Assembly: GCA_020072845.1 (NCBI GenBank)
Contig: JAIQGF010000003.1
Coordinates: 124,001 to 188,000 of the forward strand
Direction of reading: 5' to 3'
Length of the DNA: 64,000 nt
DNA from: Terriglobia bacterium
Lineage (GTDB): Bacteria > Acidobacteriota > Terriglobia > Terriglobales > Acidobacteriaceae
Under the pieces are notes generated by a model. It was not told the DNA's origin. It ran no database searches and saw nothing but the letters and a program-made list of their open reading frames with translations. The translations under genes and the position numbers were made by a program. This document shows, piece by piece, positions 1 through 64,000 of this stretch (positions are counted from its first letter, which is position 1; every line of letters begins with the position of its first letter).

Positions 1-1410
1 GCCGAGATGGGCGCGCAGCAGGTTGGGCAGCTCCTTCTCACGAGCCTGGAGAGCTTGCAGGAAGAGGCCGGCATTGCCGAGTTTGTCCTTGTAAGGAGAG
101 TTCTGCAGCAAGGCGATCGCTTTCTGATCGGCCTCGGCTTGGGCGTGCTCGTCGCGGGTCATGCGGAGGCGGCGGAACGCCTGCTCGTCGGGGAAGATCA
201 TGCGGTCGTTGAAGGCGTACTGGCTGTCGAGATCCTGGCCGAGGGTAATGTGCGCCAGTTCGTGGGCGATGACGGCGGCCAGCGTGGCTTCGTCGGGCAG
301 GACGTCAATCAGGCCGCGGCTGAGCACAATGGTGTGGCCGATGGTGAAGGACTCCAGCGGGGCGGTGAGCAGCACGCGGGCGTGCACTTCCGGCTGAAGG
401 CTGAGGTTGTTGGTGACTTCCAGGTTGTTGATGACGGTCTCCAGGACCTTGTCCACGTCGCCGGCGGGCGCCAGCAGTCCGGCCACTTCGAGGCGCTCAA
501 CAACATTGGTTTCGGCCAGGCGTTCCCAGGCGCGCTGCGCCTGTACGGGCGAGGCATCGTGCGCGGCCTCGCTCTGATCCTGCACCTTGGGCGAGTCCAC
601 CGTGATGGCGGAGTACTCGTCGTGGTGGCCGATGTGCGCCTGGTCATAGCCCCAGAGACGCGTCTGCGACTTGAAGCGCACGGTGCTGAACAGGTGATTG
701 GGCACGGCAGATTCCTCGCTGTAGACGTAGGCGGGGAGCCACAGGCCCGGACGCATGTTCAGGCGCCAGCTGTCGAAGTGCAGATAGCTGGCGAAGCGCG
801 GCGCGGGAGCGTAGGTGCCGTTGAAGCGGATGATGTTGTAATCCTGGTCTTCCACCCAGATACGGCCGAGGAAGCGCCCGTTGCCGGTGTTCTTCTTGGG
901 CGAGACGTCAATGACGAGGCAGCGCACTTCGCCGAGGAACTCGCGGCGGACGAACTTGAAGTCATAGTGGGCGCGGTCGAAACTGCTGTCGTCCATCACG
1001 ATCATCTGCATGAAGCCGAGCGGCAGGTACTTCATCGAATAGAAGGCCGTCAGCTTGTCCGCGAAAGCGCGCATGAACCCCGGCTGCGGCATAAAGGAGC
1101 GGCTGTGGCGGGCGCCGTTGCTCATATCCATGCGGCCGAGGAAGTAAGTGTCTTTCTCGGGAACGAAGCCGAGGTCGTTATCGCGCCGCATGTTCTGGAT
1201 GTAGGTTTCGACCACGGGCGAGTACTTGCGCAATTCCTGCAAGGTCGCCTTCTCGCGCTCGGTGGCGCGGTCCACGACCTGCTCGAAGGAATTCTGCGCC
1301 ACGCTGTCGGGCGCCTGGAGCGCGGTGGTCTTGGGTTCGTCGTTGCCGGCCATCAGCGGCAGGCTGAGGCACAGGACCAAAGCTGGGAACAGTAACTTGG
1401 CAATCCGCAT
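1..1410 (-). CDS. M48-type zinc metalloprotease with N-terminal extension (3' end outside window)
   Basis: Reading the minus strand from an ATG at 1410 gives an open frame running off the left edge (about 470 residues seen). A signal peptide (MRIAKLLFPALVLCLSLPLMA) opens the protein and GGAGGAG lies just upstream of the start. Residues 80-260 form a beta-rich region resembling LolA-type domains of acidobacterial exported proteins. The peptidase signature HELAH is at about residue 383, and EADQKA near 427 supplies the expected third zinc ligand (ExDxxA), as in family M48. It follows the TonB-like gene by about 60 bp, so co-transcription is likely. Role in envelope protein quality control is inferred. 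The C-terminus, which often carries TPRs in this family, is not visible. Confidence 0.88.
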   Translation of the reverse strand, partial: MRIAKLLFPALVLCLSLPLMAGNDEPKTTALQAPDSVAQNSFEQVVDRATEREKATLQELRKYSPVVETYIQNMRRDNDLGFVPEKDTYFLGRMDMSNGARHSRSFMPQPGFMRAFADKLTAFYSMKYLPLGFMQMIVMDDSSFDRAHYDFKFVRREFLGEVRCLVIDVSPKKNTGNGRFLGRIWVEDQDYNIIRFNGTYAPAPRFASYLHFDSWRLNMRPGLWLPAYVYSEESAVPNHLFSTVRFKSQTRLWGYDQAHIGHHDEYSAITVDSPKVQDQSEAAHDASPVQAQRAWERLAETNVVERLEVAGLLAPAGDVDKVLETVINNLEVTNNLSLQPEVHARVLLTAPLESFTIGHTIVLSRGLIDVLPDEATLAAVIAHELAHITLGQDLDSQYAFNDRMIFPDEQAFRRLRMTRDEHAQAEADQKAIALLQNSPYKDKLGNAGLFLQALQAREKELPNLLRAHLG

Positions 1411-1471
1411 GGTGCTCCTCCCCGGCTTCCGTCGCGTGGGGATGGCGCGGAAGTGACCGGGTTCAATAGGT

Positions 1472-2557
1472 TCAAGCCATCTGAAAAACAATGTGCAACG
1501 TTGCGGTGGAGTCAATGGGCGCTCCCCCGCGGGTTGCAGGTTTATAGCGAATCTGTTCGGCGGCGCGGATGGCGGACTCGTCAAGACCATGACCTAGTCC
1601 GCGCACAATGCGCAGCACGTGCAACTTGCCGGAGGCGCTGAACTCCACCTCGAGCAAAACTTCTCCTTCCACGCGGGCGGCGCGAGCGTCGGGCGTATAG
1701 CTGGGCGTGGGTTTGGAGATAATCTGTACCGGGAGCGCGTCGGCCTTGGGCGCCAGGTCGCGAGGCGCGACCTGCTTGACCGGTTCGCTGTTGGTGAAGC
1801 CGGCCTGCTTGATGGTGCCGCCGCGCCTTCCGCCGCCGGTGCCGGTGGCGACGCCATTGCCGAAGCCGGCGCTGGTCACCACGGCGCGGATGCCACGGCT
1901 GCCGCCAGTGCCGTTGCCATAACCGGATCCCTGCGGCAGATCAAATGAACCGAGAGCGGCGATATTCACCCGCCCGCTGGTGTTATTGCCGGCGGGAACG
2001 CCGTTGGGATCGCCGAAGCCGCCGGTCTGGACCTTGCGTGCGTCCAGAACCGCGGTGGGCGTGGCGGAGCTTCCGGTGGAAAACTGACCCGTCTTCACCT
2101 GCGGCGAAGGCTTGGGAGAAGGCCGCTCGGTGGCGACCGTCGGGAAATTGGCGGACTTCACGACCTGCGGCTTCACTTCCGGGAGATCAGGCTTGGGAGC
2201 CGGAACGTCGAATTTCGGCGGTTCCAGCTTCGCGACTTCAGGTCTCTCGACCGGTTTCAGTCTGACCGCCGCGAGCAGTTTCGGCGGAATGCGCTGCGGC
2301 GCGTGGTTCACCGGCGGCGGCGGCGCAAGCGAAATGTAAACGTACTGATGCTGGGGAAGAATGGCGGCAGGGCGGATCAGGCCGAGGCTGACCAGTACAG
2401 CCAGGCCGGCCGCCTGGACCAAGAAACCGGCGGTGAAAGCCTTCCGCCGCTTCGGCGCCGGCGGGATACCAGCGAACATGGGAACGACTCTCGGTTTCAC
2501 ACTGCTCATGGTTGATGGGCGTGGCGGCTTTTCGTTTTGAGGGAGAATAGCTGCCAC
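1472..2557 (-). CDS. TonB-family protein (energy-transducer-like)
   Basis: The order is a short basic cytoplasmic stretch, one membrane helix (about residues 39-60, FTAGFLVQAAGLAVLVSLGLI), a long Pro/Lys-rich linker, a Gly-rich low-complexity segment (about 195-250), and a C-terminal TonB_C domain (about 290-361) with the VEGEVLLEVEF...IRYKPA pattern. TonB couples proton-motive force through ExbB/ExbD to outer-membrane receptors; no exbBD or receptor gene is nearby, so this may be one of several paralogues or part of an envelope complex. The start is uncertain: GTG at 2557 or ATG at 2509 (beginning MSSVKPR). Both keep the membrane helix. Confidence 0.85.
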   Translation of the reverse strand: MAAILPQNEKPPRPSTMSSVKPRVVPMFAGIPPAPKRRKAFTAGFLVQAAGLAVLVSLGLIRPAAILPQHQYVYISLAPPPPVNHAPQRIPPKLLAAVRLKPVERPEVAKLEPPKFDVPAPKPDLPEVKPQVVKSANFPTVATERPSPKPSPQVKTGQFSTGSSATPTAVLDARKVQTGGFGDPNGVPAGNNTSGRVNIAALGSFDLPQGSGYGNGTGGSRGIRAVVTSAGFGNGVATGTGGGRRGGTIKQAGFTNSEPVKQVAPRDLAPKADALPVQIISKPTPSYTPDARAARVEGEVLLEVEFSASGKLHVLRIVRGLGHGLDESAIRAAEQIRYKPATRGGAPIDSTATLHIVFQMA

Positions 2558-2926
2558 CCCTGTGCAAGCCGCACATTACCAACTGCGCTGGGGCACGACA
2601 ATGGCCACAGCCGTAACGAAAGTGCTTGTACCAGCCGGCGGCCGGCTACGTCGTTGGTTGAGGTTGTTCATTACTGAGTCATAGGTGTTTCGTCTCTCCG
2701 GTCCCGGCAGGGGAGGCTGAATTCCATGAATTTCGCCGGAAAGCGAGTTTCCAGGTTAACTACTTATTAAACAGAGAGCAGGGGGTGAGCAGGGGTATGA
2801 AAGTGGCATCGGGGAACGACGAATCCAGGAGTCGTAGGCCGATCGTGCGGATCATTTTGGACGCGCGAAGGCTGCGAACTGCTTAAGGACAACCCAGGCG
2901 AGGGAATTATCCCCACGGGTGATTGC
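2558..2926. other. Intergenic stretch without a supported gene
   Basis: I see no convincing coding frame in this stretch of about 370 bp. It contains a short perfect palindrome, AGCCGGCGGCCGGCT (2633-2647), without a following T-run. It probably holds the promoter of the minus-strand TonB-like gene, but no clear -35/-10 pair stands out. Confidence 0.5.
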
Positions 2927-3121
2927 TCATGCAGGCCGCGACTGTAGGGGAGCGGTGAACTGTTCGAGCGTGATGGAGGGCGAAAGTTGCTGGACGCGGG
3001 CGAAAACCTGGTCGCGGTCGGCATCGGACTTGGCGGTGGCATAGCGCCGGCGCAGGACGGAAATTTTTTCCTTGCGCGTGCGACGGCGGCGGATTTCGGG
3101 GCGGCGGCTGGGAGCGGACAT
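2927..3121 (-). CDS. Small very basic hypothetical protein (64 aa)
   Basis: The 64-residue product has an Arg/Lys-rich N-terminus (SRRPEIRRRRTRKEKISVLRRR) followed by an amphipathic helix and a short tail. GAGG lies about 8 bases before the ATG. The basic head plus 'spacer helix' resembles small proteins of the DUF6800 type as I recall them, but I cannot verify this. RNA or ribosome association would fit the charge; that is inference. Confidence 0.5.
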   Translation of the reverse strand: MSAPSRRPEIRRRRTRKEKISVLRRRYATAKSDADRDQVFARVQQLSPSITLEQFTAPLQSRPA

Positions 3122-3274
3122 GGAAACCTCGCGGGAGTTGCGATTACGTGCCGGAGTTCTCTATACACGGAGGAGGGGCGTAAAGCAAGCGGCCGATCCA
3201 ATGGGCTCAACTCAAGCCGTGCGGTGCGGCCGGAACGGCAGACTCTTGACTGATTTTCAAGACCGGCGGGTGGT

Positions 3275-3601
3275 TCAGCGCGAGGGCAAATTCCGCATCA
3301 GAGAGCGGTGCAGCTCCATGACGGTGTCATGGATCTCTGCGAGGAGAGTGGGGTCGGGTTTGCCGCGGGACCGCTTCTGGAGGCGGACGACGGTATCGCG
3401 GAGAATCTGGAGGAATTCATCGCAGGCCGCGGTTTGATCGAGGTGGCGGCCGAGATCGGTGCAAATCTGCTTCTGCAGGCTGATGTCAATGTATCCGGAT
3501 AAAGGCGCCAACACTTTAAGGCAGGCGGCGGCAGCTTCGTTGGAAGTTGCAGGCTTCGCGGAAGAGACTCGCGGTTTGCCGGGTTGTTTGCTTCGCGGCA
3601 T
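3275..3601 (-). CDS. Hypothetical helical protein (108 aa)
   Basis: The sequence is predicted to be helical (ICTDLGRHLDQTAACDEFLQILRDTVVRLQKRSRGKPDPTL split by loops) with a basic N-terminus, and no signal peptide. Amino-acid composition is that of a real protein, unlike the overlapping frames. No convincing Shine-Dalgarno sequence precedes the ATG. I do not recognise a family. It lies alone between the small basic protein and yjbQ, same strand. Confidence 0.45.
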   Translation of the reverse strand: MPRSKQPGKPRVSSAKPATSNEAAAACLKVLAPLSGYIDISLQKQICTDLGRHLDQTAACDEFLQILRDTVVRLQKRSRGKPDPTLLAEIHDTVMELHRSLMRNLPSR

Positions 3602-3688
3602 GGTCGCACCGCGTACCGTAGCAATAGACTATTAAACAATTCTTACACAGCAAAGTGTCTTTGGTAATCCCGGGACACGTGGGTGGCG

Positions 3689-4102
3689 TTAATCACCCAA
3701 GATCTTGACGATGACACGCTTGGAGCGCCGGCCGTCGAATTCGGCGTAAAAGACCCGCTGCCAGGTGCCGAGGTCGAGGCGTCCGGCGGTGATCGGCAGA
3801 ATCACCTGGTGGTGGACGAGAATTGCCTTGAGATGGGAGTCACCATTGTCCTCACCGGTTTCGTGATGGCGATAGTCGGGGCGGAAGGGGGCGAGCGTCT
3901 CCAGCCACTGGTCAATGTCGTTGATGAGGCCGGGCTCGTTGTCGTTGACGTAGACGCCGGCGGTGATATGCATGGCGGAGACCAGCGCCAGGCCTTCCCG
4001 CACGCCGCTTTTGTTGACGGCGGCTTCGACCTGCGGCGTGATGTGGACGTACTCGCGATGCTTCCTGGTGTTGAAGGTGAGGTACTCGGTGTGGGATTTC
4101 AT
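3689..4102 (-). CDS. yjbQ: YjbQ/UPF0047 family protein
   Basis: The 137-residue protein matches the small UPF0047 (YjbQ) fold in length and motifs: [11 protein letters not shown] near the N-terminus, [18 protein letters not shown] in the middle, and the C-terminal [15 protein letters not shown]. YjbQ proteins have a weak thiamine-phosphate synthase activity when overproduced, which is where the annotation 'secondary thiamine-phosphate synthase' comes from; the physiological role is unsettled. It is a single gene here, not linked to thiamine genes. The segment upstream of its start carries copy A of the composite intergenic repeat. Confidence 0.92.
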
Positions 4103-4124
4103 GGCAGCTCCTGGGGAATATTAG

Positions 4125-4279
4125 ACCGCAAAGGGCGCAAAAGGGGCGCAGCTAAACCATTTCCGATTGTCAATTGACGATTGGAAGAGGGTTGAGGTCC
4201 CTATGAGAGGCGCAGACGCGCCCGAGAGAGTAGGGGTCCCCTCGGCTTCGCTCGGGGCAGGCTCTCGCTCAGGATGACA
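4125..4279. repeat. Composite intergenic repeat, copy A
   Basis: A tandem purine-rich unit, ACCGCAAAGGGCGCAAAAGG (4125-4144), is followed about 120 bp later by TCGCTCAGGATGACA (4265-4279). Between them is a G/C-rich segment containing CCCCTCGGCTTCGCTCGGGG, an inverted repeat. The same two-part pattern recurs at 6773-6835 and 9897-9974. Confidence 0.7.
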
Positions 4280-4290
4280 GGCGTTAAGAA

Positions 4291-6657
4291 TTATCGCAGG
4301 GACTGTTCGACTTCGTCGATCCAGTCGGGACGCTTGAGGACTTCGCGGGGCTTGGGTCCGTCGGCGGCGCCGACGATGCCGTCGCGCTCCATGAGGTCAA
4401 TGAGATGAGCGGCGCGGCCGTAACCGACACGCAGACGGCGCTGCAGTAGGGAAGTGGACGCCTTCCCGAACTCCAGGACAAGTCGCACGGCATCTTCGAA
4501 GAGCTCATCGTTTTCCTCCTCGCCATTTTCTAAACTACCTGCGCTGCCGGCTTCCGCCCTGCCGTTTTCGTCCTTGGGCGCCTCGAGGAATTTTTCCTGA
4601 TACTGGGCCAGGGCTTGCGACTTCCAGAACTCGACGACGGCGGCAATTTCTCTTTCCGTGACCAACGGGGCGTGCAAGCGATGGACGCGCGCCGAACCGG
4701 AGGGGAGATAAAGCATGTCGCCGCGTCCGAGCAGGGCCTCGGCGCCGTTGGCGTCGAGGATGGTGCGCGAATCCACTTTGGTGGCGACGCGGAACGAAAT
4801 GCGGGCGGGGAAGTTGGCCTTGATCAAGCCGGTGATCACGTCCACCGAAGGGCGCTGCGTCGCCAACACCAGGTGAATGCCGACGGCGCGCGCCATCTGG
4901 GCGAGGCGAGTGACGGATTCCTCGACGTTGTTGCCGTCGAGCATCATCAGGTCGGCGAGTTCGTCGATGATGATGATGATGCAGGGCAGGGGGCCTTCGC
5001 GTTCCTCCTCGCCGAACAGGCTGAGCGTGTTGTCGCCTTCGTACAGTTTGTTGAACTGGTCAATGTTGCGTACGCCTTTTTCGGCGAGCAGCTTGAGGCG
5101 GCGCTCCATCTCGCGCACGGCATTGCGCAGGGCGTTGGCGGCGAGCTTGGGCTCGGTGATGATCGGGGTGTAGAGGTGCGGCACGCCTTCGTAGACGCCG
5201 AGTTCGAGGCGCTTGGGGTCCACCAGAATGAGGCGAACCTGCTCCGGCGTGGCTTTGTACAGCATGGACATGATCATGGCGTTGATGGCCACGCTCTTGC
5301 CGGAGCCGGTGGAGCCGGCGATGAGCAGGTGCGGCATGGAGGCGAGGTCGGCGACCACGATGCGGCCGTTGATGTCCTTGCCGAGGGAAATCGTCAGTTT
5401 GGATTTGTTGCCAAGAAACTCCTGCGATTCGACACACTCGCGCAGCCAGATGGTCTCGCGCTCGCGGTTGGGGACTTGAATGCCGACGGTGGACTTGCCG
5501 GCCATGCGCTCGATGAGGATGCTTTCGGCGCGCAGGGCGAGACAGAGGTCGTCACAAAGGCTGGTGATGCGGCTGTACTTGATGCCGGCCTCGGGCTTGA
5601 GCTCGAAGGTGGTGACCACGGGGCCGGGGTTGATCTGGGTCACCGAGCCGTGCACTTCGAACTCGGAACACTTGGCGGTGAGCACGGTGGCCAGCGTCTT
5701 GAGCTCATCTTCGTGGATCGTTGCCTGCTCGTCGGGACGATGCAGCAAGGCGCTGGACGGGAGCTTGAAGCCGCCGGCGATGCGCGGCAGGGTGGTCTTC
5801 GCCTTCTGATTGCTGTCGGCGCGCGTGGTGACTTCGGGGACGAGCGCGAGCCCGTCGGGGGTGAAGGTCACGGGCGGCACGGCACCGGAAAGCGGAGACG
5901 GCGCGGTGGCTGCGAGTTCTTTCTCGATGCCGGTCTTGACCGGCTCGGCAGGCGCGGGCCGGGCCTGCATCAGTTGCGTGCTGACCACCGTCCTCTGCTG
6001 GGCGCGGCGCTTCTCCAGTTGCTTTTGAGCTTGCGCCTTGGCGCGCGCCGCCCGCCAATCCTGGAAGCGATCACGCAGGGCGAAGGCGAAAGCGAAGCGC
6101 GTCTCCAGCCACAGGCGGAGCGCCCCGAAGGAGAAGGCGGTCGACAGATAGAGGGCGACAGCGATGGCGCTGGCGCAAACCAGATAGGCGCCGATCAGGT
6201 TGAAGAAGTGAATGAGAACATCGGCAGCGACGCGTCCGAGCAGGCCCTCGATGGGGATGGCGTGCAACCAGCGCCAGTGCCAGGGGAGCAGTCCCAGGAA
6301 GGCGGCGGCAAAAATGAGCAGCGAGCCTGCGCCGAGGACGCGCGCTGCCGGCGACTCGACCTTGCGCGAGCGAAACCAGCGCCCGCCCAGCAGGCCGAGA
6401 AACACCGGCATCAGGAAAGCAGCGATCCCGGCGAATTGCAGCAAGAGGTCGCTGCCGTAGGCTCCGACAATGCCGATCCAATTGCGCGACGGACGCGAAG
6501 GCAGCGGCGCGGAGGCGGTGTTGAACGACGGGTCGAGCGGAGAATAGGACGCGATGGCGAGGAAAAGGAGGAGCGCGGAGACAAGCAGGAGGAAGCCGAC
6601 AAGCTCGTTCAGCCGGCGATTGCTCGTCGGGGTGAAGACCTGAGAGAAAACCTTCAT
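4291..6657 (-). CDS. ftsK: DNA translocase FtsK/SpoIIIE
   Basis: FtsK pumps chromosomal DNA through the division septum and helps resolve chromosome dimers. From the ATG at 6657 (MKVFSQVF) the protein has four or five membrane helices in the first 190 residues, a Pro/Ala-rich linker, then the motor domain with Walker A GSTGSGKS (about residue 445) and Walker B IIIIIDELADLMM. It ends with a winged-helix gamma domain (about 720-788; SLLQRRLRVGYGRAAHLIDLMERDG), which in this family reads the KOPS-type polar DNA signals. The frame can be extended to 6756, but the extra residues do not look like family sequence. Two Xer-type recombinases, possible partners, are encoded at 32-34 kb. Confidence 0.95.
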   Translation of the reverse strand: MKVFSQVFTPTSNRRLNELVGFLLLVSALLLFLAIASYSPLDPSFNTASAPLPSRPSRNWIGIVGAYGSDLLLQFAGIAAFLMPVFLGLLGGRWFRSRKVESPAARVLGAGSLLIFAAAFLGLLPWHWRWLHAIPIEGLLGRVAADVLIHFFNLIGAYLVCASAIAVALYLSTAFSFGALRLWLETRFAFAFALRDRFQDWRAARAKAQAQKQLEKRRAQQRTVVSTQLMQARPAPAEPVKTGIEKELAATAPSPLSGAVPPVTFTPDGLALVPEVTTRADSNQKAKTTLPRIAGGFKLPSSALLHRPDEQATIHEDELKTLATVLTAKCSEFEVHGSVTQINPGPVVTTFELKPEAGIKYSRITSLCDDLCLALRAESILIERMAGKSTVGIQVPNRERETIWLRECVESQEFLGNKSKLTISLGKDINGRIVVADLASMPHLLIAGSTGSGKSVAINAMIMSMLYKATPEQVRLILVDPKRLELGVYEGVPHLYTPIITEPKLAANALRNAVREMERRLKLLAEKGVRNIDQFNKLYEGDNTLSLFGEEEREGPLPCIIIIIDELADLMMLDGNNVEESVTRLAQMARAVGIHLVLATQRPSVDVITGLIKANFPARISFRVATKVDSRTILDANGAEALLGRGDMLYLPSGSARVHRLHAPLVTEREIAAVVEFWKSQALAQYQEKFLEAPKDENGRAEAGSAGSLENGEEENDELFEDAVRLVLEFGKASTSLLQRRLRVGYGRAAHLIDLMERDGIVGAADGPKPREVLKRPDWIDEVEQSLR

Positions 6658-6772
6658 GTGGCGTATCGCGAGGTGCGACAGCCAGAGCAGGGCAATTATG
6701 GCAGGTTTTTCGGGGATTTGGGATGAAATTTCGGGTGGGTAACCGATCAGGCACAAGGCGGAAGGCCGGTTT

Positions 6773-6835
6773 AGCCACAGAGGACACAGAGGAAAACGAA
6801 GGAAAGAAACCGCCGCGTCCTCGCTCAGGATGACA
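6773..6835. repeat. Composite intergenic repeat, copy B
   Basis: AGCCACAGAGGACACAGAGG (6773-6792), a tandem purine-rich unit, followed by TCGCTCAGGATGACA (6821-6835). Same order and orientation as copies A and C, again just upstream of a minus-strand gene (ftsK). Confidence 0.7.
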
Positions 6836-6897
6836 CTCGTTTAATATGCGTTCAAAACCGGAGGGAGCGGGTGGTTCGGACATTCACGTGACTATCC

Positions 6898-7818
6898 TCA
6901 GCCACCTGATTTGAGAATCCACACGAAGACGGCGAGGCCGAGGAGGATGCGATAGATGGCGAAAGGGGCAAAGCCGCGCTGGCGGACCCATCGCATGAAC
7001 CAGGCGACGACCACATAGGCGACGATGAAGGAGACGACGAAGCCGATGATGAGCACAATCCATTCGTGCAGGTCGCGTGGGGCGATGCCGATTTCGCCGC
7101 CCGCGCCCGCCTTGTGGCGCAGGGATTTCAGCAGGTCGTACCCGGTGGCGGCGATCATGGTGGGAATCGAGACCAGGAAGGAGAATTCAAGCGCGGCGGG
7201 CCGCGACATGCCGGCGGTTTGTCCGGCGGCGATGGTTGACATGGAACGCGAGGTGCCAGGGAAGACCGCGGAGAGGATCTGGCAGGCGCCGATCCAGATG
7301 GATTGCGCCAGGGTCATCTGATAAATGCTCTCCGTTCGGTAGCCCGCAGTGGCGGCGCCGAGGGCGCGCGCCCTGCCCGAGTTGAGAAGGATGCGAGGCG
7401 CGCCGTACACGGCGTCCACGACCCACATGACGATGCCGCCGACGATCAGGGAAGTGGCCATGACGTAGAGGCTCTCGAGATTCTTGCCGATAACCTTGGT
7501 CAATAGGTAGGCCGGGCCGGCGGTCACCACGAAGGCGACGCCAGTCAGAGTAAGGGGATGGTTCCACAGGTTGTGGCGGCCGTCCGGACCTTGGGGAAAA
7601 GTCTTGATGAATTCCTTGAGGCGGGCGCGGAAGTAGATGGGCAGGCAAAGAATGGCGCCGAGCTGGATGACGATGGAGTACATCTTCCAGTAGCCGCTGG
7701 CGAGGTCGAGCCCCATCGCCTTTTCGACGATGCGCAGGTGCGCGGTGGAGCTGACAGGAAGAAATTCGGTGAGGCCTTCGACGATGCCGAGGAGGACGGA
7801 CAGCAAGTAATGGTTCAA
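6898..7818 (-). CDS. uppP: Undecaprenyl-diphosphatase
   Basis: UppP (BacA) dephosphorylates undecaprenyl pyrophosphate, recycling the lipid carrier used for peptidoglycan and polysaccharide synthesis. The 306-residue protein is an integral membrane protein with the two family signatures: GIVEGLTEFLPVSSTAHL at residues 11-28 (catalytic Glu and Ser) and PGTSRSMSTIAAG near residue 185 (the Arg-containing second motif). Length is slightly above the typical 265-280 because of an insert around residues 85-165. It confers bacitracin resistance when abundant in other bacteria. It is on the same strand as the flanking genes but separated by repeat-bearing gaps. Confidence 0.95.
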   Translation of the reverse strand: MNHYLLSVLLGIVEGLTEFLPVSSTAHLRIVEKAMGLDLASGYWKMYSIVIQLGAILCLPIYFRARLKEFIKTFPQGPDGRHNLWNHPLTLTGVAFVVTAGPAYLLTKVIGKNLESLYVMATSLIVGGIVMWVVDAVYGAPRILLNSGRARALGAATAGYRTESIYQMTLAQSIWIGACQILSAVFPGTSRSMSTIAAGQTAGMSRPAALEFSFLVSIPTMIAATGYDLLKSLRHKAGAGGEIGIAPRDLHEWIVLIIGFVVSFIVAYVVVAWFMRWVRQRGFAPFAIYRILLGLAVFVWILKSGG

Positions 7819-7829
7819 AAGCGGATTCC

Positions 7830-7849
7830 TCGCTGCGCTCGGAATGACA
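7830..7849. repeat. Short dispersed repeat (CTCGGAATGACA variant)
   Basis: TCGCTGCGCTCGGAATGACA lies just upstream of uppP on the minus strand. It is a variant of the TCGCTCAGGATGACA element found at 4265, 6821 and, in hairpin form, 9959. Confidence 0.6.
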
Positions 7850-7881
7850 ATCTCATAAGGGCGGTTACCTCATAGGGGCAG

Positions 7882-8826
7882 TTACTCGACTGCAGTCCCG
7901 TAGGTGGGGATTCCCTGCTCCAATTTATACAACAGAGTTTGGGCGCGGTTGGCCCAGTCGCTTTGTGGAAAATTGGCGATGACGCGCTGGGCCAGGGCCA
8001 CGGCCTTGGCTTTGGCGTCGCCGATGCGGTTCGACTTGCCGTCGTTCTTGTAGAGCTCGATGAGGGCAGAGCGGCGGTAGGCGGCGTCGTACAGGGCTTC
8101 GGCGGCGACCGGCGACTGGGGATGCTCGTCGGCGTATTTCTCGTAAACTTCGGCTTCCTTTTCGGGGCACTTGGATTCGCCCTGCCAGTCACCGCAAAGT
8201 TTGTTGTCGAGCAAGTCGAAGGCGGCGAGGTCGGCCCACTTGCTGTGGGGAAATTTCTTGATCACCTGTTTCATCAGGTCTTCGTTGATGCCGTACAGAC
8301 GGCTGCTGGGAGCTCCACGGCCGGAGGGGCGTCCGAAAATGTCGGCGCGCTCGATTTGCCAGCGAATGTCGGCGGCGCGGTACAGCGCTTCGCCCGCCAC
8401 CGGCGACTGCGGGAAGTATTCGGCGGCGCGGTAGTAGAGGCGGAGCGCATCCTTATCGGCGCCTTTGCGCCCGCCGCGGCGGCTGGCTTCCTGCTCGCTG
8501 GCGACGGCTTCCCCGAACAGGACCTTGTCGCCGTTGGGCGTGCTGGCGCGCACCACACCTTTGTCGAGAATCCAGCCGCTGATGTCGCGGCCTTCGCTGA
8601 GTTCGGTGGGCTCGGAGAGAGTGGCGAGCACGTGGAGCCAGTCGCGGGATTTCTCGATGACGGCGACCTCACGGCCGCGATCGATGGTGGCGATCCTGGG
8701 AGCGTTGGCGTCGGGCGAGAGGTAGATTTGCGCGACACGCACCATGACGCCGCGCTCGGCGGCGGCGAACGAGAGAGGCGCGGCGAGCAGCAGCGTTGCG
8801 ATCAGGAGATGATGCCGGAATCGCAT
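7882..8826 (-). CDS. Exported SH3-like and TPR (BamD-like) protein
   Basis: The 314-residue protein begins with a signal peptide (MRFRHHLLIATLLLAAPLSFAAA). Residues 25-95 look like a bacterial SH3 domain (VMVRVAQIYLSPDANAPRIATIDRG...WLHVL...GWILDKGVV). The rest contains repeats of the BamD/YbgF type, each built on the pattern 'YP.SP.A.EALY.AA' (residues 133-150, 194-215, 230-250, 285-305). Such proteins bind cell-wall or Bam-type partners in the periplasm; the precise function is unknown. AGGAG stands 8 bases before the ATG. Confidence 0.75.
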   Translation of the reverse strand: MRFRHHLLIATLLLAAPLSFAAAERGVMVRVAQIYLSPDANAPRIATIDRGREVAVIEKSRDWLHVLATLSEPTELSEGRDISGWILDKGVVRASTPNGDKVLFGEAVASEQEASRRGGRKGADKDALRLYYRAAEYFPQSPVAGEALYRAADIRWQIERADIFGRPSGRGAPSSRLYGINEDLMKQVIKKFPHSKWADLAAFDLLDNKLCGDWQGESKCPEKEAEVYEKYADEHPQSPVAAEALYDAAYRRSALIELYKNDGKSNRIGDAKAKAVALAQRVIANFPQSDWANRAQTLLYKLEQGIPTYGTAVE

Positions 8827-8881
8827 GATCAGTGAACTCCTGCGGTGATGTGATTCTAGCAGCAGGGAAGCGCAACACTGC

Positions 8882-8899
8882 GCGTTCGAGGGCGAACAC
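8882..8899. repeat. Short hairpin repeat, copy 1
   Basis: GCGTTCG-AGGG-CGAACAC forms a small stem-loop between two minus-strand genes. A near-identical perfect version is at 13679-13696. Confidence 0.45.
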
Positions 8900-8908
8900 G
8901 CTCCAACG

Positions 8909-9880
8909 TCATGAGTGAGGCAAGTCGGACAGGACGCGAGCTAGGAGGGCGGGGTCGATGTTGCCGCCGCTGATGACGGCAACGGTCTTGCGCGCCGGGG
9001 GGAGTTGGTCGGCGCGAAAGAGGAAAGCGGCAAAGGTGACGGCGCCGCTGGGTTCGGCGACCAGCTTGGCATCGAGCGCGAGGGTGCGGATGGCCGCAAG
9101 GATTTCCGATTCGGAGACGGTGACAATATCGTCCACGAAGCGGCGGATGTGATCGAAATTGATTTCGCCGACGGACTGGGTGCGAAGGCCGTCGGCGAGA
9201 GTGCGCGCAGTCTGGTCGGCGGAAAATTCGACGATGCGGCCGGAGCGGAAGCTGGCCTGCGCGTCGGAGGCGAGTTCCGGTTCAACTCCGATGACTTTCG
9301 CTCGCGAGCCGCTGAGCTTGAAGGCGGAGGCAATGCCGCTGATCAGGCCGCCGCCGCCGACCGGGACCAGGACGAGGTCGGCATCGGGCAGGTCAGCGAG
9401 GATTTCCAAACCCGCGGTGCCGGCGCCGGCGATGATTTTTTCGTCGTTGTAAGGCGGGATGATGGCGTAGCCGTGCTCGCGGGCGAGATCCTCGGCCCTG
9501 GCTTTGCGTTCGGAGCTGGCAGGACCGACGAAGACGATTTCGGCGCCGAGCGCCCGCGTGCTGTCAATCTTGATTTGCGGCGCATTGTCGGGCATGACGA
9601 TGACGGCTTTCACGCCCAGGGCGCGGGCGGCGTAGGCGACGCCTTGAGCGTGGTTGCCGCTGGAGTAACTGATGACGCCGTGGCGGCGTTCAGCGTCGGC
9701 GAGCGAGGCGATTTTGTTGTAGGCGCCGCGCAGCTTGAAGGAGCCGATGGGCTGCAGGCTCTCAGGTTTCAGGTAGAGCTCACGGCCGGGCTGCTGGCGC
9801 GGGTAGGCAAGGAGCGGCGTGCGGGTGGCGATTCCGCGCAGGCGCGAGGCGGCGAGAGTGATGTCGTCAAGGGTGACCAT
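8909..9880 (-). CDS. PLP-dependent threonine/serine dehydratase-like enzyme
   Basis: A fold-type II PLP enzyme of 323 residues, matching the short catabolic threonine dehydratase / serine racemase group. The PLP lysine lies in IGSFKLRGAYNK (about residues 45-56), SSGNHAQGVA is the phosphate-proximal loop, and PVGGGGLISG (about 182) is the glycine-rich PLP-phosphate loop. There is no C-terminal ACT-like regulatory domain, so it is unlikely to be feedback-controlled biosynthetic IlvA. The start at 9880 (MVTLDDITL) matches the family; an upstream extension to 10003 crosses the repeat and looks non-coding. Whether it deaminates threonine or racemises serine cannot be told from sequence alone. Confidence 0.9.
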   Translation of the reverse strand: MVTLDDITLAASRLRGIATRTPLLAYPRQQPGRELYLKPESLQPIGSFKLRGAYNKIASLADAERRHGVISYSSGNHAQGVAYAARALGVKAVIVMPDNAPQIKIDSTRALGAEIVFVGPASSERKARAEDLAREHGYAIIPPYNDEKIIAGAGTAGLEILADLPDADLVLVPVGGGGLISGIASAFKLSGSRAKVIGVEPELASDAQASFRSGRIVEFSADQTARTLADGLRTQSVGEINFDHIRRFVDDIVTVSESEILAAIRTLALDAKLVAEPSGAVTFAAFLFRADQLPPARKTVAVISGGNIDPALLARVLSDLPHS

Positions 9881-9896
9881 GTTGAAACGACCATTG

Positions 9897-9974
9897 AACC
9901 GCAAAGGACGCGATGGACGCAAAGCGGAAAAGCATAGATCCTGAGTCGCGCAAGACCGGCGCGACTCAGGATGA
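9897..9974. repeat. Composite intergenic repeat, copy C, with 14-bp inverted repeat
   Basis: AACCGCAAAGGACG followed by GATGGACGCAAAG (9897-9923) is the tandem purine-rich unit. It is followed by a perfect inverted repeat: ATCCTGAGTCGCGC (9938-9951), 7-nt loop, GCGCGACTCAGGAT (9959-9972), running into GAC. The right half carries the CTCAGGATGAC core shared with copies A and B, suggesting those are decayed halves of this hairpin. Confidence 0.75.
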
Positions 9975-10070
9975 CGCCTTCCGGGGCGGTCCGGTTTTGA
10001 CAACCTGGGCCGGCTGCGGATAATCTATTGCAGCGAAGAAAAGGCGAATATCTCCCGCTCCGGATTTCAC

Positions 10071-11144
10071 ATGAGTTCACTTCTCCTGCTCGAACCGTGC
10101 GAACCCGCATCGTCTTTGGTGGGCATCGCGCGGCTGGCGGCGGAGGGCGAGCCCATTTCGGAGGGCCACGACGTCGAGTTTTTCACGCTGGCGTCGCGGT
10201 CGCTGCTGAACCGCTGCACGGCGCCGCGGATGCCGTTCACCTGGACGATCAACCCCTATCGCGGCTGCGAGTTTGCCTGCAAGTACTGTTACGCGCGCTA
10301 CACGCACGAGTTCATGGAGATGCGCGACGGCGTGGATTTCGAACGCAAGATTTACGTGAAGCAGCGGGCGGCGGAGCTGTTGCGGCGCGATCTGCGGAAG
10401 GTGAAACCGGGCGAGGAGATTGCGATTGGCACGGCGACCGATCCGTACCAGCCGGCGGAGCGGCGGTTCGAGGTGACGCGAACCGTCCTCGAAGTGTTTG
10501 CCGAGCAGCGCGGATTGGACATTGGGATCGTCACCAAGTCAGACACGGTGCTGCGCGATACGGAATTACTGGGCAAGGTGGCACGGCGGAACAAACTGTT
10601 TGTCAACCTGACGATCACGACACTGCATACAGACCTGGCGCGAATTCTCGAGCCGCGGGCGCCGCGTCCCGACCTGCGCATGAAGGCGGTGCAAAAGCTC
10701 AATCAGGCGGGGGTGCCGGCAGGCGTGATCTGCGCGCCGGTGATTCCGGGGATCACGGATTCGGCGCGCGACCTGGATGCCCTGGTGAAGGCGACAAAAG
10801 AGGCGGGCGGGCGGTACATCTTCGCCAATGCGCTTTTCCTGAAGCCGTGCTCGGCGGCGATTTTCCTTCCGTGGCTGGAAAAGGAATTTCCGCACTTGGC
10901 GCAGAACTATCGCGAGCGTTATGGAGCGCGCGCGCACCTGGGTCCGGCATATCGCAAGCGGATTTCGCAACTGATGGCGAAGTTGCGGCAGAAGCATAAG
11001 ATCGGGACGCAATCGGACCGCGATCGCTTGGAGAGGGAAGCGTCGGCGGGTGAGCCGTGCGCGGCGCCGCGGGCGAAGACAACAAAACACCAAGAGCCCG
11101 CGGTCGAGATGCCGCTGCTTGAGGAGCAACTCCGGCTGTTCTGA
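10071..11144 (+). CDS. Radical SAM protein (SplB/PA0069-like)
   Basis: A 357-residue radical S-adenosylmethionine protein. The cluster motif is C66-x3-C70-x2-C73 within NPYRGCEFACKYCYARYTHEF, the form typical of the spore-photoproduct-lyase-like PA0069/YgiQ-type group rather than classic AdoMet enzymes acting on small metabolites. TKSDTVLRDTELL and ITTLHTDLARILEPRAPRP are later family motifs. The substrate is unknown; distant homologues act on DNA photolesions, but no photolyase gene is adjacent. The C-terminal 50 residues are charged and probably flexible. It is divergent from the dehydratase gene. Confidence 0.85.
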   Translation: MSSLLLLEPCEPASSLVGIARLAAEGEPISEGHDVEFFTLASRSLLNRCTAPRMPFTWTINPYRGCEFACKYCYARYTHEFMEMRDGVDFERKIYVKQRAAELLRRDLRKVKPGEEIAIGTATDPYQPAERRFEVTRTVLEVFAEQRGLDIGIVTKSDTVLRDTELLGKVARRNKLFVNLTITTLHTDLARILEPRAPRPDLRMKAVQKLNQAGVPAGVICAPVIPGITDSARDLDALVKATKEAGGRYIFANALFLKPCSAAIFLPWLEKEFPHLAQNYRERYGARAHLGPAYRKRISQLMAKLRQKHKIGTQSDRDRLEREASAGEPCAAPRAKTTKHQEPAVEMPLLEEQLRLF

Positions 11145-11439
11145 GTCGCCAGTCAAGCAGGCAAAAAGTTCTTCAACTCTGAATCTTTTACTCCCATTTG
11201 GCGAGCGTTTGCGTGTTCGCAGCCGGTTTTTCCGGATTGCGGGAATGGAACCTGAACTGCAATTGCCTCAATAAGACCCAAAGTGTTAAATGTAAATTCT
11301 GCCGTCGCGCTGACGTCAGCTGAGCATGCGCAACCGCAGAATGTGAGCGGCACCGCGCGCAAATGATGGCTGCGGATCGAGTCCTGCCACTCGATCGCGG
11401 ACGGTTGTGGGGCATTCAGCGGCGCCGCAGAGGTAGGGC
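11145..11439. other. Intergenic stretch with no recognisable feature
   Basis: About 295 bp between the radical SAM gene and the Fn3 lipoprotein. Reading frames here have random composition; I see no hairpin with a T-run or clear promoter. Confidence 0.4.
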
Positions 11440-11829
11440 ATGGAGTGCCGTAGACCGCCTGGCGGGAAGACCGCGCACATCCTCACAATTTTTTCCATCC
11501 TAGTGTTGTTCTTGCTGTTGGGCTGCGGTGGTGGCCAGCAGGCAAACCCGGCGAGTTCTGCCGCCACCGTCACAAATACCGTCGCCCATTCCGTTCAGTT
11601 GACCTGGGCGCGGAACAGCGCGACTGACGTCCTCGGTTACAACGTGTATCGCGGATCTCAATCGGGCGGGCCTTATGTGAAGCTCAACCCCGCGCTGCTC
11701 GCGAATCCCGACTACCTGGACACCGCCGTGCTGTCTGGACAGACGTATTACTACACCGTCACAGCCGCCAATGCGGTGGCGGAAAGCGACCGCTCGGCGG
11801 AAGCGGTGGCGGTGATTCCGACTCCCTGA
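11440..11829 (+). CDS. Fibronectin type III lipoprotein
   Basis: The 129-residue product has a hydrophobic N-terminal stretch ending in the lipobox LLLGC (Cys29), so it should be lipid-anchored after signal peptidase II cleavage. Residues 45-128 form one Fn3 domain: SVQLTWARNSATDVLGYNVYRG, then YLDTAVLSGQTYYYTVTAAN and AVAVIP. Single-domain Fn3 lipoproteins are frequent in Acidobacteriota, often with tandem copies elsewhere in the genome. It likely mediates binding at the cell surface or periplasm. GAGG lies upstream of the start. Confidence 0.8.
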   Translation: MECRRPPGGKTAHILTIFSILVLFLLLGCGGGQQANPASSAATVTNTVAHSVQLTWARNSATDVLGYNVYRGSQSGGPYVKLNPALLANPDYLDTAVLSGQTYYYTVTAANAVAESDRSAEAVAVIPTP

Positions 11830-11969
11830 AGTGACACGTACAGAGCGGCCGATCCTTCAACAGTTCCGCTATTCGTGCGCAACTGAAAACTCTTTTGAGC
11901 CAATCCATGAAACCAAGCGTTTTCGAAGCGCCTTGCAGTATTAATTGATTGATATTTCAAAAATACCAA

Positions 11970-11995
11970 GTAATAATGTTATAACCTTATGTTAC
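11970..11995 (+). promoter_or_regulatory. AT-rich candidate promoter/operator of the PIN toxin-antitoxin pair
   Basis: The segment directly before the antitoxin is much more AT-rich than its surroundings. It contains the perfect palindrome GTTATAAC (11978-11985) inside a longer imperfect inverted repeat, GTAATAA...TTATGTTAC. Such palindromes over the promoter are typical autoregulatory operators of toxin-antitoxin modules. The operator role is inferred. Confidence 0.4.
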
Positions 11996-12007
11996 GGGAG
12001 CAAGATT

Positions 12008-12517
12008 ATGCAGAGTTCCGCTTCAATCTCGAACGCGGCCAAGGTGAAAGTTGCAGACGAGGTGTGGATTGCGACCGCACTATTGCATCGCGAGCATCCC
12101 GACCGGAGCGATTTTTCGATTGAGGAGATTGTCGAGCGAGCGCAACGGGAGAAGCTCTGTGCGCCACTTCGGCCTGGTGTATATGTGCATGTGGTCCAAC
12201 ATTGCGTGGCCAACCGCCCACCCAACCCGGGTCGTTACCGCATGCTGTTCGAAACGACGGCTGGGCGTCGTCGCCTTTATCGCCCGGGTGACGCATACCA
12301 TCCAGATCGTGAAGGATCCAAGAGCGTACCCGAGCGAGAAGATCTACCCGCGGGGTACGGTGGCTTGCTTCCCTGGTACCGCGACTGGTGTGCAGCGGCA
12401 TCGAGCAGCGCTCTGCATTCCGACCCACTCCTGTCTTTGGCTGGATCGGGCAAGGAACTCTGGGCCCGCGAGTCCGCCGACGATTACGTGCGCCGGCTCC
12501 GGGAAGGCTGGCAATGA
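12008..12517 (+). CDS. Putative antitoxin of a PIN-toxin pair (170 aa)
   Basis: Starting at the ATG at 12008, which has GGGAG upstream, the product is 170 residues. The C-terminal tail DPLLSLAGSGKELWARESADDYVRRLREGW matches the toxin-wrapping tail seen in antitoxins paired with PIN toxins. The N-terminal 110 residues look like a winged-helix-type domain (WIATALLHREHPDRSDFSIEEIVERAQ...), much larger than the usual AbrB or Phd DNA-binding domain. The stop overlaps the toxin start (ATGA at 12514), so the two are translationally coupled. Function rests on the tail plus context. Confidence 0.7.
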   Translation: MQSSASISNAAKVKVADEVWIATALLHREHPDRSDFSIEEIVERAQREKLCAPLRPGVYVHVVQHCVANRPPNPGRYRMLFETTAGRRRLYRPGDAYHPDREGSKSVPEREDLPAGYGGLLPWYRDWCAAASSSALHSDPLLSLAGSGKELWARESADDYVRRLREGWQ

Positions 12518-12936
12518 GCCGGATCTTCTGGGACACGAATCTGTTTATCTACCTGTTTGAAGGGTATGGCGAACTTTCAAATAGGACAACCGAGCTTCGC
12601 GCCAGAATGTTAGCGCGCGGCGACCAATTGCTGACTTCGACGCTGACCCTCGGTGAACTTCTAGTGAAGCCGATCGAGCAAGGGGACACAGAGCTCTGCA
12701 AGAAATACGAGGCGGCTGTGTCCGCGACCTCTGTTCTGCTTACCTTTGATGCCAACGCTGCGAAAATCTATGCGCGGTTGCGGTGTGATCGTTCGCTTCG
12801 CGCGCCGGACGCGATCCAACTTGCATGCGCCGCCGCGACCGGCGTGGACCTGTTCATCACCAATGACGCGCGTTTGCAAGGCAAACAGGTGACAGGAATC
12901 CATTTCATTGTGCCACTCGACCGAGTGCCCGTTTGA
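12514..12936 (+). CDS. PIN-domain ribonuclease toxin (VapC-like)
   Basis: A 140-residue PIN protein. The acidic residues expected for the Mg-dependent RNase site are all visible: D7 (FWDTNLFIYL), E48 (TLGELL), D99 (APDAIQL) and D118 (FITNDARL). PIN toxins cleave tRNA or rRNA when the labile antitoxin is lost. The ATG overlaps the upstream stop by the ATGA arrangement; frames extending to 12388 overlap the antitoxin and are not used. A convergent EcsC-family gene ends 22 bp downstream. Confidence 0.9.
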   Translation: MSRIFWDTNLFIYLFEGYGELSNRTTELRARMLARGDQLLTSTLTLGELLVKPIEQGDTELCKKYEAAVSATSVLLTFDANAAKIYARLRCDRSLRAPDAIQLACAAATGVDLFITNDARLQGKQVTGIHFIVPLDRVPV

Positions 12937-12958
12937 TAGGCGGTTGAAGTCGCGCACA

Positions 12959-13651
12959 TTATGGTGCGGGCGGCAGCGCGCCTGGCGTGATCGGCTGCGT
13001 AAGCGTGAGGCGGGAGCGCCTCAGATCGTGTTTTTGCCGAAAGTGGGTCATGGCGCGGCGTCCCCAGGTGCGCACGAAATAATAGTTGAGGGTGGCGCCG
13101 ATGGCGGAGCTGAGGACGGGAATCAGGCGACCGGCCCAGCGCTCGACCACGTCGCTGCTGGCCTGCACCGCGATGCGCTGGATCACGCGCGGCACGAACC
13201 GGTTCACCACTTCCTTTTCCAATAATTCGCGGCTGATGTCCACGCCGGCGGCGCTGGCGGCGGCGACCCACAGATCCGCCACTTCCGCATCGGTGGCAAA
13301 TTGGAAGCCGTAAATCAGGCTGAGCTTCTGGATGGTACGGATGGTGATGCCGGCGAGGATGCTGAGGTCGGGAACGATGGTGAGCAGGCCGCCGAGGCCG
13401 AACCCGGCGCCTTCCACTGCCGCGACCTTCATGCCTGAGCGGACCACGTCAATGGCGACAAGGTCGAGTTGCTCCTCGGAGACGGAGAACACGCCGTCGT
13501 AGGTGCTGATCGGCAGTCCGTAGGCGGTGCGGAGTTGGAGAAGGAACTTCTGCGGGTCCACCTTGACGGTTTCGTAGGCCTGGGTGAGGCCGCGGCGCAG
13601 GCCATCTTCGACGCGCAGCCGGAGCCAGGATGGTTTCTCTTCTGGCATCAA
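12959..13651 (-). CDS. EcsC family protein
   Basis: The 230-residue protein matches the EcsC family: an N-terminal helical region, a Gly-rich hydrophobic patch (VEGAGFGLGGLLTIVPDLSILAGITIRTIQKLSLIYGF, which I cite in pieces around residues 82-118), and a C-terminal INYYF-like motif (IGATLNYYFVRTWGRRAMTHF). EcsC of Bacillus is encoded with the EcsAB ABC transporter; here it stands alone. The two hydrophobic segments suggest membrane association. Function in this clade is unknown. Confidence 0.85.
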   Translation of the reverse strand: MMPEEKPSWLRLRVEDGLRRGLTQAYETVKVDPQKFLLQLRTAYGLPISTYDGVFSVSEEQLDLVAIDVVRSGMKVAAVEGAGFGLGGLLTIVPDLSILAGITIRTIQKLSLIYGFQFATDAEVADLWVAAASAAGVDISRELLEKEVVNRFVPRVIQRIAVQASSDVVERWAGRLIPVLSSAIGATLNYYFVRTWGRRAMTHFRQKHDLRRSRLTLTQPITPGALPPAP

Positions 13652-13678
13652 TTGTCAGCATACACCGGTCGTCCTGCC

Positions 13679-13696
13679 GCGTTCGAGGGCGAACGC
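13679..13696. repeat. Short hairpin repeat, copy 2
   Basis: GCGTTCG-AGGG-CGAACGC is a perfect 7-bp inverted repeat with a 4-nt loop, in the divergent gap between the EcsC-family gene and rnj. It matches 8882-8899 at all but one base. Confidence 0.5.
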
Positions 13697-13750
13697 GCTT
13701 CACCTCACGGACTCCTGCGCGACCTGCTGTGCTAGCATCAAGGTTTACAC

Positions 13751-15421
13751 ATGCCTACTGGAAAGCTCCATGTCGTGCCGCTGGGCGGACTCGGCGAGTT
13801 CGGAATGAACTGCATGGCCGTGCGCTGGGGCGACGACATCATCGTCATTGACGCCGGCCTGATGTTCCCCGAGACGGAATTGCTCGGGGTCGACATCGTT
13901 GTTCCCGACATCGCCTACCTGATCGAGAACCGCAAGCACGTGCGTGCGATCGTGCTGACGCACGGCCACGAGGACCACATCGGCGCGTTGCCGTGGATCC
14001 TGGCGGAGCTGAACGTGCCGGTGTACGGCACCGAGTTCACGCTGGCGTACGTGGAGGACAAGCTCGACGAGCACGAGCTTTTGGACAACGCGACTCTGAT
14101 CGAGATGCGTCCCGGCGAGATGGTCACCATCGGGCCGTTCAAGATCAAGCCGATCCACGTGACGCACTCGCTGGTGGACTGCGTTTCGCTGGCCATCCAC
14201 ACGCCGCTGGGCGTGATCATCCACACCGGCGATTTCAAGGTCGATCCCACGCCCACCGACAACAAGCTGTTCGACCTGCATACCTTCGCGGAGTACGGCA
14301 AAGAAGGCGTGCTGGCGCTGTTCCAGGATTCGACCAACGTCGAGCGCACCGGGTACACGCCGAGCGAACGGGCGGTGGGGCGCAAGTTTGACGAGGTGTT
14401 CGCGCGCACGCCGCGGCGGCTGTTCATTTCGTGTTTTTCTTCCTCCATCCACCGCATCAAGCTGGCGATTGACATGGCGTACCAGCACCGGCGCAAGGTG
14501 GCGCTGGTGGGGCGCAGCATGAACGACTCCACCGAGATCGCGCAGGATCTCGGATACATCGAAGTGCCGGACGGGCTGCTGATTCATCCCGGGGAGATCA
14601 AGAATTTCCCGCCGGAGCGGGTGATGGTGCTGATCAGCGGAACCCAGGGCGAACCGATGTCGGGACTGTCGCGCGCGGCGGTGGACAATCACAAACACGC
14701 GAAAATCGAGCCAGGTGACACCGTGGTGCTGTCGTCGCGCATCATTCCGGGAAACGAAAAGTCCATCTACCGGATGATCGATCACCTGTACCGGCGCGGC
14801 GCCAACGTGATTTACGAGGACGGATCGCATCCCCCGGTGCACGTCAGCGGGCACGCCAGCCAGGAGGAGCTGAAGCTGCTCATCAACCTGGTGAAGCCGC
14901 GGTATTTCATTCCCATCCACGGCGAGTACCGGCAACTGAAGCGGCACGCGGATTTGGCGGGCAGCATGCTGGGCGCGGTCGGATCGGTAATGATGATCGA
15001 GAGCGGCGACGTGCTGGAATTCGACGAACTGGGCGCGCGCAAGGCCGGGCGCGTCGCGGTGGGGCGGGTGTGCATTGATTCGGGATCGCGCGGCGACGTG
15101 GTGGAAGACCTCATCATCAAAGACCGGCGGCATCTCAGCGAGGACGGGATCGTGCTGCCCATCATCGCCATCAACAAGCTGACGGGGCAGATCGAGTCGG
15201 CGCCGGAGATCGTAATGCGCGGCTTCGCGGCGGCGGGCGCCGACAACGGTCTGATGGCCGAAGCACGCCAGATCATCATGGACACGCTGGAGCAATCGAC
15301 CGAGGAAGAGAAGCGCGATTGGGGCGTGATCAAGGAAAAGATCCGGCAGGACCTGAAGCGGTTCATCGTGAAGAGCACGTCACGGCGGCCGCTGATCATG
15401 CCGGTCATCCTGGAGATTTGA
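13751..15421 (+). CDS. rnj: Ribonuclease J
   Basis: RNase J is a metallo-beta-lactamase-fold ribonuclease with 5'-exonuclease and endonuclease activities, central to mRNA decay and rRNA maturation. The HxHxDH motif is at residues 71-76 (HGHEDH), preceded by the N-terminal LGGLGEFGMN signature. The beta-CASP motifs follow (SCFSSSIHRIKLAIDMA; ISGTQGEPMSGLSR) and then the HVSGHAS and IPIHGEYRQL elements. Length 556 is standard. It is upstream of, but separated by about 300 bp and a dedicated promoter from, the threonine operon. Confidence 0.96.
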   Translation: MPTGKLHVVPLGGLGEFGMNCMAVRWGDDIIVIDAGLMFPETELLGVDIVVPDIAYLIENRKHVRAIVLTHGHEDHIGALPWILAELNVPVYGTEFTLAYVEDKLDEHELLDNATLIEMRPGEMVTIGPFKIKPIHVTHSLVDCVSLAIHTPLGVIIHTGDFKVDPTPTDNKLFDLHTFAEYGKEGVLALFQDSTNVERTGYTPSERAVGRKFDEVFARTPRRLFISCFSSSIHRIKLAIDMAYQHRRKVALVGRSMNDSTEIAQDLGYIEVPDGLLIHPGEIKNFPPERVMVLISGTQGEPMSGLSRAAVDNHKHAKIEPGDTVVLSSRIIPGNEKSIYRMIDHLYRRGANVIYEDGSHPPVHVSGHASQEELKLLINLVKPRYFIPIHGEYRQLKRHADLAGSMLGAVGSVMMIESGDVLEFDELGARKAGRVAVGRVCIDSGSRGDVVEDLIIKDRRHLSEDGIVLPIIAINKLTGQIESAPEIVMRGFAAAGADNGLMAEARQIIMDTLEQSTEEEKRDWGVIKEKIRQDLKRFIVKSTSRRPLIMPVILEI

Positions 15422-15464
15422 GGGTAACCGACGGGCGATGACCTCTTGTACTGCTGGTTTGCGA

Positions 15465-15492
15465 TTGACAGACGAAGTTGAACAACGATACT
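15465..15492 (+). promoter_or_regulatory. Candidate promoter of the thr operon leader
   Basis: A perfect -35 box TTGACA (15465-15470), 16-bp spacer and -10-like GATACT (15487-15492). Transcription would begin near 15499, leaving a short leader before the TTG of the leader peptide at 15516. Confidence 0.55.
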
Positions 15493-15515
15493 GTGAACAA
15501 ATACTGGACGTTGAT

Positions 15516-15632
15516 TTGAACCGCACTTTGCTAATCCGCCTGGTTGGTCCGACGCAAGCGCCGGAATTCGGGCTCGTCCGCGCGACATCAACGATTACAA
15601 CAACAACTATTACAGGAGCGCACGGCGGATGA
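15516..15632 (+). CDS. thrL: Thr/Ile-rich leader peptide of the thr operon attenuator
   Basis: A short frame ending at TGA (15630-15632) contains ten consecutive codons, 15585-15614, encoding T-S-T-I-T-T-T-T-I-T: seven Thr, two Ile and one Ser. Enterobacterial ThrL carries the same kind of run (STTITTTITITTG) and also ends in a Gly-rich tail, as here (GAHGG). Both amino acids are products of the pathway encoded downstream. With the promoter at 15465-15492, the likely start is TTG at 15516 (38 residues); an ATG at 15438 in the same frame would precede the promoter. The start codon is uncertain; the Thr/Ile run is not. Confidence 0.8.
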   Translation: MNRTLLIRLVGPTQAPEFGLVRATSTITTTTITGAHGG

Positions 15633-15673
15633 GGTAGTTCAGCCAGAATCAGGGTTTGAAAGCCACCTCCGCC
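15624..15673 (+). promoter_or_regulatory. Candidate antiterminator of the thr attenuator
   Basis: GGCG (15624-15627) and GAGGT (15631-15635) can pair with CGCC (15670-15673) and ACCTC (15665-15669), with a 3-nt bulge. The left arm overlaps the leader stop codon; the right arm overlaps the left arm of the terminator stem. A ribosome stalled at the Thr codons would leave this arm free, favouring read-through; a ribosome reaching the stop would cover it. Confidence 0.6.
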
Positions 15674-15697
15674 GCCGGCGCAGGTGGCTTTTCTGTT
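15659..15697 (+). terminator. Attenuator terminator before lysC
   Basis: Perfect 10-bp stem AAAGCCACCT (15659-15668) / AGGTGGCTTT (15682-15691) with a 13-nt G/C-rich loop, running into TTTTCTGTTCTT. It stands between the leader peptide and lysC, so it would abort transcription of the biosynthetic genes rather than end rnj alone. Confidence 0.85.
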
Positions 15698-15727
15698 CTT
15701 GCACACTTTTGAGAAACGGGGAAGGCG

Positions 15728-17197
15728 ATGAGTTCGTTAGTGATGAAATTCGGAGGGACCTCGGTCGGGTCGGCGGAAAGAATTCGGCAGTCGGCGCACA
15801 TCGTCCGTGACGAGCGCGGTAAGCATTCCGTGGTAGTCGTGGTTTCGGCGCTGAGCGGGATCACCGACTTGATCATTGAGACTGTAAATGCGGCTTGCGC
15901 CGGGGATCGCGACAGCTCGGAGGCAAGACTCGAACGCATTGAGCGCCGCCACCGCGAGGTGGTCGAGGAACTATTTGGCGGCGACAGGCGCGCAATGGTC
16001 ATGGCCGCGATTGGGGAAGTGCTGCGGGAACTGCGGGAGGTGTGCGGCGCACTCCTCATGCTGCGGGCGGCCACGCCGCAGGTGCTGGATGTTGCGCTGG
16101 CGATGGGAGAACGGATGTCGGCGCCGATCTTTGCCGCACAACTCTGCGAACTCGGAATGGATGGGCGACCGTTCGACTCGATCCGTCTCCTGATTACCAA
16201 TGACAATTTCGGGGAAGCCAGTCCCGACATGGAGGCGACGACTCACCTCAGCCGCGAATGTCTTCTGCCCGTCTTGCGCGAAGGCGCCGTGCCCGTCGTC
16301 ACGGGTTACCGCGGTGGGACGGCCGCCGGGCAGCCGACGACGCTGGGCCGCGGAGGGTCGGATTACTCGGCCACGATCCTGGGCGCGGCGCTGAGCTGCG
16401 ACGAGATTTGGATCTGGACCGACGTGGACGGCGTCATGAGCGCCGACCCGCGCATCTGCCCCGGCGCCGCCATTCTGCCGGAGATCACCTTCGCCGAAGC
16501 GATCGAGATGTCGTACTACGGCGCGAAAGTGATCCACCGCAAAGCGGTTCGCCCGGCGTTGGAGCACGGGATCCCCGTACTGATCAAGAACTCGTTTTGC
16601 CGCCAGGTCGAGGGAACGCGGATCGCTGCCCAGACGCAAGGGAACGGGCACGTGGTGAAGGCGGTCACGTCGGTCAGTCCGGCGGCATTGATCACGTTGA
16701 ACATGCCCAATGGAGGCCACTTCGAGGACCTGTTCGGGCGGCTGTTCCTGGGGCTGGGACACGAGCGCATCGACGTACTATTCTCGACGCAGTCGTCTTC
16801 GGAAAACGCCATCGGCCTGGTATTTCGCGAGCACGATCTGGAACGCGCGTTGACCGTGACCGAGCGGGTGTTCCGCACCGAGATCAAGCACAGCATGATG
16901 GCGCCGATCGCGGTACAGCGCGATGTGGCGGTGATCGCGGTGTTGGGAGAGACGATGAAGGGCAAAGTCGGCGTGCTGGCGCGCTTGTTTACTGCCGTGG
17001 CGCGCTGCCGGGTCAGCGTGATTGCGGTGGCGCAGGGCGCCAGCGAAATCAATATTTGCTTCGCGGTGACAGCGGCTTCTGCGCCGGTGGTGATCCGCGC
17101 CGTGCACGATGAATTTCTGGGCGCAGCGGGGCAGCCATTTCACGCCTACGAATCCGGAGATGACGATGAACAGACCCATGCCAGCCGCTGCTGCTGA
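15728..17197 (+). CDS. lysC: Aspartate kinase
   Basis: Aspartate kinase phosphorylates aspartate, the first step towards threonine, lysine, methionine and isoleucine. The N-terminal KFGGTSVGS (residues 7-15) and GRGGSDYSA...WTDVDGVMSADP motifs define the amino-acid-kinase domain. The C-terminal region (from about residue 310) holds two ACT-type regulatory repeats (HERIDVLFSTQSSSENAIGLVF and VGVLARLFTAVARCRVSVIAVAQGASEINI). These usually bind lysine or threonine; position first in a threonine operon suggests threonine control. GGGGAAGG precedes the ATG. The last 32 bp overlap thrC. Confidence 0.94.
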   Translation: MSSLVMKFGGTSVGSAERIRQSAHIVRDERGKHSVVVVVSALSGITDLIIETVNAACAGDRDSSEARLERIERRHREVVEELFGGDRRAMVMAAIGEVLRELREVCGALLMLRAATPQVLDVALAMGERMSAPIFAAQLCELGMDGRPFDSIRLLITNDNFGEASPDMEATTHLSRECLLPVLREGAVPVVTGYRGGTAAGQPTTLGRGGSDYSATILGAALSCDEIWIWTDVDGVMSADPRICPGAAILPEITFAEAIEMSYYGAKVIHRKAVRPALEHGIPVLIKNSFCRQVEGTRIAAQTQGNGHVVKAVTSVSPAALITLNMPNGGHFEDLFGRLFLGLGHERIDVLFSTQSSSENAIGLVFREHDLERALTVTERVFRTEIKHSMMAPIAVQRDVAVIAVLGETMKGKVGVLARLFTAVARCRVSVIAVAQGASEINICFAVTAASAPVVIRAVHDEFLGAAGQPFHAYESGDDDEQTHASRCC

Positions 17198-18539
17198 GGG
17201 GAGCGCCGAAGCGCAACTGCGGTGTTGCGGCTGCCAAGCGATTCAGGATGACCCGCAGCCGGATTTCCGATGCGCCCAATGCGGCGAGCTGCTGGAAGTG
17301 ATTTATCCGGCATGGGAATCGGACGCGGGTCGTCCTTCTGCGGAAGGATTCAAGACGAAGTGGCGCGAACGAAAACTTTCCGGCTCCCAGGTGGACCGTA
17401 GCGGAGTCTGGCGTTTCAGGGAGTTGCTGCCAATTGTTCAAGCGCTGGATGAGGTAGTCACGCTGGCGGAGGGCAATACGCCGCTGTATGCGATGCCGCA
17501 AACGGCGCGCCGGCTGGGAATGCGGGCGCTGCTGGCGAAGCACCAGGGCATGAATCCGACGGGCTCTTTCAAGGACACAGGGATGACGGCGGCGGTATCG
17601 GTGGCGCACGCGCGGGGGTACCAGTGGGTGGTGTGCGCGTCGACGGGCAACACGTCGGCGTCGATGGCGGCGTATGCGGCGCGCGCCGGGCTGAAGGCCC
17701 TGGTGCTGCTGCCGGAAGGACAGATTGCGTGGGGAAAATTGTCGCAGGCGGTGGAATACGGCGCGGTCACGCTGCAACTGCGGACGGACTTCGACGGATG
17801 CTTGCGGGTGGCGATGGAGCTGGTGCGCAAGATGCCAATGTACATGCTGAACTCGATCAATCCGTACCGCATTGAAGGGCAGAAAACCGCGGCGATCGAA
17901 CTGATGGAGCAACTGGATTGGAACCCGCCGGAGCACATCATTGTGCCCGGCGGCAATTTGGGGAATTCTTCCGCGCTGGGCAAAGGACTGCTGGAGATGC
18001 ACCGGCTGGGGCTGATCGCGCGGCTGCCGAAGCTTTCCGTCGTTCAAGCCAAGGGCGCCAATCCGCTGTACACGGCGGTCCACGAGCACGGTGGCCGCAG
18101 TCTTGTGCCGGTGAAGGCGGAGACGATGGCAACCGCGATCCGCATTGGAAACCCCGTGTCGTGGCGAAAAGCGATACGGGTGCTGGAGGCAACCGGCGGA
18201 ACCTGCGAGCAGGTGAGCGAAGAAGAAATTGCGTTGGCGAAGGCGGAGATCGGCGCCGAAGGGCTGGGTTGCGAACCGGCATCGGCGGTCACGCTGGCGG
18301 GGCTGAAGAAACTGCTGCGCAGCGGGTTCGTCGCTGCCGATGAAAAAGTGGTGCTGGTGCTCACCGGCCATGTTCTCAAGGATCCCGACTACATCATGAA
18401 ATTCCACGCGGGAGAGTTGTTGGAGCGCGCTACCGAGCTGGGGAGCGAACTGGATCGCCGGCGCCGTCCTCCGATTCAGGTCGAGGCGGAATTGGAGAAA
18501 GTCATGGCGGTGCTGGAGAAGTTGCAGGGGGACGCATGA
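17166..18539 (+). CDS. thrC: Threonine synthase
   Basis: Threonine synthase converts O-phosphohomoserine to threonine. From the ATG at 17166 (GGAG upstream) the protein is 457 residues. A Cys-rich N-terminal motif (C20, C21, C23, then FRCAQC near 34-39) resembles the zinc-ribbon of the archaeal/plant-type group. The PLP lysine is K136 in NPTGSFKDTG; ASTGNTSASMAAYAA and IIVPGGNLGNSSALGKG are the phosphate-binding loops. It overlaps lysC upstream and thrB downstream (ATGA at 18536), so the three are translationally coupled. Confidence 0.94.
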   Translation: MNRPMPAAAAEGSAEAQLRCCGCQAIQDDPQPDFRCAQCGELLEVIYPAWESDAGRPSAEGFKTKWRERKLSGSQVDRSGVWRFRELLPIVQALDEVVTLAEGNTPLYAMPQTARRLGMRALLAKHQGMNPTGSFKDTGMTAAVSVAHARGYQWVVCASTGNTSASMAAYAARAGLKALVLLPEGQIAWGKLSQAVEYGAVTLQLRTDFDGCLRVAMELVRKMPMYMLNSINPYRIEGQKTAAIELMEQLDWNPPEHIIVPGGNLGNSSALGKGLLEMHRLGLIARLPKLSVVQAKGANPLYTAVHEHGGRSLVPVKAETMATAIRIGNPVSWRKAIRVLEATGGTCEQVSEEEIALAKAEIGAEGLGCEPASAVTLAGLKKLLRSGFVAADEKVVLVLTGHVLKDPDYIMKFHAGELLERATELGSELDRRRRPPIQVEAELEKVMAVLEKLQGDA

Positions 18540-19519
18540 GTGCGGCTGGCAGCAACCATGATCGCAGCTTGCGCGGGATCGAGCTGAAGCTGCCGGCGAG
18601 CTCGGCGAACCTGGGTCCGGCTTTCGATTCGGCGGCGATGGCCCTGGATCTCTACCTGCGCGTGCGGGCCGAGGCGGCGGCGTCATTTTCGGTGACCGCG
18701 AGCGGACGTGATGCGGACGTGTGTGGCAAGGTCGAGCACAACTTGATCCTGGACTCCTATCGCGAGGTGCTGAACAACGCGAAGGCGCCCTGTGCGCCGC
18801 TGGCGCTGAGAATCGACAACCAGATTCCGGTGGGGAAAGGCTGCGGGTCCTCCGCCGCGGCGCGGTTGGCGGGGGTGGCGCTGGCGGTCCACTTCGGCGG
18901 ACTGGCGTGGACGGACGAGCAGATTCTCGACGAAGCGGTCCGCCTCGAGGGCCACGCCGACAATGTGGCTGCGTGCTGGCTGGGCGGGTTCGTGATCGTG
19001 CAGGCCAATCGAAACGACCGCGGGAAGCGCGTGCAGGCGAGCCGGATTGAGGTTGCCCGCGAGCGGCCGATGCTCTTGGTTCTTTCCGGCGACGACCTGG
19101 CTACGGGAAAGTCGCGCGCGTTGGTGCCGACGCTGTACGGCCGGGAAGTGGTGGTTGCCAATCTGCAAAGCGCCATGGCACTGGTGGCGGCGCATGTGCT
19201 CGGGCGCGACGAATTGTTCAGCACGGCGCAGCACGACGCGCTTCATCAGCCGTATCGCGCGAAAGTGTGCCCGCTGCTGCCGTGCTTGCAACCGCTGGCG
19301 GGGCAGGCCGGAATCCTGGCGGTGACGCTGAGCGGCGCGGGAAGTTCGGTGCTGCTCACCTTGCGGCATGATGCGTCGCAGCCCGAGGTAGGCGACGCGG
19401 TCTCGGAGCGGCTGCGCGCCGCGGGCCTTGCAGGCGAATTGGTTTTCACCAAGATGGCGAAGCAGGGTACTTGCCGGACCCAACTGCCGGCACGGGCCAT
19501 GGCCGGGGAGGGTGTGTGA
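18536..19519 (+). CDS. thrB: Homoserine kinase
   Basis: A GHMP-family kinase of 327 residues that phosphorylates homoserine to supply threonine synthase. The ATP-binding GHMP motif is PVGKGCGSSAAA at residues 99-110; PASSANLGPAFDSAAMAL near the N-terminus is the substrate-binding motif, and VTLSGAGSSVL is GHMP motif 3. Start ATG overlaps the thrC stop; its own stop overlaps the GTG of hom. Confidence 0.94.
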   Translation: MSAAGSNHDRSLRGIELKLPASSANLGPAFDSAAMALDLYLRVRAEAAASFSVTASGRDADVCGKVEHNLILDSYREVLNNAKAPCAPLALRIDNQIPVGKGCGSSAAARLAGVALAVHFGGLAWTDEQILDEAVRLEGHADNVAACWLGGFVIVQANRNDRGKRVQASRIEVARERPMLLVLSGDDLATGKSRALVPTLYGREVVVANLQSAMALVAAHVLGRDELFSTAQHDALHQPYRAKVCPLLPCLQPLAGQAGILAVTLSGAGSSVLLTLRHDASQPEVGDAVSERLRAAGLAGELVFTKMAKQGTCRTQLPARAMAGEGV

Positions 19520-20808
19520 AGGAAGTCAGGGTAGGAATCGTCGGGTTTGGCACGGTCGGGCAGGCGACGGCGCAGTTGCTGGCGGCCAACGCCGATCTCA
19601 TCGAGGAGCGCAGTGGAGTGCGGCTGGCGGTTACGGTGGTGTGCCGCCGAACGCCAATCCCTGCCGAATTAATTCCAGCGGGGGCGCGCGCCTGTGCGTC
19701 GTGGACCGACGTGGTGTCCGCGCCGGATGTCGATGTGGTGGTGGAAACCATCGGCGGCAACGGCATTCCCCGCGAGGTCGTCAACCGGGCTTTGATTTCA
19801 GGAAAGCCGGTAGTGACGGCGAACAAAGCGCTGATCGCCAAGTACGGCGACGAGATCCTGGCACACGCTTGCGAGCGCCGCCTGCCGGTTGGAATCGAGG
19901 CGACGACGGCGGGAGGAATCCCGATTGTGCGCGCGCTGCGCCGCTCGGCCACCAGCGATCAAGTGATCAAGATATACGGAGTGCTGAACGGCACGGTGAA
20001 CTACATCCTGAGCCGCATGGAAACGGAAGGCCTGGAGTTCCAGGCAGCGCTGACAGCGGCACAGCAGGCCGGCTACGCCGAAGCGGACCCGAGTCTCGAC
20101 ATTGATGGCATTGATGCGCGCGACAAGCTGTGCATCCTGGCAAGGATGGCCTTCAATCTGCGGCTGCATCCGGAAGACATCCCGGTCACCGGCGTGCGGC
20201 AAGTTTCACAGGTGGACCTACAATATGCACGGCGCCTGGGCGGGCGCATTCGGCTGGTGGGAGCAGCGGAACACCAGGACGATGGAATTGCGGTCACGGT
20301 ACGGCCGTGGCTGGTGCCGCAAAATTCCATGCTCGGCAAAGTGGAAGGCGTGTTCAACGCCATCTTCGTGGAAGGCGAGCGCAGCGGCACACAGATGTTC
20401 TATGGCCGCGGCGCGGGAGGGCCGGCGACCAGCACCGCGGTGGTGGCGGACCTGATCGGGATTGCGCAGGGAATGGCGTCGAAAACTCCGGGACGCAACC
20501 CGATGCCCGGCTTCGGGCCGATCTCGGCGCTTCCCCTGACGACCTCCGGAACCTCGTGCGAGTGGTATCTCCGGCTGAGCGTGCGCGACCATCCCGGCAT
20601 TTTGGCGCGGGTGGCCTCCGTACTTGCAGAGTTGGAGATCAACATTGATTCGGTGCTGCAGGAGCCGCACTTGCCGAAGGAGCGGCTGTCGTTTGTGATC
20701 ACCGTGGAAACCGTGTCGGAGCGCACCATCAGGATGGCGATTGAGCGCATCAACCAGTTCGAATTCCTCACCGAACCGGCATTGCTGGTGCGCATGTTCG
20801 CGGGCTAG
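19516..20808 (+). CDS. hom: Homoserine dehydrogenase
   Basis: This NAD(P)-dependent enzyme reduces aspartate semialdehyde to homoserine. The GTG at 19516 has GGGGAGG just upstream and overlaps the thrB stop (GTGA). The 430-residue product has VGIVGFGTVGQATAQLL as its Rossmann motif, VVTANKALI and GIEATTAGGIPIVRALR in the catalytic region, and a C-terminal ACT domain (about 350-425, WYLRLSVRDHPGILARVASVL), a typical threonine-feedback site. It completes lysC-thrC-thrB-hom; aspartate-semialdehyde dehydrogenase is missing from the operon. Confidence 0.95.
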   Translation: MKEVRVGIVGFGTVGQATAQLLAANADLIEERSGVRLAVTVVCRRTPIPAELIPAGARACASWTDVVSAPDVDVVVETIGGNGIPREVVNRALISGKPVVTANKALIAKYGDEILAHACERRLPVGIEATTAGGIPIVRALRRSATSDQVIKIYGVLNGTVNYILSRMETEGLEFQAALTAAQQAGYAEADPSLDIDGIDARDKLCILARMAFNLRLHPEDIPVTGVRQVSQVDLQYARRLGGRIRLVGAAEHQDDGIAVTVRPWLVPQNSMLGKVEGVFNAIFVEGERSGTQMFYGRGAGGPATSTAVVADLIGIAQGMASKTPGRNPMPGFGPISALPLTTSGTSCEWYLRLSVRDHPGILARVASVLAELEINIDSVLQEPHLPKERLSFVITVETVSERTIRMAIERINQFEFLTEPALLVRMFAG

Positions 20809-20824
20809 CGGGATGCGGCGCGCT

Positions 20825-22030
20825 CTACGCACGCCCATCAAGGACATTCCGGAAGAACTCTACATACTGCGGCGTCAAAGCCTGCGGGAGGTAGCGCCTG
20901 CCTGCCACCCGCGCTTTGTGGCACTCGGCCTGATAAAAATCTTCGTCATCAAAGAGGCGTATCACCAGGTCCACCCAGGGGCGCACTACCTCGGGAGCGA
21001 CGGGAATCTTGTCATGCGGGGTCAGCGATTCCGGCAGCTTCAGGACAAACCCTGCTCCGGCGCAGCTCTCGGCCAGACCGCCGCGGTCGCTCACGATCGG
21101 CGGGATGCCGTTGAGCAGCGCTTCCTGCACCACCCGGCCCGCGGCTTCGCGCCAGAGCGAAGGCACCACCAGGATTCGTGTCGGGGTGTAGATGTCCCGT
21201 GGCTGAGGCACGGCGGATGAAACCATGATGTTTTCGTGCCGCCTCAGGTCGAAGCCTCCCGCCAGCGCCACCGAACCCAGCAACCCGGCGGTGCCGCGCG
21301 ATTCGATCACCAGAATCGGAAGGTCCGGCCGTTGTCTGCTTAGCTCTTCCGCCAGGCGCGCGAAAACCGTCACTCCCTTCTCCGGAGACGGGTTGATCAT
21401 GGTCAGAAAGATTGGCTCGTGGTTCTCGGCGAGGACCTGCTCCAGTTCCATGGGCGGCGGCAGCGGTGTGCTCTCAATCCCTAGAGCGTCACGATACAGA
21501 TTGGACAGGTAGCGGCTGGGGGTAAGGAAGGCGTCGATGTCGTCCAACTGACCAGAGGACAGGTACGCATCATTGCGCAACCCGAAAACCAGCATAGCGC
21601 CGTGCTTGCGGGCCCGCCTGCGTCGTTGGCGGTCCCGGTCCAAGCCGCCGTATGTGAAGACGATGTCAGGCTGGAAGTTCTTCAGCTCGTCGTCAAACAA
21701 CAGGTCGAAGCGCGCGCCATGCGCTCGGTCCCAAGTGGCGGGAGTGTGTTTGCCGACGTCGAGCAAGCGGAAGTCTATGCCCTTGCTCGAAAAGACCAAC
21801 TGGCGGTGAGGCGGGCTCGGCATTGGCGAGCCAATGCCGAGCGCCTTAAGGTGCTTGCGGACGTCGAGTTTTCCGGCCAGCTCTGTAGCCGTGACCGCCA
21901 GACAACGAACCGCGAAACCGGCGGCGGCCAGTATTTCGCAGATGCTGGTGAGCGAACGAGCAGCCCCCGAGGCCGGGTTCTGCGGAAGCTCCGGCAAAAC
22001 CAGGAGCACTCGGGGCGACTGGTGAGGCAT
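20825..22030 (-). CDS. Glycosyltransferase (GT4-like)
   Basis: The 401-residue protein has a GT-B architecture: an N-terminal VLLVLPELPQNPASGAARSL motif with an AARS-type Gly-rich loop, and a C-terminal domain with PSLWREAAGRVVQEALLNGIPPIVSDRGGLAE, the nucleotide-sugar-binding E-x7-E region of family GT4. It starts 13 bp after the PEP-CTERM gene on the same strand, so the two are probably one transcript. Acceptor unknown. It is convergent with hom, with only 16 bp between the stops and no obvious terminator. Confidence 0.85.
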   Translation of the reverse strand: MPHQSPRVLLVLPELPQNPASGAARSLTSICEILAAAGFAVRCLAVTATELAGKLDVRKHLKALGIGSPMPSPPHRQLVFSSKGIDFRLLDVGKHTPATWDRAHGARFDLLFDDELKNFQPDIVFTYGGLDRDRQRRRRARKHGAMLVFGLRNDAYLSSGQLDDIDAFLTPSRYLSNLYRDALGIESTPLPPPMELEQVLAENHEPIFLTMINPSPEKGVTVFARLAEELSRQRPDLPILVIESRGTAGLLGSVALAGGFDLRRHENIMVSSAVPQPRDIYTPTRILVVPSLWREAAGRVVQEALLNGIPPIVSDRGGLAESCAGAGFVLKLPESLTPHDKIPVAPEVVRPWVDLVIRLFDDEDFYQAECHKARVAGRRYLPQALTPQYVEFFRNVLDGRA

Positions 22031-22043
22031 GAGCTGCTCGAAT

Positions 22044-22298
22044 TTACTTTTTCTTATTGCGCCCCTTTAGCACCTTGTACGCCGCAGTACCCGCCACACC
22101 AGCAGTCAGCAACATGATGCTGGCTGGTTCGGGCACTGTGGTACCACCACCGCCCGACGACTGAAACATGGCGAAGTTGGTGGTTGCGACGGTTCCCGCA
22201 CTCGCCGTGGCGGCTGCCAGAGCAAAGGGCAGGATCTTCAGCGCGGTTCTGGTTTTGCTCGACTTCAAGAACGACTGGGCCTTGTCAAGAGCAGTCAT
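22044..22298 (-). CDS. Very small PEP-CTERM sorting-signal protein (84 aa)
   Basis: The start at 22298 has AGGAGA upstream. Residues 19-34 form a hydrophobic signal segment (LKILPFALAAATASA), followed by a Gly/Ser-rich linker. Residues 56-84 are a textbook PEP-CTERM tail: VPEP, a hydrophobic helix (IMLLTAGVAGTAAYKVL) and the basic end KGRNKKK. Exosortases cut such proteins at the PEP motif and link or release them at the cell surface. If cleaved at both ends only about 22 residues would remain. No exosortase gene is visible in the window. It forms a two-gene unit with the downstream glycosyltransferase. Confidence 0.88.
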   Translation of the reverse strand: MTALDKAQSFLKSSKTRTALKILPFALAAATASAGTVATTNFAMFQSSGGGGTTVPEPASIMLLTAGVAGTAAYKVLKGRNKKK

Positions 22299-22361
22299 GG
22301 ATTCTCCTCTGAAGTGGCTGAGTAGGCGGAGTTGGAAGGTCATCCCCCCGAACATATGGAA

Positions 22362-22376
22362 GCAATTCACTGGCCG
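22362..22376 (-). promoter_or_regulatory. Sigma-54-like -24/-12 element before the PEP-CTERM gene
   Basis: On the minus strand CGGCCAGTGAATTGC matches 8 of the 11 fixed positions of TGGCACGNNNNTTGC, including the GG and GC at correct spacing. Transcription would begin near 22350, about 50 bases before the ATG. RpoN control of PEP-CTERM genes is known in Proteobacteria. A single match of this quality can arise by chance. Confidence 0.4.
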
Positions 22377-22400
22377 CTCCGGCTGGTTGTTATACGGTTG

Positions 22401-22429
22401 AAAAAAAAAGGCAAACAGATTCGTTGGCC
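22401..22429 (-). terminator. Candidate terminator after the M16 peptidase genes
   Basis: On the minus strand GGCCAAC and GTTTGCC pair (6 of 7) around a 6-nt loop, followed by nine T residues. It lies about 80 bp after the M16 gene stop and before the PEP-CTERM gene. Confidence 0.55.
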
Positions 22430-22508
22430 GAACCGGGCCCCGCGGAAGCTGCAAAATCTTGCGCAAATATAAGAAAGGAATTCGCAGGAAACAGGGGCTT
22501 GCACCGGT

Positions 22509-24749
22509 CTATTTCGGCGGGGTGTCTGCCGGTTTTTCGAACAGCTTGGCGTCAAGCGGCGGGTTGATTTCGTAGGATTGAATCTGCTCGCTCGCGCTGG
22601 GCTGGCCATCCTCGGTGACGCTGCGTTGGAAGGGAACGGTGAGCCCGTCAACCGGGCGCCAGTCTGAGTAGCCGATGACGCGCTGCACCGGCCCGCGCTG
22701 CCCGGCTTCCTGGTAGGAGACCTGCAGTAAGCGTGCGCTCTGCGGGTCGAGCGCCCACTTGACGGAGATGCCGTTGCCGGTGACGTTGACGATCTGCGCC
22801 TCGGTGTTGCCCACCTTCTCGGTCCCGCCGAGGGTGAAAACGTAAGCCGGATCGGCGGCGCGTTGCGCGATGGCGATCCAGTCGCGCTTCAGAGTGTTCA
22901 GCCGGTCCTGCTTCATCGACGACGGCATGTCGCGCGTGCCCGCTCCCGGCATGCTCATGAACGCTGAAGTTGGCGAAACCACGACCAGCATTTCGCCCGG
23001 AATCTGTTCGGCAGTGACGGCGGCGCGGAGTTTGTCGGGGAATTGTACGGTCAAGTCGTTGTTGAATGTGATGGAGCCCTGGGGCGTGTGCTGCGTGCTG
23101 ACCAACTTCTGATGCAGGGCTTTGACGCTGTCGAGTTTTGCCGCGCCGCCGATGGAGCTGACGAATTTTTCCACCAGCGCGCGCGCTTGCGGGTCGGACT
23201 GGGCGGGCTGCGGAGCATTCGCTGCAGGAGCGCCGGGCGGCGGGATCGAGATATCAATCGGCGTCACCGGCCCGAGCGAGGCCAGCGGCTTGCCGAACTC
23301 CGCCTGGTTGCCGACGACGAGCACGGCGAACTGCTGCGGGTGAACGTACTTGTGGGCGACGCGGTTGGTATCGTCGGAGGTTGACTTCTCGATCCCGGCA
23401 CGGAAGCGCTCCAGGTAATCGGCCGGGTAGCCGTAATACTCGTACAACATGCGCTCGCCGAGGACCTTGTCCTTGGAATCGAAATTAAAGATGAAGCGAT
23501 TGAGAATGGAATCCTTGGCTTCGCGCACTTCCTCCGCGGTAATCGGTTTGGCGGCGAGCATGCCGTTCAACTCAGCATAGAGCGCCTGGATGGCATCAAC
23601 CGTGGTGGGACTCTTGGTCCCCATCGCGATGCGGAAGATGCCCGGATGATTGAAAGAGGCGCCGACGCCGCCACCCACGGAATACGCGAGGCCCTTTTCG
23701 GTGCGGATGGTCTTGAACAGCCGTGAGGCAAAGCCGCCGCCGAGCACATCGTTCATCACGTCCACGGAAAAGTAGTCGGGATTGTTGCGCTGGATGCCGA
23801 GCGCGACCATGCGGATTTCGCTCTGCGTGACGTCGGATTTTTCGATGAAGTACAGCCCGGGCTTGGGATCGTGGAAGACAATGTTCGGCTGGGGCGGGAC
23901 GGGCGCCTGTGGCCACGATTCAAAAGCCTGGCGCAGGCGGCGTTCCATGGTGGCGGGATCGAAATCGCCGTACACGCCCAGGATGATGTTATTGGGGTGA
24001 ACAAAGGTCTTATGCCACTGGACGAGATCGTCGCGGGTGAGGGCAGCGACGGTGGAATATTCGGCGATGCGGGCGTAGGGATTGTCCCGGCCATAGGCGA
24101 GGCGGACGGCTTCGCGTCCGGCGATTTCGCCGATGTCGTCGTTGCGCCGAGCGATGTCGGTGTTCATTTGGGTTTTCGCCAGCTCGAGCTTGTCGGCACG
24201 AAAAGCAGGTTCACGTAACACTTCAAGAAATACCGGGAAGACATCGTCCAGCTTGTCCTTCAGGCAATTGAAGCTGATGATGGTGGAGTCGGCGCCGCCG
24301 CCCGTTTCCACCTTGGCGGCGCGCGCTTCCAGGAAGTCATCGAGCTCATCGCCGGAGCGCTTGGTGGTGCCGCCGGTGCGCCAGACGGCGCCGTACGCAT
24401 CGACCAGACCGACTTTATTCGCGGGCTCCTGGATAGAGCCGCCACGGATGCGCATCGTGCCGCCGACGACCGGCAGTTCGTGGTCTTCCTGGAGAAAAAT
24501 GACCATGCCGTTGGCGAGCTGAATGCGCCGGGGTTCCTGCGGGTGAAACGGCGGCAGCGGCGGGATGGGGATCTGCTTCCATCCAGCGGCCGGCGCGCCG
24601 GTAACGGGCTTGGCAGTTTTTGTGTCCGTTGCAGGATGTGTGGTTTGCGCAGGTGCGTTTTTTTGTGGGGGCGCTTGCGCCCAGACTGCGGACGTCACCA
24701 GGAAGAGAAGCGAAAGAGCTGTCGTACTGCGGAGGAACGTGCGCGTCAT
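22509..24749 (-). CDS. Inactive M16 peptidase homologue with C-terminal LolA-like domain
   Basis: A signal peptide (residues 1-24) and a Pro/Thr-rich stretch are followed by an M16 (insulinase/pitrilysin) region, residues 65-500. The zinc motif HxxEH expected near residue 117 is replaced by DAYGA (NKVGLVDAYGAVWRTGG), so this is a non-catalytic M16 subunit. Residues 525-746 are a separate beta-rich domain resembling LolA/lipoprotein-carrier folds (FPDKLRAAVTAEQIPGEMLVVVSP...). It overlaps the active M16 gene by 4 bp and presumably forms a heterodimer with it in the periplasm. Confidence 0.88.
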   Translation of the reverse strand: MTRTFLRSTTALSLLFLVTSAVWAQAPPQKNAPAQTTHPATDTKTAKPVTGAPAAGWKQIPIPPLPPFHPQEPRRIQLANGMVIFLQEDHELPVVGGTMRIRGGSIQEPANKVGLVDAYGAVWRTGGTTKRSGDELDDFLEARAAKVETGGGADSTIISFNCLKDKLDDVFPVFLEVLREPAFRADKLELAKTQMNTDIARRNDDIGEIAGREAVRLAYGRDNPYARIAEYSTVAALTRDDLVQWHKTFVHPNNIILGVYGDFDPATMERRLRQAFESWPQAPVPPQPNIVFHDPKPGLYFIEKSDVTQSEIRMVALGIQRNNPDYFSVDVMNDVLGGGFASRLFKTIRTEKGLAYSVGGGVGASFNHPGIFRIAMGTKSPTTVDAIQALYAELNGMLAAKPITAEEVREAKDSILNRFIFNFDSKDKVLGERMLYEYYGYPADYLERFRAGIEKSTSDDTNRVAHKYVHPQQFAVLVVGNQAEFGKPLASLGPVTPIDISIPPPGAPAANAPQPAQSDPQARALVEKFVSSIGGAAKLDSVKALHQKLVSTQHTPQGSITFNNDLTVQFPDKLRAAVTAEQIPGEMLVVVSPTSAFMSMPGAGTRDMPSSMKQDRLNTLKRDWIAIAQRAADPAYVFTLGGTEKVGNTEAQIVNVTGNGISVKWALDPQSARLLQVSYQEAGQRGPVQRVIGYSDWRPVDGLTVPFQRSVTEDGQPSASEQIQSYEINPPLDAKLFEKPADTPPK

Positions 24750-26278
24750 TGTTTCTCCTCCGGCTGCTGGGCGGGCGCGGCGCCAGCCATCTTCGTGCTC
24801 TCGATGATGCCGACGGTGCGGTTGGCGGGTACGAAAGTCTTGTTGGCAACGCGGCGGATATCCGCCTTGGTCACCTTGTCATAGCGATCGAGCTGGCGGA
24901 AAAGTTCGCGCCAGTCGCCGAAGCGTGCCTGAAAGGTGGCGAGCTGCGCCGCGAGTCCGGCATTGTTGCCGAGGCCGCGGATGAGGTCTGCCGTGGCGCG
25001 GGTCTTAAACATCGCGAGTTCGTCGTCGGTGACATCGGAGGTCTTCAGCCGCTCGATCTCGGCTCGAATGGCGTCGCGGACTTCGGCATTGGTGTGGCCG
25101 GGCGTTGGCACGGCATAAAACGCGAACAGATGCGGATACTTGCTTCCGGGCCAGCCGCTAAACCCGGCCGAGTCGGCGGCGATCTTCTTGTCGCGCACCA
25201 GCGAGCGGTAGAGGCGCGAGGTGCGGCCGTTGGACATGATGTCGGAGATGGCGTCATACACGGAATCATCGGGATCGCGGTAATCGGGACGATGGTAGCC
25301 CTCGATGTAAACCGGCTGCGCGGTTTCGGTAAGCTCGACGCGACGCTCGGCCTGCTGTTGCGGTTCGAGCGTGGGATCTTCCACGGGCTGCGGCGCCTTG
25401 GGCAGGCGGCCAAAGTACTTTTCCATGACGGGCAGGGCTTGCGCCACCTTGATGTCGCCGACGGCAGCGACGACCATATTCGCCGGGACGTAATAGAAGT
25501 GGAAGAAACGCTCGGCGTCGGTGGCCGAGAAGCGGCGGAGGTCGGAGGCCCAGCCGATGGTCGGGCGATGGTAGGGATGCGCCATGAAGGCGGTGGCGAT
25601 GAATTGTTCGAAGAGGCGGCCGATGGGATTGCTTTCGGTGCTCATGCGGCGCTCTTCAAAGACCACGTCGCGCTCCTTGTAGAACTCGCGCATGACGGGT
25701 TCCAGGAAGCGCTCCGATTCCAGGTATGCCCAAAGCTGCAGCCGGTTCGACGGGAAGGAATAAAAGTAGATGGTCTGGTCGTCGCTGGTCTGGGCGTTCA
25801 TGCCAACGCCGCCGTTTTCCTCGATGATCTGGGGATAGGCGTTGCGCACGACGTACTTGTCAGCTTTCTTGATGGCGTCCTGCCACGCTTTCTTGAGTTG
25901 GGCGACCTTCTTGTCGTCGCGGCCAACGCGTAGCTCGAATTCATAAATGTAGGCGGCATAGGCCTGCTCGACCTTCTGCAACGCAACTTTTTCAGCCGGC
26001 CAGTTGGTGGTCCCGATGGTCTTCGTTCCCTTGAAAGCCATGTGCTCGAACATGTGAGCCAGGCCGGTTTCGTTCTTCGGGTCCTGCACCGAGCCGGCGT
26101 CCACGAAGGTGTACCCGGAGAAGACGGGGGCTTCGGGGCGCTCCATCACCAGCAGCGTGAGGCCGTTGGGCAGCTTGCGGACGGTGATGCGTTTTTCCAA
26201 CGACGCAATGTCCTGGCCGAGGAGCGGAACAGAAGCAAAGAAGAGGAAGGCGAGCAGGGACGAAAGCAGCCTTCGCAT
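24746..26278 (-). CDS. M16 family zinc peptidase (active subunit)
   Basis: From the ATG at 26278 (GGAGG upstream) this is a 510-residue exported peptidase. A signal peptide runs to about residue 21. The inverted zinc motif HMFEH is at residues 75-79 (GLAHMFEHMAFKGT), and FEERRMSTESNPIGRLFEQF supplies the downstream Glu. M16 peptidases degrade short peptides inside a clam-shell built from active and inactive halves; the overlapping downstream gene provides the inactive half. Confidence 0.93.
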   Translation of the reverse strand: MRRLLSSLLAFLFFASVPLLGQDIASLEKRITVRKLPNGLTLLVMERPEAPVFSGYTFVDAGSVQDPKNETGLAHMFEHMAFKGTKTIGTTNWPAEKVALQKVEQAYAAYIYEFELRVGRDDKKVAQLKKAWQDAIKKADKYVVRNAYPQIIEENGGVGMNAQTSDDQTIYFYSFPSNRLQLWAYLESERFLEPVMREFYKERDVVFEERRMSTESNPIGRLFEQFIATAFMAHPYHRPTIGWASDLRRFSATDAERFFHFYYVPANMVVAAVGDIKVAQALPVMEKYFGRLPKAPQPVEDPTLEPQQQAERRVELTETAQPVYIEGYHRPDYRDPDDSVYDAISDIMSNGRTSRLYRSLVRDKKIAADSAGFSGWPGSKYPHLFAFYAVPTPGHTNAEVRDAIRAEIERLKTSDVTDDELAMFKTRATADLIRGLGNNAGLAAQLATFQARFGDWRELFRQLDRYDKVTKADIRRVANKTFVPANRTVGIIESTKMAGAAPAQQPEEKQ

Positions 26279-26490
26279 GCGACCTCCGAGGGGCGAATTC
26301 AATCGTAAAACGTTACGCTGCGGCGGAAATTGCTGTCAAACGCGGGAAGCCGCCAACTGCGAGTTCCGGGTTGTGAGTCCGGCGAGCACGGTCACAGAGA
26401 AAGCCCGCTCTCTCAGGCCAAAGCGAAGCCACGCGCCACTCGCCGCAGCGTGGAACCGGTGTCCTGTTCACTTCGAGGTTAACAGTGGGG

Positions 26491-26508
26491 CTGTGATAGG
26501 AGTCACAG
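26491..26508 (+). promoter_or_regulatory. Perfect CRP-type palindrome upstream of the amino-acid transporter
   Basis: CTGTGATAGGAGTCACAG fits TGTGA-N6-TCACA exactly, with both outer bases also paired. Its centre is near 26499.5, about 51 bp upstream of a TATAAA -10 candidate. Confidence 0.65.
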
Positions 26509-26550
26509 GCAAATGTGAAGCCAGCCCTGTATGCTCGCGGTCGGCCATGG

Positions 26551-26556
26551 TATAAA
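26551..26556 (+). promoter_or_regulatory. Candidate -10 box of the transporter operon
   Basis: TATAAA with no recognisable -35 at 17 bp. A start near 26561-26563 places the upstream CRP-type site at about -62, the class I activation position. This is a promoter that would need an activator. Confidence 0.5.
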
Positions 26557-26593
26557 CCCAAGGCGAAATTTAAGGTCTTTGGAGGTCATTATT

Positions 26594-27793
26594 GTGAAGC
26601 GCATCGGTGTTTGCTTCTTTGTCATTTTGTTCTTCTTCTTCTGCCTTACCGCCCAGGCGCAAACCATCACTGTCGGGTTCACCGTATCGAAGACGGGAGC
26701 CCTCAACGTTGACTCCACCGAGCAGTACAACGGTTTCGAGCTCTGGCGCGACCAGGTGAATGCCAAGGGCGGCATCAAGGCTGGCGGGAAGAGCTACCAG
26801 GTCAAGTTCGCCAGCTACGACGACGAATCCAATACCAAGCGAGTGCAGCAGTTGTACTCGCGCCTGATCCTGGAAGACAAAGCCGACTTCCTGTTCAGCC
26901 CCTATTCCTCTGGTTTGACCACCAGCGCGTCCATTGTTTCGGAGCAGTACGGCAAGGTGATGATGACTACGGGCGCGGCCGACGAGAAAACCTACCGACA
27001 GGGCAACAAGTACCTCTTCCAGATGTTCGCGCCGGCGACGCAGTACCTGGTGACCGCGATTGACGCGCTGAAGGCCAAAGATCCCAAGGCGACGATCGCG
27101 TTTGTGTACGCAGACGATGCGTTCTCGGTGGCGGTCGTGAACCCGGCGAAACCCTATGCGCAGCAGCAGGGCTTCAACGTCGTGTTCAGCGAGGCCTATC
27201 CTCCCAATACGATGGACTTCAGCGCCATTCTCGACAAGGTAACCGCCTCCAAGGCGACGGTGCTGCTGGGCGGCGGCCACTACGCCGACGGTTCCACCCT
27301 GGCGCGGCAACTGTTTGCGCGCAAGGCCAAGATGAATATGGTCACGGCGTTGGTAGCGCCCGACAGCCCGAAATGGACGGAATTGGGTGATGCCGCCGTC
27401 GGCATCTGCGTGCCCTCGCAATGGGAACCGCAGGTTATCGTGAAACCGCAGTTCGGGCCAACGGTGGCGGAGTTCAACAAGGCGTACACCGCCAAGTATG
27501 GTGAACCCAGCTATGAGTCGGCGGGTGGCTATGCGGCGGGCCTGATCCTGCAGCACGCCATCGAGCAGGCCGGGAGCCTTGACTCGGAGAAGGTAGCCGG
27601 CGCACTGAACGGGGTGGATGCGACCACGTTTTATGGGCGGACCAAGTTTGCGACCGCGGCGAGTGAGCATGGTCTGCAAATGGGCCACAGCATGGTGATC
27701 GCGCAGTGGCAGAAAAAGGGCGGGAAGCTGACCAAGGAAGTGGTCTGGCCTCTTGCCAACAAGAGCTCCAACCTGGTTTATCCCATCCAATGA
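26594..27793 (+). CDS. Branched-chain amino-acid-type ABC transporter substrate-binding protein
   Basis: The GTG at 26594 has GGAGG nine bases upstream. The protein (399 residues) has a signal peptide (VKRIGVCFFVILFFFFCLTAQA) and a type I periplasmic-binding fold of the LivJ/LivK kind: TITVGFTVSKTGALN at the start, ADFLFSPYSSGLTTSASIVSEQYGKVMMTTGAA, and PSYESAGGYAAGLILQHAIEQAG near the C-terminus. It captures the ligand in the periplasm for the permease encoded next. The ligand could be leucine-type amino acids, urea or amides; sequence alone does not decide. Confidence 0.9.
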   Translation: MKRIGVCFFVILFFFFCLTAQAQTITVGFTVSKTGALNVDSTEQYNGFELWRDQVNAKGGIKAGGKSYQVKFASYDDESNTKRVQQLYSRLILEDKADFLFSPYSSGLTTSASIVSEQYGKVMMTTGAADEKTYRQGNKYLFQMFAPATQYLVTAIDALKAKDPKATIAFVYADDAFSVAVVNPAKPYAQQQGFNVVFSEAYPPNTMDFSAILDKVTASKATVLLGGGHYADGSTLARQLFARKAKMNMVTALVAPDSPKWTELGDAAVGICVPSQWEPQVIVKPQFGPTVAEFNKAYTAKYGEPSYESAGGYAAGLILQHAIEQAGSLDSEKVAGALNGVDATTFYGRTKFATAASEHGLQMGHSMVIAQWQKKGGKLTKEVVWPLANKSSNLVYPIQ

Positions 27794-27800
27794 CACAAAC

Positions 27801-27840
27801 TGGCCAGCGGCAAGGCTGTAGCAACGCTTGCTGCTGGCCA
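27801..27840 (+). promoter_or_regulatory. Large stem-loop between binding protein and permease genes
   Basis: TGGCCAGCGGCAAG (27801-27814) pairs with CTTGCTGCTGGCCA (27827-27840), 13 Watson-Crick pairs plus one G-U, around a 12-nt loop. No T-run follows. Such a structure typically protects the 3' end of the upstream message. Confidence 0.6.
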
Positions 27841-27865
27841 ATTCCTGGACAAGACGAGGTAGGGA

Positions 27866-28726
27866 ATGGGCGGCATACTGGCCTCAATGGTTGATGGTGT
27901 GCTGGTCGGCTCGATTTACGGGTTGGCGGCCATGGGCCTGAGCTTGATCTGGGGCGTGATGGATGTGATCAATCTCACCCATGGCTCGATGATCGCCCTG
28001 GGCATGTTCGGCATGTATATGCTGTTTGCCGGGTTCTCCAGCAATGCATACGTCCTGCTATTGCCGGTCATCGTCGGGGGACTGGTCCTCGGAGTGATCG
28101 TGTACTGGATGTCGGTGCACTGGGTGGTGGGACGGCCGCCTCTGATGAGCCTGCTGTCCACCTTCTCCGTGAACATGATGGTGATTGGCGTTGGCACCGC
28201 CATCTGGAGCACGAGCCCGTACAACGTGAATTTCAGCCTGCCGGGGATCACGGTGGGTGCGTATACGTTTACCGGGAACCACATCGCGGCGGCGATCTCG
28301 GCCGTGGTAGTGGCGCTGGCGTTGGAGCTGTTCCTGTTCCACACCCGAACCGGCAAAGCCATTCGCGCCGTCGCCCAAAACCGTGATGCTGCGGAGTTGA
28401 TGGGCATCTCCTCCACCGCGGTGCTGGCCACCGCGTTCGGTATCGGCATCGCGCTGGCGGCAACGTCGGGTGCGCTGGTATCCACACTTTTCCCCTTCAC
28501 CATTCTTTCCGGCGGGGTTTACGAGCTGAAAAGTTTCGTGGTGACGGTGCTGGCGGGACTGGGCAAACCGCTCGGGGCGCTGGTCGCGGGAGTGCTGCTG
28601 GGCCTGCTGGAAGGACTGGTTTCACCCTTCATCGCCGTCAGTTGGGTGCCGCTGATTGAGTTCGGCCTTTTTGTCGTGGTGCTTGTCTTCTTCCCCAAAG
28701 GCATCTTCGCGAGGGCAAACGCGTGA
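27866..28726 (+). CDS. livH: ABC transporter permease (LivH family)
   Basis: A 286-residue membrane protein with the LivH signature: DGVLVGSIYGLAAMGLSLIWGVMDVINLTHGSMIALG at residues 7-43 (cited in parts), VAQNRDAAELMGIS and a C-terminal LAGLGKPLGALVAGVLLGLLEG motif. It forms half of the membrane channel with LivM. It ends overlapping the next gene (GTGA at 28723). Confidence 0.93.
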   Translation: MGGILASMVDGVLVGSIYGLAAMGLSLIWGVMDVINLTHGSMIALGMFGMYMLFAGFSSNAYVLLLPVIVGGLVLGVIVYWMSVHWVVGRPPLMSLLSTFSVNMMVIGVGTAIWSTSPYNVNFSLPGITVGAYTFTGNHIAAAISAVVVALALELFLFHTRTGKAIRAVAQNRDAAELMGISSTAVLATAFGIGIALAATSGALVSTLFPFTILSGGVYELKSFVVTVLAGLGKPLGALVAGVLLGLLEGLVSPFIAVSWVPLIEFGLFVVVLVFFPKGIFARANA

Positions 28727-29688
28727 TTGTCCGCCGGCCGGTGTTCTGGCTAATCCTGATTGCTTCGGCGCTGTTCATCGCCATCCCGGTGCGAACCAAT
28801 AACGTTCCACTGCGGGAGGACCTTCTTCTTGTCGCCGTGGCCATCATCCTGGCCAGCAACCTCAACCTGATGATCGGCTACACCGGGTACGTCAATTTCG
28901 GCAACATCGTGTTTTATGGACTCGGCGGCTACGTGGGGCTCTACCTGGCAACGGTGCGCCACTGGCCGCTGATCGTGGCGGCGCTCGCGGCCGGGGTGGT
29001 GGTGAGCCTGTTCGCCCTGCTGTTCGGGCTGGCCATCCTGCGATTGCGCGGAGCGTACTTTGCCCTAGCGACCATCGGGATTCTGCAGGCGGTGCAGTCC
29101 TTCGTCTCCAATTTCGATCCCTGGGGCCGTGCCACCGGGATGTACGTTTCCTTTGAATCGTACGCCCCGCTGGGCGGCGCCATGCGCGCGCTCTGGATCA
29201 CGTATTACCTTGTCGTCGGGGTGATGGCGCTGTCGCTGTTCCTAAGCCTGGGGATCAAGATTTCGAAATTCGGCCTGGGGCTGTTTGCCATCCGCGAAGA
29301 TGAAGACGCGGCGGTGGTCCTGGGGGTCAACACCACCGTGTACAAGGCGATCATCTACAGCGTTTCCGCGTTCCTGCCGGCGGTGGCCGGCGCACTGATG
29401 TTCTTCAAGAACGGCATGATCGATCCCCAGATCGCATTCGAGCTGATTGCCTCCATCGAAGGCATCGTGATGATGATGCTGGGAGGCCAGGGGACGGTGG
29501 TGGGCGCGGCGCTGGGGGCGGGACTGTACGAGCGATTACGATCGTCGTTGCTAACGTCCCCGAAACTCTCCAACTTCCATCTGGTGATTGCCGGCGGCCT
29601 GCTGCTGCTGGTCATCCTGTTTGCGCCCGGCGGGTTGATCGGGTGGCTGTACAAACTGGTGCCGCGTGCGCGGAAGGTGATTGAATGA
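28723..29688 (+). CDS. livM: ABC transporter permease (LivM family)
   Basis: The 321-residue partner permease. LNLMIGYTGYVNFGNIVFYGLGGY at residues 47-70 and the IREDEDAAVVLGVNTTVYKAIIYSVSAF segment are the LivM motifs, including the EAA-type loop. It starts with GTG overlapping the livH stop and ends overlapping the livG start. Confidence 0.93.
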   Translation: MIVRRPVFWLILIASALFIAIPVRTNNVPLREDLLLVAVAIILASNLNLMIGYTGYVNFGNIVFYGLGGYVGLYLATVRHWPLIVAALAAGVVVSLFALLFGLAILRLRGAYFALATIGILQAVQSFVSNFDPWGRATGMYVSFESYAPLGGAMRALWITYYLVVGVMALSLFLSLGIKISKFGLGLFAIREDEDAAVVLGVNTTVYKAIIYSVSAFLPAVAGALMFFKNGMIDPQIAFELIASIEGIVMMMLGGQGTVVGAALGAGLYERLRSSLLTSPKLSNFHLVIAGGLLLLVILFAPGGLIGWLYKLVPRARKVIE

Positions 29689-30437
29689 ATGTCCTGCTGG
29701 AAGGACGCGGAGTCAGCAAGCGGTTCGGAGGACTGCTGGCCGTCTCCGACGTCAGCTTTACCCTCCACGAAGGCGAGATTCTCGGACTCATCGGTCCGAA
29801 CGGCGCCGGCAAGACCACGCTGTTCAACATCATCAACGGCGTATATCCCAACGACGGCGGGACGTTCACGTTTGCCGGACAGGACATCACGGGCTGGCCG
29901 CCCAACAAACTGGTGCACGCCGGGTTGGCACGTACTTTTCAGGTTGTGAAACCGTTGAACGAAATGACGGTGCTGGACAACGTCACCGTCGGCGCCTGCT
30001 TCGGCCGTGAGTACCTGGGCCTGCGCGCGGCGCACGAAGTGGCGCTGCAGGTGCTGGACCGAGTGCACATGGCCGATCGCGCCGACGTGCTGGCAAAGCA
30101 TCTCACCATCGCGCTCAAGAAGCGGCTGGAAGTGGCTCGCGCCCTGGCCGCCAAACCCAAGCTGCTGCTGCTGGATGAAGTGCTGGCCGGCTTGAATCCG
30201 ACCGAAGTGGCAAAGATGCTGGAACTGATCCGCGCCATCCGCGACCAGGGAGTGTCCATCATCATGATTGAGCACCTCATGCACGCGGTGATGAACGTGT
30301 CGGACCGGGTCATGGTGCTGAACTTCGGAATCAAAATCGCGGAAGGCAAGCCGGATGAGGTGGTGCGGGATCCGGCGGTCATCGAAGCTTACCTGGGCAG
30401 CGCGGACATTGCCGACAAATTGCGGGAGGGGCAATGA
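29685..30437 (+). CDS. livG: ABC transporter ATP-binding protein (LivG family)
   Basis: A 250-residue ATPase with Walker A GPNGAGKTT (about residues 37-45), Walker B LLLLDEVLAGLNP and the LivG-type long helix between them. The expected signature LSGGQ is changed: LTIALKKRLEVARALA replaces the usual LSYGQQRRLEIARAL. The start ATG at 29685 overlaps the livM stop. The second ATP-binding gene follows with a 4-bp overlap. Confidence 0.92.
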   Translation: MNVLLEGRGVSKRFGGLLAVSDVSFTLHEGEILGLIGPNGAGKTTLFNIINGVYPNDGGTFTFAGQDITGWPPNKLVHAGLARTFQVVKPLNEMTVLDNVTVGACFGREYLGLRAAHEVALQVLDRVHMADRADVLAKHLTIALKKRLEVARALAAKPKLLLLDEVLAGLNPTEVAKMLELIRAIRDQGVSIIMIEHLMHAVMNVSDRVMVLNFGIKIAEGKPDEVVRDPAVIEAYLGSADIADKLREGQ

Positions 30438-31150
30438 AGGAATTTGCCCTCGAAGTCGAGAACATCGAATCCGGGTACGGCGAAGTGCAGGTGCTGTGGG
30501 GTGTCTCGCTCAAGGTACGCGCCGGGAAACTGACCACCATCCTGGGCGCCAACGGAGCGGGCAAATCGACCACCCTGCGCACCATCATGCACTGGCTGAA
30601 GCCGTGGAAGGGCCGCGTGCTGCTGAATGGAGAGGATGTCACGCATCTTTCGGTGCATGGCAAGGCACAGCGCGGGCTGGTGCTGGTACCGGAAGCCCGG
30701 CAGTTGTTCAACGACATGACGGTCGAGGAAAACCTGCAAATGGGCGCGTATCCGGCGCGCACCAGGAAGAAGGTTGCCAGCAATCTCGATCGTGTCTATA
30801 CGCTGTTTCCGCGGCTCAAGGAACGGAACACCCAGCGTGCCGGGACGCTGTCGGGCGGCGAACAGCAGATGCTGGCGGTGGGGCGCGGACTGATGCAGGA
30901 GCCGATTGTGCTGATGATTGACGAGTTGTCGCTCGGCCTTTCTCCGCTGCTCGCACAACAGCTCTTTCTGACGCTGAAAAAGCTGAAGGAGGAAGGCATC
31001 ACTATCGTCCTGGTCGAACAGAACGTGCATCTGGCCCTGGCTCTGGCCGACTATGCCTACGTCATGGCGGAAGGGCGCGTGCGGCTGGAAGGTCCGGCGC
31101 ACGAAGTGGCCAACATGGACGAGGTGCGGACGGCGTATCTGGGTTTGTAG
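30434..31150 (+). CDS. livF: ABC transporter ATP-binding protein (LivF family)
   Basis: The 238-residue second ATPase: Walker A GANGAGKST, signature LSGGEQQMLAVGRGL, Walker B VLMIDELSLGLSP. LivF and LivG form a heterodimer that drives the permease. Note that LivF here has an intact ABC signature while LivG does not, so the two composite ATP sites may be unequal. Last gene of the operon. Confidence 0.93.
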   Translation: MKEFALEVENIESGYGEVQVLWGVSLKVRAGKLTTILGANGAGKSTTLRTIMHWLKPWKGRVLLNGEDVTHLSVHGKAQRGLVLVPEARQLFNDMTVEENLQMGAYPARTRKKVASNLDRVYTLFPRLKERNTQRAGTLSGGEQQMLAVGRGLMQEPIVLMIDELSLGLSPLLAQQLFLTLKKLKEEGITIVLVEQNVHLALALADYAYVMAEGRVRLEGPAHEVANMDEVRTAYLGL

Positions 31151-31201
31151 CTACGGCGTTCGTGGCTCATCCGACCCGGAAGCGCAGCGAGGAATCCCGA
31201 C

Positions 31202-31957
31202 GTGAGCCAGCCGGAGCAAACCCGTACCCCTACGTTCTACGCAGGCACATCCGGATGGGCGTACGCGGCATGGAAGCCGCAGTTTTATCCCGCCAAGCTG
31301 CCGCAGAAGGACTTCCTGAAGTTCTATTCCACGCAACTGAACGCCGTGGAGGTGAATTACACCTTCCGCCGCCTGATCAACGAAAAGATGATTGCGGCAT
31401 GGGTGGCTCAAACTCCGAAGCATTTCCGGTTTGCACTCAAAGCACACCAGGCCATCACCCATCTCCGGCGGTTGAAAAACGCGGAGGAACCGCTGCAACG
31501 ATTCGTTGATTCCATCCAGCCGCTGGCGCAGGCCGGGCGCCTGGGTCCGGTGCTGTTTCAGTTGCCACCGAACTTGAAAGCAGACCTGGGCCTGCTGGAT
31601 TCCTTCCTTGAGCTGGTGCCGCGAAAGTTGCGCGCGGCATTCGAGTTCCGCCACGATTCCTGGTTCACCGAGGATGTGTTCGCCATCCTGAAGCGGCACC
31701 AGGCGGCGCTGTGCCTTGCCGAGACCGACGAATTGCATACCCCTGAGATACTGACTGCGGACTTCGGTTATTGCCGGTTTCGGCGCTCCGAGTACTCGGC
31801 GGAGGAGCGGCGCCGGATCGCCGGCAGGATGCGCCAGCGGCTGCCGGAAGCCGGCGAGATCTACGCGTTCTTCAAGCACGAAGAGCAGCCGGAGAGTCCG
31901 CTTTATGCGCGGGAATTGCTGGAATCGGTAAGCGGAACATCCAACGCCGCCGCTTAG
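31202..31957 (+). CDS. DUF72 domain protein
   Basis: A 251-residue TIM-barrel-like protein of the DUF72 (YecE) family: FYAGTSGWAYAAWKPQFYP at the N-terminus, LNAVEVNYTFRRLI, RFALKAHQAITHLRRL, LGPVLFQLPPNLKAD and AFEFRHDSWF are the conserved motifs. No biochemical role is established. It starts with GTG and stands alone after the transporter operon. Confidence 0.9.
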   Translation: MSQPEQTRTPTFYAGTSGWAYAAWKPQFYPAKLPQKDFLKFYSTQLNAVEVNYTFRRLINEKMIAAWVAQTPKHFRFALKAHQAITHLRRLKNAEEPLQRFVDSIQPLAQAGRLGPVLFQLPPNLKADLGLLDSFLELVPRKLRAAFEFRHDSWFTEDVFAILKRHQAALCLAETDELHTPEILTADFGYCRFRRSEYSAEERRRIAGRMRQRLPEAGEIYAFFKHEEQPESPLYARELLESVSGTSNAAA

Positions 31958-32031
31958 CGTGTTTTTCCTGCCCGCCAGGGAACCCATCTTAGTAATTACG
32001 ACCCGCGCACGTTATCGGACATAATCGCAGG

Positions 32032-32964
32032 GTGGAAATTTCCGCGCCCAACCACCGCGTGCTCGCCGGTTTTCGCGACTACCTGAAGGTCGAAAGAGGA
32101 CTGGCGCCGCTTTCGGTGGAGGCCTATACCCGCGACTTGACGCAGTTCGCCAGTTTTCTTCAACAACAAAAACCGGCGCGGGCCTTGCTGCGCGCGCGCC
32201 GCCAGGACGTGCGCAATTTCCTCGACCATTGGTTTTCCCAGCAGGCCGACGGGCGTTCGGTGGCGCGCCGGCTCTCCGCCCTGCGGCAGTTCTACAAATA
32301 CCTGCTGCTGGACGGGATGATCGAGCAGGATCCGACGTTGAACATCGACACCCCGCGGCAATGGAAGGTGTTGCCCAAGTCGCTGTCGCGGAGTGAAACG
32401 GAAAGCTTGCTGCAAGCGCGGGCGCCGCGGATTGAAGACGCCTGGCGCCTGGCGATTGCGGCGCGCGATCGGGCCATGTTGGAGGTGCTCTACGGCGGAG
32501 CGCTGCGCGTCAGCGAAGTGGTCGGAATCGCGCTCAACGACCTGAAGATCGAGCAAGGATACGTGCTGGTACGCGGCAAGGGAGACAAGGAGCGGATTGT
32601 GCCGCTGGGACGCGCCGCCGTCGAGGCCGTGCGGGCGTATGTTTCCGGGCCGAGATCGGTGCTGGCGGGGCAGCGCAGTTCCCCGCTGGTGTTTATCGCG
32701 CGCGGGGCGCGGCGCCTGACTCGGCAGCGGGTATGGCAGATGGTGCGCGCGGCTTCGCAGGCGGGCGGGCGCCCGGCATCCCCGCACATGCTGCGACACA
32801 GTTGCGCCACCCACATGGTGGAGAACGGCGCCGACCTGCGCACCGTGCAAACCATTCTCGGTCACTCCGATATTTCGACCACGCAGGTGTATACGCACGT
32901 GGCGATGGACCGACTGAAGACGGTTTTCATGAACCATCATCCGAGGGCAAAAAGAAGGAGTTAG
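32032..32964 (+). CDS. Tyrosine recombinase, XerC/XerD-like (first of tandem pair)
   Basis: A 310-residue site-specific recombinase with a SAM-like core-binding N-domain (1-95) and a catalytic domain holding all expected residues: R159 (GGALRVSE), K184, H252 and R255 (HMLRHSCATHM), H278 (LGHSDISTTQVYTHV) and nucleophile Y287. Xer enzymes resolve chromosome dimers at dif with FtsK. It starts at GTG 32032 with weak ribosome-binding signal. A second Xer-like gene begins 18 bp after its stop. Confidence 0.9.
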   Translation: MEISAPNHRVLAGFRDYLKVERGLAPLSVEAYTRDLTQFASFLQQQKPARALLRARRQDVRNFLDHWFSQQADGRSVARRLSALRQFYKYLLLDGMIEQDPTLNIDTPRQWKVLPKSLSRSETESLLQARAPRIEDAWRLAIAARDRAMLEVLYGGALRVSEVVGIALNDLKIEQGYVLVRGKGDKERIVPLGRAAVEAVRAYVSGPRSVLAGQRSSPLVFIARGARRLTRQRVWQMVRAASQAGGRPASPHMLRHSCATHMVENGADLRTVQTILGHSDISTTQVYTHVAMDRLKTVFMNHHPRAKRRS

Positions 32965-32982
32965 TAGTTAGGAGTTGGCGCA

Positions 32983-33912
32983 TTGGGTGAGCAGGACGGA
33001 CAAAGCGGACGCGCGGCGAAGACGCCGGTCGAGAAGGGCATGGCGAATTTTCTGCGCAGCTTGCGCGAGCGCAATGCCTCGCGACATACGATCCATGCCT
33101 ACGCGCATGACTTGGGCGAGTTCGCAAAGTATGTCGGGGAGCAGAAGTGGGAGAGCATTGACCACTTACGCGTCCGCGGGTTCCTGTCGCACCTCTATGA
33201 GCAGGGGCTGAGCAAGACGTCGGTGGCGCGGGCGCTGGCGGCCGTGCGGTCCCTGTACCGCTGGCTGGCGCGGGAAGGCATCGTGGAGCAAAACCCGGCA
33301 GCGCTGGTGGCGACGCCGCGACTGCCGAAAAAACTTCCGCGCGTGCCGACGATTGAGGAAATCAACTCCGTGCTCGACGCCGGCATGCCGGAAAACGCCG
33401 CCTTTCCGGATCGCGACCGGGTGATCCTGGAACTGCTCTACGGCTGCGGCCTGCGCAACTCGGAACTGGTGGGGATCAATCTTGCGGACATTCACTGGTC
33501 CAACGGCGCCATCCTGGTCCGGGGCAAGGGCAGCAAGCAAAGGGTGGTGCCGTTCGGCGAATCGGCCAGCGCGGCGCTCTCGACGTACTTGCCGAAACGC
33601 GAGAGGGAATTGAAGCGGCGCAAGAAATCGTCGCCGGCGCTGCTGCTGAACTGCCGTGGCGGACGGCTGACCACGCGGAGCGTCGGCCGGATCGTGAAGA
33701 GCATCGCGGTCGCGCATGGATTGCCGCCCGACCTGCACCCGCACACTTTGCGGCACGCCTTCGGCACGCACATGCTGGAAGAAGGCGCGGACTTGAGGGC
33801 GATCCAGGAGATGCTGGGACATGAGCGGCTGGCGACGACGCAGCGCTACACGCAATTGTCCATCCAGCACGTTATCCAGGTGTACGACGCCACCCACCCC
33901 AGGGCGAAATAG
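32983..33912 (+). CDS. Tyrosine recombinase, XerC/XerD-like (second of tandem pair)
   Basis: Catalytic residues R158, K182, H254, R257, H280 and Y289 are all present ([35 protein letters not shown]). The frame begins at TTG 32983 with AGGAG 8 bases upstream; a later ATG at residue 20 (MANFLRSL) is also possible. Its adjacent partner is a distinct paralogue, so this may be the XerC/XerD pair encoded together, an unusual arrangement because the two genes are normally apart. Confidence 0.9.
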
Positions 33913-33936
33913 GACGGTCAGCGGAGGAGTACGAAC

Positions 33937-34968
33937 ATGTCTTCGAATACTGGAGTCAGCACAATGGCCGGAAGCGGGTCCCCATCGTCGGGCGCGAAGA
34001 GCGGCGCGACGAGCGTGATGAGCAGGCTGGGGGCGGTGAATCGCGAACTCTGGCTATTGCTGGGCATGTTTGCCATCGCGCTGCTGCTGAATTCGCTGGT
34101 GGCGGAGCGTCGCATGCTGCTCGGCCTCTATGTGCTGCCCACGATCTTTTCGGCGTACTTCTACGGGCGGCGGCACGCGGTGATGACCGCGTTCGCAAGC
34201 GTGTTTCTCATCCTGGCGATCTCCTTTTTCAATCCCGTGGTTCGGGGCAGGAATTTTGAGTTTATCGCCGAGGAGCCGTGGTTCGATTTCATGGTCTGGG
34301 GCGGAACGCTGGTGGTGATCGCGTACCTGATGGGGACGCTGTACGAAAGCAAGGAAGCCCACTTGCGCGAACTGCGGCAAAGTTATGAAGGGATCCTGAT
34401 GATGCTGCAGCACATCGCCTCCGACAATAAGTACAGCCAGAATCACCCCTACCGGGTCTCGCTCACCGCCAGCAAGATCGCCGAGCAGATGGAGTTGGGG
34501 TCGCAGCGAGTCGAAGACGTGCGCGCGGCGGCGCTGCTCCACGAAATTGACAAGGTTGGGATCACGAATGAAATGCTGTACCAGGCTGCCAACATGTCGG
34601 TACAGGAACTGCACGAGCTGCAGGCGAACCTGGAGCAGGGACGGGAAATGCCGCAGACCCAGGGCAGCACGCTGCGGCGCGTGATTCCTCTTTTACTCGC
34701 TCACCACGTGCTCATGGACAAGGCCGAACACTCGCAGAAACTCCCGAATGCGCCGCTGGAAGCGCGCATTCTGCTGGTTGCCGACGTGTACGATTCGCTG
34801 ACCAGCGCCAAGGACTCGCGCATTTCGCCTTCCGAAGCCGTGGAAAGAATCTCGCAGCGGGCGGGCATCGAGTACGACGCCGATGTCGTGGACGCCATGG
34901 TGAAGGTCTTCCGTAAGCGCGGCATGGGACCCGGCGAGCTGGCAAGTTCCTCGTGGTTGAGCGGCTAG
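33937..34968 (+). CDS. Membrane protein with degenerate HD-GYP domain
   Basis: The first 135 residues include a Ser/Gly-rich head and three or four membrane helices. Residues 150-330 resemble an HD-GYP c-di-GMP phosphodiesterase: H170 in NHPYRVS, the HD position read as HE (LLHEIDKVG, residues 201-209), H256-H257, and ADVYDSLTS with D283. The canonical HD is HE and the GYP motif is absent, so metal binding is probably altered. It could be an inactive c-di-GMP sensor or a phosphodiesterase with changed chemistry. Its stop overlaps the convergent gene's stop. Confidence 0.8.
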   Translation: MSSNTGVSTMAGSGSPSSGAKSGATSVMSRLGAVNRELWLLLGMFAIALLLNSLVAERRMLLGLYVLPTIFSAYFYGRRHAVMTAFASVFLILAISFFNPVVRGRNFEFIAEEPWFDFMVWGGTLVVIAYLMGTLYESKEAHLRELRQSYEGILMMLQHIASDNKYSQNHPYRVSLTASKIAEQMELGSQRVEDVRAAALLHEIDKVGITNEMLYQAANMSVQELHELQANLEQGREMPQTQGSTLRRVIPLLLAHHVLMDKAEHSQKLPNAPLEARILLVADVYDSLTSAKDSRISPSEAVERISQRAGIEYDADVVDAMVKVFRKRGMGPGELASSSWLSG

Positions 34969-37703
34969 TCGGCAGCCTGGCGCTGTCCGCCGTCGCGCAT
35001 CTCCAGCCACATCTCCATCACGCGCGCCTTCAGTTCTGCCGTCAATAATTCGTAAGTTCGCTCCGGATTGTCCACCTGCTGCGGCGGATCAATGCGGTCG
35101 CCAAAGGCGAGGTGCAGGCGGGTGAATTTCTGGAATCCCTTGCCGCGCGGCCAGGCTTCGAAAAATCCATCCATGGCCACGGGGTAGATCGGCACTTTCA
35201 GGTGCGTCGCCAGAATGGCCGCGCCTTTCTTGAATACCTTGGGCGTGCCGTCAATGCTGCGCTCGCCTTCCGGATAAAGGATCAGGACCTTGCCGTGACG
35301 CAGTCCGTAGGCGCCGGCGCGCATGGCGGGAACCAGGTTGGCGTCGGGATCAACCGGAATGAGCTTCAGCGAACGGGCCAGGGCGCGCAGGATGCCGTTG
35401 CCAAAGATCTCGCTGGTGCCGACGTAAAACGCGTCGCGCAGGATTGAATAAGGAAGCACACTGACCAGCACCGCTGGATCGAGAAAGCTCTGGTGGTTGG
35501 GGGAGATGATGCACGGCCCGTGCCGGGGCAGCTTCTCGACGCCGGTAACGGTAAGGCCGAAACGATCGCGCACAAAGAGTTGGAAGAGCCGGCCGAACAG
35601 GAACCAGGCGCGCTCGGTGACCGGCTTGCGGCGCGCGACGGCGAGCACTTCGGGATCGGTCGGATCGATGTTGAGAATGGAATCCCAGGCGGCGCGCTCC
35701 TGAACGCGCCCGCTGCGGCCGACGCTCTGGCGCACGACATCCACCAGTTCGCGGACGGTGTAGACCTCGGAAACCACCGCATCGGGCACGCTGGCGCCGA
35801 GCTCGCGCTCCAGCGCCACCAGCAATTCGACGCGCTCCATGGAGTCGAGGCCGAGGTCGAGTTCGAGATTGTCGCGCGGATGAAGCTGCCGCCGGGCCCC
35901 ATCGGCGGCGCGGGTGATGACGGCGACGGCGCGGGCGACGTCCGGGGCCGCAAGCCACTGCCGCTCATCCTCGGTCAGAGTGCGCGCCAGTTCTTCACCT
36001 TCGACCTGGGCGGCGGCTTGCTCCTCCTTGACGCGGCGCTCGACTTCAAAGCGTTTGATTTTGCGCGTGGTGGTGCGCGGCAGATCGTCCTGCCAGATGT
36101 CGAAGCCGAGAATGCGTTTGGTGCTCGGCAACTGCGCCGACAGCGTCTCGATATCGAACCGGATCACCTGACGTGCATTCACGATCTTGCGCTCACGAAG
36201 CACTTCGAAATTAGGCACAACGACGGCGTGCAGGCGCTCGGCAATCGGCTCGCCCGGCCGCCCCTGCAGGCCGAGAACGCAGATCTCCTTGATGAAGGGG
36301 CTCTTCAGGTAGTGCGCTTCGATTTCGTCGGGATGGATGTTCTTGCCGTTACTGAGGACGATGACTTCTTTTTCGCGGCCGGTGATGAATACGTTGCCGT
36401 GACTGTCGACATAGCCGAGATCGCCGGTGTGCAGCCAGCCGTCGCGGATGACTTCGGCGGTGGCATCCGGGCGCGCGTAGTAACCCTTCATGACGAGCGG
36501 CCCGCGGAGCAGAATTTCGCCGACCGCGGGTCCGCCGCCGTCCTCCGGCGGCTTGGCATCGCGCAGCTTGAGCTCCATGCCGGGCAGGGGCTTGCCGACG
36601 GAGCCGATGACGTTGTCGTAGGGCGGAGTGCCGATCGCGCCGCCGGTGGTTTCGGTGAGGCCGTAACCCTGGAGCAACTCGAAGCCCATGGCATAAAAAT
36701 CCCGGGCAATGCCGGCATCCAGCTTGGAGCCGCCGGAGATGAGGTAATGCATCTTCGGTCCCAGTGTCGCGTGGACGGGACGGAACAGCAGCTTGCCCAA
36801 ATTCAATCCGAAGCCGCGAGCGACGCGCGAGACTTGCAGCATCCAGCCGAACGCACTCTCCGCCAGCCGGCCGCGCGCGCCGGCTTGCTTCCGGATGCGC
36901 TCGTGGATGAGGTAGAAAAACTGCGGGACGCAGCAGAACAAGGTAATGTCGCGCTCGCGAAGGGCGCGCAGCAGCTCCGTGGTGTTGAGCGACTCCAGAA
37001 ATACGATGCGGGCGCCTCCGGCCAGCGGCAGCAGCAGGTTGGCCATCTGCGCCAGGGCGTGAAACAGCGGCAGCACCCCGAGAATGGCGTCGCGCGGGGT
37101 GATGTCAATCAGCCGAAATACGCCTTCGGTTTCGGCGTGGAAGTTGTCGTGGGTGAGCATCACGCCCTTGGGATCGCTGGTCGTACCGGAGGTGTAGAGA
37201 ATCGCGGCTGTCTCATCGCCGACAGCGTCAACCGGAGTGAATCCTTCGGAGCCGGCTTTCACGATGGCGTCGAAGTCCGGTCCGGGCAGCGGAGATTCGG
37301 CCGGCTCCAGCAGCAGCAGGCGGATCGGGCTGTCCGCGACAGCGCGCTGGGCGACGGGCAGGTGCTTGGCGTCCACGAACAGCAGGGAAGAGCCGCTGGC
37401 TTGGAGCAGCTTGGCAACCTGCGCAGCGTTAAACGCGGTATCCAGCGGAACCGTAACCATGCCCGCAGCGACCGTACCGAGATAACACGCAATCCAGCGC
37501 GGGCTATTGGCGGCAAGAATGGCGCAACGCGTGCCGCGGTCGAAACCGCTGGTGACCAGCCACGAACCGAGGGCTTCGGCCACGGTGCGCAATTGCGAGT
37601 AGGTGAGGCGCTCGATCTCACCAGCATGGCGCTGGATCTCGACCGCGACTGATTCGGGCCAGCGTTCTACCGACTGGAGAAACCCTTTGTAGAAGTTTGC
37701 CAT
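34965..37703 (-). CDS. Fusion: AMP-dependent acyl ligase, acyl carrier domain, PlsC-type acyltransferase
   Basis: Starting at MANFYKGF (37703), the protein has three parts. First, an ANL-type acyl-activating domain (about 1-560): AAILYTSGTTSDPKGVMLTH near residue 170, GYGLTETTGG, and a YVDSHGNVFITGREKEVIVLSNGKN hinge. Second, an acyl-carrier region with the phosphopantetheine serine in LGLDSMERVEL (about residue 620). Third, a lysophospholipid-type acyltransferase with NHQSFLDP (about 738) and PEGERSIDG. Similar to Aas (acyl-ACP synthetase/2-acylglycerophosphoethanolamine acyltransferase) with an inserted carrier domain, consistent with recycling fatty acids into phospholipid. Confidence 0.85.
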   Translation of the reverse strand: MANFYKGFLQSVERWPESVAVEIQRHAGEIERLTYSQLRTVAEALGSWLVTSGFDRGTRCAILAANSPRWIACYLGTVAAGMVTVPLDTAFNAAQVAKLLQASGSSLLFVDAKHLPVAQRAVADSPIRLLLLEPAESPLPGPDFDAIVKAGSEGFTPVDAVGDETAAILYTSGTTSDPKGVMLTHDNFHAETEGVFRLIDITPRDAILGVLPLFHALAQMANLLLPLAGGARIVFLESLNTTELLRALRERDITLFCCVPQFFYLIHERIRKQAGARGRLAESAFGWMLQVSRVARGFGLNLGKLLFRPVHATLGPKMHYLISGGSKLDAGIARDFYAMGFELLQGYGLTETTGGAIGTPPYDNVIGSVGKPLPGMELKLRDAKPPEDGGGPAVGEILLRGPLVMKGYYARPDATAEVIRDGWLHTGDLGYVDSHGNVFITGREKEVIVLSNGKNIHPDEIEAHYLKSPFIKEICVLGLQGRPGEPIAERLHAVVVPNFEVLRERKIVNARQVIRFDIETLSAQLPSTKRILGFDIWQDDLPRTTTRKIKRFEVERRVKEEQAAAQVEGEELARTLTEDERQWLAAPDVARAVAVITRAADGARRQLHPRDNLELDLGLDSMERVELLVALERELGASVPDAVVSEVYTVRELVDVVRQSVGRSGRVQERAAWDSILNIDPTDPEVLAVARRKPVTERAWFLFGRLFQLFVRDRFGLTVTGVEKLPRHGPCIISPNHQSFLDPAVLVSVLPYSILRDAFYVGTSEIFGNGILRALARSLKLIPVDPDANLVPAMRAGAYGLRHGKVLILYPEGERSIDGTPKVFKKGAAILATHLKVPIYPVAMDGFFEAWPRGKGFQKFTRLHLAFGDRIDPPQQVDNPERTYELLTAELKARVMEMWLEMRDGGQRQAAD

Positions 37704-37805
37704 GAGCGGAAGGTCAAGTTTATCGAACACCGCACTGGGAGCGCAGCAGGAAAGGCGCTGCGGTATTGGTTCGAGCCCGGGTGCGAAGTGAAGTAGCGCA
37801 GCGAG

Positions 37806-38048
37806 CTAGAGCCTGCCGCGCCGATTGCACTGGTCGCGGACGCGATCGAGTTCTTGCCGGCGCTTCTCGGCCTGCCGGCTGTGACGCCCATGTTTGCGAA
37901 CCGCGTTGTCGAGTTGCGCCTCGGCCTTGCGGATCTTCTGTGCACACTTGTCATCCCGGTCACCAGCCTGGGCAGGAACCACGCCCAGCAGGAGCGCGCC
38001 CACGAGCGCTGCTTGCCCGATTCTGCGGAACCATTGATTGCAGGACAT
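37806..38048 (-). CDS. Small exported basic hypothetical protein (80 aa)
   Basis: A signal peptide (MSCNQWFRRIGQAALVGALLLG...AQA, cleaved near residue 28) precedes a short, charged, helical mature part with Cys pairs (DKCAQKIRKAEAQLDNAVRK...VRDQCNRRGRL). Two cysteines 40 residues apart could form a disulphide linking two helices. GAGGA lies 8 bases before the ATG. No family recognised. Confidence 0.6.
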   Translation of the reverse strand: MSCNQWFRRIGQAALVGALLLGVVPAQAGDRDDKCAQKIRKAEAQLDNAVRKHGRHSRQAEKRRQELDRVRDQCNRRGRL

Positions 38049-38336
38049 GAATTCATCCTCGAACGACGCGGCATTTTACACCAGGGCCATCGGGTAGTAC
38101 GCGTGAATTCGCTGTCAGCATGGCGCCGTCGATACGCGTCGAAATGTCGATGCGGGCCTTTAATCTAGGCGCGGCGACGAAGGTGGAGCGCTACCAGATC
38201 AGCGCCGACCCGCGCCGTGGCGGGCGCTCGCGACGAGCAGCATAGGACAGGGCCGGGCCCCACCTTGTCGCAGTGCAGTCGACCGCGTTACCAAAGTAAT
38301 GTTACCTGGTGGCTTGAAATCTCCTTGGGATTCCCC

Positions 38337-38365
38337 TTGACCGTGGATTTTGCGACCGTGATAAT
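38337..38365 (+). promoter_or_regulatory. Strong sigma-70-type promoter
   Basis: TTGACC (38337-38342), exactly 17-bp spacer, GATAAT (38360-38365). The expected start, 7 bases after the -10, coincides with the ATG at 38372. Confidence 0.6.
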
Positions 38366-38371
38366 TGTGCG

Positions 38372-38644
38372 ATGCGGGGGCGCTTTCAATTCGTTGTTGC
38401 GTCTGCTATAGCCTGCGCAGTGATAGTGATTCTGGTGTCGCCAACGGTGCCGTTGCCGCTGACCACGGTACCGAGCAACCACAAGGTGCAGCGCCCCGAC
38501 GTTTCTGTCCATATCACGGCCGTACTTTCGATTACCGGTGTGTTCGACTCCGGCGTCGTGCATGAGATGGTGCTGATGCGATCGGGACACCCGACTGCCG
38601 GCGGCTGCGATATTGTAGACGTGACCACCGCCCGGCTCTGCTGA
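38372..38644 (+). CDS. Small exported hypothetical protein, possibly leaderless mRNA
   Basis: Ninety residues: an N-terminal hydrophobic segment (FQFVVASAIACAVIVILVS, likely signal or anchor) then a short beta-prone part (VSVHITAVLSITGVFDSG) with Cys residues near the end. No Shine-Dalgarno sequence, but a strong promoter ends exactly at the start codon. Composition is compatible with a real protein, yet no family is recognised and overlapping minus frames exist; moderate confidence only. Confidence 0.45.
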   Translation: MRGRFQFVVASAIACAVIVILVSPTVPLPLTTVPSNHKVQRPDVSVHITAVLSITGVFDSGVVHEMVLMRSGHPTAGGCDIVDVTTARLC

Positions 38645-38716
38645 CCGCTCATTTCCGATCCTACCCGGCAGTTTGAGTTTTCCCGCGACTGGGAGGACGA
38701 GCAACTGCACAGAACT

Positions 38717-40195
38717 TTGAGACCACGCAAGTGCCGGAGTCCAATGGGCATGACGAATCCTGTAGTTGAATACTTCAAGTACGCGTCCGAAGCTCCTCTG
38801 CGTTTCCGATCAGCCGGCTCTTTGTCCACGGATTCGGGTTACTTTGCTCTTGGACCGCGGATCACCTGCTACGGCAGGACGGGGGCCGGATACCGCTCCA
38901 AGCGAGCGGATCAGTTGCTCTGTGACGCTTCGAAGTATTCTTCGGCTGAGGGAAGCACACTATGCTTGCCGTTCGATCCTGCCGAAGTAGTCGCCAACCT
39001 CACCCATGAGCGATATCTGCGCGCTACTGCAAGTGCGTATACCACGCGGGAAGAACAGCTCGCGCGGCGGCTGTATTATCTCGTCAGACCTATATTGCGC
39101 TTAGGTCTGCGCAGCCGGCTGCAAAAGTACTATTTGCGCAATTGGCGCAGGCTTCGTTTCCCGAACTGGCCGGTTGATACGACCGTCGACATGCTGATGA
39201 AGAAGCTGCTGGCGCTCGCGGCAAAGGCAGCGGGAGTGGACAGCGTACCGTTTATCTGGTTTTGGCCGAACGGTCATAGCGCCTGCTCGATCATGACCCA
39301 CGACGTGGAAGCCGAGTCGGGGAAACAGTTTTGCTCGACCATCATGGACATTGACGAGGAATTCAATATTCCGGCTTCGTTTCAGATCGTGCCCGAGCGA
39401 CGATATGACGTCTCGGATGGTTACATCGCTGGCTTGAAGGCGAGAGGGTTTGAGGTGAACGTGCAGGATCTGTACCACGATGGCCTGCTGTTCTCGCACT
39501 ACAAGAAATTCAAGGAGAATGCTGAAAAAATTAATCATTACGGGCGCGAGTTCGGAGCCGTTGGATTCCGGTCCGCGGTCCTTTATCGGAATCAGGACTG
39601 GTTTGACCATTTGGATTTCGAATATGACATGTCGGTTCCGAACGTGGCCCACCTGGATCCTCAGCGTGGCGGTTGCTGCACAGTGATGCCGCACTTCATT
39701 GGCCGTATGCTCGAGTTGCCGGTAACAACCACCCAGGATCATTCACTGTGGCACATCCTGAAGGACTACTCGATCGATCTCTGGCGTCGTCAGATGGATC
39801 TGATACGGGAGCAAAACGGGCTGATCAGCTTCATTGTCCATCCCGACTACCTGTTCGATACGCGTGCCCGGGCGGCGTACAGGTGTTTGCTAGCGGCGCT
39901 CAACCAGTTACGATCCGAAAACAACGTCTGGATCGCCCGTCCCGGTGAAGTGAATCGGTGGTGGCGGCAAAGAAGCGAGATGAAACTCGTTTCGAGAAGT
40001 GGACAGTTGGCCATTGAAGGCGAGGGAAGCCATCGGGCGCGTGTTGCATTCGCCAAGATTCAGGGCGATGACATTGTCTACTCCCTGCTGGAGAATGCTG
40101 ATTATGGACACGACACAGGATGCGACAATTTGCGTTTGCCGCAGGGTCTTGGCAGTGACATCGCGAACGCGAACACTTCTGATGCTGCTGATTAG
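38717..40195 (+). CDS. Polysaccharide-deacetylase-like protein
   Basis: A 492-residue cytoplasmic-looking protein (no signal peptide). The motif THDVE (194-198, in SIMTHDVEAESG) is the metal-binding signature of the NodB/CE4 deacetylase fold, and later HPDYLF (about 375) supplies a downstream histidine. The N-terminal 180 residues and C-terminal 100 are unassigned. It lies at the left edge of the EPS locus and shares the THDV motif with the protein at 54790-56451. Probable role: removing acetyl groups from, or otherwise trimming, the polymer. Confidence 0.7.
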   Translation: MRPRKCRSPMGMTNPVVEYFKYASEAPLRFRSAGSLSTDSGYFALGPRITCYGRTGAGYRSKRADQLLCDASKYSSAEGSTLCLPFDPAEVVANLTHERYLRATASAYTTREEQLARRLYYLVRPILRLGLRSRLQKYYLRNWRRLRFPNWPVDTTVDMLMKKLLALAAKAAGVDSVPFIWFWPNGHSACSIMTHDVEAESGKQFCSTIMDIDEEFNIPASFQIVPERRYDVSDGYIAGLKARGFEVNVQDLYHDGLLFSHYKKFKENAEKINHYGREFGAVGFRSAVLYRNQDWFDHLDFEYDMSVPNVAHLDPQRGGCCTVMPHFIGRMLELPVTTTQDHSLWHILKDYSIDLWRRQMDLIREQNGLISFIVHPDYLFDTRARAAYRCLLAALNQLRSENNVWIARPGEVNRWWRQRSEMKLVSRSGQLAIEGEGSHRARVAFAKIQGDDIVYSLLENADYGHDTGCDNLRLPQGLGSDIANANTSDAAD

Positions 40196-40376
40196 CTGAC
40201 GGCCGTGAACTCGCGCTGCTCCGGACTCGAGCGTAACGCGGTACAGTCACTCTCTCACAGTCCGTTAATAGCAATTGAGTCCCATCAGGACTTAGGTTAG
40301 CTGTTTCCTCAAGTCGTAGAGAGTAAGTGCCCGCGCACTTTGATGTAAGGCAATCGTGGTGGGCGAGAGGTCGAAG

Positions 40377-41726
40377 CTAGTAGGCGCCGAAGAAGACAGC
40401 ACGCGGTGTTTGCAGGATGATCTTCAGATCCAACGCGAGCGACGCCGTTTCCACGTACTTGAGATCCAGCCGGACCATCTCGTCGAAGCTGGTACGGCTG
40501 CGGCCGTGCACCTGCCAGAGTCCGGTGATGCCAGGCTTGGCGGCGAGCATACGACGGCGGTGCCAAGTCTCGTAGCGATCAACTTCATAAGGCATCGCCG
40601 GCCGTGGTCCCACCAGTGACATTTCTCCCCGCAACACATTGAAGAACTGAGGGATCTCATCCAAACTCGTCTTCCGCAGCAAGTGGCCGAACGGCGTTAC
40701 TCGTGGGTCCTTGGTGAGCTTGTAAACGCCGTTGCCGTTGCTGTCGGTATGGAGGACGTCGTTAGCGCCGGCGATAAATCGCGTGACATATTCCTTGTGA
40801 ATGTTGTGGTCGCAGTTGGCATACATGGATCGGAACTTCAAGAGCGTGAAGTTGTGGCCATACTGCCCGACGCGGGTCTGCCGGATCAACACTGGTCCTT
40901 TGGAAGTGAGCTTGACTGCGACCGCAACCAGCACAATAACCGGCGAGAGCAGCAACAGGGCGATCGCGCTCCCGACCAGATCGATGGCCCGTTTTAACCA
41001 AGAGCTGGTCGCGTCCGATCGCATGGGGTGGGTGATATCGGGATAGAACGTCAGGTCCGCTTTCCTGGCCGCATCGCCGTTGGGAGGCTCCGGAAACACG
41101 TGGATCGAAATCCTGACGTGACTTTCCTGCTCGGCTGGGATCAGTTTACCCACCAGGCCGGTGAATTTCGCAAGCAGGACGTTCATTGCCACCGAGGGCT
41201 CATCTGCAATCTCGGTGAATAGGACCGCCATAATCGAGCCCGTCTTGTACCAGCCGACGAGGTCGGTGTCGCGGGTTGACGACAGCAAAGCTTCGGCAAG
41301 GCACGCCGGGACGCTATCGCGTCCGCCATTCGCGAACCGTGCGCCACCCTCCACCAGCATGACCAGAAACGGTTTGCCCGAACGCTCGCTCCGCTTGCGT
41401 TCCAGACAGAGAAAACGAAGGAACTCGTCTTCGCTCACAAAGGACCGCTTGCTGAGAGCCGTATTCTGATTGCCGTTGTAGGTGGCGGAGAACAACTCGT
41501 CCGTAGGATATTGCCGCGGCTGCTCCAAGCTGCCGGATACGCGACCTTCGCCTTGCGTACCCTGGTCAGGATTCACACCTGTGCTCTCACCCTTTATCGA
41601 TTCGGACTGTGACCCTGCCGACAGCCCCTGCTTCCGGCTGTGCGCCATCCCGCGGGCATTGCGCCCTGTTGTCGCCAAGCTGCTCCCTCCCCCTGTTGTC
41701 CCAAAAACTTCCGTCTCAGATTGCAA
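40377..41726 (-). CDS. Fusion of GGDEF-like domain and undecaprenyl-phosphate sugar phosphotransferase
   Basis: The C-terminal part (about 245-449) is a PglC/WbaP-type initiating transferase: a single membrane helix (about 247-270), then KFRSMYANCD, LLRKTSLDEIPQFFNVLRGEMSLVGPRP and PGITGLWQVHGRSRTSFDEMVRLDLKY (cited in parts). It starts EPS synthesis by placing sugar-1-phosphate on undecaprenyl phosphate. Residues about 98-215 resemble a nucleotide-cyclase/GGDEF fold, with DTDLVGWYKTGSIMAVLFTE replacing the GGDEF loop, so it is not a working diguanylate cyclase. Start uncertain: TTG 41726 or ATG 41648 (MAHSRKQ). Confidence 0.88.
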   Translation of the reverse strand: MQSETEVFGTTGGGSSLATTGRNARGMAHSRKQGLSAGSQSESIKGESTGVNPDQGTQGEGRVSGSLEQPRQYPTDELFSATYNGNQNTALSKRSFVSEDEFLRFLCLERKRSERSGKPFLVMLVEGGARFANGGRDSVPACLAEALLSSTRDTDLVGWYKTGSIMAVLFTEIADEPSVAMNVLLAKFTGLVGKLIPAEQESHVRISIHVFPEPPNGDAARKADLTFYPDITHPMRSDATSSWLKRAIDLVGSAIALLLLSPVIVLVAVAVKLTSKGPVLIRQTRVGQYGHNFTLLKFRSMYANCDHNIHKEYVTRFIAGANDVLHTDSNGNGVYKLTKDPRVTPFGHLLRKTSLDEIPQFFNVLRGEMSLVGPRPAMPYEVDRYETWHRRRMLAAKPGITGLWQVHGRSRTSFDEMVRLDLKYVETASLALDLKIILQTPRAVFFGAY

Positions 41727-41752
41727 CTACTTGGCTTGCTACCAGTGCTAGA

Positions 41753-41767
41753 GCAACTTCGTTACCA
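41753..41767 (-). promoter_or_regulatory. Sigma-54-like element before the sugar-transferase gene
   Basis: Minus-strand TGGTAACGAAGTTGC matches 8 of 11 fixed positions of TGGCACGNNNNTTGC, including GG and TTGC. It lies about 27 bp before the most upstream start (41726) and about 105 bp before the ATG at 41648. Confidence 0.4.
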
Positions 41768-41846
41768 TGTGTCCGCCTGGCAACATCCAATGCAAGTTGC
41801 TGATTCAGTGATCTTTCCCTGCACTGAATGCGGATATCAACTGTCG

Positions 41847-41863
41847 TCCGACAATTTGTCGGA
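41847..41863. promoter_or_regulatory. 17-bp palindrome upstream of the sugar-transferase gene
   Basis: TCCGACAATTTGTCGGA: two perfect 8-bp arms about a single central base, no adjacent T-run on either strand. It looks like an operator for a dimeric DNA-binding protein, about 80 bp upstream of the sigma-54-like element. Confidence 0.5.
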
Positions 41864-42048
41864 GTGAAAAACGTTGCACCAAGGGGAGGAACATGCTCCG
41901 GCAGCGCCTAACTTCACTGCCGACAATCAGATTCATAGCCTTAAGCAAGATCGAGATCGCATAAACCGCGCACTTTCTCTGGCTTAAGTGTATGACTCCT
42001 CGCACTCCACCTTCGTGCCATGCGACCTACGGGTTCAAGACCATGGCC

Positions 42049-42972
42049 TTAGGGCTTGGCGGCGGTTTGAGGGGGATGTCCATAGCCGCCGTATCCCTTG
42101 TAGTAGGAACCGTTGTAACCCGAAGCCGGCGTAGCCTGGTTCAGAACCACCCCGACGATCGCCTTCTCACGGAATTCCCGAGCGGCTCGCTGCGCCTGTT
42201 CAGCAGGAGTGCTGCCGGAGCGCACGACGAGCAGTACACCGTCGCAATATTCCGCCAACATGCTGGCATCAGCCACCGGAACTGCGGGAGGCGAGTCAAT
42301 TACGATCCAATCGAAGTTCGGTGCCAACTGCTGCAGCAGGGTTTTGCAGCGGCCGTTGGCAATCAACTCCGCTGGGTTCGCTACCTCCGTGCCCCCGGGG
42401 ATAAAGAACAGCCCGTCCAGGGGGCCGCGTTGCAGAACCGCGTACTCATCGGCCGTTCCATGAAGGTAGTCAGTCATTCCCGGAGTTGCCCGCGCTCCCA
42501 GGCATTCGTGCAAGGATGCGCGGCGCAGATCGCCGTCAATCAGCAATACCCGGCGACCGTGCTGCCGGGCGAGGGCCTGGGCGAGGTTGGCGGAGACAAA
42601 CGACTTGCCTTCACCGGGCAAAGCGCTACCCACCAAAACGACTTTGAGCGGGCGTTTCTCACGGATCTGGAACAAGCGCGAACGGAGGGTTCGGAATTCC
42701 TCCATTCCCACTTCGTAGTGTTTGGAAGAGTCAAAAAACAACATCGACTTCGGGTCAGGCTTCCATGGCGCCGGGACACAACCGGCGATGCCGGATTCCA
42801 TCTTGCCCGGTCTCAAAGTGGGAAGTTGAGGTTCCACGGCGGCAGGAACTGAGGCGGCCGGCACCTCGCCGGGCAGGACTGGAATTGCCAGTTCACTAGC
42901 CGACAGTTCTCCCGGCTGGGCCGACTTGCGCTCCTGCTCTGCTTTCTGTAATGCCTCGTGAATGCGGCTCAT
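42049..42972 (-). CDS. CpsD-type tyrosine autokinase (BY-kinase)
   Basis: Bacterial tyrosine kinase controlling EPS chain length. The 307-residue protein has a leading MSRIHEALQKAE motif typical of PEP-CTERM-locus kinases, Walker A ALPGEGKS (117-124), Walker A' VLLIDGDLRR (142-151) and Walker B WIVIDSPPA. The C-terminal tail is Tyr-rich (GYNGSYYKGYGGYGHPP, about 288-304), the usual autophosphorylation cluster. It is separate from the Wzz-like membrane partner encoded upstream, as in two-component Wzz/BY-kinase systems. Start overlaps the AAA ATPase stop by 4 bp. Confidence 0.94.
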   Translation of the reverse strand: MSRIHEALQKAEQERKSAQPGELSASELAIPVLPGEVPAASVPAAVEPQLPTLRPGKMESGIAGCVPAPWKPDPKSMLFFDSSKHYEVGMEEFRTLRSRLFQIREKRPLKVVLVGSALPGEGKSFVSANLAQALARQHGRRVLLIDGDLRRASLHECLGARATPGMTDYLHGTADEYAVLQRGPLDGLFFIPGGTEVANPAELIANGRCKTLLQQLAPNFDWIVIDSPPAVPVADASMLAEYCDGVLLVVRSGSTPAEQAQRAAREFREKAIVGVVLNQATPASGYNGSYYKGYGGYGHPPQTAAKP

Positions 42973-43916
42973 CTGATTTTCCTGTCAATTGCGTGAATCG
43001 CGGCGTCACGCACTGTCTCCGTGGAACCGAGCGAAGTCCGCAGCGCGTCGATGAGGCGCCGCGTCTCGCCATCGCCATCGGACCGGATGGGAGGTATGGG
43101 CGAAACTACATCCAGCTCGAACTCGCGCGCGACGGTGTTGATTGTCTCGGGTGCGATGGGCTGCTGGCGGTCCACGAACCCGCTGATCAGAGCGTGTTCG
43201 CAGAGCAGATTGACGACTCGCGGGATGCCTTGCGAATACTCGAAGATCTTACTCACCGCTTCCGGACTAAAGATCGGCTCGCCATTCGCGCCGGCGATCC
43301 GCAAGCGTTGCGCGATGTAAGCACCGGTGTCGGTCAAGGTCAGCGGATGCGTACGGCAACGAAGGGTAATGCGCTGCCGCAGTTGGCGCAGGTTGGCGTC
43401 GCGCAGCTTCTGTTCGAGCTCCGGTTGCCCGGAAAGAATGATCTGCAACAGCTTTTCCGTGGAAGTCTCCAGATTGGTCAGCAGCCGGATCTCTTCCAGC
43501 AGCTCCAAGGAAAGATTCTGGGCTTCATCGATGACCAGAACGGCGGTTTCGCCGTCCCGGTAACGATCGAGCAGCCAGTGGTTCAAGCGCTGCAGCATCT
43601 CCGCCTTGTCGCGCGATTCGGTCGTCAGGCCAAAATCGTTCAGCATGAACTCGAAGAACTGGGGAACATCGAGCCGAGGATTGAACATGAACGCGGTCGA
43701 GATTCGGTTGGTGCGCAGCCAGTCCATGAGCCGGTTCAAGAGCGTGGTCTTGCCGGTCCCGACCTCACCCGTCAGCAGAATGAATCCCTTGCGCCTCTGC
43801 ACGCCGTAGGCCAAGGACGAGAGCGCCTCATGAACCTGCCGCGTTGGGTAGAGGAATCGCGGGTCAGGGTTGACGTTAAACGGATTGGCGCGGAGCCGAT
43901 AAAATGCCTTGTACAT
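42969..43916 (-). CDS. AAA ATPase (ExeA/XrtA-locus type)
   Basis: A 315-residue P-loop ATPase: Walker A GEVGTGKTTLLNRL at residues 50-63, Walker B AVLVIDEAQNL (about 120), and an N-terminal MYKAFYRLRANPFNVNPDPRFLYP motif shared with ExeA/GspA-type proteins. Homologues sit between wzz and cpsD genes in many PEP-CTERM/exosortase EPS loci; role unknown, possibly assembly of the export complex. Upstream neighbour is 3 bp away, downstream overlap is 4 bp. Confidence 0.9.
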   Translation of the reverse strand: MYKAFYRLRANPFNVNPDPRFLYPTRQVHEALSSLAYGVQRRKGFILLTGEVGTGKTTLLNRLMDWLRTNRISTAFMFNPRLDVPQFFEFMLNDFGLTTESRDKAEMLQRLNHWLLDRYRDGETAVLVIDEAQNLSLELLEEIRLLTNLETSTEKLLQIILSGQPELEQKLRDANLRQLRQRITLRCRTHPLTLTDTGAYIAQRLRIAGANGEPIFSPEAVSKIFEYSQGIPRVVNLLCEHALISGFVDRQQPIAPETINTVAREFELDVVSPIPPIRSDGDGETRRLIDALRTSLGSTETVRDAAIHAIDRKIR

Positions 43917-43919
43917 TGG

Positions 43920-45446
43920 TTAAGCCCCCAGCACTTGTCGCGCGCGACTTGGTTCGCGACTCGATCGCGGTTTTCCCTTCGGCGCGCGGCGTGCGGCAGC
44001 GGCCCCGACCGGCGGCACCATGGCCAGCGTCGGAAGCTTCAAGTAATATTCGACGTCGCTCTCGGTGCGCACGGACTTATCGCGGAATTCGAGAATCGCA
44101 ACCGAAGCGAGACCGAATCCGAACCCTCCCAGAACGCCGAAGGCGGCAAACTGCCATCGCTTAGGAAAGGCCGGCGTTTCAGGAAGATTCGGTGGATCCA
44201 TGACGCGAAACTGCTCGCCCTGTTGGCGGCGTTCGAGATTGGTCGCCATCTCGGATTGGGTCTTCTTGTTCAGCAGGTCGTCATAGTTTTTTTGCGCGGT
44301 CGTGTAATCACGCGTCAGCGATTTGTATTCCTCCTCAACTCTTGGACTCAACTGCACGCGGGATTGATAGAGTCCGATTTGCTGGCGGATGCGTTGTTGC
44401 TCCGAGGAGCGCTCTTTCACAACGCTTTCCAACTGGTGGATCTGCAGCCGCAACTGCTGCAGCTCCGGAGGTTGGCTTAACCCGGCTTTGTTGGCATCCT
44501 TGGAGACGACGTCGCCGGCGGAAGCGCTCTCGCTGATCGTCTTCTTGAGCTTCGCAATCTCGCTTTTCAGCTTGATAATGTCAGGATGATCTTCGGTGTA
44601 CTTGCTCTGCAGGGTGACCAGCTGTGATTGCAACAAAGACAACTGGTGTTCCAGCGTGTCCGCGTTAAGACCGACCCGGGTTGCACGCCAGGCGGCGGTC
44701 TGCTGGGCCAGCAGGGACTCGGAATAGGTCTTGTCCTGCTGGGCGCGAGCCAGCGCCTGGGTGGTCGCCTCGAGTTGGGCGTTGAGCGTCGCCAGCATGC
44801 TCAGGTTGGTTTGCTCCTGTTCAGGAAGCTGGCCGGTATATTTCATCTTGAACTGGGCCAGCTTGGAATCTTGATCGTCAAGCTTGCGCTTGGCCTCGTC
44901 GAGTTGGCTGCTCAGGAAGTCGGTCGTCCCCACCAACCCCTGCTCGCGCGCTTTGAGGTTTTCCGACACGAACATGGAGGTGATCTCGGCGCAAATCTGC
45001 TGCGCCAACCGGGCATTCTTGGCGGTGAAGCTGATGGAAAAACCGGGCATATCGCCACGCCGGGCGTCGTTGGCGCGAATTGGCGTAACCGTGATCAGCT
45101 TGCGCATGCGGTCCACCAACTCTTCCATGGGCACCTTGCCCTGGTCGTCTTTGAATAACCCGAACCGCTCGATCATCGGTTGCAGTCGCGTGCGACTGAG
45201 GATCTGTTCTTGCATGGTCGCCAGGCGGCCATTCAAATCCTCGGTCACCACGGATTTCACGAAGGTGTCAGGCACTTTTTGCTGATCCACTAACACAGTT
45301 GTCTGCGACGTGTAGCGATTCGGAATTATGAGCGATATCAGAACCGCGAGAAGAGGGCCGATCACGATCGGAAGAACAAGCCACCACACCCGCCGGCGAG
45401 CTATCGCCAGGTAGTCGTGCAGGTTGAGTTCGCGATCACCTAACAT
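43920..45446 (-). CDS. Wzz-like polysaccharide chain-length determinant
   Basis: An inner-membrane co-polymerase (508 residues from ATG 45446, GAGG upstream; an ATG at 45464 is the alternative). The N-terminal helix (ARRRVWWLVLPIVIGPLLAVLISLIIP) and the C-terminal helix (about 445-470; WQFAAFGVLGGFGFGLASVAILEF) bracket a long periplasmic coiled-coil region. The second helix is preceded by PPNLPETPAFPKR, the Pro-rich signature of Wzz/PCP proteins. It sets polymer length with the BY-kinase encoded downstream. Confidence 0.93.
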   Translation of the reverse strand: MLGDRELNLHDYLAIARRRVWWLVLPIVIGPLLAVLISLIIPNRYTSQTTVLVDQQKVPDTFVKSVVTEDLNGRLATMQEQILSRTRLQPMIERFGLFKDDQGKVPMEELVDRMRKLITVTPIRANDARRGDMPGFSISFTAKNARLAQQICAEITSMFVSENLKAREQGLVGTTDFLSSQLDEAKRKLDDQDSKLAQFKMKYTGQLPEQEQTNLSMLATLNAQLEATTQALARAQQDKTYSESLLAQQTAAWRATRVGLNADTLEHQLSLLQSQLVTLQSKYTEDHPDIIKLKSEIAKLKKTISESASAGDVVSKDANKAGLSQPPELQQLRLQIHQLESVVKERSSEQQRIRQQIGLYQSRVQLSPRVEEEYKSLTRDYTTAQKNYDDLLNKKTQSEMATNLERRQQGEQFRVMDPPNLPETPAFPKRWQFAAFGVLGGFGFGLASVAILEFRDKSVRTESDVEYYLKLPTLAMVPPVGAAAARRAPKGKPRSSREPSRARQVLGA

Positions 45447-45477
45447 TCCATTCCTCACGTTCATGCTTGCGCGGCCC

Positions 45478-46890
45478 TCATTCCATCCGGATGGGCCGGA
45501 ATCCCCAGTCGAAGCCTACAGTGAAGAGGTGCCGAATGCTCTGGTCGCCGCACGTTGGACAAAACAACAGTCCGGCCTGCCGCTGGAACGAATAGCTGGC
45601 AAACACGCCACTGTACAAACCCAGTTGGCGTTCCACACCGGTGTTGGCGAAGAAAGTCGAGTAGGAACTACCATTGATCAGACCCGAGTTGTGCGAGTAG
45701 CCGACGCTGGTGGTGGTGAGCCAGCGGCGCAGGAACGGCCGAGAGAACCCGCCGGATACGACATCGCTATTGGCGCCAGGCTGGACACCCGAGCCGGCCG
45801 TGACGTTGCGTGCATAGGCCGCCGTGAAATCCATGCGATGGGCCAGGTAGTGCAGGTTCGCCTGTGCATTCCATAAAGTGAGATCTTGCGACTGGACGGC
45901 AGTGTCTACCTCCGAGATGCCGCCGCCGCCACCCAGCTGCAAGCTCAAACGGCCGGTGACACGCCGCCCGTACGCCAATTGCGCGACGTGATTGCGCGTC
46001 CGGGTATGCAGATCCAAATACCCATATTGCGTGAAACCATAGCTAATACCGACGGTGTCGCGGGCGGTGAGATTGCGGCTGTATCCGACGCTGCCCCCCT
46101 CTTGGTTGCTTTCAATCAGGTTCCCGTCGGGCGATCGAAGGATGCCGTAGTTCCCAATGACGGTCACGGTGCTGTGCGCGTCGAGATGGTAATCGGTTTC
46201 GACCACGGCGGTGTTGCTCACCTGCGATCCAACCTGCGTCAGCAGATTCTGCGCCGGTACTAGGGTGGGATTCAGGCCAGCGAGGTTGGCGCCACCGGCG
46301 AGGGCGGCGGGACCGATGACGGCAGCAGCCGCATTCGCACCTCCGCCGAAAGCGGAGCTCGAGGTATAACCGACTTGATCGCTGAAGAACAGCGACCAAC
46401 GGCGGAAATCCAATCTCTCCGTTAGGCCAAAGAGCTGGAAGTTAGAGGATCGCCCGCCGAGTATGGCGACGTTGCTCCCATTGGCATTGAACATTCCGCC
46501 GCCCTGGTACCGCATGGTAAACAACTGGCTGCGGGAAACGCGCTGCAACTCGAATTCGCCGGTGATGCTGCTCACCGTGCCCACGTCGGAATCCGGCACG
46601 AAAACGTTGGGATTCGAATCCACGGTTTGCGCGAAATGCAGTTTCGGCAAAAAGAAACTGGGCAGATCGGGCCTGCCGAGGGTCAGTGTCTGGGCACCGG
46701 TCAGCGGACGGGTGTCGGGCGTCATGGTCGGGCCAGCTTGATCAGGCGCGGCCACTGCAGGGGCGTCGTGCTGGTACACCGGCGGCTCCGGAACGGCCGG
46801 GGCATCGGCTTTGTCCTGCGCTGATGCGCCGGTGAACAAAGCCAGCCACAACAGACAACCAACTTGCCATCGAGTGTGATACATCATCAT
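45478..46890 (-). CDS. Outer-membrane beta-barrel protein of the EPS locus
   Basis: A signal peptide (ending ASAQ) leads into a Pro/Ala linker and then about 400 residues of alternating, aromatic-rich beta strands (SQLFTMRYQGGGMF, HSTVTVIGNYGILRS, GYLDLHTRTRNHVAQLAYGRR...) ending at DWGFRPIRME. Such barrels in PEP-CTERM-type EPS loci are thought to be alternative polysaccharide exit pores or barrel scaffolds. Three ATGs in a row (46890, 46887, 46884) follow AAAGGA; the third has the best spacing. It is 7 bp after the Wza-like gene. Confidence 0.85.
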   Translation of the reverse strand: MMMYHTRWQVGCLLWLALFTGASAQDKADAPAVPEPPVYQHDAPAVAAPDQAGPTMTPDTRPLTGAQTLTLGRPDLPSFFLPKLHFAQTVDSNPNVFVPDSDVGTVSSITGEFELQRVSRSQLFTMRYQGGGMFNANGSNVAILGGRSSNFQLFGLTERLDFRRWSLFFSDQVGYTSSSAFGGGANAAAAVIGPAALAGGANLAGLNPTLVPAQNLLTQVGSQVSNTAVVETDYHLDAHSTVTVIGNYGILRSPDGNLIESNQEGGSVGYSRNLTARDTVGISYGFTQYGYLDLHTRTRNHVAQLAYGRRVTGRLSLQLGGGGGISEVDTAVQSQDLTLWNAQANLHYLAHRMDFTAAYARNVTAGSGVQPGANSDVVSGGFSRPFLRRWLTTTSVGYSHNSGLINGSSYSTFFANTGVERQLGLYSGVFASYSFQRQAGLLFCPTCGDQSIRHLFTVGFDWGFRPIRME

Positions 46891-46897
46891 CGTCCTT

Positions 46898-47506
46898 TCA
46901 CGGCACCACGATCGTGTCACCGGGTTTCAAAAGGATGTTCTGCTCCGCATTCCGGCCTTTCACGACGTCGTGGTAATTGAACGGCAACTTGCTCTGCTTG
47001 CCGTTTTCGACTCGTAGGACATACATGTTCTTGGAGTTTGCAAACTGCGTAAACCCACCCGCGCTGGACAAGCCCTGGAGCACAGTGATGTTCGACACCA
47101 GAGGATACGCACCGGCCTTAGTCACCTCTCCAATTACGAAATAGCGGCGGCTGTTCACCTGAGTGACGACAACCGTGACGCGGGGCTGTTCCAGGTACTT
47201 CTTCAGCCTGTCCGTAACCTGGGCTGCGAGTTGGGTCGCAGTCAACCCGGCTGCTTGGACGTCGTTCAGCAGAGGGAGGGAAATCTTCCCATCGGGGCGG
47301 ACCGGGACGGTAGCCGACATCTCGGCTTCTTTCCAGACGTTTACGTTCAACATATCTTCCGCACCAATGATGTAGTCAGAATCATGGGTGGCCGCTACGG
47401 CAGCCGCCGGCGGCTTGTCATCTCCAGGGTTGCCAGCCCAGACCAGTCCAGTGGCGGCAAGTAGCAGCGCCAAGACCAACGTCGCAGGGAACACTCGGGA
47501 CTTCAT
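46898..47506 (-). CDS. Wza-like polysaccharide export protein
   Basis: A 202-residue exported protein: signal peptide (MKSRVFPATLVLALLLAATG), Poly_export domain (DYIIGAEDMLNVNVWKEAEMSATVPVRPDGKISLPLLNDVQAAG, cited in parts, residues 44-88) and a SLBB-type domain (RYFVIGEVTKAGAYPLVSNITVLQGLSSAGGF). It has no lipobox Cys, unlike classical Wza, and is short, so the barrel encoded next may provide the outer-membrane pore. Start overlaps the upstream regulator stop. Confidence 0.93.
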   Translation of the reverse strand: MKSRVFPATLVLALLLAATGLVWAGNPGDDKPPAAAVAATHDSDYIIGAEDMLNVNVWKEAEMSATVPVRPDGKISLPLLNDVQAAGLTATQLAAQVTDRLKKYLEQPRVTVVVTQVNSRRYFVIGEVTKAGAYPLVSNITVLQGLSSAGGFTQFANSKNMYVLRVENGKQSKLPFNYHDVVKGRNAEQNILLKPGDTIVVP

Positions 47507-48468
47507 GGATGCGTCTCCTCAGAACTCGAATATTCGTCGTCGAGGCCGATCTGTTTCAGTTTGTAAAGCAAAGCTTTGTAGCTGATCTGCAGTTCCTGGG
47601 CGGCTCGCTTGCGGTTCCATCGAGTGCGTGACAGCACCTTCAGGATGAGTTCGCGCTCTGCCTGGCGGGAAGCGACACGAGCAGCCTGTTTCAGGGAGAG
47701 ACCTTCGGAATCGGCGGCGCGCTCCAACCCCTCGGAATGGTTGGAGCGCAAAACCATCATGGCTACGTGTTCGTCATCAACGGCGACGACGGTTTTGACC
47801 GCATTCTTGAGTTCGCGAACATTACCCGGCCAAGCGTACTCAATTAAATACTGCTGCAAGCGAGGGCTCAGGTCGCGCTTCGGCCGGGCAAACACCCGAG
47901 CATAAACGTCCAGAAAATGATCTGCCAGCAGCAGGATGTCCTCCCTGCGGTGACGCAACGGCGGCATGCGCAGGCAAACACTGCTGACCAGGTAGTAGAG
48001 GTCTTCGCGAAAGCGCCCGCTACGGATCTCCTGTTCCAGGCTGCTCGTGCAGGAGGCGATCAGACGGGGACGCGTCGAGGACTCTGGCGAGCGCCCGAAA
48101 AAGAACGACAGCATATTGGCCTGCATGGCGGACGGGAGATCGGATATGTGCCGCACAAAGACTGTCCCGGCGGGAGCGCTGCCACCATCGTGATTCTTGC
48201 CGTCGAACGGCATAAAGGAATCATGGGCTGCATCGAGGCAAGCGACCTCAGCAAAACGAGCATGCTGCCGTCCGGACATCGCATGAATCTGCTGTGCCAG
48301 GCAGCGTTTGCCCACCCCTTCTTCGCCCAAGATCAGGACCGGAGAGCTACCCATTGCAACTTTCTCAGCCGCCGTCTCCAGCGCCCGCATAGCCGGACTT
48401 GCGCTGCGGACGAAGACCTCGCCGCTGTCAGCACCGGCGCTGTGAGACCGAGGAGAGTCGCTAGGCAT
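47503..48468 (-). CDS. NtrC/Fis-family regulator with a degenerate AAA+ core
   Basis: From ATG 48468 (GGAGG upstream) the protein has 321 residues. The fold follows sigma-54 activators, with Walker A as GEEGVGKR (48-55), the FREDLYY...MPPLRHRREDILLLADHFL region, and a C-terminal Fis-type HTH (ELILKVLSRTRWNRKRAAQELQISYKALLYKLKQIGL, cited in parts). The sigma-54 contact loop GAFTGA is absent, and Walker B reads GTVFVRHIS instead of GTLFLDEIG, losing the catalytic Asp and Glu. No receiver domain precedes it. It is likely a DNA-binding protein that no longer activates sigma-54. Confidence 0.85.
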   Translation of the reverse strand: MPSDSPRSHSAGADSGEVFVRSASPAMRALETAAEKVAMGSSPVLILGEEGVGKRCLAQQIHAMSGRQHARFAEVACLDAAHDSFMPFDGKNHDGGSAPAGTVFVRHISDLPSAMQANMLSFFFGRSPESSTRPRLIASCTSSLEQEIRSGRFREDLYYLVSSVCLRMPPLRHRREDILLLADHFLDVYARVFARPKRDLSPRLQQYLIEYAWPGNVRELKNAVKTVVAVDDEHVAMMVLRSNHSEGLERAADSEGLSLKQAARVASRQAERELILKVLSRTRWNRKRAAQELQISYKALLYKLKQIGLDDEYSSSEETHP

Positions 48469-48526
48469 TCGTCCTCCGGGGAGGCAATAACGCGTTGAAG
48501 CGCAAGGGAGCCACAACTTTGCGTAA

Positions 48527-48541
48527 GCAACTGCAGGACCA
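48527..48541 (-). promoter_or_regulatory. Sigma-54-like element driving the export arm
   Basis: Minus-strand TGGTCCTGCAGTTGC matches 8 of 11 fixed positions, including GG and TTGC. A start near 48515 would leave a leader of about 47 bases before the regulator gene. Confidence 0.4.
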
Positions 48542-48883
48542 ACGTGGCAACTGCGGAAGGGAACAGAAGGCACGCGGCAGGCTAGGGGACAAGAATCGCT
48601 CTGGAGAGCGGACGAGGTCAGATTTTCGCCATTTTTCCGGTTGCTGGGGGGTGCTTGCTGACCATGCGTCCGTGGCGCTTGTCACGCTGTAACTGATTAC
48701 ATCTACAGTGGCTTAGGTATTGCAGACGGTCGAACACCAAGCCATTTTCCCGCCGGCAAATCGGTTTTGCCAGGGGCTGAGGATGCGCAACCGGCACGCA
48801 GCCTAATGGTCTATCAAATTACTAAAGTTTCGCACAGGGCTGCGCGGAGTTGCCGCAATTAGCCAAGAAATCGGCCCTCGCGA

Positions 48884-48900
48884 GGGAAATTGTTTTCCAC
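48884..48900. promoter_or_regulatory. Palindromic operator-like site, copy 1
   Basis: GGGAAATTGTTTTCCAC, an imperfect palindrome (GGAAAT/TTTTCC arms), 16 of 17 bases identical to the copy at 49006-49022. Confidence 0.6.
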
Positions 48901-49005
48901 TCTGCTCTAGGAATCTTCCACCTCTGAAACTGGCCAATCTCCCTTATAAAACAAGGAGATAGCAACTTCTTTATCGGATGGTGTGCCGGGCAGGGAGGGG
49001 AAAAA

Positions 49006-49022
49006 GGGAAAATGTTTTCCAC
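49006..49022. promoter_or_regulatory. Palindromic operator-like site, copy 2
   Basis: GGGAAAATGTTTTCCAC with perfect GGAAAA/TTTTCC arms about a TG centre. It lies 122 bp from copy 1, in the same orientation. Confidence 0.6.
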
Positions 49023-49097
49023 CATGTTCTGCTGAGGTAAGGGTGCTGATTGTCGGCGGTCAAAAGCGGACACGCGGGATGTTATTGATAGCGCAGA

Positions 49098-49135
49098 CTG
49101 TCTCTGTTTGAGATTCTCGTCTTTTCCTGAGACAG
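49098..49135. promoter_or_regulatory. Inverted repeat upstream of the plus-strand sigma-54-like site
   Basis: CTGTCTC (49098-49104) and GAGACAG (49129-49135) are perfect 7-bp arms with 24 nt between, flanked on each side by a direct ATGTTATTGAT repeat. It ends 27 bp before the -24 element, close for a usual enhancer site but possible. Confidence 0.45.
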
Positions 49136-49162
49136 ACCAATTGTGCCGACATGTTATTGATT

Positions 49163-49177
49163 TGGCACATACATCGC
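49163..49177 (+). promoter_or_regulatory. Sigma-54-like promoter driving the biosynthesis arm
   Basis: TGGCACATACATCGC matches 9 of the 11 fixed positions of TGGCACGNNNNTTGC, including a full TGGCAC. A start near 49189 would leave a leader of about 220 bases before the NusG-like gene. Confidence 0.55.
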
Positions 49178-49411
49178 GATCACAGTGAAAAGTTTTGCGT
49201 TGCTAATTGTTTTCGACTAAAGATTGTTAGGACACGCACGTGGCACTGGGAAACTCCAAGGTAATTCCGCGGTTTCGGCAGACAAGCGCCTTGCCCTGGG
49301 CGATGGAACCGGACTTGCTCACGTGCACTGCAAGGGCAGGAGTTGCACAGAGTGAGATGTGACTCAGAGGGCGGAGCTACGTACAGCGGCACCTATAATG
49401 ACGTAAGTCAC

Positions 49412-49933
49412 ATGCTGGAGCTGCCGTTGCCCACTCCGCTGCCACAATGGTACGCCGTGCAGACGCGTCCGCGGCACGAGAAGAAAGTCGCTGCCGAGTT
49501 GGCGCGAAAAGGCATTGAGAATTACGTGCCGCTCCTGGGTCAGATCCATCGTTGGAGCGACCGGCGAAAGAAAGTCGAAGTACCCCTCTTCCCGGGTTAC
49601 GCGTTCGTGCATGCAGCCCTGTCACCAGAAACGCGGATAGCAATCCTGAGGGTCTGGGGAGTGTTGAACTTCGTCGGTTCGCAAAACCTGGGCACACCGA
49701 TCCCGGATAAGCAGATCGAATCCATCCGGATGCTGATGGCCCAAAATCTCCAAGCCACACCGTATCCGTTCCTCAGGAGCGGTCAACGTGTGGTGGTGCG
49801 CAGCGGAGCACTGGCGGGACTGGAAGGCATTTTCTTGGGAACTGCGGGGAGGAAGCGATTGGTGATTTCAATCGAATCCATCCAGCAATCCGTCGCTCTC
49901 ACGATTGAGGGCTACGACATCCAGCCAGTTTAA
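49412..49933 (+). CDS. NusG/RfaH-like transcription antiterminator
   Basis: A 173-residue NusG paralogue: an N-terminal NGN domain with WYAVQTRPRHEKKVAAELARKGIENYVP and VPLFPGYAFVH motifs, and a KOW domain at about 125-173 (SGQRVVVRSGALAGLEGIFLG). RfaH/UpxY-type paralogues bind RNA polymerase and allow transcription through long surface-polysaccharide operons, which fits its position as first gene of the biosynthesis arm. The ATG at 49412 has no ribosome-binding sequence (TGACGTAAGTCA sits there instead); GTG 49352 with AGGAG upstream is an alternative start. Confidence 0.9.
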   Translation: MLELPLPTPLPQWYAVQTRPRHEKKVAAELARKGIENYVPLLGQIHRWSDRRKKVEVPLFPGYAFVHAALSPETRIAILRVWGVLNFVGSQNLGTPIPDKQIESIRMLMAQNLQATPYPFLRSGQRVVVRSGALAGLEGIFLGTAGRKRLVISIESIQQSVALTIEGYDIQPV

Positions 49934-49953
49934 CTGTCGAAGCTTTTGCTGCG

Positions 49954-49984
49954 GCATGCCTGCTGGATTCATCCAGCATCATGC
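49954..49984 (+). promoter_or_regulatory. Hairpin between the NusG-like gene and the rest of the operon
   Basis: Outer arms GCATG/CATGC enclose a perfect GCTGGAT-TC-ATCCAGC stem. There is no T-run, so it is not an ordinary terminator; it may be a pause or processing site. Confidence 0.5.
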
Positions 49985-50052
49985 TGACGCAACCCGGACG
50001 ATGCGATTGCATTGTCGATCGGGGAATTCACAAAAGACATGAGGCATCACAG

Positions 50053-51270
50053 ATGACAAATACGGACGCATCGATTCCTTTCCTCGACCTGATTACGCCG
50101 CATCGCGAACTGGAAAGCGAACTCCTCGCCGTCGTGCAACAAGCCTTTCGTACTGCCGGCTTTATCGGCGGCCGAATGTTGGAAGCATTCGAGCAGGACT
50201 ACGCGCGCTTCTGCCAGGTGCCGTACTGCGTTGGGGTGAACAGTGGCACGGACGCTTTGCGCTTCGCGCTGATCGCCGCCGGCATTGGTCCGGGCGATGC
50301 CGTGATTACCGTCGCCAACACTTTCATCGCTACCACGGAAGCGATTTCCCAGGCCGGTGCACTGCCGGAGTTCATCGACGTTGACCCGCAAACCTGCAAC
50401 ATGGACGCGGGCAAGCTCCAGGAATATCTGGAGCTACGCTGCACGCTCGACAGCCACACCGGAAAGTTGATCAGCCGCCGAACAGGAAAACGAGTGGCGG
50501 CAATTCTCCCGGTTCACCTTTACGGCCAGATGGTGGACATGGATCCGATCCTGGACTTGGCACAACGCTATCACCTGATCGTCATTGAAGACGCTTGCCA
50601 GGCCCACGGGGCGGAGTACTTTTCAAAGAAACAGAATCGCTGGTGTAAGGCCGGATCCATGGGGCTCGCCGGCGCCTTCAGCTTCTATCCCGGTAAGAAC
50701 CTTGGAGCATGCGGCGAGGCCGGTGCGGTGACGACCGGCGACGAAACGCTGGCTCGCAAGATCCGCGTCATCCGCGACCATGGTCAAGCGGAGAAGTACT
50801 ACCACGATGTGGAGGGTTACAACGGACGCCTGGACTCAATCCAGGCGGGCATTCTCGGAGTCAAGCTGCAGCATCTCGCGAAATGGAATGCCAGCCGGGT
50901 GGAAGCTGCGAAGCGGTATGGACAATTGTTTGCGGCGGCGGGCGCGCCTGTGACCTTGACCGCACAGCCGGCCTGGTCGAAACCTGTGTATCACCTCTAC
51001 GTGATTCAGGTGGACGACCGGGAAACTCTGCGGCAAGACCTGGCTGCGGAGAAAATCGGGACGGGAATTCACTACCCGATCCCATTGCACTTGCAGAAAG
51101 CCTACGTGGGCATGGGGATCCGTCGTGGTGAGTTACCGGTGACCGAAGCCGCGGCCAGCAGAATCCTGTCGCTGCCCATGTTCCCGACCCTCTCGGAAGC
51201 ACAGCAGAGGCGGGTCGTAGATGCCGTGGTGCGCAGCGTATCGAAAAATGCTGCAGCGGTGTCGTCGTAG
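50053..51270 (+). CDS. DegT/DnrJ/EryC1-type sugar aminotransferase
   Basis: A 405-residue PLP enzyme that transfers an amino group onto a keto-sugar nucleotide. The start MTNTDASIPFLDL matches the family. Motifs: VGVNSGTDALRFAL, VPVHLYGQMVDMD-like ILPVHLYGQMVDMDP, VIEDACQAHGAEY, and the PLP lysine in FSFYPGKNLGACGEAGAV (about residue 215). It suggests that the EPS contains an amino sugar. Confidence 0.93.
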   Translation: MTNTDASIPFLDLITPHRELESELLAVVQQAFRTAGFIGGRMLEAFEQDYARFCQVPYCVGVNSGTDALRFALIAAGIGPGDAVITVANTFIATTEAISQAGALPEFIDVDPQTCNMDAGKLQEYLELRCTLDSHTGKLISRRTGKRVAAILPVHLYGQMVDMDPILDLAQRYHLIVIEDACQAHGAEYFSKKQNRWCKAGSMGLAGAFSFYPGKNLGACGEAGAVTTGDETLARKIRVIRDHGQAEKYYHDVEGYNGRLDSIQAGILGVKLQHLAKWNASRVEAAKRYGQLFAAAGAPVTLTAQPAWSKPVYHLYVIQVDDRETLRQDLAAEKIGTGIHYPIPLHLQKAYVGMGIRRGELPVTEAAASRILSLPMFPTLSEAQQRRVVDAVVRSVSKNAAAVSS

Positions 51271-51336
51271 CGCCTGGAAGGCGAGTTCGTGGTGGGGCTC
51301 GCGGTATCTCAAGGTTTGTCAGGAGGCGGAATCGCC

Positions 51337-52122
51337 ATGAGCGAGCGCAGTAATGTAGTCGTCGTCGGACTGGGAGAAGTTGGCAATCCACTGTTCCAGC
51401 TCATTTCCAGGCATCACAACACGGTCGGAGTGGACATTGTGCCCGTCGCCGAGCCGATCAAAGGCGTCGATTTCCTGCACATTTGCTATCCGTTCGAGAT
51501 CAAGGACTTTGTCGGTGAGACCGCCCGGTACATCGAACGCTTTCAGCCGAAAGTGACAATCATCAACAGCACGGTCGGGATCGGAACGACGAGGTCGGTG
51601 GCCGAACGAGCGTCCGCCGCCGTTGTGCACAGTCCGGTGCGCGGCAAGCATGTCCGCATGCTGGATGATTTGGGCAAGTACATGAAATTCGTCGGAGGCA
51701 TTGATTCCGCATGCGCGCGGCAAGCCGCCCGGCATTTCGAGTCGGTCGGTCTGAAGACGCGAATCCTCTCATCGCCGGAGGCGTGTGAAGTTGCGAAGTT
51801 AACGGAAACGACCTATTTCGGGCTGATGATCGCTTGGGCGCAAGAAGTGGAGAGGTATTGCGACCGGGTGGGGGCGGATTACAACGAAGTCGTGTCCTTC
51901 TACGAGGAGATCAAGTTCTTCCCCCCGGTCAAATACGTACCGGGAATCATCGGGGGACATTGCGTGATGCCCAATATTGAAATCTTAAGCAAGTTTGACC
52001 ACTCGGCGATCCTCAAGGCGATCCAGTCCTCCAACAAGATGAAAATCGAGCGCGAGGCTCGTAACTCAGCAGCCGACGCCGGCAAATCGCTGGCTGCGTC
52101 TGCCAACAAGAATGGAAGGTAA
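51337..52122 (+). CDS. Short nucleotide-sugar-dehydrogenase-like protein
   Basis: From ATG 51337 (AGGAGG upstream) the protein is only 261 residues. It has a Rossmann start (VVVVGLGEVGNPLFQLI), K154 in EVAKLTETTYFG and a GGHC motif with Cys209 (IIGGHCVMPNIEIL), which match UDP-ManNAc-dehydrogenase-type (WecC) enzymes. The C-terminal UDP-binding domain, about 130-150 residues in full enzymes, is missing; the protein ends in a charged Ala/Lys-rich tail. It may work with another subunit, or act on a different substrate. Confidence 0.8.
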   Translation: MSERSNVVVVGLGEVGNPLFQLISRHHNTVGVDIVPVAEPIKGVDFLHICYPFEIKDFVGETARYIERFQPKVTIINSTVGIGTTRSVAERASAAVVHSPVRGKHVRMLDDLGKYMKFVGGIDSACARQAARHFESVGLKTRILSSPEACEVAKLTETTYFGLMIAWAQEVERYCDRVGADYNEVVSFYEEIKFFPPVKYVPGIIGGHCVMPNIEILSKFDHSAILKAIQSSNKMKIEREARNSAADAGKSLAASANKNGR

Positions 52123-52190
52123 CGTACGCTTCGACACAGTGCTCTAGGGCGACCCCAGTGCAGCTTCGCCCTGTGAAGTCGATATATTCC

Positions 52191-53513
52191 ATGGCTATCG
52201 AAGGCACGAATTCAATCACGCGATCTTCTGCCATCTCAGACCACGCTGACACCTCTGCGGGGATGTCCTCCCAAAGCCAGAGGCCGATCGCCTCGGGTCA
52301 CCGTCGCCTGGAAGGAAAACGTGTGGCCATGGTGGTCCTGTCCGGTTATCCGGCGGACCCACGGCCGCGCCGCGCCGCAGAAGCGCTCAAGAACGAAGGG
52401 ATGGAGGTAGAACTGGTATGCGTGGCGAATCATACCAAGGCGACCGGAGCGTGCAGCAACGGCATCGACGTGGTCCGTTTACCCATCAAGCATGCACGGG
52501 GCGGCAAATTATCCTACATGTATGAGTATTCCGCCTTCCTGGCGGCCGCATCCGCCATCTTGGCGGTTCGTTCCCTGACTCGACACTACGATCTGGTGTA
52601 CATCCACAATATGCCGGACGTTCTCGTCATGAGTTCGCTGGTGCCCAAAGCGTTGGGGGCGAAGGTCATCCTTGACATGCACGATCCTATGCCCGAACTC
52701 ATGATGACCATCTTCCAACTGGACCAGGAGAGCCGGGGTGTCCAGCTGATTCGACGATTTGAGAGATGGAGCCTGGGGCTGGCGGATCTGGTGGTCACCG
52801 TCAACATCGCGTGTAAGCGGATCTTTGGGACGCGGAGCTGTCCTCCCGAAAAAATCGGGGTGGTCATGAATTCTCCCGATCGTCAGATCTTCCCGTTTCG
52901 AGCGCCGCGCGTACGCGCTGCTGCCAAGAACGGTCAAGCAAAGCCATTCGTGATCATGTATCACGGGTCGCTCCTGGAGCGGAATGGCTTGGACCTCGCC
53001 GTCGATGCACTGGCGAAGATCCAAGAGTCGGTTCCCGCCGCGGAACTCAGGATTTACGGCGCCACAACCCCGTTTCTGGAACGTGTGCTGGATTCGGTGC
53101 GCAGCCGGGGCCTGCAGGACAGGGTTCACTATTTCGGTCCCAAGCGGCTGGAGGAGCTTGTCCCGGCGATCGAAGATTGCGATGTGGGTGTAATTCCGAA
53201 CCATCGCAACGCATTTACCGAGATCAATACTCCCACACGAATTTTTGAATATCTGGCACTCGGCAAGCCCGTCATTGCCCCCTCCACGCCCGGCATACAG
53301 GATTATTTCAACAAGGATTCTCTCTATTTCTTTGCGCCAGGAAACTCCGACGACCTTGCTAAACAAATTGAATACGTGTTTCTCAATCCCACGGACGCTA
53401 TGGAGATCGTGGCGCGAGGCCAGCAGGTTTACCTCGCGCACACATGGGAGCAGGAGAGAGAGACACTGGTGAATCTCGTAAGCGAACTGCTGCATGGGAG
53501 TAACTCGCATTAA
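52191..53513 (+). CDS. Glycosyltransferase (GT4-like)
   Basis: A GT-B glycosyltransferase of about 440 residues. Motifs: RVAMVVLSGYPADPRPRRAAEAL near the N-terminus, VIMYHGSLLERNGLDLAVDALAKI, and FTEINTPTRIFEYLALGKPVIAPSTPGIQDYF as the C-terminal nucleotide-sugar site. The start is uncertain between ATG 52191, GTG 52158 and ATG 52263. Its TAA overlaps the next ATG (TAATG at 53511-53515). Confidence 0.9.
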   Translation: MAIEGTNSITRSSAISDHADTSAGMSSQSQRPIASGHRRLEGKRVAMVVLSGYPADPRPRRAAEALKNEGMEVELVCVANHTKATGACSNGIDVVRLPIKHARGGKLSYMYEYSAFLAAASAILAVRSLTRHYDLVYIHNMPDVLVMSSLVPKALGAKVILDMHDPMPELMMTIFQLDQESRGVQLIRRFERWSLGLADLVVTVNIACKRIFGTRSCPPEKIGVVMNSPDRQIFPFRAPRVRAAAKNGQAKPFVIMYHGSLLERNGLDLAVDALAKIQESVPAAELRIYGATTPFLERVLDSVRSRGLQDRVHYFGPKRLEELVPAIEDCDVGVIPNHRNAFTEINTPTRIFEYLALGKPVIAPSTPGIQDYFNKDSLYFFAPGNSDDLAKQIEYVFLNPTDAMEIVARGQQVYLAHTWEQERETLVNLVSELLHGSNSH

Positions 53514-54772
53514 TGGCACATACAACGGCATTGGTCGAAAGCACGGCAGTCCCGGGCCGCCGGAGTTCGCAAGCGCTCCATGTTGAGGACGTCCAGCGTT
53601 CACTCGAGCGCGTTCAATCCTGGGTCGAGCAGCACAACTACCGCGGCTACGAGCCATTTGACGGGCTGTCGTCTTGGGCGCGTCCGTTGGCCTTCGGAAA
53701 CATCTTTGCCGAGCGCCTGCTGATGCAGGCCATCCGGCAATGCCCGTTCAACCTTCGGCCACTGTTCGGGATTCATCCTCAAGAATCGACCAAAGGGCAA
53801 GGCTACATGGCAGCGGGATATTTGTTGCTCTACCGTGCCACCCACGAGCAACACTATCTCGATAAGGCCATCCGCTGCCTCGAGTGGCTCGACAGACACA
53901 AAGTGCCTCGGTTTAAGCATCACAGTTGGAGCAATCACTTCGACTTTTCTTCCCGTGGCGGAACCTATACCAAGGACGACCCCATCATTGTGTGGACCGC
54001 CTTGATCGGCCAAGCTTATGTCGATGCTTTCGAGATTACCGGGCAGGAATGGTGCCTTCGGATTGCGGAGAGTGCGTGCAACTGGATCCTCGACCTGCCC
54101 CGTGAACAGACTCCCCATGGTGCTTGTATCAGTTATTTCGCGCACGTGCAGAGTTCTGTGCACAACTCCAACATGCTGGGCGCTGCGCTGCTGGCGCGGA
54201 CGGCGAAGCACAACGGCAGTGACCAGTATTCGCGGGTGGCGCGCTCAGCGATGACCTATAGCTGCTTTCACCAGCGTGACGAGGGATCGTGGTGGTACGG
54301 AGAGGAACCGAAGTACCGTTGGATCGACAATTTCCATACTGGCTACAATCTCGACAGCCTTCAATGCTACATCGAGGCCAGCGGAGATGACGAGTTTCGC
54401 CCCAATATCGACAAGGGACTGGCATTCTACAAGGCAAACTTTTTCGAGGATACAGGGCGGCCGAAGTACTACCACAACCGAACCTACCCCGTGGATATCC
54501 AGTGCGCGGCGCAATCGATCGACACGCTCGCCCTCTTCGCCGACCGCGACCGCGAGTGTCTCGAGCTTTCCCAGAAGGTTGCTGCCTGGACAATCGGCAA
54601 CATGCAGGATTCGGAAGGATACTTTTATTACCGGCAGTATCCGCTAGTTAAGGCGAAGATTCCGATGCTCCATTGGGGGCAGGGCACAATGTTCAAGGCG
54701 CTCGCTCGTTTGTTGCTCGAAATGAAGTCCAACGAATGTGCGCAGCTGCGCGCCTCCCGGCGGGATCTGTAA
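53513..54772 (+). CDS. Alpha/alpha-barrel protein, VpsJ-like
   Basis: A 419-residue all-helical protein with repeated aromatic helices (GQGYMAAGYLLLYRATHEQHYLDKAIRCLEWLDRH...; WTALIGQAYVDAFEITGQEWCLRIAES...) typical of an (alpha/alpha)6 barrel, similar to polysaccharide-locus proteins such as VpsJ. Such barrels host lyases, epimerases or hydrolases of polymers. No signal peptide, so it would act in the cytoplasm. Catalytic residues cannot be assigned here. Translationally coupled to the glycosyltransferase upstream. Confidence 0.7.
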   Translation: MAHTTALVESTAVPGRRSSQALHVEDVQRSLERVQSWVEQHNYRGYEPFDGLSSWARPLAFGNIFAERLLMQAIRQCPFNLRPLFGIHPQESTKGQGYMAAGYLLLYRATHEQHYLDKAIRCLEWLDRHKVPRFKHHSWSNHFDFSSRGGTYTKDDPIIVWTALIGQAYVDAFEITGQEWCLRIAESACNWILDLPREQTPHGACISYFAHVQSSVHNSNMLGAALLARTAKHNGSDQYSRVARSAMTYSCFHQRDEGSWWYGEEPKYRWIDNFHTGYNLDSLQCYIEASGDDEFRPNIDKGLAFYKANFFEDTGRPKYYHNRTYPVDIQCAAQSIDTLALFADRDRECLELSQKVAAWTIGNMQDSEGYFYYRQYPLVKAKIPMLHWGQGTMFKALARLLLEMKSNECAQLRASRRDL

Positions 54773-54789
54773 ACCGCTCACATACAGCC

Positions 54790-56451
54790 ATGATTGGTGT
54801 CATTGCAGATCCGTCGGATTTCTCCGTCGTTCAAGAATTTTTTGAGTTGTTCAAGACGCCATGGGAATTTTATCGTGAAGGACGACATTACAGCGTTCTG
54901 CTGTGTTCCGGTGATTCCGGCCTCAGGGAGCAAGACGCGCAGCTTGTGGTTATTTATGGTGGCGCAAAGGCACGTTCCGATGCTGCGATTGCCGGCAGTC
55001 GAGCTTCAGGCAAGGTAAGCAGCCGCCTTCTGTCATATAAGGGAGCTCGCCTACAACTCTACTTCGAGAGCTTTACATTCGACGACCGGAGCGCTGGCAT
55101 CCTCGTCGATGCGGAAACGCTTCGGCCGGCAGTACATGAAACTCGTCGCAACGGCGCCATCGTGGTGCGGGTTGGATACGACCTTTTTCGCGAAGTCCGC
55201 CATCTGCTGACGGTCGGCCAGCCAGCCCCTAGTGCGCCGAGTCCGACGCTGGATCTGCACATTGCTTTCTTGCGGGACGTGATCCGTTCAGCGGGCATCT
55301 CCCTGATCGAAATTCCACCGGTCCCATTTGGATACCGGTTCATCGCCTGCCTGACGCACGACGTCGATCACCCGTTTGTCCGGCGTCACAAGTTTGATCA
55401 CACGATGTTCGGCTTTCTTTACCGCGCCTTGATCGGTTCGGCTATCGACCTGTTTCGGAGAAGGACTTCGGCCTTCAACCTGCTGCATAACTGGCTCGCA
55501 GCGCTGAAGCTGCCGTTTGTTCATCTCGGCCTGGCGAAAGACTTCTGGAGTGGCTTTGAGCGCTATCAAGAAATCGAGGGCGGCAGCCCGTCCTCGTTTT
55601 TCATTATTCCTTTCAGGAACAATCCAGGTCGGGGCTCCGACGGGTGCGCGCCGCGGTTCCGGGGTGCGACTTATGGCGCCTCCGACGTTGCCGATCAGGT
55701 TCACAGACTGCTGGCGGCGGACTGCGAAGTCGGGCTCCATGGAATCGACGCCTGGGTCGACAGTGCGAAAGGACGCGAAGAGCTGAACGAGATCCGTTTA
55801 ATCACGGGCGCACGCAACATCGGCGTACGCATGCACTGGCTTTTCTTCGACGAGCAGTCGCCCGTCGCGCTTGAGAGCGCGGGTGCAAGCTACGATTCTA
55901 CCGTGGGCTACAACGAGACGATCGGGTACCGCGCCGGCACTGGCCAGGTATACAAGCCGCTCAATGCCACCACGCTTCTCGAACTTCCTCTGCACGTCAT
56001 GGACACCGCACTGTTCTATCCCTCGCACCTGCATCTGTCGCCCGAAGATGCCCAATCCAGGATCAATGACATTATCGAGAATGCAGTTCGGCAGGGTGGG
56101 TGCGTTACCGTGAACTGGCATGACCGCAGCATTGCACCGGAGAGGTTGTGGACCGGCACGTATGTGACCCTGGTTCAGGAACTCAGGGACAAAGGAGCCT
56201 GGTTCGCCACAGCGTCGCAGGCAACCGCCTGGTTTCGGATGCGAAGATCCGCGACGTTCGCAATCAACAGCGATGGCAGTTTACGGACAACCCTACCGGC
56301 CAGCTCCGATGGGAGACTACCGGCACTGACGCTGCGCAAGTACAGGGGTGCGTCGGGCGAGCCAATCGACGTTGCTCTCAAGGGAGTGGCCGATGCTCCT
56401 TGCTCGCATGCGGTCGCAGTGAATTGCTGTGGACCGACCTTACTAGGGTGA
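54790..56451 (+). CDS. Polysaccharide-deacetylase-like protein (long form)
   Basis: From ATG 54790 the protein is 553 residues. Residues 180-460 hold the deacetylase-type motifs: LTHDVDHP with THDVD at 189-193, CEVGLHGIDAW (about 315-325), and VTVNWHDRS (about 437-445). The N-terminal 160 residues form a separate domain of unknown type; no signal peptide or membrane helix. CE4-like enzymes of EPS loci remove N- or O-acetyl groups, but a cytoplasmic location would be unusual. It shares its motif with the 38717 gene. Confidence 0.7.
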   Translation: MIGVIADPSDFSVVQEFFELFKTPWEFYREGRHYSVLLCSGDSGLREQDAQLVVIYGGAKARSDAAIAGSRASGKVSSRLLSYKGARLQLYFESFTFDDRSAGILVDAETLRPAVHETRRNGAIVVRVGYDLFREVRHLLTVGQPAPSAPSPTLDLHIAFLRDVIRSAGISLIEIPPVPFGYRFIACLTHDVDHPFVRRHKFDHTMFGFLYRALIGSAIDLFRRRTSAFNLLHNWLAALKLPFVHLGLAKDFWSGFERYQEIEGGSPSSFFIIPFRNNPGRGSDGCAPRFRGATYGASDVADQVHRLLAADCEVGLHGIDAWVDSAKGREELNEIRLITGARNIGVRMHWLFFDEQSPVALESAGASYDSTVGYNETIGYRAGTGQVYKPLNATTLLELPLHVMDTALFYPSHLHLSPEDAQSRINDIIENAVRQGGCVTVNWHDRSIAPERLWTGTYVTLVQELRDKGAWFATASQATAWFRMRRSATFAINSDGSLRTTLPASSDGRLPALTLRKYRGASGEPIDVALKGVADAPCSHAVAVNCCGPTLLG

Positions 56452-56497
56452 TGCCCTCCTTTATTGTGCGCAGGATAATGTCGGAGTCTTACTGTTA

Positions 56498-57754
56498 GTG
56501 CACAGCCGAAACCTACTTCGCGAAAAAAAGTTGCTCGCCATGTCGCCATCTACGATCTCGCCCTCAAATAACTGTTCCGCTGGTCCTGACAAAGGAGTGG
56601 CGCCACAGGGAACTTATGACGTTGGTGAATCGGCTATTTCCAGAAAGCGTCCAGCGAGTATCGTGTTGGTCTCCAATCAAGTGATGCACTACAGGGTCTC
56701 TGTTTACAACTATTTTCACAGGAGATTTCGCGAATACGGTTTCGAATTCTCCGTGATTACGGACCGCCTTCAGAAGGAGAACCAAAAGCCTCTAGAGTTT
56801 GCATTGCACGAAGTGCCATTCGATTTCCTTAAGTACAAGCGGGTCATCAGCGCTGAACAGCCCGCTGCTGTGATCTTGTTTCTTCACCTCAAAGATTGGA
56901 TTACTTGGCCGCTCGCACACTGGCTGAAGTTCCGCAGGATTCCCTTCGCTTTCTGGACAAAAGGTGGAAACTGGGACGCGAAAAACAGCAAGCTGCGCTA
57001 CCAGATGTTCAATTACGTTCATGCGATGAGCGACGCCCTGATTCTCTACGCCGAGTCTTGCAGGGAGTTCATTAAGCCTCGCTTCCAATCCAAGGCATTC
57101 GTGGCCAATAACACCGTCAACTTTGAGGACTTTCCGCCGGTTCATGAGAGCAAGGCGGAAATTAAGCGGGAGTTTGGCATTCCCTTTGAGAAGACCGTCA
57201 TCTTCATGGGAAGGATGGGCGAGGGAAACGGCCGGAAACGAGTCGACCACCTCATCGATATTTTTCGCGGCCTCGATCGCAGCGGGATCGGCCTGGTGCT
57301 CGTGGGATCGGGTTTGAGTGAAGAGTTGAAAGCGCGCATGAATACCCGGAATACGGTCTATCTCGGTGAGGTCCACGATCCACAAGACCTGCAAATCAGC
57401 AAATTGTGCAAGATGGCCGACGTTTGTGTCATCCCGGGCCACGTTGGCCTGGGACTCAACCAGGCCTTTTACTGGGGACTGCCGGTGATTACCGAGGAAG
57501 GCGACCATCCGCCGGAAATGTTCTATTTGAAACCCGGTCGCAACGGAATTGTCGTTCCCCGGAACGACACAGCGTCGCTGCGTGACCGCATTCTTTGGCT
57601 ACTGGACAACGACCAGTTGAGGTCGGAATTCTCTAGGAATGCCCGCCAAGACATCTTGCGGGAGGCATCCGTTGAAGGAATGTTTTCGGGATTCAAGGCT
57701 TGTGTGGACTTCTTGACATCCCGCGATTGCAGGGGAGCTAGGGAGGTATTGTGA
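56498..57754 (+). CDS. Glycosyltransferase (GT4-like)
   Basis: A GT-B enzyme with VLVSNQVMHYRVSVYNYFHRRF near the N-terminus (after about 50 unstructured residues), PFAFWTKGGNWDAKN, VIFMGRMGEGNGRKRVDHLIDIF and PGHVGLGLNQAFYWGLPVITEEGDHPPEMFY as C-terminal motifs. Start is GTG 56498 or ATG 56540. Overlaps the AlgD-like gene (GTGA at 57751). The base composition is somewhat AT-richer than the operon upstream. Confidence 0.88.
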   Translation: MHSRNLLREKKLLAMSPSTISPSNNCSAGPDKGVAPQGTYDVGESAISRKRPASIVLVSNQVMHYRVSVYNYFHRRFREYGFEFSVITDRLQKENQKPLEFALHEVPFDFLKYKRVISAEQPAAVILFLHLKDWITWPLAHWLKFRRIPFAFWTKGGNWDAKNSKLRYQMFNYVHAMSDALILYAESCREFIKPRFQSKAFVANNTVNFEDFPPVHESKAEIKREFGIPFEKTVIFMGRMGEGNGRKRVDHLIDIFRGLDRSGIGLVLVGSGLSEELKARMNTRNTVYLGEVHDPQDLQISKLCKMADVCVIPGHVGLGLNQAFYWGLPVITEEGDHPPEMFYLKPGRNGIVVPRNDTASLRDRILWLLDNDQLRSEFSRNARQDILREASVEGMFSGFKACVDFLTSRDCRGAREVL

Positions 57755-59067
57755 GGATCAGTGTCTTTGGTATGGGTTACGTGGGCTGCGTGAGCGCGGC
57801 GTGCCTGGCGGAGCTTGGGCACCAAATTGTGGCCGTTGAGACCAACCCAACGAAAGTGGAGATGATTAACGCGGGCAGAAGCCCGATTATCGAAGCGAAG
57901 TTGGATGAGCTCATGGCGGCGGCGGTGTCCAGCGGGCGGCTACGTGCCTCTTCCGATTGGTCAGCTGCGGTGAAGGAAAGCGAGCTGGCCATCGTATGCG
58001 TAGGTACACCCAGCCAGGATAATGGCAATATCGATCTCAGCGCAGTCGTGCGGGTCTGTGAGCAAATCGGCGGGGCCCTGACCTCCAAGAACGAATACTT
58101 CAGCGTAGTCATCCGCAGCACGGTTATTCCCGGTACGATGCGAGAGATCGTGATACCCACGCTGCAACGCTGCTCTGGAAAGAAGGCCGGGGTTGATTTT
58201 GGGGTATGCATGAACCCCGAGTTTCTACGCGAAGGCACCTCGGTGGATGATTTCTACAATCCTCCGAAGACCGTGATCGGCGAACTGGACAGCAAATCCG
58301 GGGAGAAATTGGCGCAACTGTACAAAGACTTTCCGGGCGCCCACGTTCGAACGGAATTGGGTGTCGCGGAGATGGTGAAATACGCCGACAATGCTTTCCA
58401 TGCGTTGAAGATTACTTTCGCAAATGAGATGGGGAACATTGCGCAGGCGGTTGGCGTCGACAGCCACCGGCTGATGGAGATCTTTTGTCTGGACACAAAG
58501 CTGAACCTCTCGCCTTACTACCTGAAGCCAGGGTTCGCGTTCGGAGGCTCTTGTCTGCCGAAGGATTTACGGTCCCTTACCTATCTAGCGAAGACGCAAG
58601 ATGTCGTCGTGCCGGTCTTGAATTCCATTCTTGAGAGCAACGATTATCAAGTCAAGAAGGTCGTCAAGAAACTGCTTTCTTTTAAGGGGCGGTCGTTAGG
58701 CTTCCTGGGGCTGACCTTCAAGGAAGGCACGGACGACTTACGGGAGAGCCCAATCGTGGAGCTGGTCGAGACTATGATCGGCAAAGGCTACGCGGTAAGG
58801 ATTTTTGATCCGAATGTCTCTCTCGCACGACTGATTGGAGCGAACAAAATATATATTGAGAAGGAGATACCCCACATCTCACAGCTGCTGTGTTCCTCGG
58901 CGGAAGAGCTCGTCGCCCACAGCGACGTTTTGGTGCTGGCCGGCAAGGAAAAGGCTTATGTCAAAACGCTGCAGGACGTAAACGGGAACAAGCCCATTGT
59001 TGACCTGGTGAGGTTCTTTACTCCCGAGCGCCATCCCTCGTCGGAATATTACGGAATTTGCTGGTAA
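57751..59067 (+). CDS. GDP-mannose/UDP-glucose 6-dehydrogenase, AlgD-like
   Basis: A 438-residue NAD-dependent dehydrogenase. It has MRISVFGMGYVGCVSAACLAEL (Rossmann), GTPSQDNGNIDL, K-rich central helix with YADNAFHALKITFANE, and FAFGGSCLPKDLRSLTYLA with catalytic Cys268, the same position as in Pseudomonas AlgD. The C-terminal domain is complete. AlgD oxidises GDP-mannose to GDP-mannuronate; the FGGSCLPKDL form favours this over UDP-glucose. GTG start overlapping the preceding stop. Confidence 0.92.
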   Translation: MRISVFGMGYVGCVSAACLAELGHQIVAVETNPTKVEMINAGRSPIIEAKLDELMAAAVSSGRLRASSDWSAAVKESELAIVCVGTPSQDNGNIDLSAVVRVCEQIGGALTSKNEYFSVVIRSTVIPGTMREIVIPTLQRCSGKKAGVDFGVCMNPEFLREGTSVDDFYNPPKTVIGELDSKSGEKLAQLYKDFPGAHVRTELGVAEMVKYADNAFHALKITFANEMGNIAQAVGVDSHRLMEIFCLDTKLNLSPYYLKPGFAFGGSCLPKDLRSLTYLAKTQDVVVPVLNSILESNDYQVKKVVKKLLSFKGRSLGFLGLTFKEGTDDLRESPIVELVETMIGKGYAVRIFDPNVSLARLIGANKIYIEKEIPHISQLLCSSAEELVAHSDVLVLAGKEKAYVKTLQDVNGNKPIVDLVRFFTPERHPSSEYYGICW

Positions 59068-59116
59068 TCGCGGTCGGTCGCGCGACCTCGTCTACAGCCC
59101 GAAGACCTCCTAGACT

Positions 59117-60025
59117 ATGACCAAAGAAATGGCGCACATTTCGGTCTGCATTTGCACCTTCAGGCGGCCGGATCTGCTCCAGCGCCTGTTGCGCGGACTG
59201 GACGAACAGGAGACGGGCGGATTCTTCACCTATTCCATCGTGGTTGTGGACAACGACGAATTGCAGTCTGCCGAGGCCGTGGTTTCCAATTTTGCAGCCA
59301 CGTCGAGGACCGCGGTCAGATATTGCGTGGAGTCGCAGCAGAACATTGCGCTCGCCCGAAATAAAGCGGTGGCAAACGCGGCCGGCGATTTCGTCGCCTT
59401 CATCGATGATGACGAATTTCCCACCAAGAGTTGGTTACTGACATTATTCACGGCCTGTGGGAAATACGAGGTGGATGGAGTGCTCGGACCGGTGAAGCCG
59501 CACTTTGACGAAAAACCGCCGCAGTGGGTAGTCAGGGGACAATTTTACGACCGGCCGAGCTATCCCACGGGAATGATCATCGACGGCAAAAAAGGACGGA
59601 CCGGGAATGTGCTGCTGAAGAGGGAACTGTTCGCCGCCGCTGGCGCACAGCCCTTCCGGCCGCAGTTTCGCACCGGCGAGGACCAGGACTTTTTCACCCG
59701 CATGATCGAGCTTGGACATCGATTCATCTGGTGCCACGAAGCAATGGCCTACGAAGTTGTACCCCCCCTACGCTGGAAACGTAGTTTCATGTTGCGGCGG
59801 GCCCTGCTGAATGGTGGAGCAGCTGTGCTGCGCAAAAGCTTCGGACCTGTGGAGATTGCGAAGTCGCTCATTGCTGTCCCCACGTACATGGTGGTCCTGC
59901 CCTTTGCCCTGCTGTTGGGACATCACCGCTTTATGAGCATCTTGATCAAACTCTGTGACCACCTCGGGAAGCTCCTTGCTCTTCCGAAGTTGAACCCGAT
60001 GCGGGAGCCTTACATTACCAACTGA
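59117..60025 (+). CDS. Glycosyltransferase family 2
   Basis: A 302-residue GT-A enzyme: ISVCICTFRRPDLLQRLLRGL at the start, the metal-binding IDDDEFPTKSW (about residues 98-108, a DxD-type motif) and RTGEDQDFFTRMIELG as acceptor-side motif. C-terminal hydrophobic helices (VPTYMVVLPFALLLG) suggest membrane association. It ends 8 bp before the epimerase gene. Confidence 0.92.
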   Translation: MTKEMAHISVCICTFRRPDLLQRLLRGLDEQETGGFFTYSIVVVDNDELQSAEAVVSNFAATSRTAVRYCVESQQNIALARNKAVANAAGDFVAFIDDDEFPTKSWLLTLFTACGKYEVDGVLGPVKPHFDEKPPQWVVRGQFYDRPSYPTGMIIDGKKGRTGNVLLKRELFAAAGAQPFRPQFRTGEDQDFFTRMIELGHRFIWCHEAMAYEVVPPLRWKRSFMLRRALLNGGAAVLRKSFGPVEIAKSLIAVPTYMVVLPFALLLGHHRFMSILIKLCDHLGKLLALPKLNPMREPYITN

Positions 60026-60032
60026 GACCGCT

Positions 60033-61103
60033 ATGAACCATACAGAACCACAGTCCTTGATTATCGAGCACGACGATCCGATCCTGATCACCGGCGCTGC
60101 CGGGTTCATTGGATTGCCGGTCGTCGAAAATCTGCTGGAGCGTGGGTTTTCTAACCTGCGCTGTTTTACCAGGTCCAAGGGAGCGGCCCGGCTGGCGACG
60201 CTTGCTGCGCGCTATCCCCGATCGCGAGTTGAAATCATCCAGGGGAATCTGCTGTCGCGCGATGATTGTAGAACCGCAGCGAAAGGCGCGGCCGTCATCT
60301 TCCATCTGGCCGCCGGGCGAGGGGAGAAGCTCGTGCCCGATGCCTTTCTTAACTCCGTGGTCACAACGCGCAACCTGTTGGAGGCCTGCGTCCAGCAGAA
60401 ATGTTTGCGGCGTTTTGTGAACATCAGTTCTTTCACCGTGTATACGAACTCCGGGAAAACGCGGTGGAGAGCGCTGGATGAATCTTGTCCGGTTGAGTCG
60501 CATCCCGAGTTGCGGGGAGATGCCTACACCTATGCCAAGGTCAAGCAGGACGAGATGGTTGCTGACTATGGAAAAAAGTTTGGGATTCCCTACATCCTAG
60601 TCAGGCCCGGCTACGTGTATGGCACCGATGGAAAGGGAGCACTCACCAATCGCGTCGGCATTGGCACCTTCGGCCTCTTCCTGCACTTGGGCGGTTCGAC
60701 TCAGATACCGCTGAGCTACGTAGACAATTGCGCCGAGGCCATTGTGCTGGCCGGCTTGACGCCAGGGGTGGATGGCGAGGTGTTCAACGTCGTCGATGAC
60801 GACCTGCCCTCGAGTCGCAAGCTTTTGCGCTTGTACAAGAGAAATGTAAAGCGGTTTAAGTCTCTCTACGTACCGAAAGCTGCCAGTTATCTGCTCTGCT
60901 ACCTGTGGGAACTTTATTCCGGTTGGTCGGAGGGACAGGTACCGCTGGCTTTCAATCGCAAGGCGTGGCATGCATTCTGGAAGACGACGAGTTACAGCAA
61001 CCAGAAGCTTAAGACCCGCGTCGGATGGTCGCAGATTGTCCCGACAAAAGAAGCGTTACGGCGATACTTCGAAGCCTGCCGCATGGGAGGCGTCAATGCT
61101 TAA
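60033..61103 (+). CDS. NAD-dependent sugar epimerase/dehydratase
   Basis: An extended SDR enzyme of 356 residues: ILITGAAGFIGLPVVENLLERG (Rossmann Gly-rich motif), the catalytic Tyr-x3-Lys in DAYTYAKVKQDE (about residues 168-175), and YVYGTDGKGALTNR. It modifies a nucleotide sugar or a lipid-linked sugar. The C-terminal helices (YLLCYLWELYSG) are hydrophobic. Overlaps the following gene by 8 bp. Confidence 0.9.
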   Translation: MNHTEPQSLIIEHDDPILITGAAGFIGLPVVENLLERGFSNLRCFTRSKGAARLATLAARYPRSRVEIIQGNLLSRDDCRTAAKGAAVIFHLAAGRGEKLVPDAFLNSVVTTRNLLEACVQQKCLRRFVNISSFTVYTNSGKTRWRALDESCPVESHPELRGDAYTYAKVKQDEMVADYGKKFGIPYILVRPGYVYGTDGKGALTNRVGIGTFGLFLHLGGSTQIPLSYVDNCAEAIVLAGLTPGVDGEVFNVVDDDLPSSRKLLRLYKRNVKRFKSLYVPKAASYLLCYLWELYSGWSEGQVPLAFNRKAWHAFWKTTSYSNQKLKTRVGWSQIVPTKEALRRYFEACRMGGVNA

Positions 61104-62265
61104 GATCGGCATCGTCGGATGCGGCAAGATTGCTGATTCCCACGCCGCTCAGATCCAGCGGATCAAGGGTACCGAGATCGTCGGAGTCTGCGACCGTGAG
61201 CCGCTGATGGCGCAGCAACTGTGCGATCGCTTTTCGGTCAAGCAGTCCTTCATGGAGTTGCCGGAACTGCTCGAACGTGCCAAGCCCGACGTGGTCCACA
61301 TCACCACTCCTCCGCAGATTCACTTTGAGGCGGCCAAGCTTTGTTTGCAGGCCGGGTGCCACGTTTACGTCGAGAAGCCATTCACGGTCAACGAACGGGA
61401 AGCCCGCGAACTGATCGCGCTCGCCAATGAGCGAGGGCTCAAACTCACCGCCGGCCACGATAACCAGTTCCGCCGTGCCGCCATTCAAGCGCGAGAACTT
61501 GTGCGTGCGGGGTACCTCGGCGGAAATCCCGTGCACATGGAGAGTTATTTTTGTTATGAGCTGGGACCCGGCGGCTATGCCGGAGTGCTGCTCTCCGACA
61601 AACAGCATTGGGTACGCCGGCTGCCCGGACAATTACTGCACAACGTCATCAGTCACGGCATTGCCAGAATTGCTGAATTCCTCCAAACCGAATCGCCCCA
61701 GGTCATCGCGCATGGGTTTGTTAGCCCCTTCCTGCGCAGCCTGGGGGAACGCGAAATCGTTGACGAGCTGCGGGTCATCATTTCGGAGGAGTGCGGGACC
61801 ACGGCTTACTTTACGTTCTCTTCGCAGATGCGTCCTTCTCTCCATCAGTTTCGTCTTTATGGACCAAAAAACGGTCTGATGGTGGACCAGGATCAGGACA
61901 TCCTGATCAAATTGCCGGGCTTAATGCGCACCAGTTATCTGGAACAGTTCGTAAGCCCGGCGGCAACCGGCTGGCAGTACTTTGGGAACACCTGGAGCAA
62001 CGTGAGGACTTTCTTGCACAGGGATTTCCACCCCAAGGCGGGGATGAAGCACCTGATCGAGAACTTCTACCGCTCGATCCTGGAAGACACTCCGGTGCCG
62101 ATTCCCTACCGCGAGATCATTCTGACCGCCCGGATTATGGATGCGATCTTCACCCAGCTGGCGCAAGGCTCCGAGCGCCAGCGAATCAGCCGGCAGGAGG
62201 GCGAAGAGGCGCCGCTGGCGTATTCCGTTGGGGCAATGGCCGACGATGAGCATTCCAGCAAGTAG
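61096..62265 (+). CDS. Gfo/Idh/MocA family oxidoreductase
   Basis: The ATG at 61096 has GGGAGG upstream. The 389-residue enzyme has KIGIVGCGKIADSHAAQI as its NAD-binding motif and YVEKPFTVNEREARELIALANERGLKLTAGHDNQFRRA with the conserved EKP. Members oxidise or reduce sugar nucleotides, including those of EPS pathways. Operon position after the epimerase supports sugar modification. Confidence 0.92.
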   Translation: MLKIGIVGCGKIADSHAAQIQRIKGTEIVGVCDREPLMAQQLCDRFSVKQSFMELPELLERAKPDVVHITTPPQIHFEAAKLCLQAGCHVYVEKPFTVNEREARELIALANERGLKLTAGHDNQFRRAAIQARELVRAGYLGGNPVHMESYFCYELGPGGYAGVLLSDKQHWVRRLPGQLLHNVISHGIARIAEFLQTESPQVIAHGFVSPFLRSLGEREIVDELRVIISEECGTTAYFTFSSQMRPSLHQFRLYGPKNGLMVDQDQDILIKLPGLMRTSYLEQFVSPAATGWQYFGNTWSNVRTFLHRDFHPKAGMKHLIENFYRSILEDTPVPIPYREIILTARIMDAIFTQLAQGSERQRISRQEGEEAPLAYSVGAMADDEHSSK

Positions 62266-62315
62266 CCTTGGCCTGCCGTTGCCGGGACTGATAGCGCGTC
62301 TCTGAGGAAACCCAA

Positions 62316-63740
62316 GTGCCCCCGACAGTCGCCACTTTCATTTGTTGTGCCGGCATCCTCGGTGTTTTTTGGCTCGACCGCGACCCCAAGTCCCGGACCT
62401 CGCCAGCTCTGTGGATTGCCGTGCTCTGGTTCCTGCTGGCGTGCTCACGCACGCCATCCAGGTGGCTTTACCTGGGCCAAGCTTCGCCGGTGGCTGACGA
62501 GTTGATGGAGGGAGACCCGATAAACAGACTGGTTTATACAAGTCTCATCATCCTCGCATTGCTCGTGGTCCTGAAGAGATACAAGCAAGTCGTGGGCGGG
62601 TTGCGTCACACCTGGCCAATTCTGTTGTTCTTTATCTACTGTCTGGTGAGTCTCATGTGGTCCGACTATCCGGCGGTCGGGTTCAGGCGCTGGAACAAGG
62701 CCATTGCAGACTGGCTGATGGTTCTGATCGTTTGGACCGATCCTCAGCCGCTCACGGCCCTAAAACGGGTCGTTGCGAGAACAGCCTACATTCTGGTTCC
62801 TCTATCGATTTTGTTTATCAGGTACTACCCTGAGATCGGCCGATACTATCACCGCTATCTTGGTACTACCTTCTTTTCTGGCGTTGCACTGGAGAAGAAT
62901 GGGCTCGGAGCAATCTGCCTGCTTTTTGGGCTAGCTTCGGTATGGCGCCTTTTGAACCTGTTTGCCGACGATCCTCAGGACATGCAGCGCAGCCGGCGCC
63001 TCATTGCTCAGGGCGTAGTTCTCGCCATGATCTTTTGGCTGTTCTCAGTTACCGATTCCGTGACCTCGCTCGTCTGCTTTCTATTGGCCAGCCTCCTGCT
63101 AGTGGCGACCCGTTTTCGAGTGTTTGCCAGAAACCGGTTCATGGTCCACTGCTTGGTTCTCTTGATGATAGTGATTCCCGCCTCGATCGCCCTTCTGGAT
63201 TTTAGTCCGGGCGCCCTGCATGCAATGGGAAGAAATTCGACGCTGACCGAGCGCACCGATATATGGGCAGAGGTGGTTAAGCTGAATCCGAACGCGTGGG
63301 TCGGCGCAGGTTACGAAAGCTTCTGGCTTGGCCCGCGATTGGAGACGATGGTCGCCGAGGTTACGCGGTTTTGGGTGCCGAACCAAAGCCACAACGGGTA
63401 CCTGGAGATCTACGCGAATCTGGGGTGGATTGGAGTCGGAGGCCTGGCCGTAGTGTTGGCGTACGGGTATAGGAGGGTGATTCTGGCCTGGCGGCAGAAT
63501 CTGCCGGCAGGCGATCTCATGGTGGCGTACTTCGTAACGGGTGTGGTCTATAACATCACCGAGGCAGCGTTCTTCAGAAATACCTATCCGATCTGGCTGT
63601 TCTTGCTCCTCGCCATTACTATCTCGCAAGTTACAGGGCAACAATCGTCCAGAGAATCGATCACCTCTCACGGCTTTCGCGCAGGATGCGACGGCGTGCG
63701 GGCGAGCGATCCGGGTAACGCTGTCCTTCAGTACAAGTGA
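62316..63740 (+). CDS. O-antigen ligase / Wzy-like polymerase
   Basis: A 474-residue polytopic membrane protein with about 10-11 helices. The long periplasmic loop region holds GRNSTLTERTDIWAEV and VPNQSHNGYLEIYANLGWIG, the Wzy_C/WaaL signature with the conserved His. It joins repeat units or ligates the polymer. GTG start with GAGG upstream; last gene before the terminator. Confidence 0.88.
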   Translation: MPPTVATFICCAGILGVFWLDRDPKSRTSPALWIAVLWFLLACSRTPSRWLYLGQASPVADELMEGDPINRLVYTSLIILALLVVLKRYKQVVGGLRHTWPILLFFIYCLVSLMWSDYPAVGFRRWNKAIADWLMVLIVWTDPQPLTALKRVVARTAYILVPLSILFIRYYPEIGRYYHRYLGTTFFSGVALEKNGLGAICLLFGLASVWRLLNLFADDPQDMQRSRRLIAQGVVLAMIFWLFSVTDSVTSLVCFLLASLLLVATRFRVFARNRFMVHCLVLLMIVIPASIALLDFSPGALHAMGRNSTLTERTDIWAEVVKLNPNAWVGAGYESFWLGPRLETMVAEVTRFWVPNQSHNGYLEIYANLGWIGVGGLAVVLAYGYRRVILAWRQNLPAGDLMVAYFVTGVVYNITEAAFFRNTYPIWLFLLLAITISQVTGQQSSRESITSHGFRAGCDGVRASDPGNAVLQYK

Positions 63741-63741
63741 C

Positions 63742-63769
63742 GTACAGGCGCACGCCACTGTACTTTTTT
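63742..63769 (+). terminator. Rho-independent terminator at the end of the biosynthesis arm
   Basis: GTACAG (63742-63747) pairs with CTGTAC (63758-63763) around a 10-nt loop, followed directly by six T residues. Confidence 0.8.
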
Positions 63770-63949
63770 CGACCCTCCGTCCAGTAGTTTCACAGGTTCG
63801 TATCTCCTACTCTTGCTGCGACAGAAGTCGAGTCCATCCCGCTGGCCGCAGAGTGAGTAAATCAGTTCTACCACGGACCGCCGGCGGGGCAAGCGACCAT
63901 TCTACGGAAGCCCGTGGGCGGTTCCCGTAACACAGAGAGGCGGACGCAG

Positions 63950-64000
63950 ATGTCAAGAAAGATTGTCCTATTCGCAGTCGTAGCCCTAATCGCTCTCATT
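63950..64000 (+). CDS. N-terminus of an exported protein (3' end outside window)
   Basis: ATG with AGAGGCGG upstream opens a frame that reaches the window edge: MSRKIVLFAVVALIALI, the start of a signal peptide. Nothing more can be said. Confidence 0.5.
   Translation, partial: MSRKIVLFAVVALIALI

Follow-up and report, generated by a model that had tools for sequence, protein, structure and literature searches.

The window, the whole 64,000-nt stretch of DNA analysed here, comes from a member of the Terriglobia (Acidobacteriota). On its forward strand it carries a gene for an RNase J family protein (rnj, 13751-15421; NCBIfam TIGR00649, 569.5 bits, cut-off 400; 95% identical to its counterpart in G003, a genome of the same genus), followed by a presumed attenuator region and then by a threonine operon of the order lysC-thrC-thrB-hom. 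NCBIfam profiles identify the four genes as those for aspartate kinase (lysC, 15728-17197; TIGR00657, 365.5 bits, cut-off 208.7), threonine synthase (thrC, 17109-18539; TIGR00260, 275.6 bits, cut-off 167.1), homoserine kinase (thrB, 18536-19519; TIGR00191, 183.8 bits, cut-off 168.25) and homoserine dehydrogenase (hom, 19471-20808; NF004976, 433.6 bits, cut-off 205), all on the same strand. The thrC coordinates are those of the longest ORF, whose actual start may lie further 3′; this ORF overlaps lysC by 89 nt (17109-17197), and between the G003 matches the overlap is 83 nt. Second aspartate kinase genes, present in both the window's own genome (G000) and G003, have no leader.

A promoter (15465-15492, + strand) lies between rnj and lysC. 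The TTGACA hexamer that an earlier note on this DNA had pointed out is found at 15465-15470, separated by a 16-nt spacer from a GATACT -10 box at 15487-15492 (alternative -10 box TACTGT, 15489-15494). The promoter score is matched by 3 of 300 mononucleotide shuffles, and both TTGACA and the -10 region are kept in G003. The leader reading frame is open from an ATG at 15438 through a TGA at 15630-15632 (64 aa). Because this ATG lies upstream of the promoter, the note's doubt about the leader start codon, which it had called the weakest part, was justified. Judging from the sequence, the candidate starts are a CTG at 15504 and a TTG at 15516. The putative TTG start defines a leader peptide ORF at 15516-15632 (+ strand), reading MNRTLLIRLVGPTQAPEFGLVRATSTITTTTITGAHGG up to the stop codon. 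This TTG is common to the window and G003, with GGACG (window) or GGAAG (G003) just 5′ of it, and the stretch from TTG to stop is free of indels between the two genomes. The alternative CTG is aligned with an ATG that lies 10 nt past the best -10 box of G003.

Within the leader frame, ten codons at 15585-15614 (+ strand) read T-S-T-I-T-T-T-T-I-T, just as the note had it: seven Thr codons (five of them ACA), two Ile and one Ser. Six ten-codon stretches with at least seven Thr or Ile codons exist in the six frames of the 64 kb, and all of them overlap within this run. A short ORF enriched in codons for threonine, the product of the operon, is thus present, and an intrinsic terminator separates this ORF from the first gene. 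The terminator hairpin (15659-15691, + strand) combines the perfect 10-bp stem claimed previously (15659-15668/15682-15691) with a 1x1 mismatch and an inner 4-bp CGCC/GGCG stem, and leads into a T-rich tract (15688-15700). The segment 15655-15697 folds with -24.1 kcal/mol, 4.75 sd below shuffles. In the folding model, a candidate antiterminator joins a left arm overlapping the leader stop codon (15623-15635, + strand) to a right arm overlapping the left arm of the terminator (15665-15677, + strand) through the pairs 15623-15628/15672-15677 and 15631-15635/15665-15669 (-26.3 kcal/mol for 15613-15678). The arms are those proposed in the note, except that the right one extends four bases further. 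Over its full 230 nt the leader has ordinary stability (z -0.44); the stability signal resides in its downstream half (15580-15700, z -2.66).

Comparison with G003 shows that the leader frame, the Thr codons, the antiterminator and the terminator are retained despite many substitutions; neither structure is lost through these changes, nor through an indel in the arm that the two share. The search for more distant counterparts drew on LysC matches, found in all 61 of 61 genomes and, as close matches (alignment search, E≤1e-120), in 35 of 398 genomes of the family (the window's own genome included in both counts), and on threonine synthase matches, found in 114 of 140 family genomes and 103 of 121 genomes of the class. 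A total of 120 loci were read, 92 from the 113 other matching family genomes and 28 from other families of the class; some of them end at contig ends, and weak leaders may escape the scans. A Thr-rich leader followed by a terminator precedes the first operon gene at 16 of the 92 family thrC loci (L141, L205, L214, L216, L217, L220-L228, L231 and L232). The L231 leader is weak, with only three Thr and two Ile codons, and L141, missed by the terminator pattern of the scans, is counted from direct reading. All 16 leaders fall among the 22 family loci where lysC or hom adjoins thrC; none was detected at the other six (L148, L162, L204, L219, L229, L230). Window-type LysC adjoins thrC at nine loci, and at four of these (L148, L162, L204, L219) no leader stands directly ahead of lysC. 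Nor did the scans find a leader by thrC at the 70 other family loci, where lysC or hom was unrecognised next to thrC, or by the operon at the 28 loci from outside the family. Finally, among 17 further lysC loci (L014-L030, 12 from the family and 5 from outside it; L018 and L027 repeat G018 and G006), leaders were present in three family genomes (L014, L015, L019).

The genes behind the leader are arranged as lysC-thrC-thrB-hom, lysC-hom-thrC-thrB, hom-thrC-thrB or thrB-lysC-thrC-hom. The Thr-rich character of the leader is common to all these loci; outside close pairs the peptide sequence is not. In the view of the note, relatives lacking the codons or the hairpin would speak against an attenuator. 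Both are kept in G003 and have analogues in 16 of 22 comparable operons, but they are not universal. The suggestion that an acidobacterial case would be a distant or independent instance has to be amended: the element recurs across the family and does not stand alone. Two genomes of the window's own genus, G001 (L227) and G002 (L228), have a different threonine operon, hom-thrC-thrB, yet a Thr-rich leader is present there as well; compared with the window (15728-20808), their hom is approximately 40% and their thrC approximately 50% identical. The operon in the window and G003 may be a replacement that also has a Thr-rich leader.

A scan blind to gene positions then took in every terminator-like site on either strand of the 120 loci, 1151 in total, and scored Thr and Ile in 12-codon stretches of neighbouring ORFs. 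All eight sites with at least 7 of 12 Thr/Ile codons lie on the operon strand, 28-265 nt 5′ of lysC, hom or thrB. Three of the 14 sites with exactly six are so placed (L223, L224, L226) and 11 are elsewhere. Counts of at least seven were reached by the control pairs SL, AV, RG, AG, PR, LV and SP at 5 (LV) to 174 (PR) sites, site positions having been considered for Thr/Ile only; the high counts are what GC-rich composition leads one to expect.

Codon counts in 17 leaders (the window and the 16 thrC loci) were set against those in their operon genes. Thr is enriched 4.4-fold, Ile 1.6-fold and Ser 1.5-fold; the 4.0-fold enrichment of Met has most start codons counted in. The Thr codon ACA accounts for 80 of 110 leader Thr codons against 52 of 1019 in the operon genes (Fisher p 3e-61), and the Ile codon ATT for 26 of 44 against 385 of 1122 (p 0.001). 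Ile is absent from the L205 leader and occurs once in those of L214, L216 and L217. Threonine is therefore the common signal: the Thr/Ile sensing originally put forward holds across relatives for its Thr part, and not for Ile, which is missing or single in 4 of 17 leaders.

Two folding models were applied to the same 17 leaders. When the full-length transcript was folded at equilibrium under a ribosome mask, the window was predicted to flip from antiterminator to terminator with the ribosome inside the run, in line with the two mutually exclusive structures that the earlier note had proposed to look for by folding. L223 behaves likewise, five leaders switch partially (L141, L205, L216, L220, L231) and the other ten do not switch. 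Since the equilibrium switch is clear in the window and L223 alone, the mechanism has to work through folding while the RNA is still being made, and for the same reason a truncated, co-transcriptional model was used. Here the transcript is cut before the right arm of the terminator, 12 nt are covered from the A-site codon on, and pairing of the terminator left arm with upstream sequence is read out; the model is uncalibrated on a known attenuator, and antiterminator pairing was not a criterion in choosing the leaders. The mean modelled pairing probability is 0.78 with the ribosome in the Thr/Ile run and 0.07 with the ribosome at the stop codon (highest value 0.34, in L224), against 0.47 in dinucleotide shuffles. 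Every one of the 17 leaders shows more pairing with the ribosome in the run than with it at the stop. The observed pairing is reached by no more than 10 of 200 shuffles in 13 leaders and by 13-49 in L222, L223, L227 and L232 (the four counts being 13, 26, 27 and 49). As the leaders are non-independent, their combined p (7e-13) overstates the significance. In this model, antiterminator and terminator would thus exclude each other, with the position of the ribosome setting the choice.

The position of the leader start was surveyed in 20 acidobacterial leaders (the window, the 16 thrC loci, L014, L015 and L019). In 15 of them an in-frame ATG (TTG in L223) lies 8-14 nt past the best-scoring -10 box, although promoter scores for five of these (L224, L227, L232, L014, L015) have p values of 0.07-0.19. 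The exceptions are the window, which has CTG at the position where most relatives start, and L226, L228, L231 and L019; promoter scores in the last four are no better than shuffles. Given that the distance from the -10 hexamer to the start averages 6.3 nt in Streptomyces lividans, according to the available text of PMC8079986, the spacing suggests that the leader mRNA of most relatives may be nearly leaderless.

The same leader might control translation of lysC instead of transcription termination. Only 95 nt separate the leader stop codon from the lysC start, a distance compatible with such control; however, 36 nt lie between the end of the hairpin (15691) and that start, a T-rich tract follows the hairpin, and hairpins with T-rich tails occur in 17 of 17 leaders. 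We regard translational control as improbable.

Still less probable, and about equally so, are two explanations that deprive the Thr codons of their role. In one, the hairpin is a mere terminator for the co-directional rnj, which stops at 15421 and could be served by it, and the Thr run arose by chance. Against this stand the promoter lying between rnj and the hairpin, the recurrence of Thr-rich leader and terminator at threonine operons of other gene order, and the indel-free leader frame in G003. In the other, the Thr codons are bystanders of a different RNA sensor (a T-box, a riboswitch or the target of an RNA-binding protein), a hairpin followed by a terminator being a layout general to many attenuators. 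Yet at gathering score the window has no known riboswitch, no T-box and no other Rfam family, matches in the leader are far below threshold, and neither T-box nor amino-acid riboswitch, nor any other Rfam family, was found in the leaders of 10 scanned relatives; the ACA bias of the leaders, moreover, fits reading by a ribosome. The Rfam Thr_leader covariance model does not match the window's leader either, the four matches with E≤10 in 15400-15760 belonging to other families and being at chance level. An Acido-Lenti-1 RNA (RF01687) was noted near the threonine operon of one family member (L220:6727-6773, minus strand). That the frame, open as it is from 15438 to 15632, encodes a functional 64-aa small protein and no regulatory leader is hardly credible: the promoter sits within this ORF, G003 has an in-frame stop inside its -35 box, the 64-aa product has no NCBIfam match at E≤1, and beyond close pairs relatives share Thr-richness rather than peptide sequence.

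We conclude that the element in the window is very probably a ribosome-mediated transcription attenuator of the threonine operon. In the cell, RNA polymerase would start at about 15499 and a ribosome would set out to translate the leader ORF. Under a shortage of Thr-tRNA (in the window also of Ile-tRNA), this ribosome would stall in 15585-15614, leaving 15623-15635 free to pair with the emerging 15665-15677; this pairing would block the terminator and allow lysC-thrC-thrB-hom to be transcribed. When threonine is plentiful, the ribosome would reach the stop codon at 15630-15632 and cover the left arm of the antiterminator, and the 15659-15691 hairpin would terminate transcription. The thrL-like logic read from the sequence at the outset gains support accordingly: all elements are in place, they recur in relatives and, in the folding model, they are predicted to switch.

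In the family, scans of approximately 800 nt upstream of ilvB (22 loci) and hisD (24 loci) revealed no clear leader with terminator; as only this interval upstream of the genes was covered, operon starts may have been missed. At L264, a short ORF 5′ of ilvB has six Ile/Val/Leu codons in 12 and is accompanied by a terminator-like hairpin (-14.5), an ambiguous combination that may represent either a weak ilv leader or a coincidence; L263, with five Ile/Val/Leu codons of 12, is ambiguous as well.

Outside the phylum, Met/Thr-rich leaders (for example MTMTTTTSGT) with terminators precede lysC at 8 of 28 loci grouped by eye as Chloroflexota from their titles (L051, L056, L065, L066, L072, L073, L074, L083). 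L063 is a possible ninth, kept out of the pairing and codon counts. Modelled antiterminator pairing at the Thr codons exceeds both that at the stop codon and the mean of 100 mononucleotide shuffles in seven of the eight; 0-5 shuffles are as high in six leaders and 15 in L083, and L073 fails the test (75 of 100 as high). The start lies 8-11 nt past the -10 box in six of eight. Leader Thr codons are ACC (24), ACT (16), ACA (4) and ACG (2); being mostly ACC and ACT, they show that these leaders do not have the ACA bias. Two of these loci also contain SAM riboswitches (RF00162; L056:8724-8839 and L066:8682-8804), approximately 1.3 kb downstream of the lysC with the Met/Thr leader.

The best-known ribosome-stalling threonine attenuator is the thrL switch of E. 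coli, where the operon order is thrABC; we take it to be the Thr_leader of Rfam (RF00506). The window resembles it in having a Thr/Ile-rich leader peptide and mutually exclusive antiterminator and terminator 5′ of a threonine biosynthesis operon. It differs in operon structure (lysC-thrC-thrB-hom as opposed to thrABC) and in lacking an Rfam match, and the start at 8-14 nt past the -10 box in 15 of 20 acidobacterial leaders is a further difference from E. coli. Codon choice also differs: acidobacterial leaders use mostly ACA, which is rare in their operon genes, while the E. coli thr leader has eight ACC codons, ACC being described as a major codon in the available part of PMC1183508.

Leader-peptide mRNAs that begin at or near their start codon are described, in the available text, for S. 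lividans (PMC8079986) and for Sinorhizobium meliloti trpL (PMC10117765), and the acidobacterial leaders would appear to be alike in this. The S. lividans leaders precede the Ala-, Leu-, Trp- and Thr-tRNA synthetase genes, ilv, leuA, trpE and metNIQ; the threonine operon is not among them in the portion of that paper available (PMC8079986). For Actinobacteria, PMC1262725, as far as its accessible text goes, saw no conserved RNA structure 5′ of threonine operons. Histidine leader peptides of Firmicutes (Naville and Gautheret 2010, in its available part) are a parallel for leader-peptide attenuation beyond Proteobacteria and Actinobacteria, the amino acid being histidine. Taken together, the accessible portions of these sources place leader-peptide attenuation in Proteobacteria, Actinobacteria and some Firmicutes, and also document leaderless leader peptides (PMC2965389, PMC1262725, PMC8079986, PMC10117765, PMC1183508). 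As of 2010, the phylum had almost no predicted attenuator with an assigned function in the text of PMC2965389 at hand, and short leader genes near genes of Acidobacteria are viewed, in the corresponding part of PMC4833913, as mostly unrelated to attenuation. A literature search, in the text open to it, returned no threonine attenuator described for Acidobacteria or Chloroflexi; an earlier prediction may be contained in the broad survey of Lopatovskaya et al. 2010.

The mechanism itself is classical; what appears new, and is well supported by sequence comparison, is its presence in phyla for which the literature searched describes no case. On balance, we favour the broader reading that threonine leader attenuation is recurrent in this family of Acidobacteriota (with Met/Thr leaders in Chloroflexota), that it works from nearly leaderless leader mRNAs and, in the acidobacteria, senses through the rare codon ACA, and that it arose, or moved between operons, independently of the gammaproteobacterial threonine attenuator. 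The findings would extend ribosome-mediated attenuation of a biosynthetic operon to the phylum Acidobacteriota. As the switch precedes differing gene orders within one family, the leader can be traced while the genes behind it change. Finally, the use of rare ACA, as against ACC in E. coli, would let a second lineage serve for testing the selective-charging theory of sensor codons.

Follow-up and report, generated by a model that had tools for sequence, protein, structure and literature searches.

The first gene of an EPS operon in the 64,000-nucleotide window, i.e., the whole stretch of DNA analysed here, encodes an NtrC-family protein of 321 amino acids without a GAFTGA loop, which was named REG in this study. 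By its domains (Sigma54_activat, lid and HTH) REG is a bEBP, but the GAFTGA loop, the Walker B pair DE and the sensor-I Asn are missing, and the loss of the loop and of both Walker B acids, which had been observed in a sequence-only reading of this DNA, is confirmed. We propose, giving the proposal about an even chance, that REG is a loop-less and ATPase-dead paralogue of an intact bEBP of the same genome (PA), which would sit on the enhancers of PA and act as a feedback antagonist or modulator of its own operon. GAFTGA-less activators are usually seen as strays that have gone over to sigma-70. Here, a whole GAFTGA-less clade remains under apparent sigma-54 control and heads the operon that it should regulate.

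Features of the window around the REG gene (window coordinates; residue numbers are those of REG)
Feature	Position	Strand	Remarks
Sugar transferase, last operon gene	40377..41726	-	
Tyrosine autokinase	42049..42972	-	
XrtA/PEP-CTERM-type ATPase	42969..43916	-	TIGR03015-like
Chain-length determinant	43920..45464	-	TIGR03007-like
480-aa protein, probably outer-membrane barrel	45478..46920	-	no family match; syntenic homologue in nearly all loci
Polysaccharide export protein, operon gene 2	46898..47506	-	
REG gene, first gene of EPS operon	47503..48468	-	NtrC-family, GAFTGA-less and Walker-B-less
Fis-type HTH, residues 281-308	47545..47628	-	purifying selection
Arginine-finger region GRFREDLYYLVSS, residues 151-163	47980..48018	-	Leu in place of second finger Arg
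Former Walker B GTVFVRHIS, residues 101-109	48142..48168	-	
Shortened segment replacing GAFTGA loop, residues 72-99	48172..48255	-	
Walker A GEEGVGKR, residues 48-55	48304..48327	-	intact
-24/-12 sigma-54-like site CGTTGGTCCTGCAGTTGCTTA	48524..48544	-	weak; position conserved in orthologues
Putative enhancer (UAS) copy GAGGGAAATTGTTTTCCACT, palindromic	48882..48901		motif search and matrix scan
Putative enhancer (UAS) copy AAGGGAAAATGTTTTCCACC, palindromic	49004..49023		motif search and matrix scan
-24/-12 sigma-54-like site CGATGGAACCGGACTTGCTCA, facing UpxY gene	49301..49321	+	strong
UpxY/RfaH-type transcription antiterminator, divergent from REG	49343..49933	+	NF033644, 132.5 bits (cut-off 100)

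The translation and the alignment agree with the sequence-only reading on Walker B, where RH is found instead of DE and no acidic residue is left. The loop region has 26 residues as compared to 39 in the intact bEBPs of the genome (FMPFDGKNHDGGSAP corresponds to residues 84-98), the sensor-I Asn is replaced by Thr at the equivalent place, and the second arginine finger has been lost (YYR to YYL) with the Arg of the first finger kept. Walker A had been described as weak, which was wrong: the GxxGxGK motif is intact, its Lys is shared by 11/11 aligned orthologues, and Glu rather than Ser/Thr is what this family normally has directly after GK. The Pfam matches were PF00158 (Sigma54_activat, 76.3 bits against a cut-off of 20.2, split into two pieces), the AAA+ lid PF25601 (72.7 bits, cut-off 27) and HTH_8 PF02954 (43.6 bits, cut-off 22), the last of which bears out the claim of an intact Fis-type HTH. 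No receiver domain was matched in REG, and the AAA+ domain begins near residue 17. Structure prediction had been suggested as a check; in the AlphaFold model the AAA+ core is confident (mean pLDDT 80) and residues 91-98, the expected place of the loop, are of low confidence, and the Foldseek neighbours of the model are ZraR, NtrX, NtrC1 and also VpsR (7v2b). The first 16 residues vary among the orthologues, and VFVRS was rejected as a FleQ-type LFRS motif because no such motif is conserved there. A start of REG at GTG 48573, which would give a longer version, was rejected in favour of ATG 48468, since this GTG comes before the position of the orthologous sigma-54 site.

A search profile made from 11 orthologues was run over 398 genomes of the host's family. 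The REG orthologue group scored 409-509 bits and was present in about 80 of these genomes, and nearly all other bEBPs scored no more than about 298 bits, with a few matches at 336-362 bits. A contig scan for REG orthologues gave, among the matches listed, only ordinary bEBPs of 29-37% identity. Motifs were counted in 40 distinct orthologues including the window protein: the GAFTGA loop and the sensor-I Asn are each missing in 40/40, an acid is kept at the first Walker B place in 28 and at the second in 38, and Walker A is retained in all orthologues inspected. Of the 40, the window protein alone has lost both Walker B acids; the second arginine finger is gone from this protein and L177 only. 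Recurrence of these losses at the EPS loci of relatives had been raised earlier as a question, and it was found for the loop (40/40 orthologues, so that none of them keeps both motifs); the total loss of Walker B is real in the window protein but specific to its lineage. In other families of the class, eight REG loci were read, which lack the loop, have an intact Walker A and keep the arginine fingers; five Walker B motifs were located there by script, four being DE and one DG (L229, the same protein as L034). Because the loop is also missing in these families and their Walker B is mostly kept, the loss of the loop is probably ancestral, and the decay of the ATPase probably later and graded. 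The Walker A, the arginine fingers and mostly the Walker B kept in the other families also suggest that the ATPase of REG may have been active through most of its history, which simple competition for a site would not need.

An error of sequencing or assembly at Walker B or in the loop is hardly credible. The genome is a draft of 27 contigs, but the loop is missing in every orthologue, which already refutes an error there, and the codons CGG CAC are several base changes away from any acidic pair, so that a one-base error would not give them; there is no frameshift, and the first acid is also missing in the nearest relatives, which have S and T instead. A decaying gene, on its way to a pseudogene in the lineage of the window and with no present function, is very improbable. 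The loss of catalytic residues goes further in the window protein and REG2, a second copy described below, than in any other relative read, but the frame of REG is open, and its first position in the operon and two enhancer copies are retained. In addition, the 28 HTH residues are all identical to those of L180 with synonymous changes in 15 of the 28 codons, which indicates purifying selection on DNA binding. On the basis of this HTH conservation and the motif losses of the orthologues, both pseudogene and sequencing error were rejected.

The operon is composed of REG and the genes for an export protein, a barrel, a chain-length determinant, an XrtA-type ATPase, a tyrosine kinase and a sugar transferase. 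REG had been placed inside the EPS operon, and it does belong to it, but as the first gene of the same seven-gene operon in 20/20 mapped loci, some of which end before the operon does. G001 is rearranged; the operon is split there and its second half (chain length and kinase) is headed by REG2, which is more decayed than REG. REG2 (L178:16406-17386; G001:C129), the second copy, also lacks GAFTGA, has HN at Walker B and is without arginine fingers; two enhancer-like palindromes are found at 17541 and 17564. In L172 the divergent neighbours of REG are an exosortase, a DUF3485 protein and a TPR protein, and the host genome has an exosortase on the contig of REG, at a distance of about 37 kb. The PrsR/PrsK system of PEP-CTERM/exosortase (TIGR02915) comprises a bEBP, a kinase and a sigma-54 promoter with enhancer at EPS/exosortase loci, where the exosortase-linked genes under PrsR are subject to enhancer and sigma-54 control (PMC1569441), and the REG operon is XrtA-like as in that system. 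An assignment of REG to PrsR was rejected (155.6 bits against the cut-off of 502.6), and RR, an NtrC-type response regulator of the host, also falls below this cut-off though it is intact (353.5 bits).

A palindrome-constrained motif search with random seeds gave the candidate enhancer consensus TGGGAAAANNNTTTTCCCA, which was recovered unsupervised in 39/39 regions upstream of REG, mostly 120-160 bp above the sigma-54 site. For a scan of the window, a matrix was made from which the window and its two genus mates had been left out, and the two window copies ranked first and second in the 64 kb (19.4 and 16.7 bits); the best score per shuffled window (n=100) was 11.6 bits on average and 19.7 at the highest. 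These copies are the palindromes that the sequence-only reading had noted at 48884 and 49006, and they are real and above chance. A strict enhancer pattern (GGRAAANNNNTTTYCC) failed to match the window's own copies, and a looser pattern gave 9 matches, six of them away from REG or PA.

Nearly all orthologues have a -24/-12 site at about 75-100 bp before the start of REG, and this site was also found before REG in other families of the class. Its score averaged 12.8, with means of 10.3 for control zones and 10.4 for the antisense strand (Wilcoxon against the control zones, p about 1e-7, uncorrected for shared ancestry). RpoN is encoded in the host genome. Sigma-54-like promoters had been said to flank REG; when both strands of the window were scored with a matrix built without the window, the UpxY-side site (49301, plus strand) ranked first, and the REG-side site (48544, minus strand) proved weak and ranked 29, yet it stands at the orthologous position. 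The strong site precedes the gene of the UpxY antiterminator, and its place suggests that the right-hand glycan genes have an antitermination step under sigma-54 control.

The cis layout of REG suggests sigma-54 rather than sigma-70 promoters. The loss of GAFTGA is known from TyrR, HupR, DhaR, VpsR, YplP and some NtrCs (PMC3162934; PMC10274813), and TyrR, PhhR, HupR, DhaR and YplP are, like REG, bEBP descendants with a defective GAFTGA for which sigma-54 is not usable, TyrR and PhhR being repressors (PMC3162934). VpsR and the NtrC of Rhodobacter and Caulobacter, all GAFTGA-less, work at sigma-70 promoters (PMC10274813; PMC3162934), and REG alone might likewise act on sigma-70 polymerase, perhaps with its Walker A pocket occupied by a nucleotide or c-di-GMP, the EPS genes being activated or repressed; we consider this unlikely. 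VpsR of Vibrio cholerae is, like REG, an NtrC-family EPS regulator without GAFTGA (PMC3162934), its AAA+ core (PDB 7v2b) can be aligned with that of REG and was among the fold-search matches, EPS is controlled by both VpsR and FleQ, and all REG orthologues have retained the Walker A. However, REG lacks the receiver domain of NtrC and the receiver-like domain of VpsR, it is, unlike VpsR, the first gene of the EPS operon, its N-terminus is variable without the FleQ-type motif, and the promoter conserved before it across the class is of the -24/-12 type with an upstream enhancer. The NtrC proteins of R. capsulatus and Caulobacter are DNA-binding regulators with the GAFTGA loop deleted, as REG is (PMC10274813), but they have receiver domains and require ATP binding or hydrolysis, whereas the window protein is without Walker B, the sensor-I Asn and one arginine finger.

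Besides REG, the host genome encodes 18 bEBPs in which the sigma-54 interaction domain is full-length. One of them is PA (G000:C17:29309-30370), located on another contig than REG, which has no receiver and keeps the GAFTGA, the Walker B DE and the ATN that REG lacks; PA adjoins RR and the histidine kinase next to RR. The recognition helix ISY[KR]ALLYK was found only in PA and RR among 13 of the genome's own bEBPs whose C-termini were compared, and the helices of REG and PA are nearly the same with an overall identity of only about 37%. The palindrome TGGGAAAANNNTTTTCCCA occurs upstream of PA in 9 loci, the host included (G000:C17:30564), usually together with a sigma-54 site and in the same layout as at REG. 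A true activator had been expected elsewhere in the genome, and PA, with its shared palindrome and helix, matches this expectation. In a tree made by a quick method (supports are SH-aLRT only), REG, PA and RR were grouped apart from other bEBPs (support 99), and REG was monophyletic (support 100) with REG2 within the clade. Of 18 REG-positive genomes in which PA was looked for (a chosen, not random, sample), 15 had it and the other three showed none at the threshold used. In L210 and L212 the EPS operon begins with an intact PA itself, in the slot of REG, and no REG was found in these two genomes. L215 has an operon-head gene with a scrambled loop and an intact Walker B; this protein (L215:9777-10850) and a second PA-type protein of the same kind (L213:10680-11726) are possible independent intermediates of the same decay. 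In G494 (C63:22323-24821) REG and PA stand in tandem on one strand with about 560 bp between them, which is consistent with an origin by tandem duplication.

In the circuit that we propose, the EPS operon would be transcribed from a sigma-54 promoter fired by PA, and perhaps also by RR, with PA acting from the palindromic enhancer. REG should bind the enhancers of PA because of its almost identical recognition helix, and it would do so both in the REG/UpxY intergenic region and at the PA promoter. Since REG would neither contact sigma-54 nor hydrolyse ATP, it would occupy or poison the enhancer, and the outcome would be negative feedback or tuning of EPS expression. Three steps of this circuit we infer from the sequences: the binding of REG to these palindromes, the choice of PA over RR as the activator, and a negative net effect of REG. 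Its role may instead be positive, by analogy with Caulobacter NtrC mutants without GAFTGA, which promote some sigma-54 genes (PMC12421884). The earlier suggestion that REG antagonises a true activator, or serves it as a scaffold, fits well with the intact PA on the other contig, and REG may antagonise PA, help it or act by itself.

The scaffold version, with REG as a non-catalytic AAA+ subunit that would assemble together with PA at the enhancer and tune or even help activation, is in our judgement rather improbable. The AAA+ core and lid are retained with a predicted fold like that of ZraR and NtrC1, the graded decay, loop first and ATPase later, is as expected if ring assembly remained useful, and REG and PA co-occur, in G494 even in tandem; against this, their identity is only about 37% and the window protein is without the second arginine finger. 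Beyond the antagonist preferred here, a wider and tentative proposal, which we regard as somewhat doubtful, is that operon-encoded AAA+ subunits across the class lost first the loop and then the ATPase and now join the intact paralogue at shared enhancers or displace it there. If true, sigma-54 control would have a layer of regulatory pseudo-ATPases that has so far not been described. In the open-access literature searched, no bEBP with a defective GAFTGA was found to use, at a sigma-54 promoter, the enhancer sites of an intact paralogue, and no loop-less paralogue was found that heads an operon and has its enhancer and promoter type in common with an intact sister. MphX, a bEBP antagonist, was set aside as a relative because its sequence is unrelated to known regulators (PMC3063778). 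The intact paralogue and the proteins with the loop lost, the ATPase eroded and the ATPase dead form a natural series, which separates the roles of loop, hydrolysis and DNA binding for testing, and the circuit is a concrete prediction of EPS control for these bacteria.

Two minor observations were also made. The contig of PA (G000:C17, 68 kb) carries five full-length sigma-54 interaction domains, those of PA and RR among them. The sugar transferase has an unusual N-terminal half, the first 200 residues of which have no Pfam match and look, by eye only, vaguely like a degenerate GGDEF-like domain.
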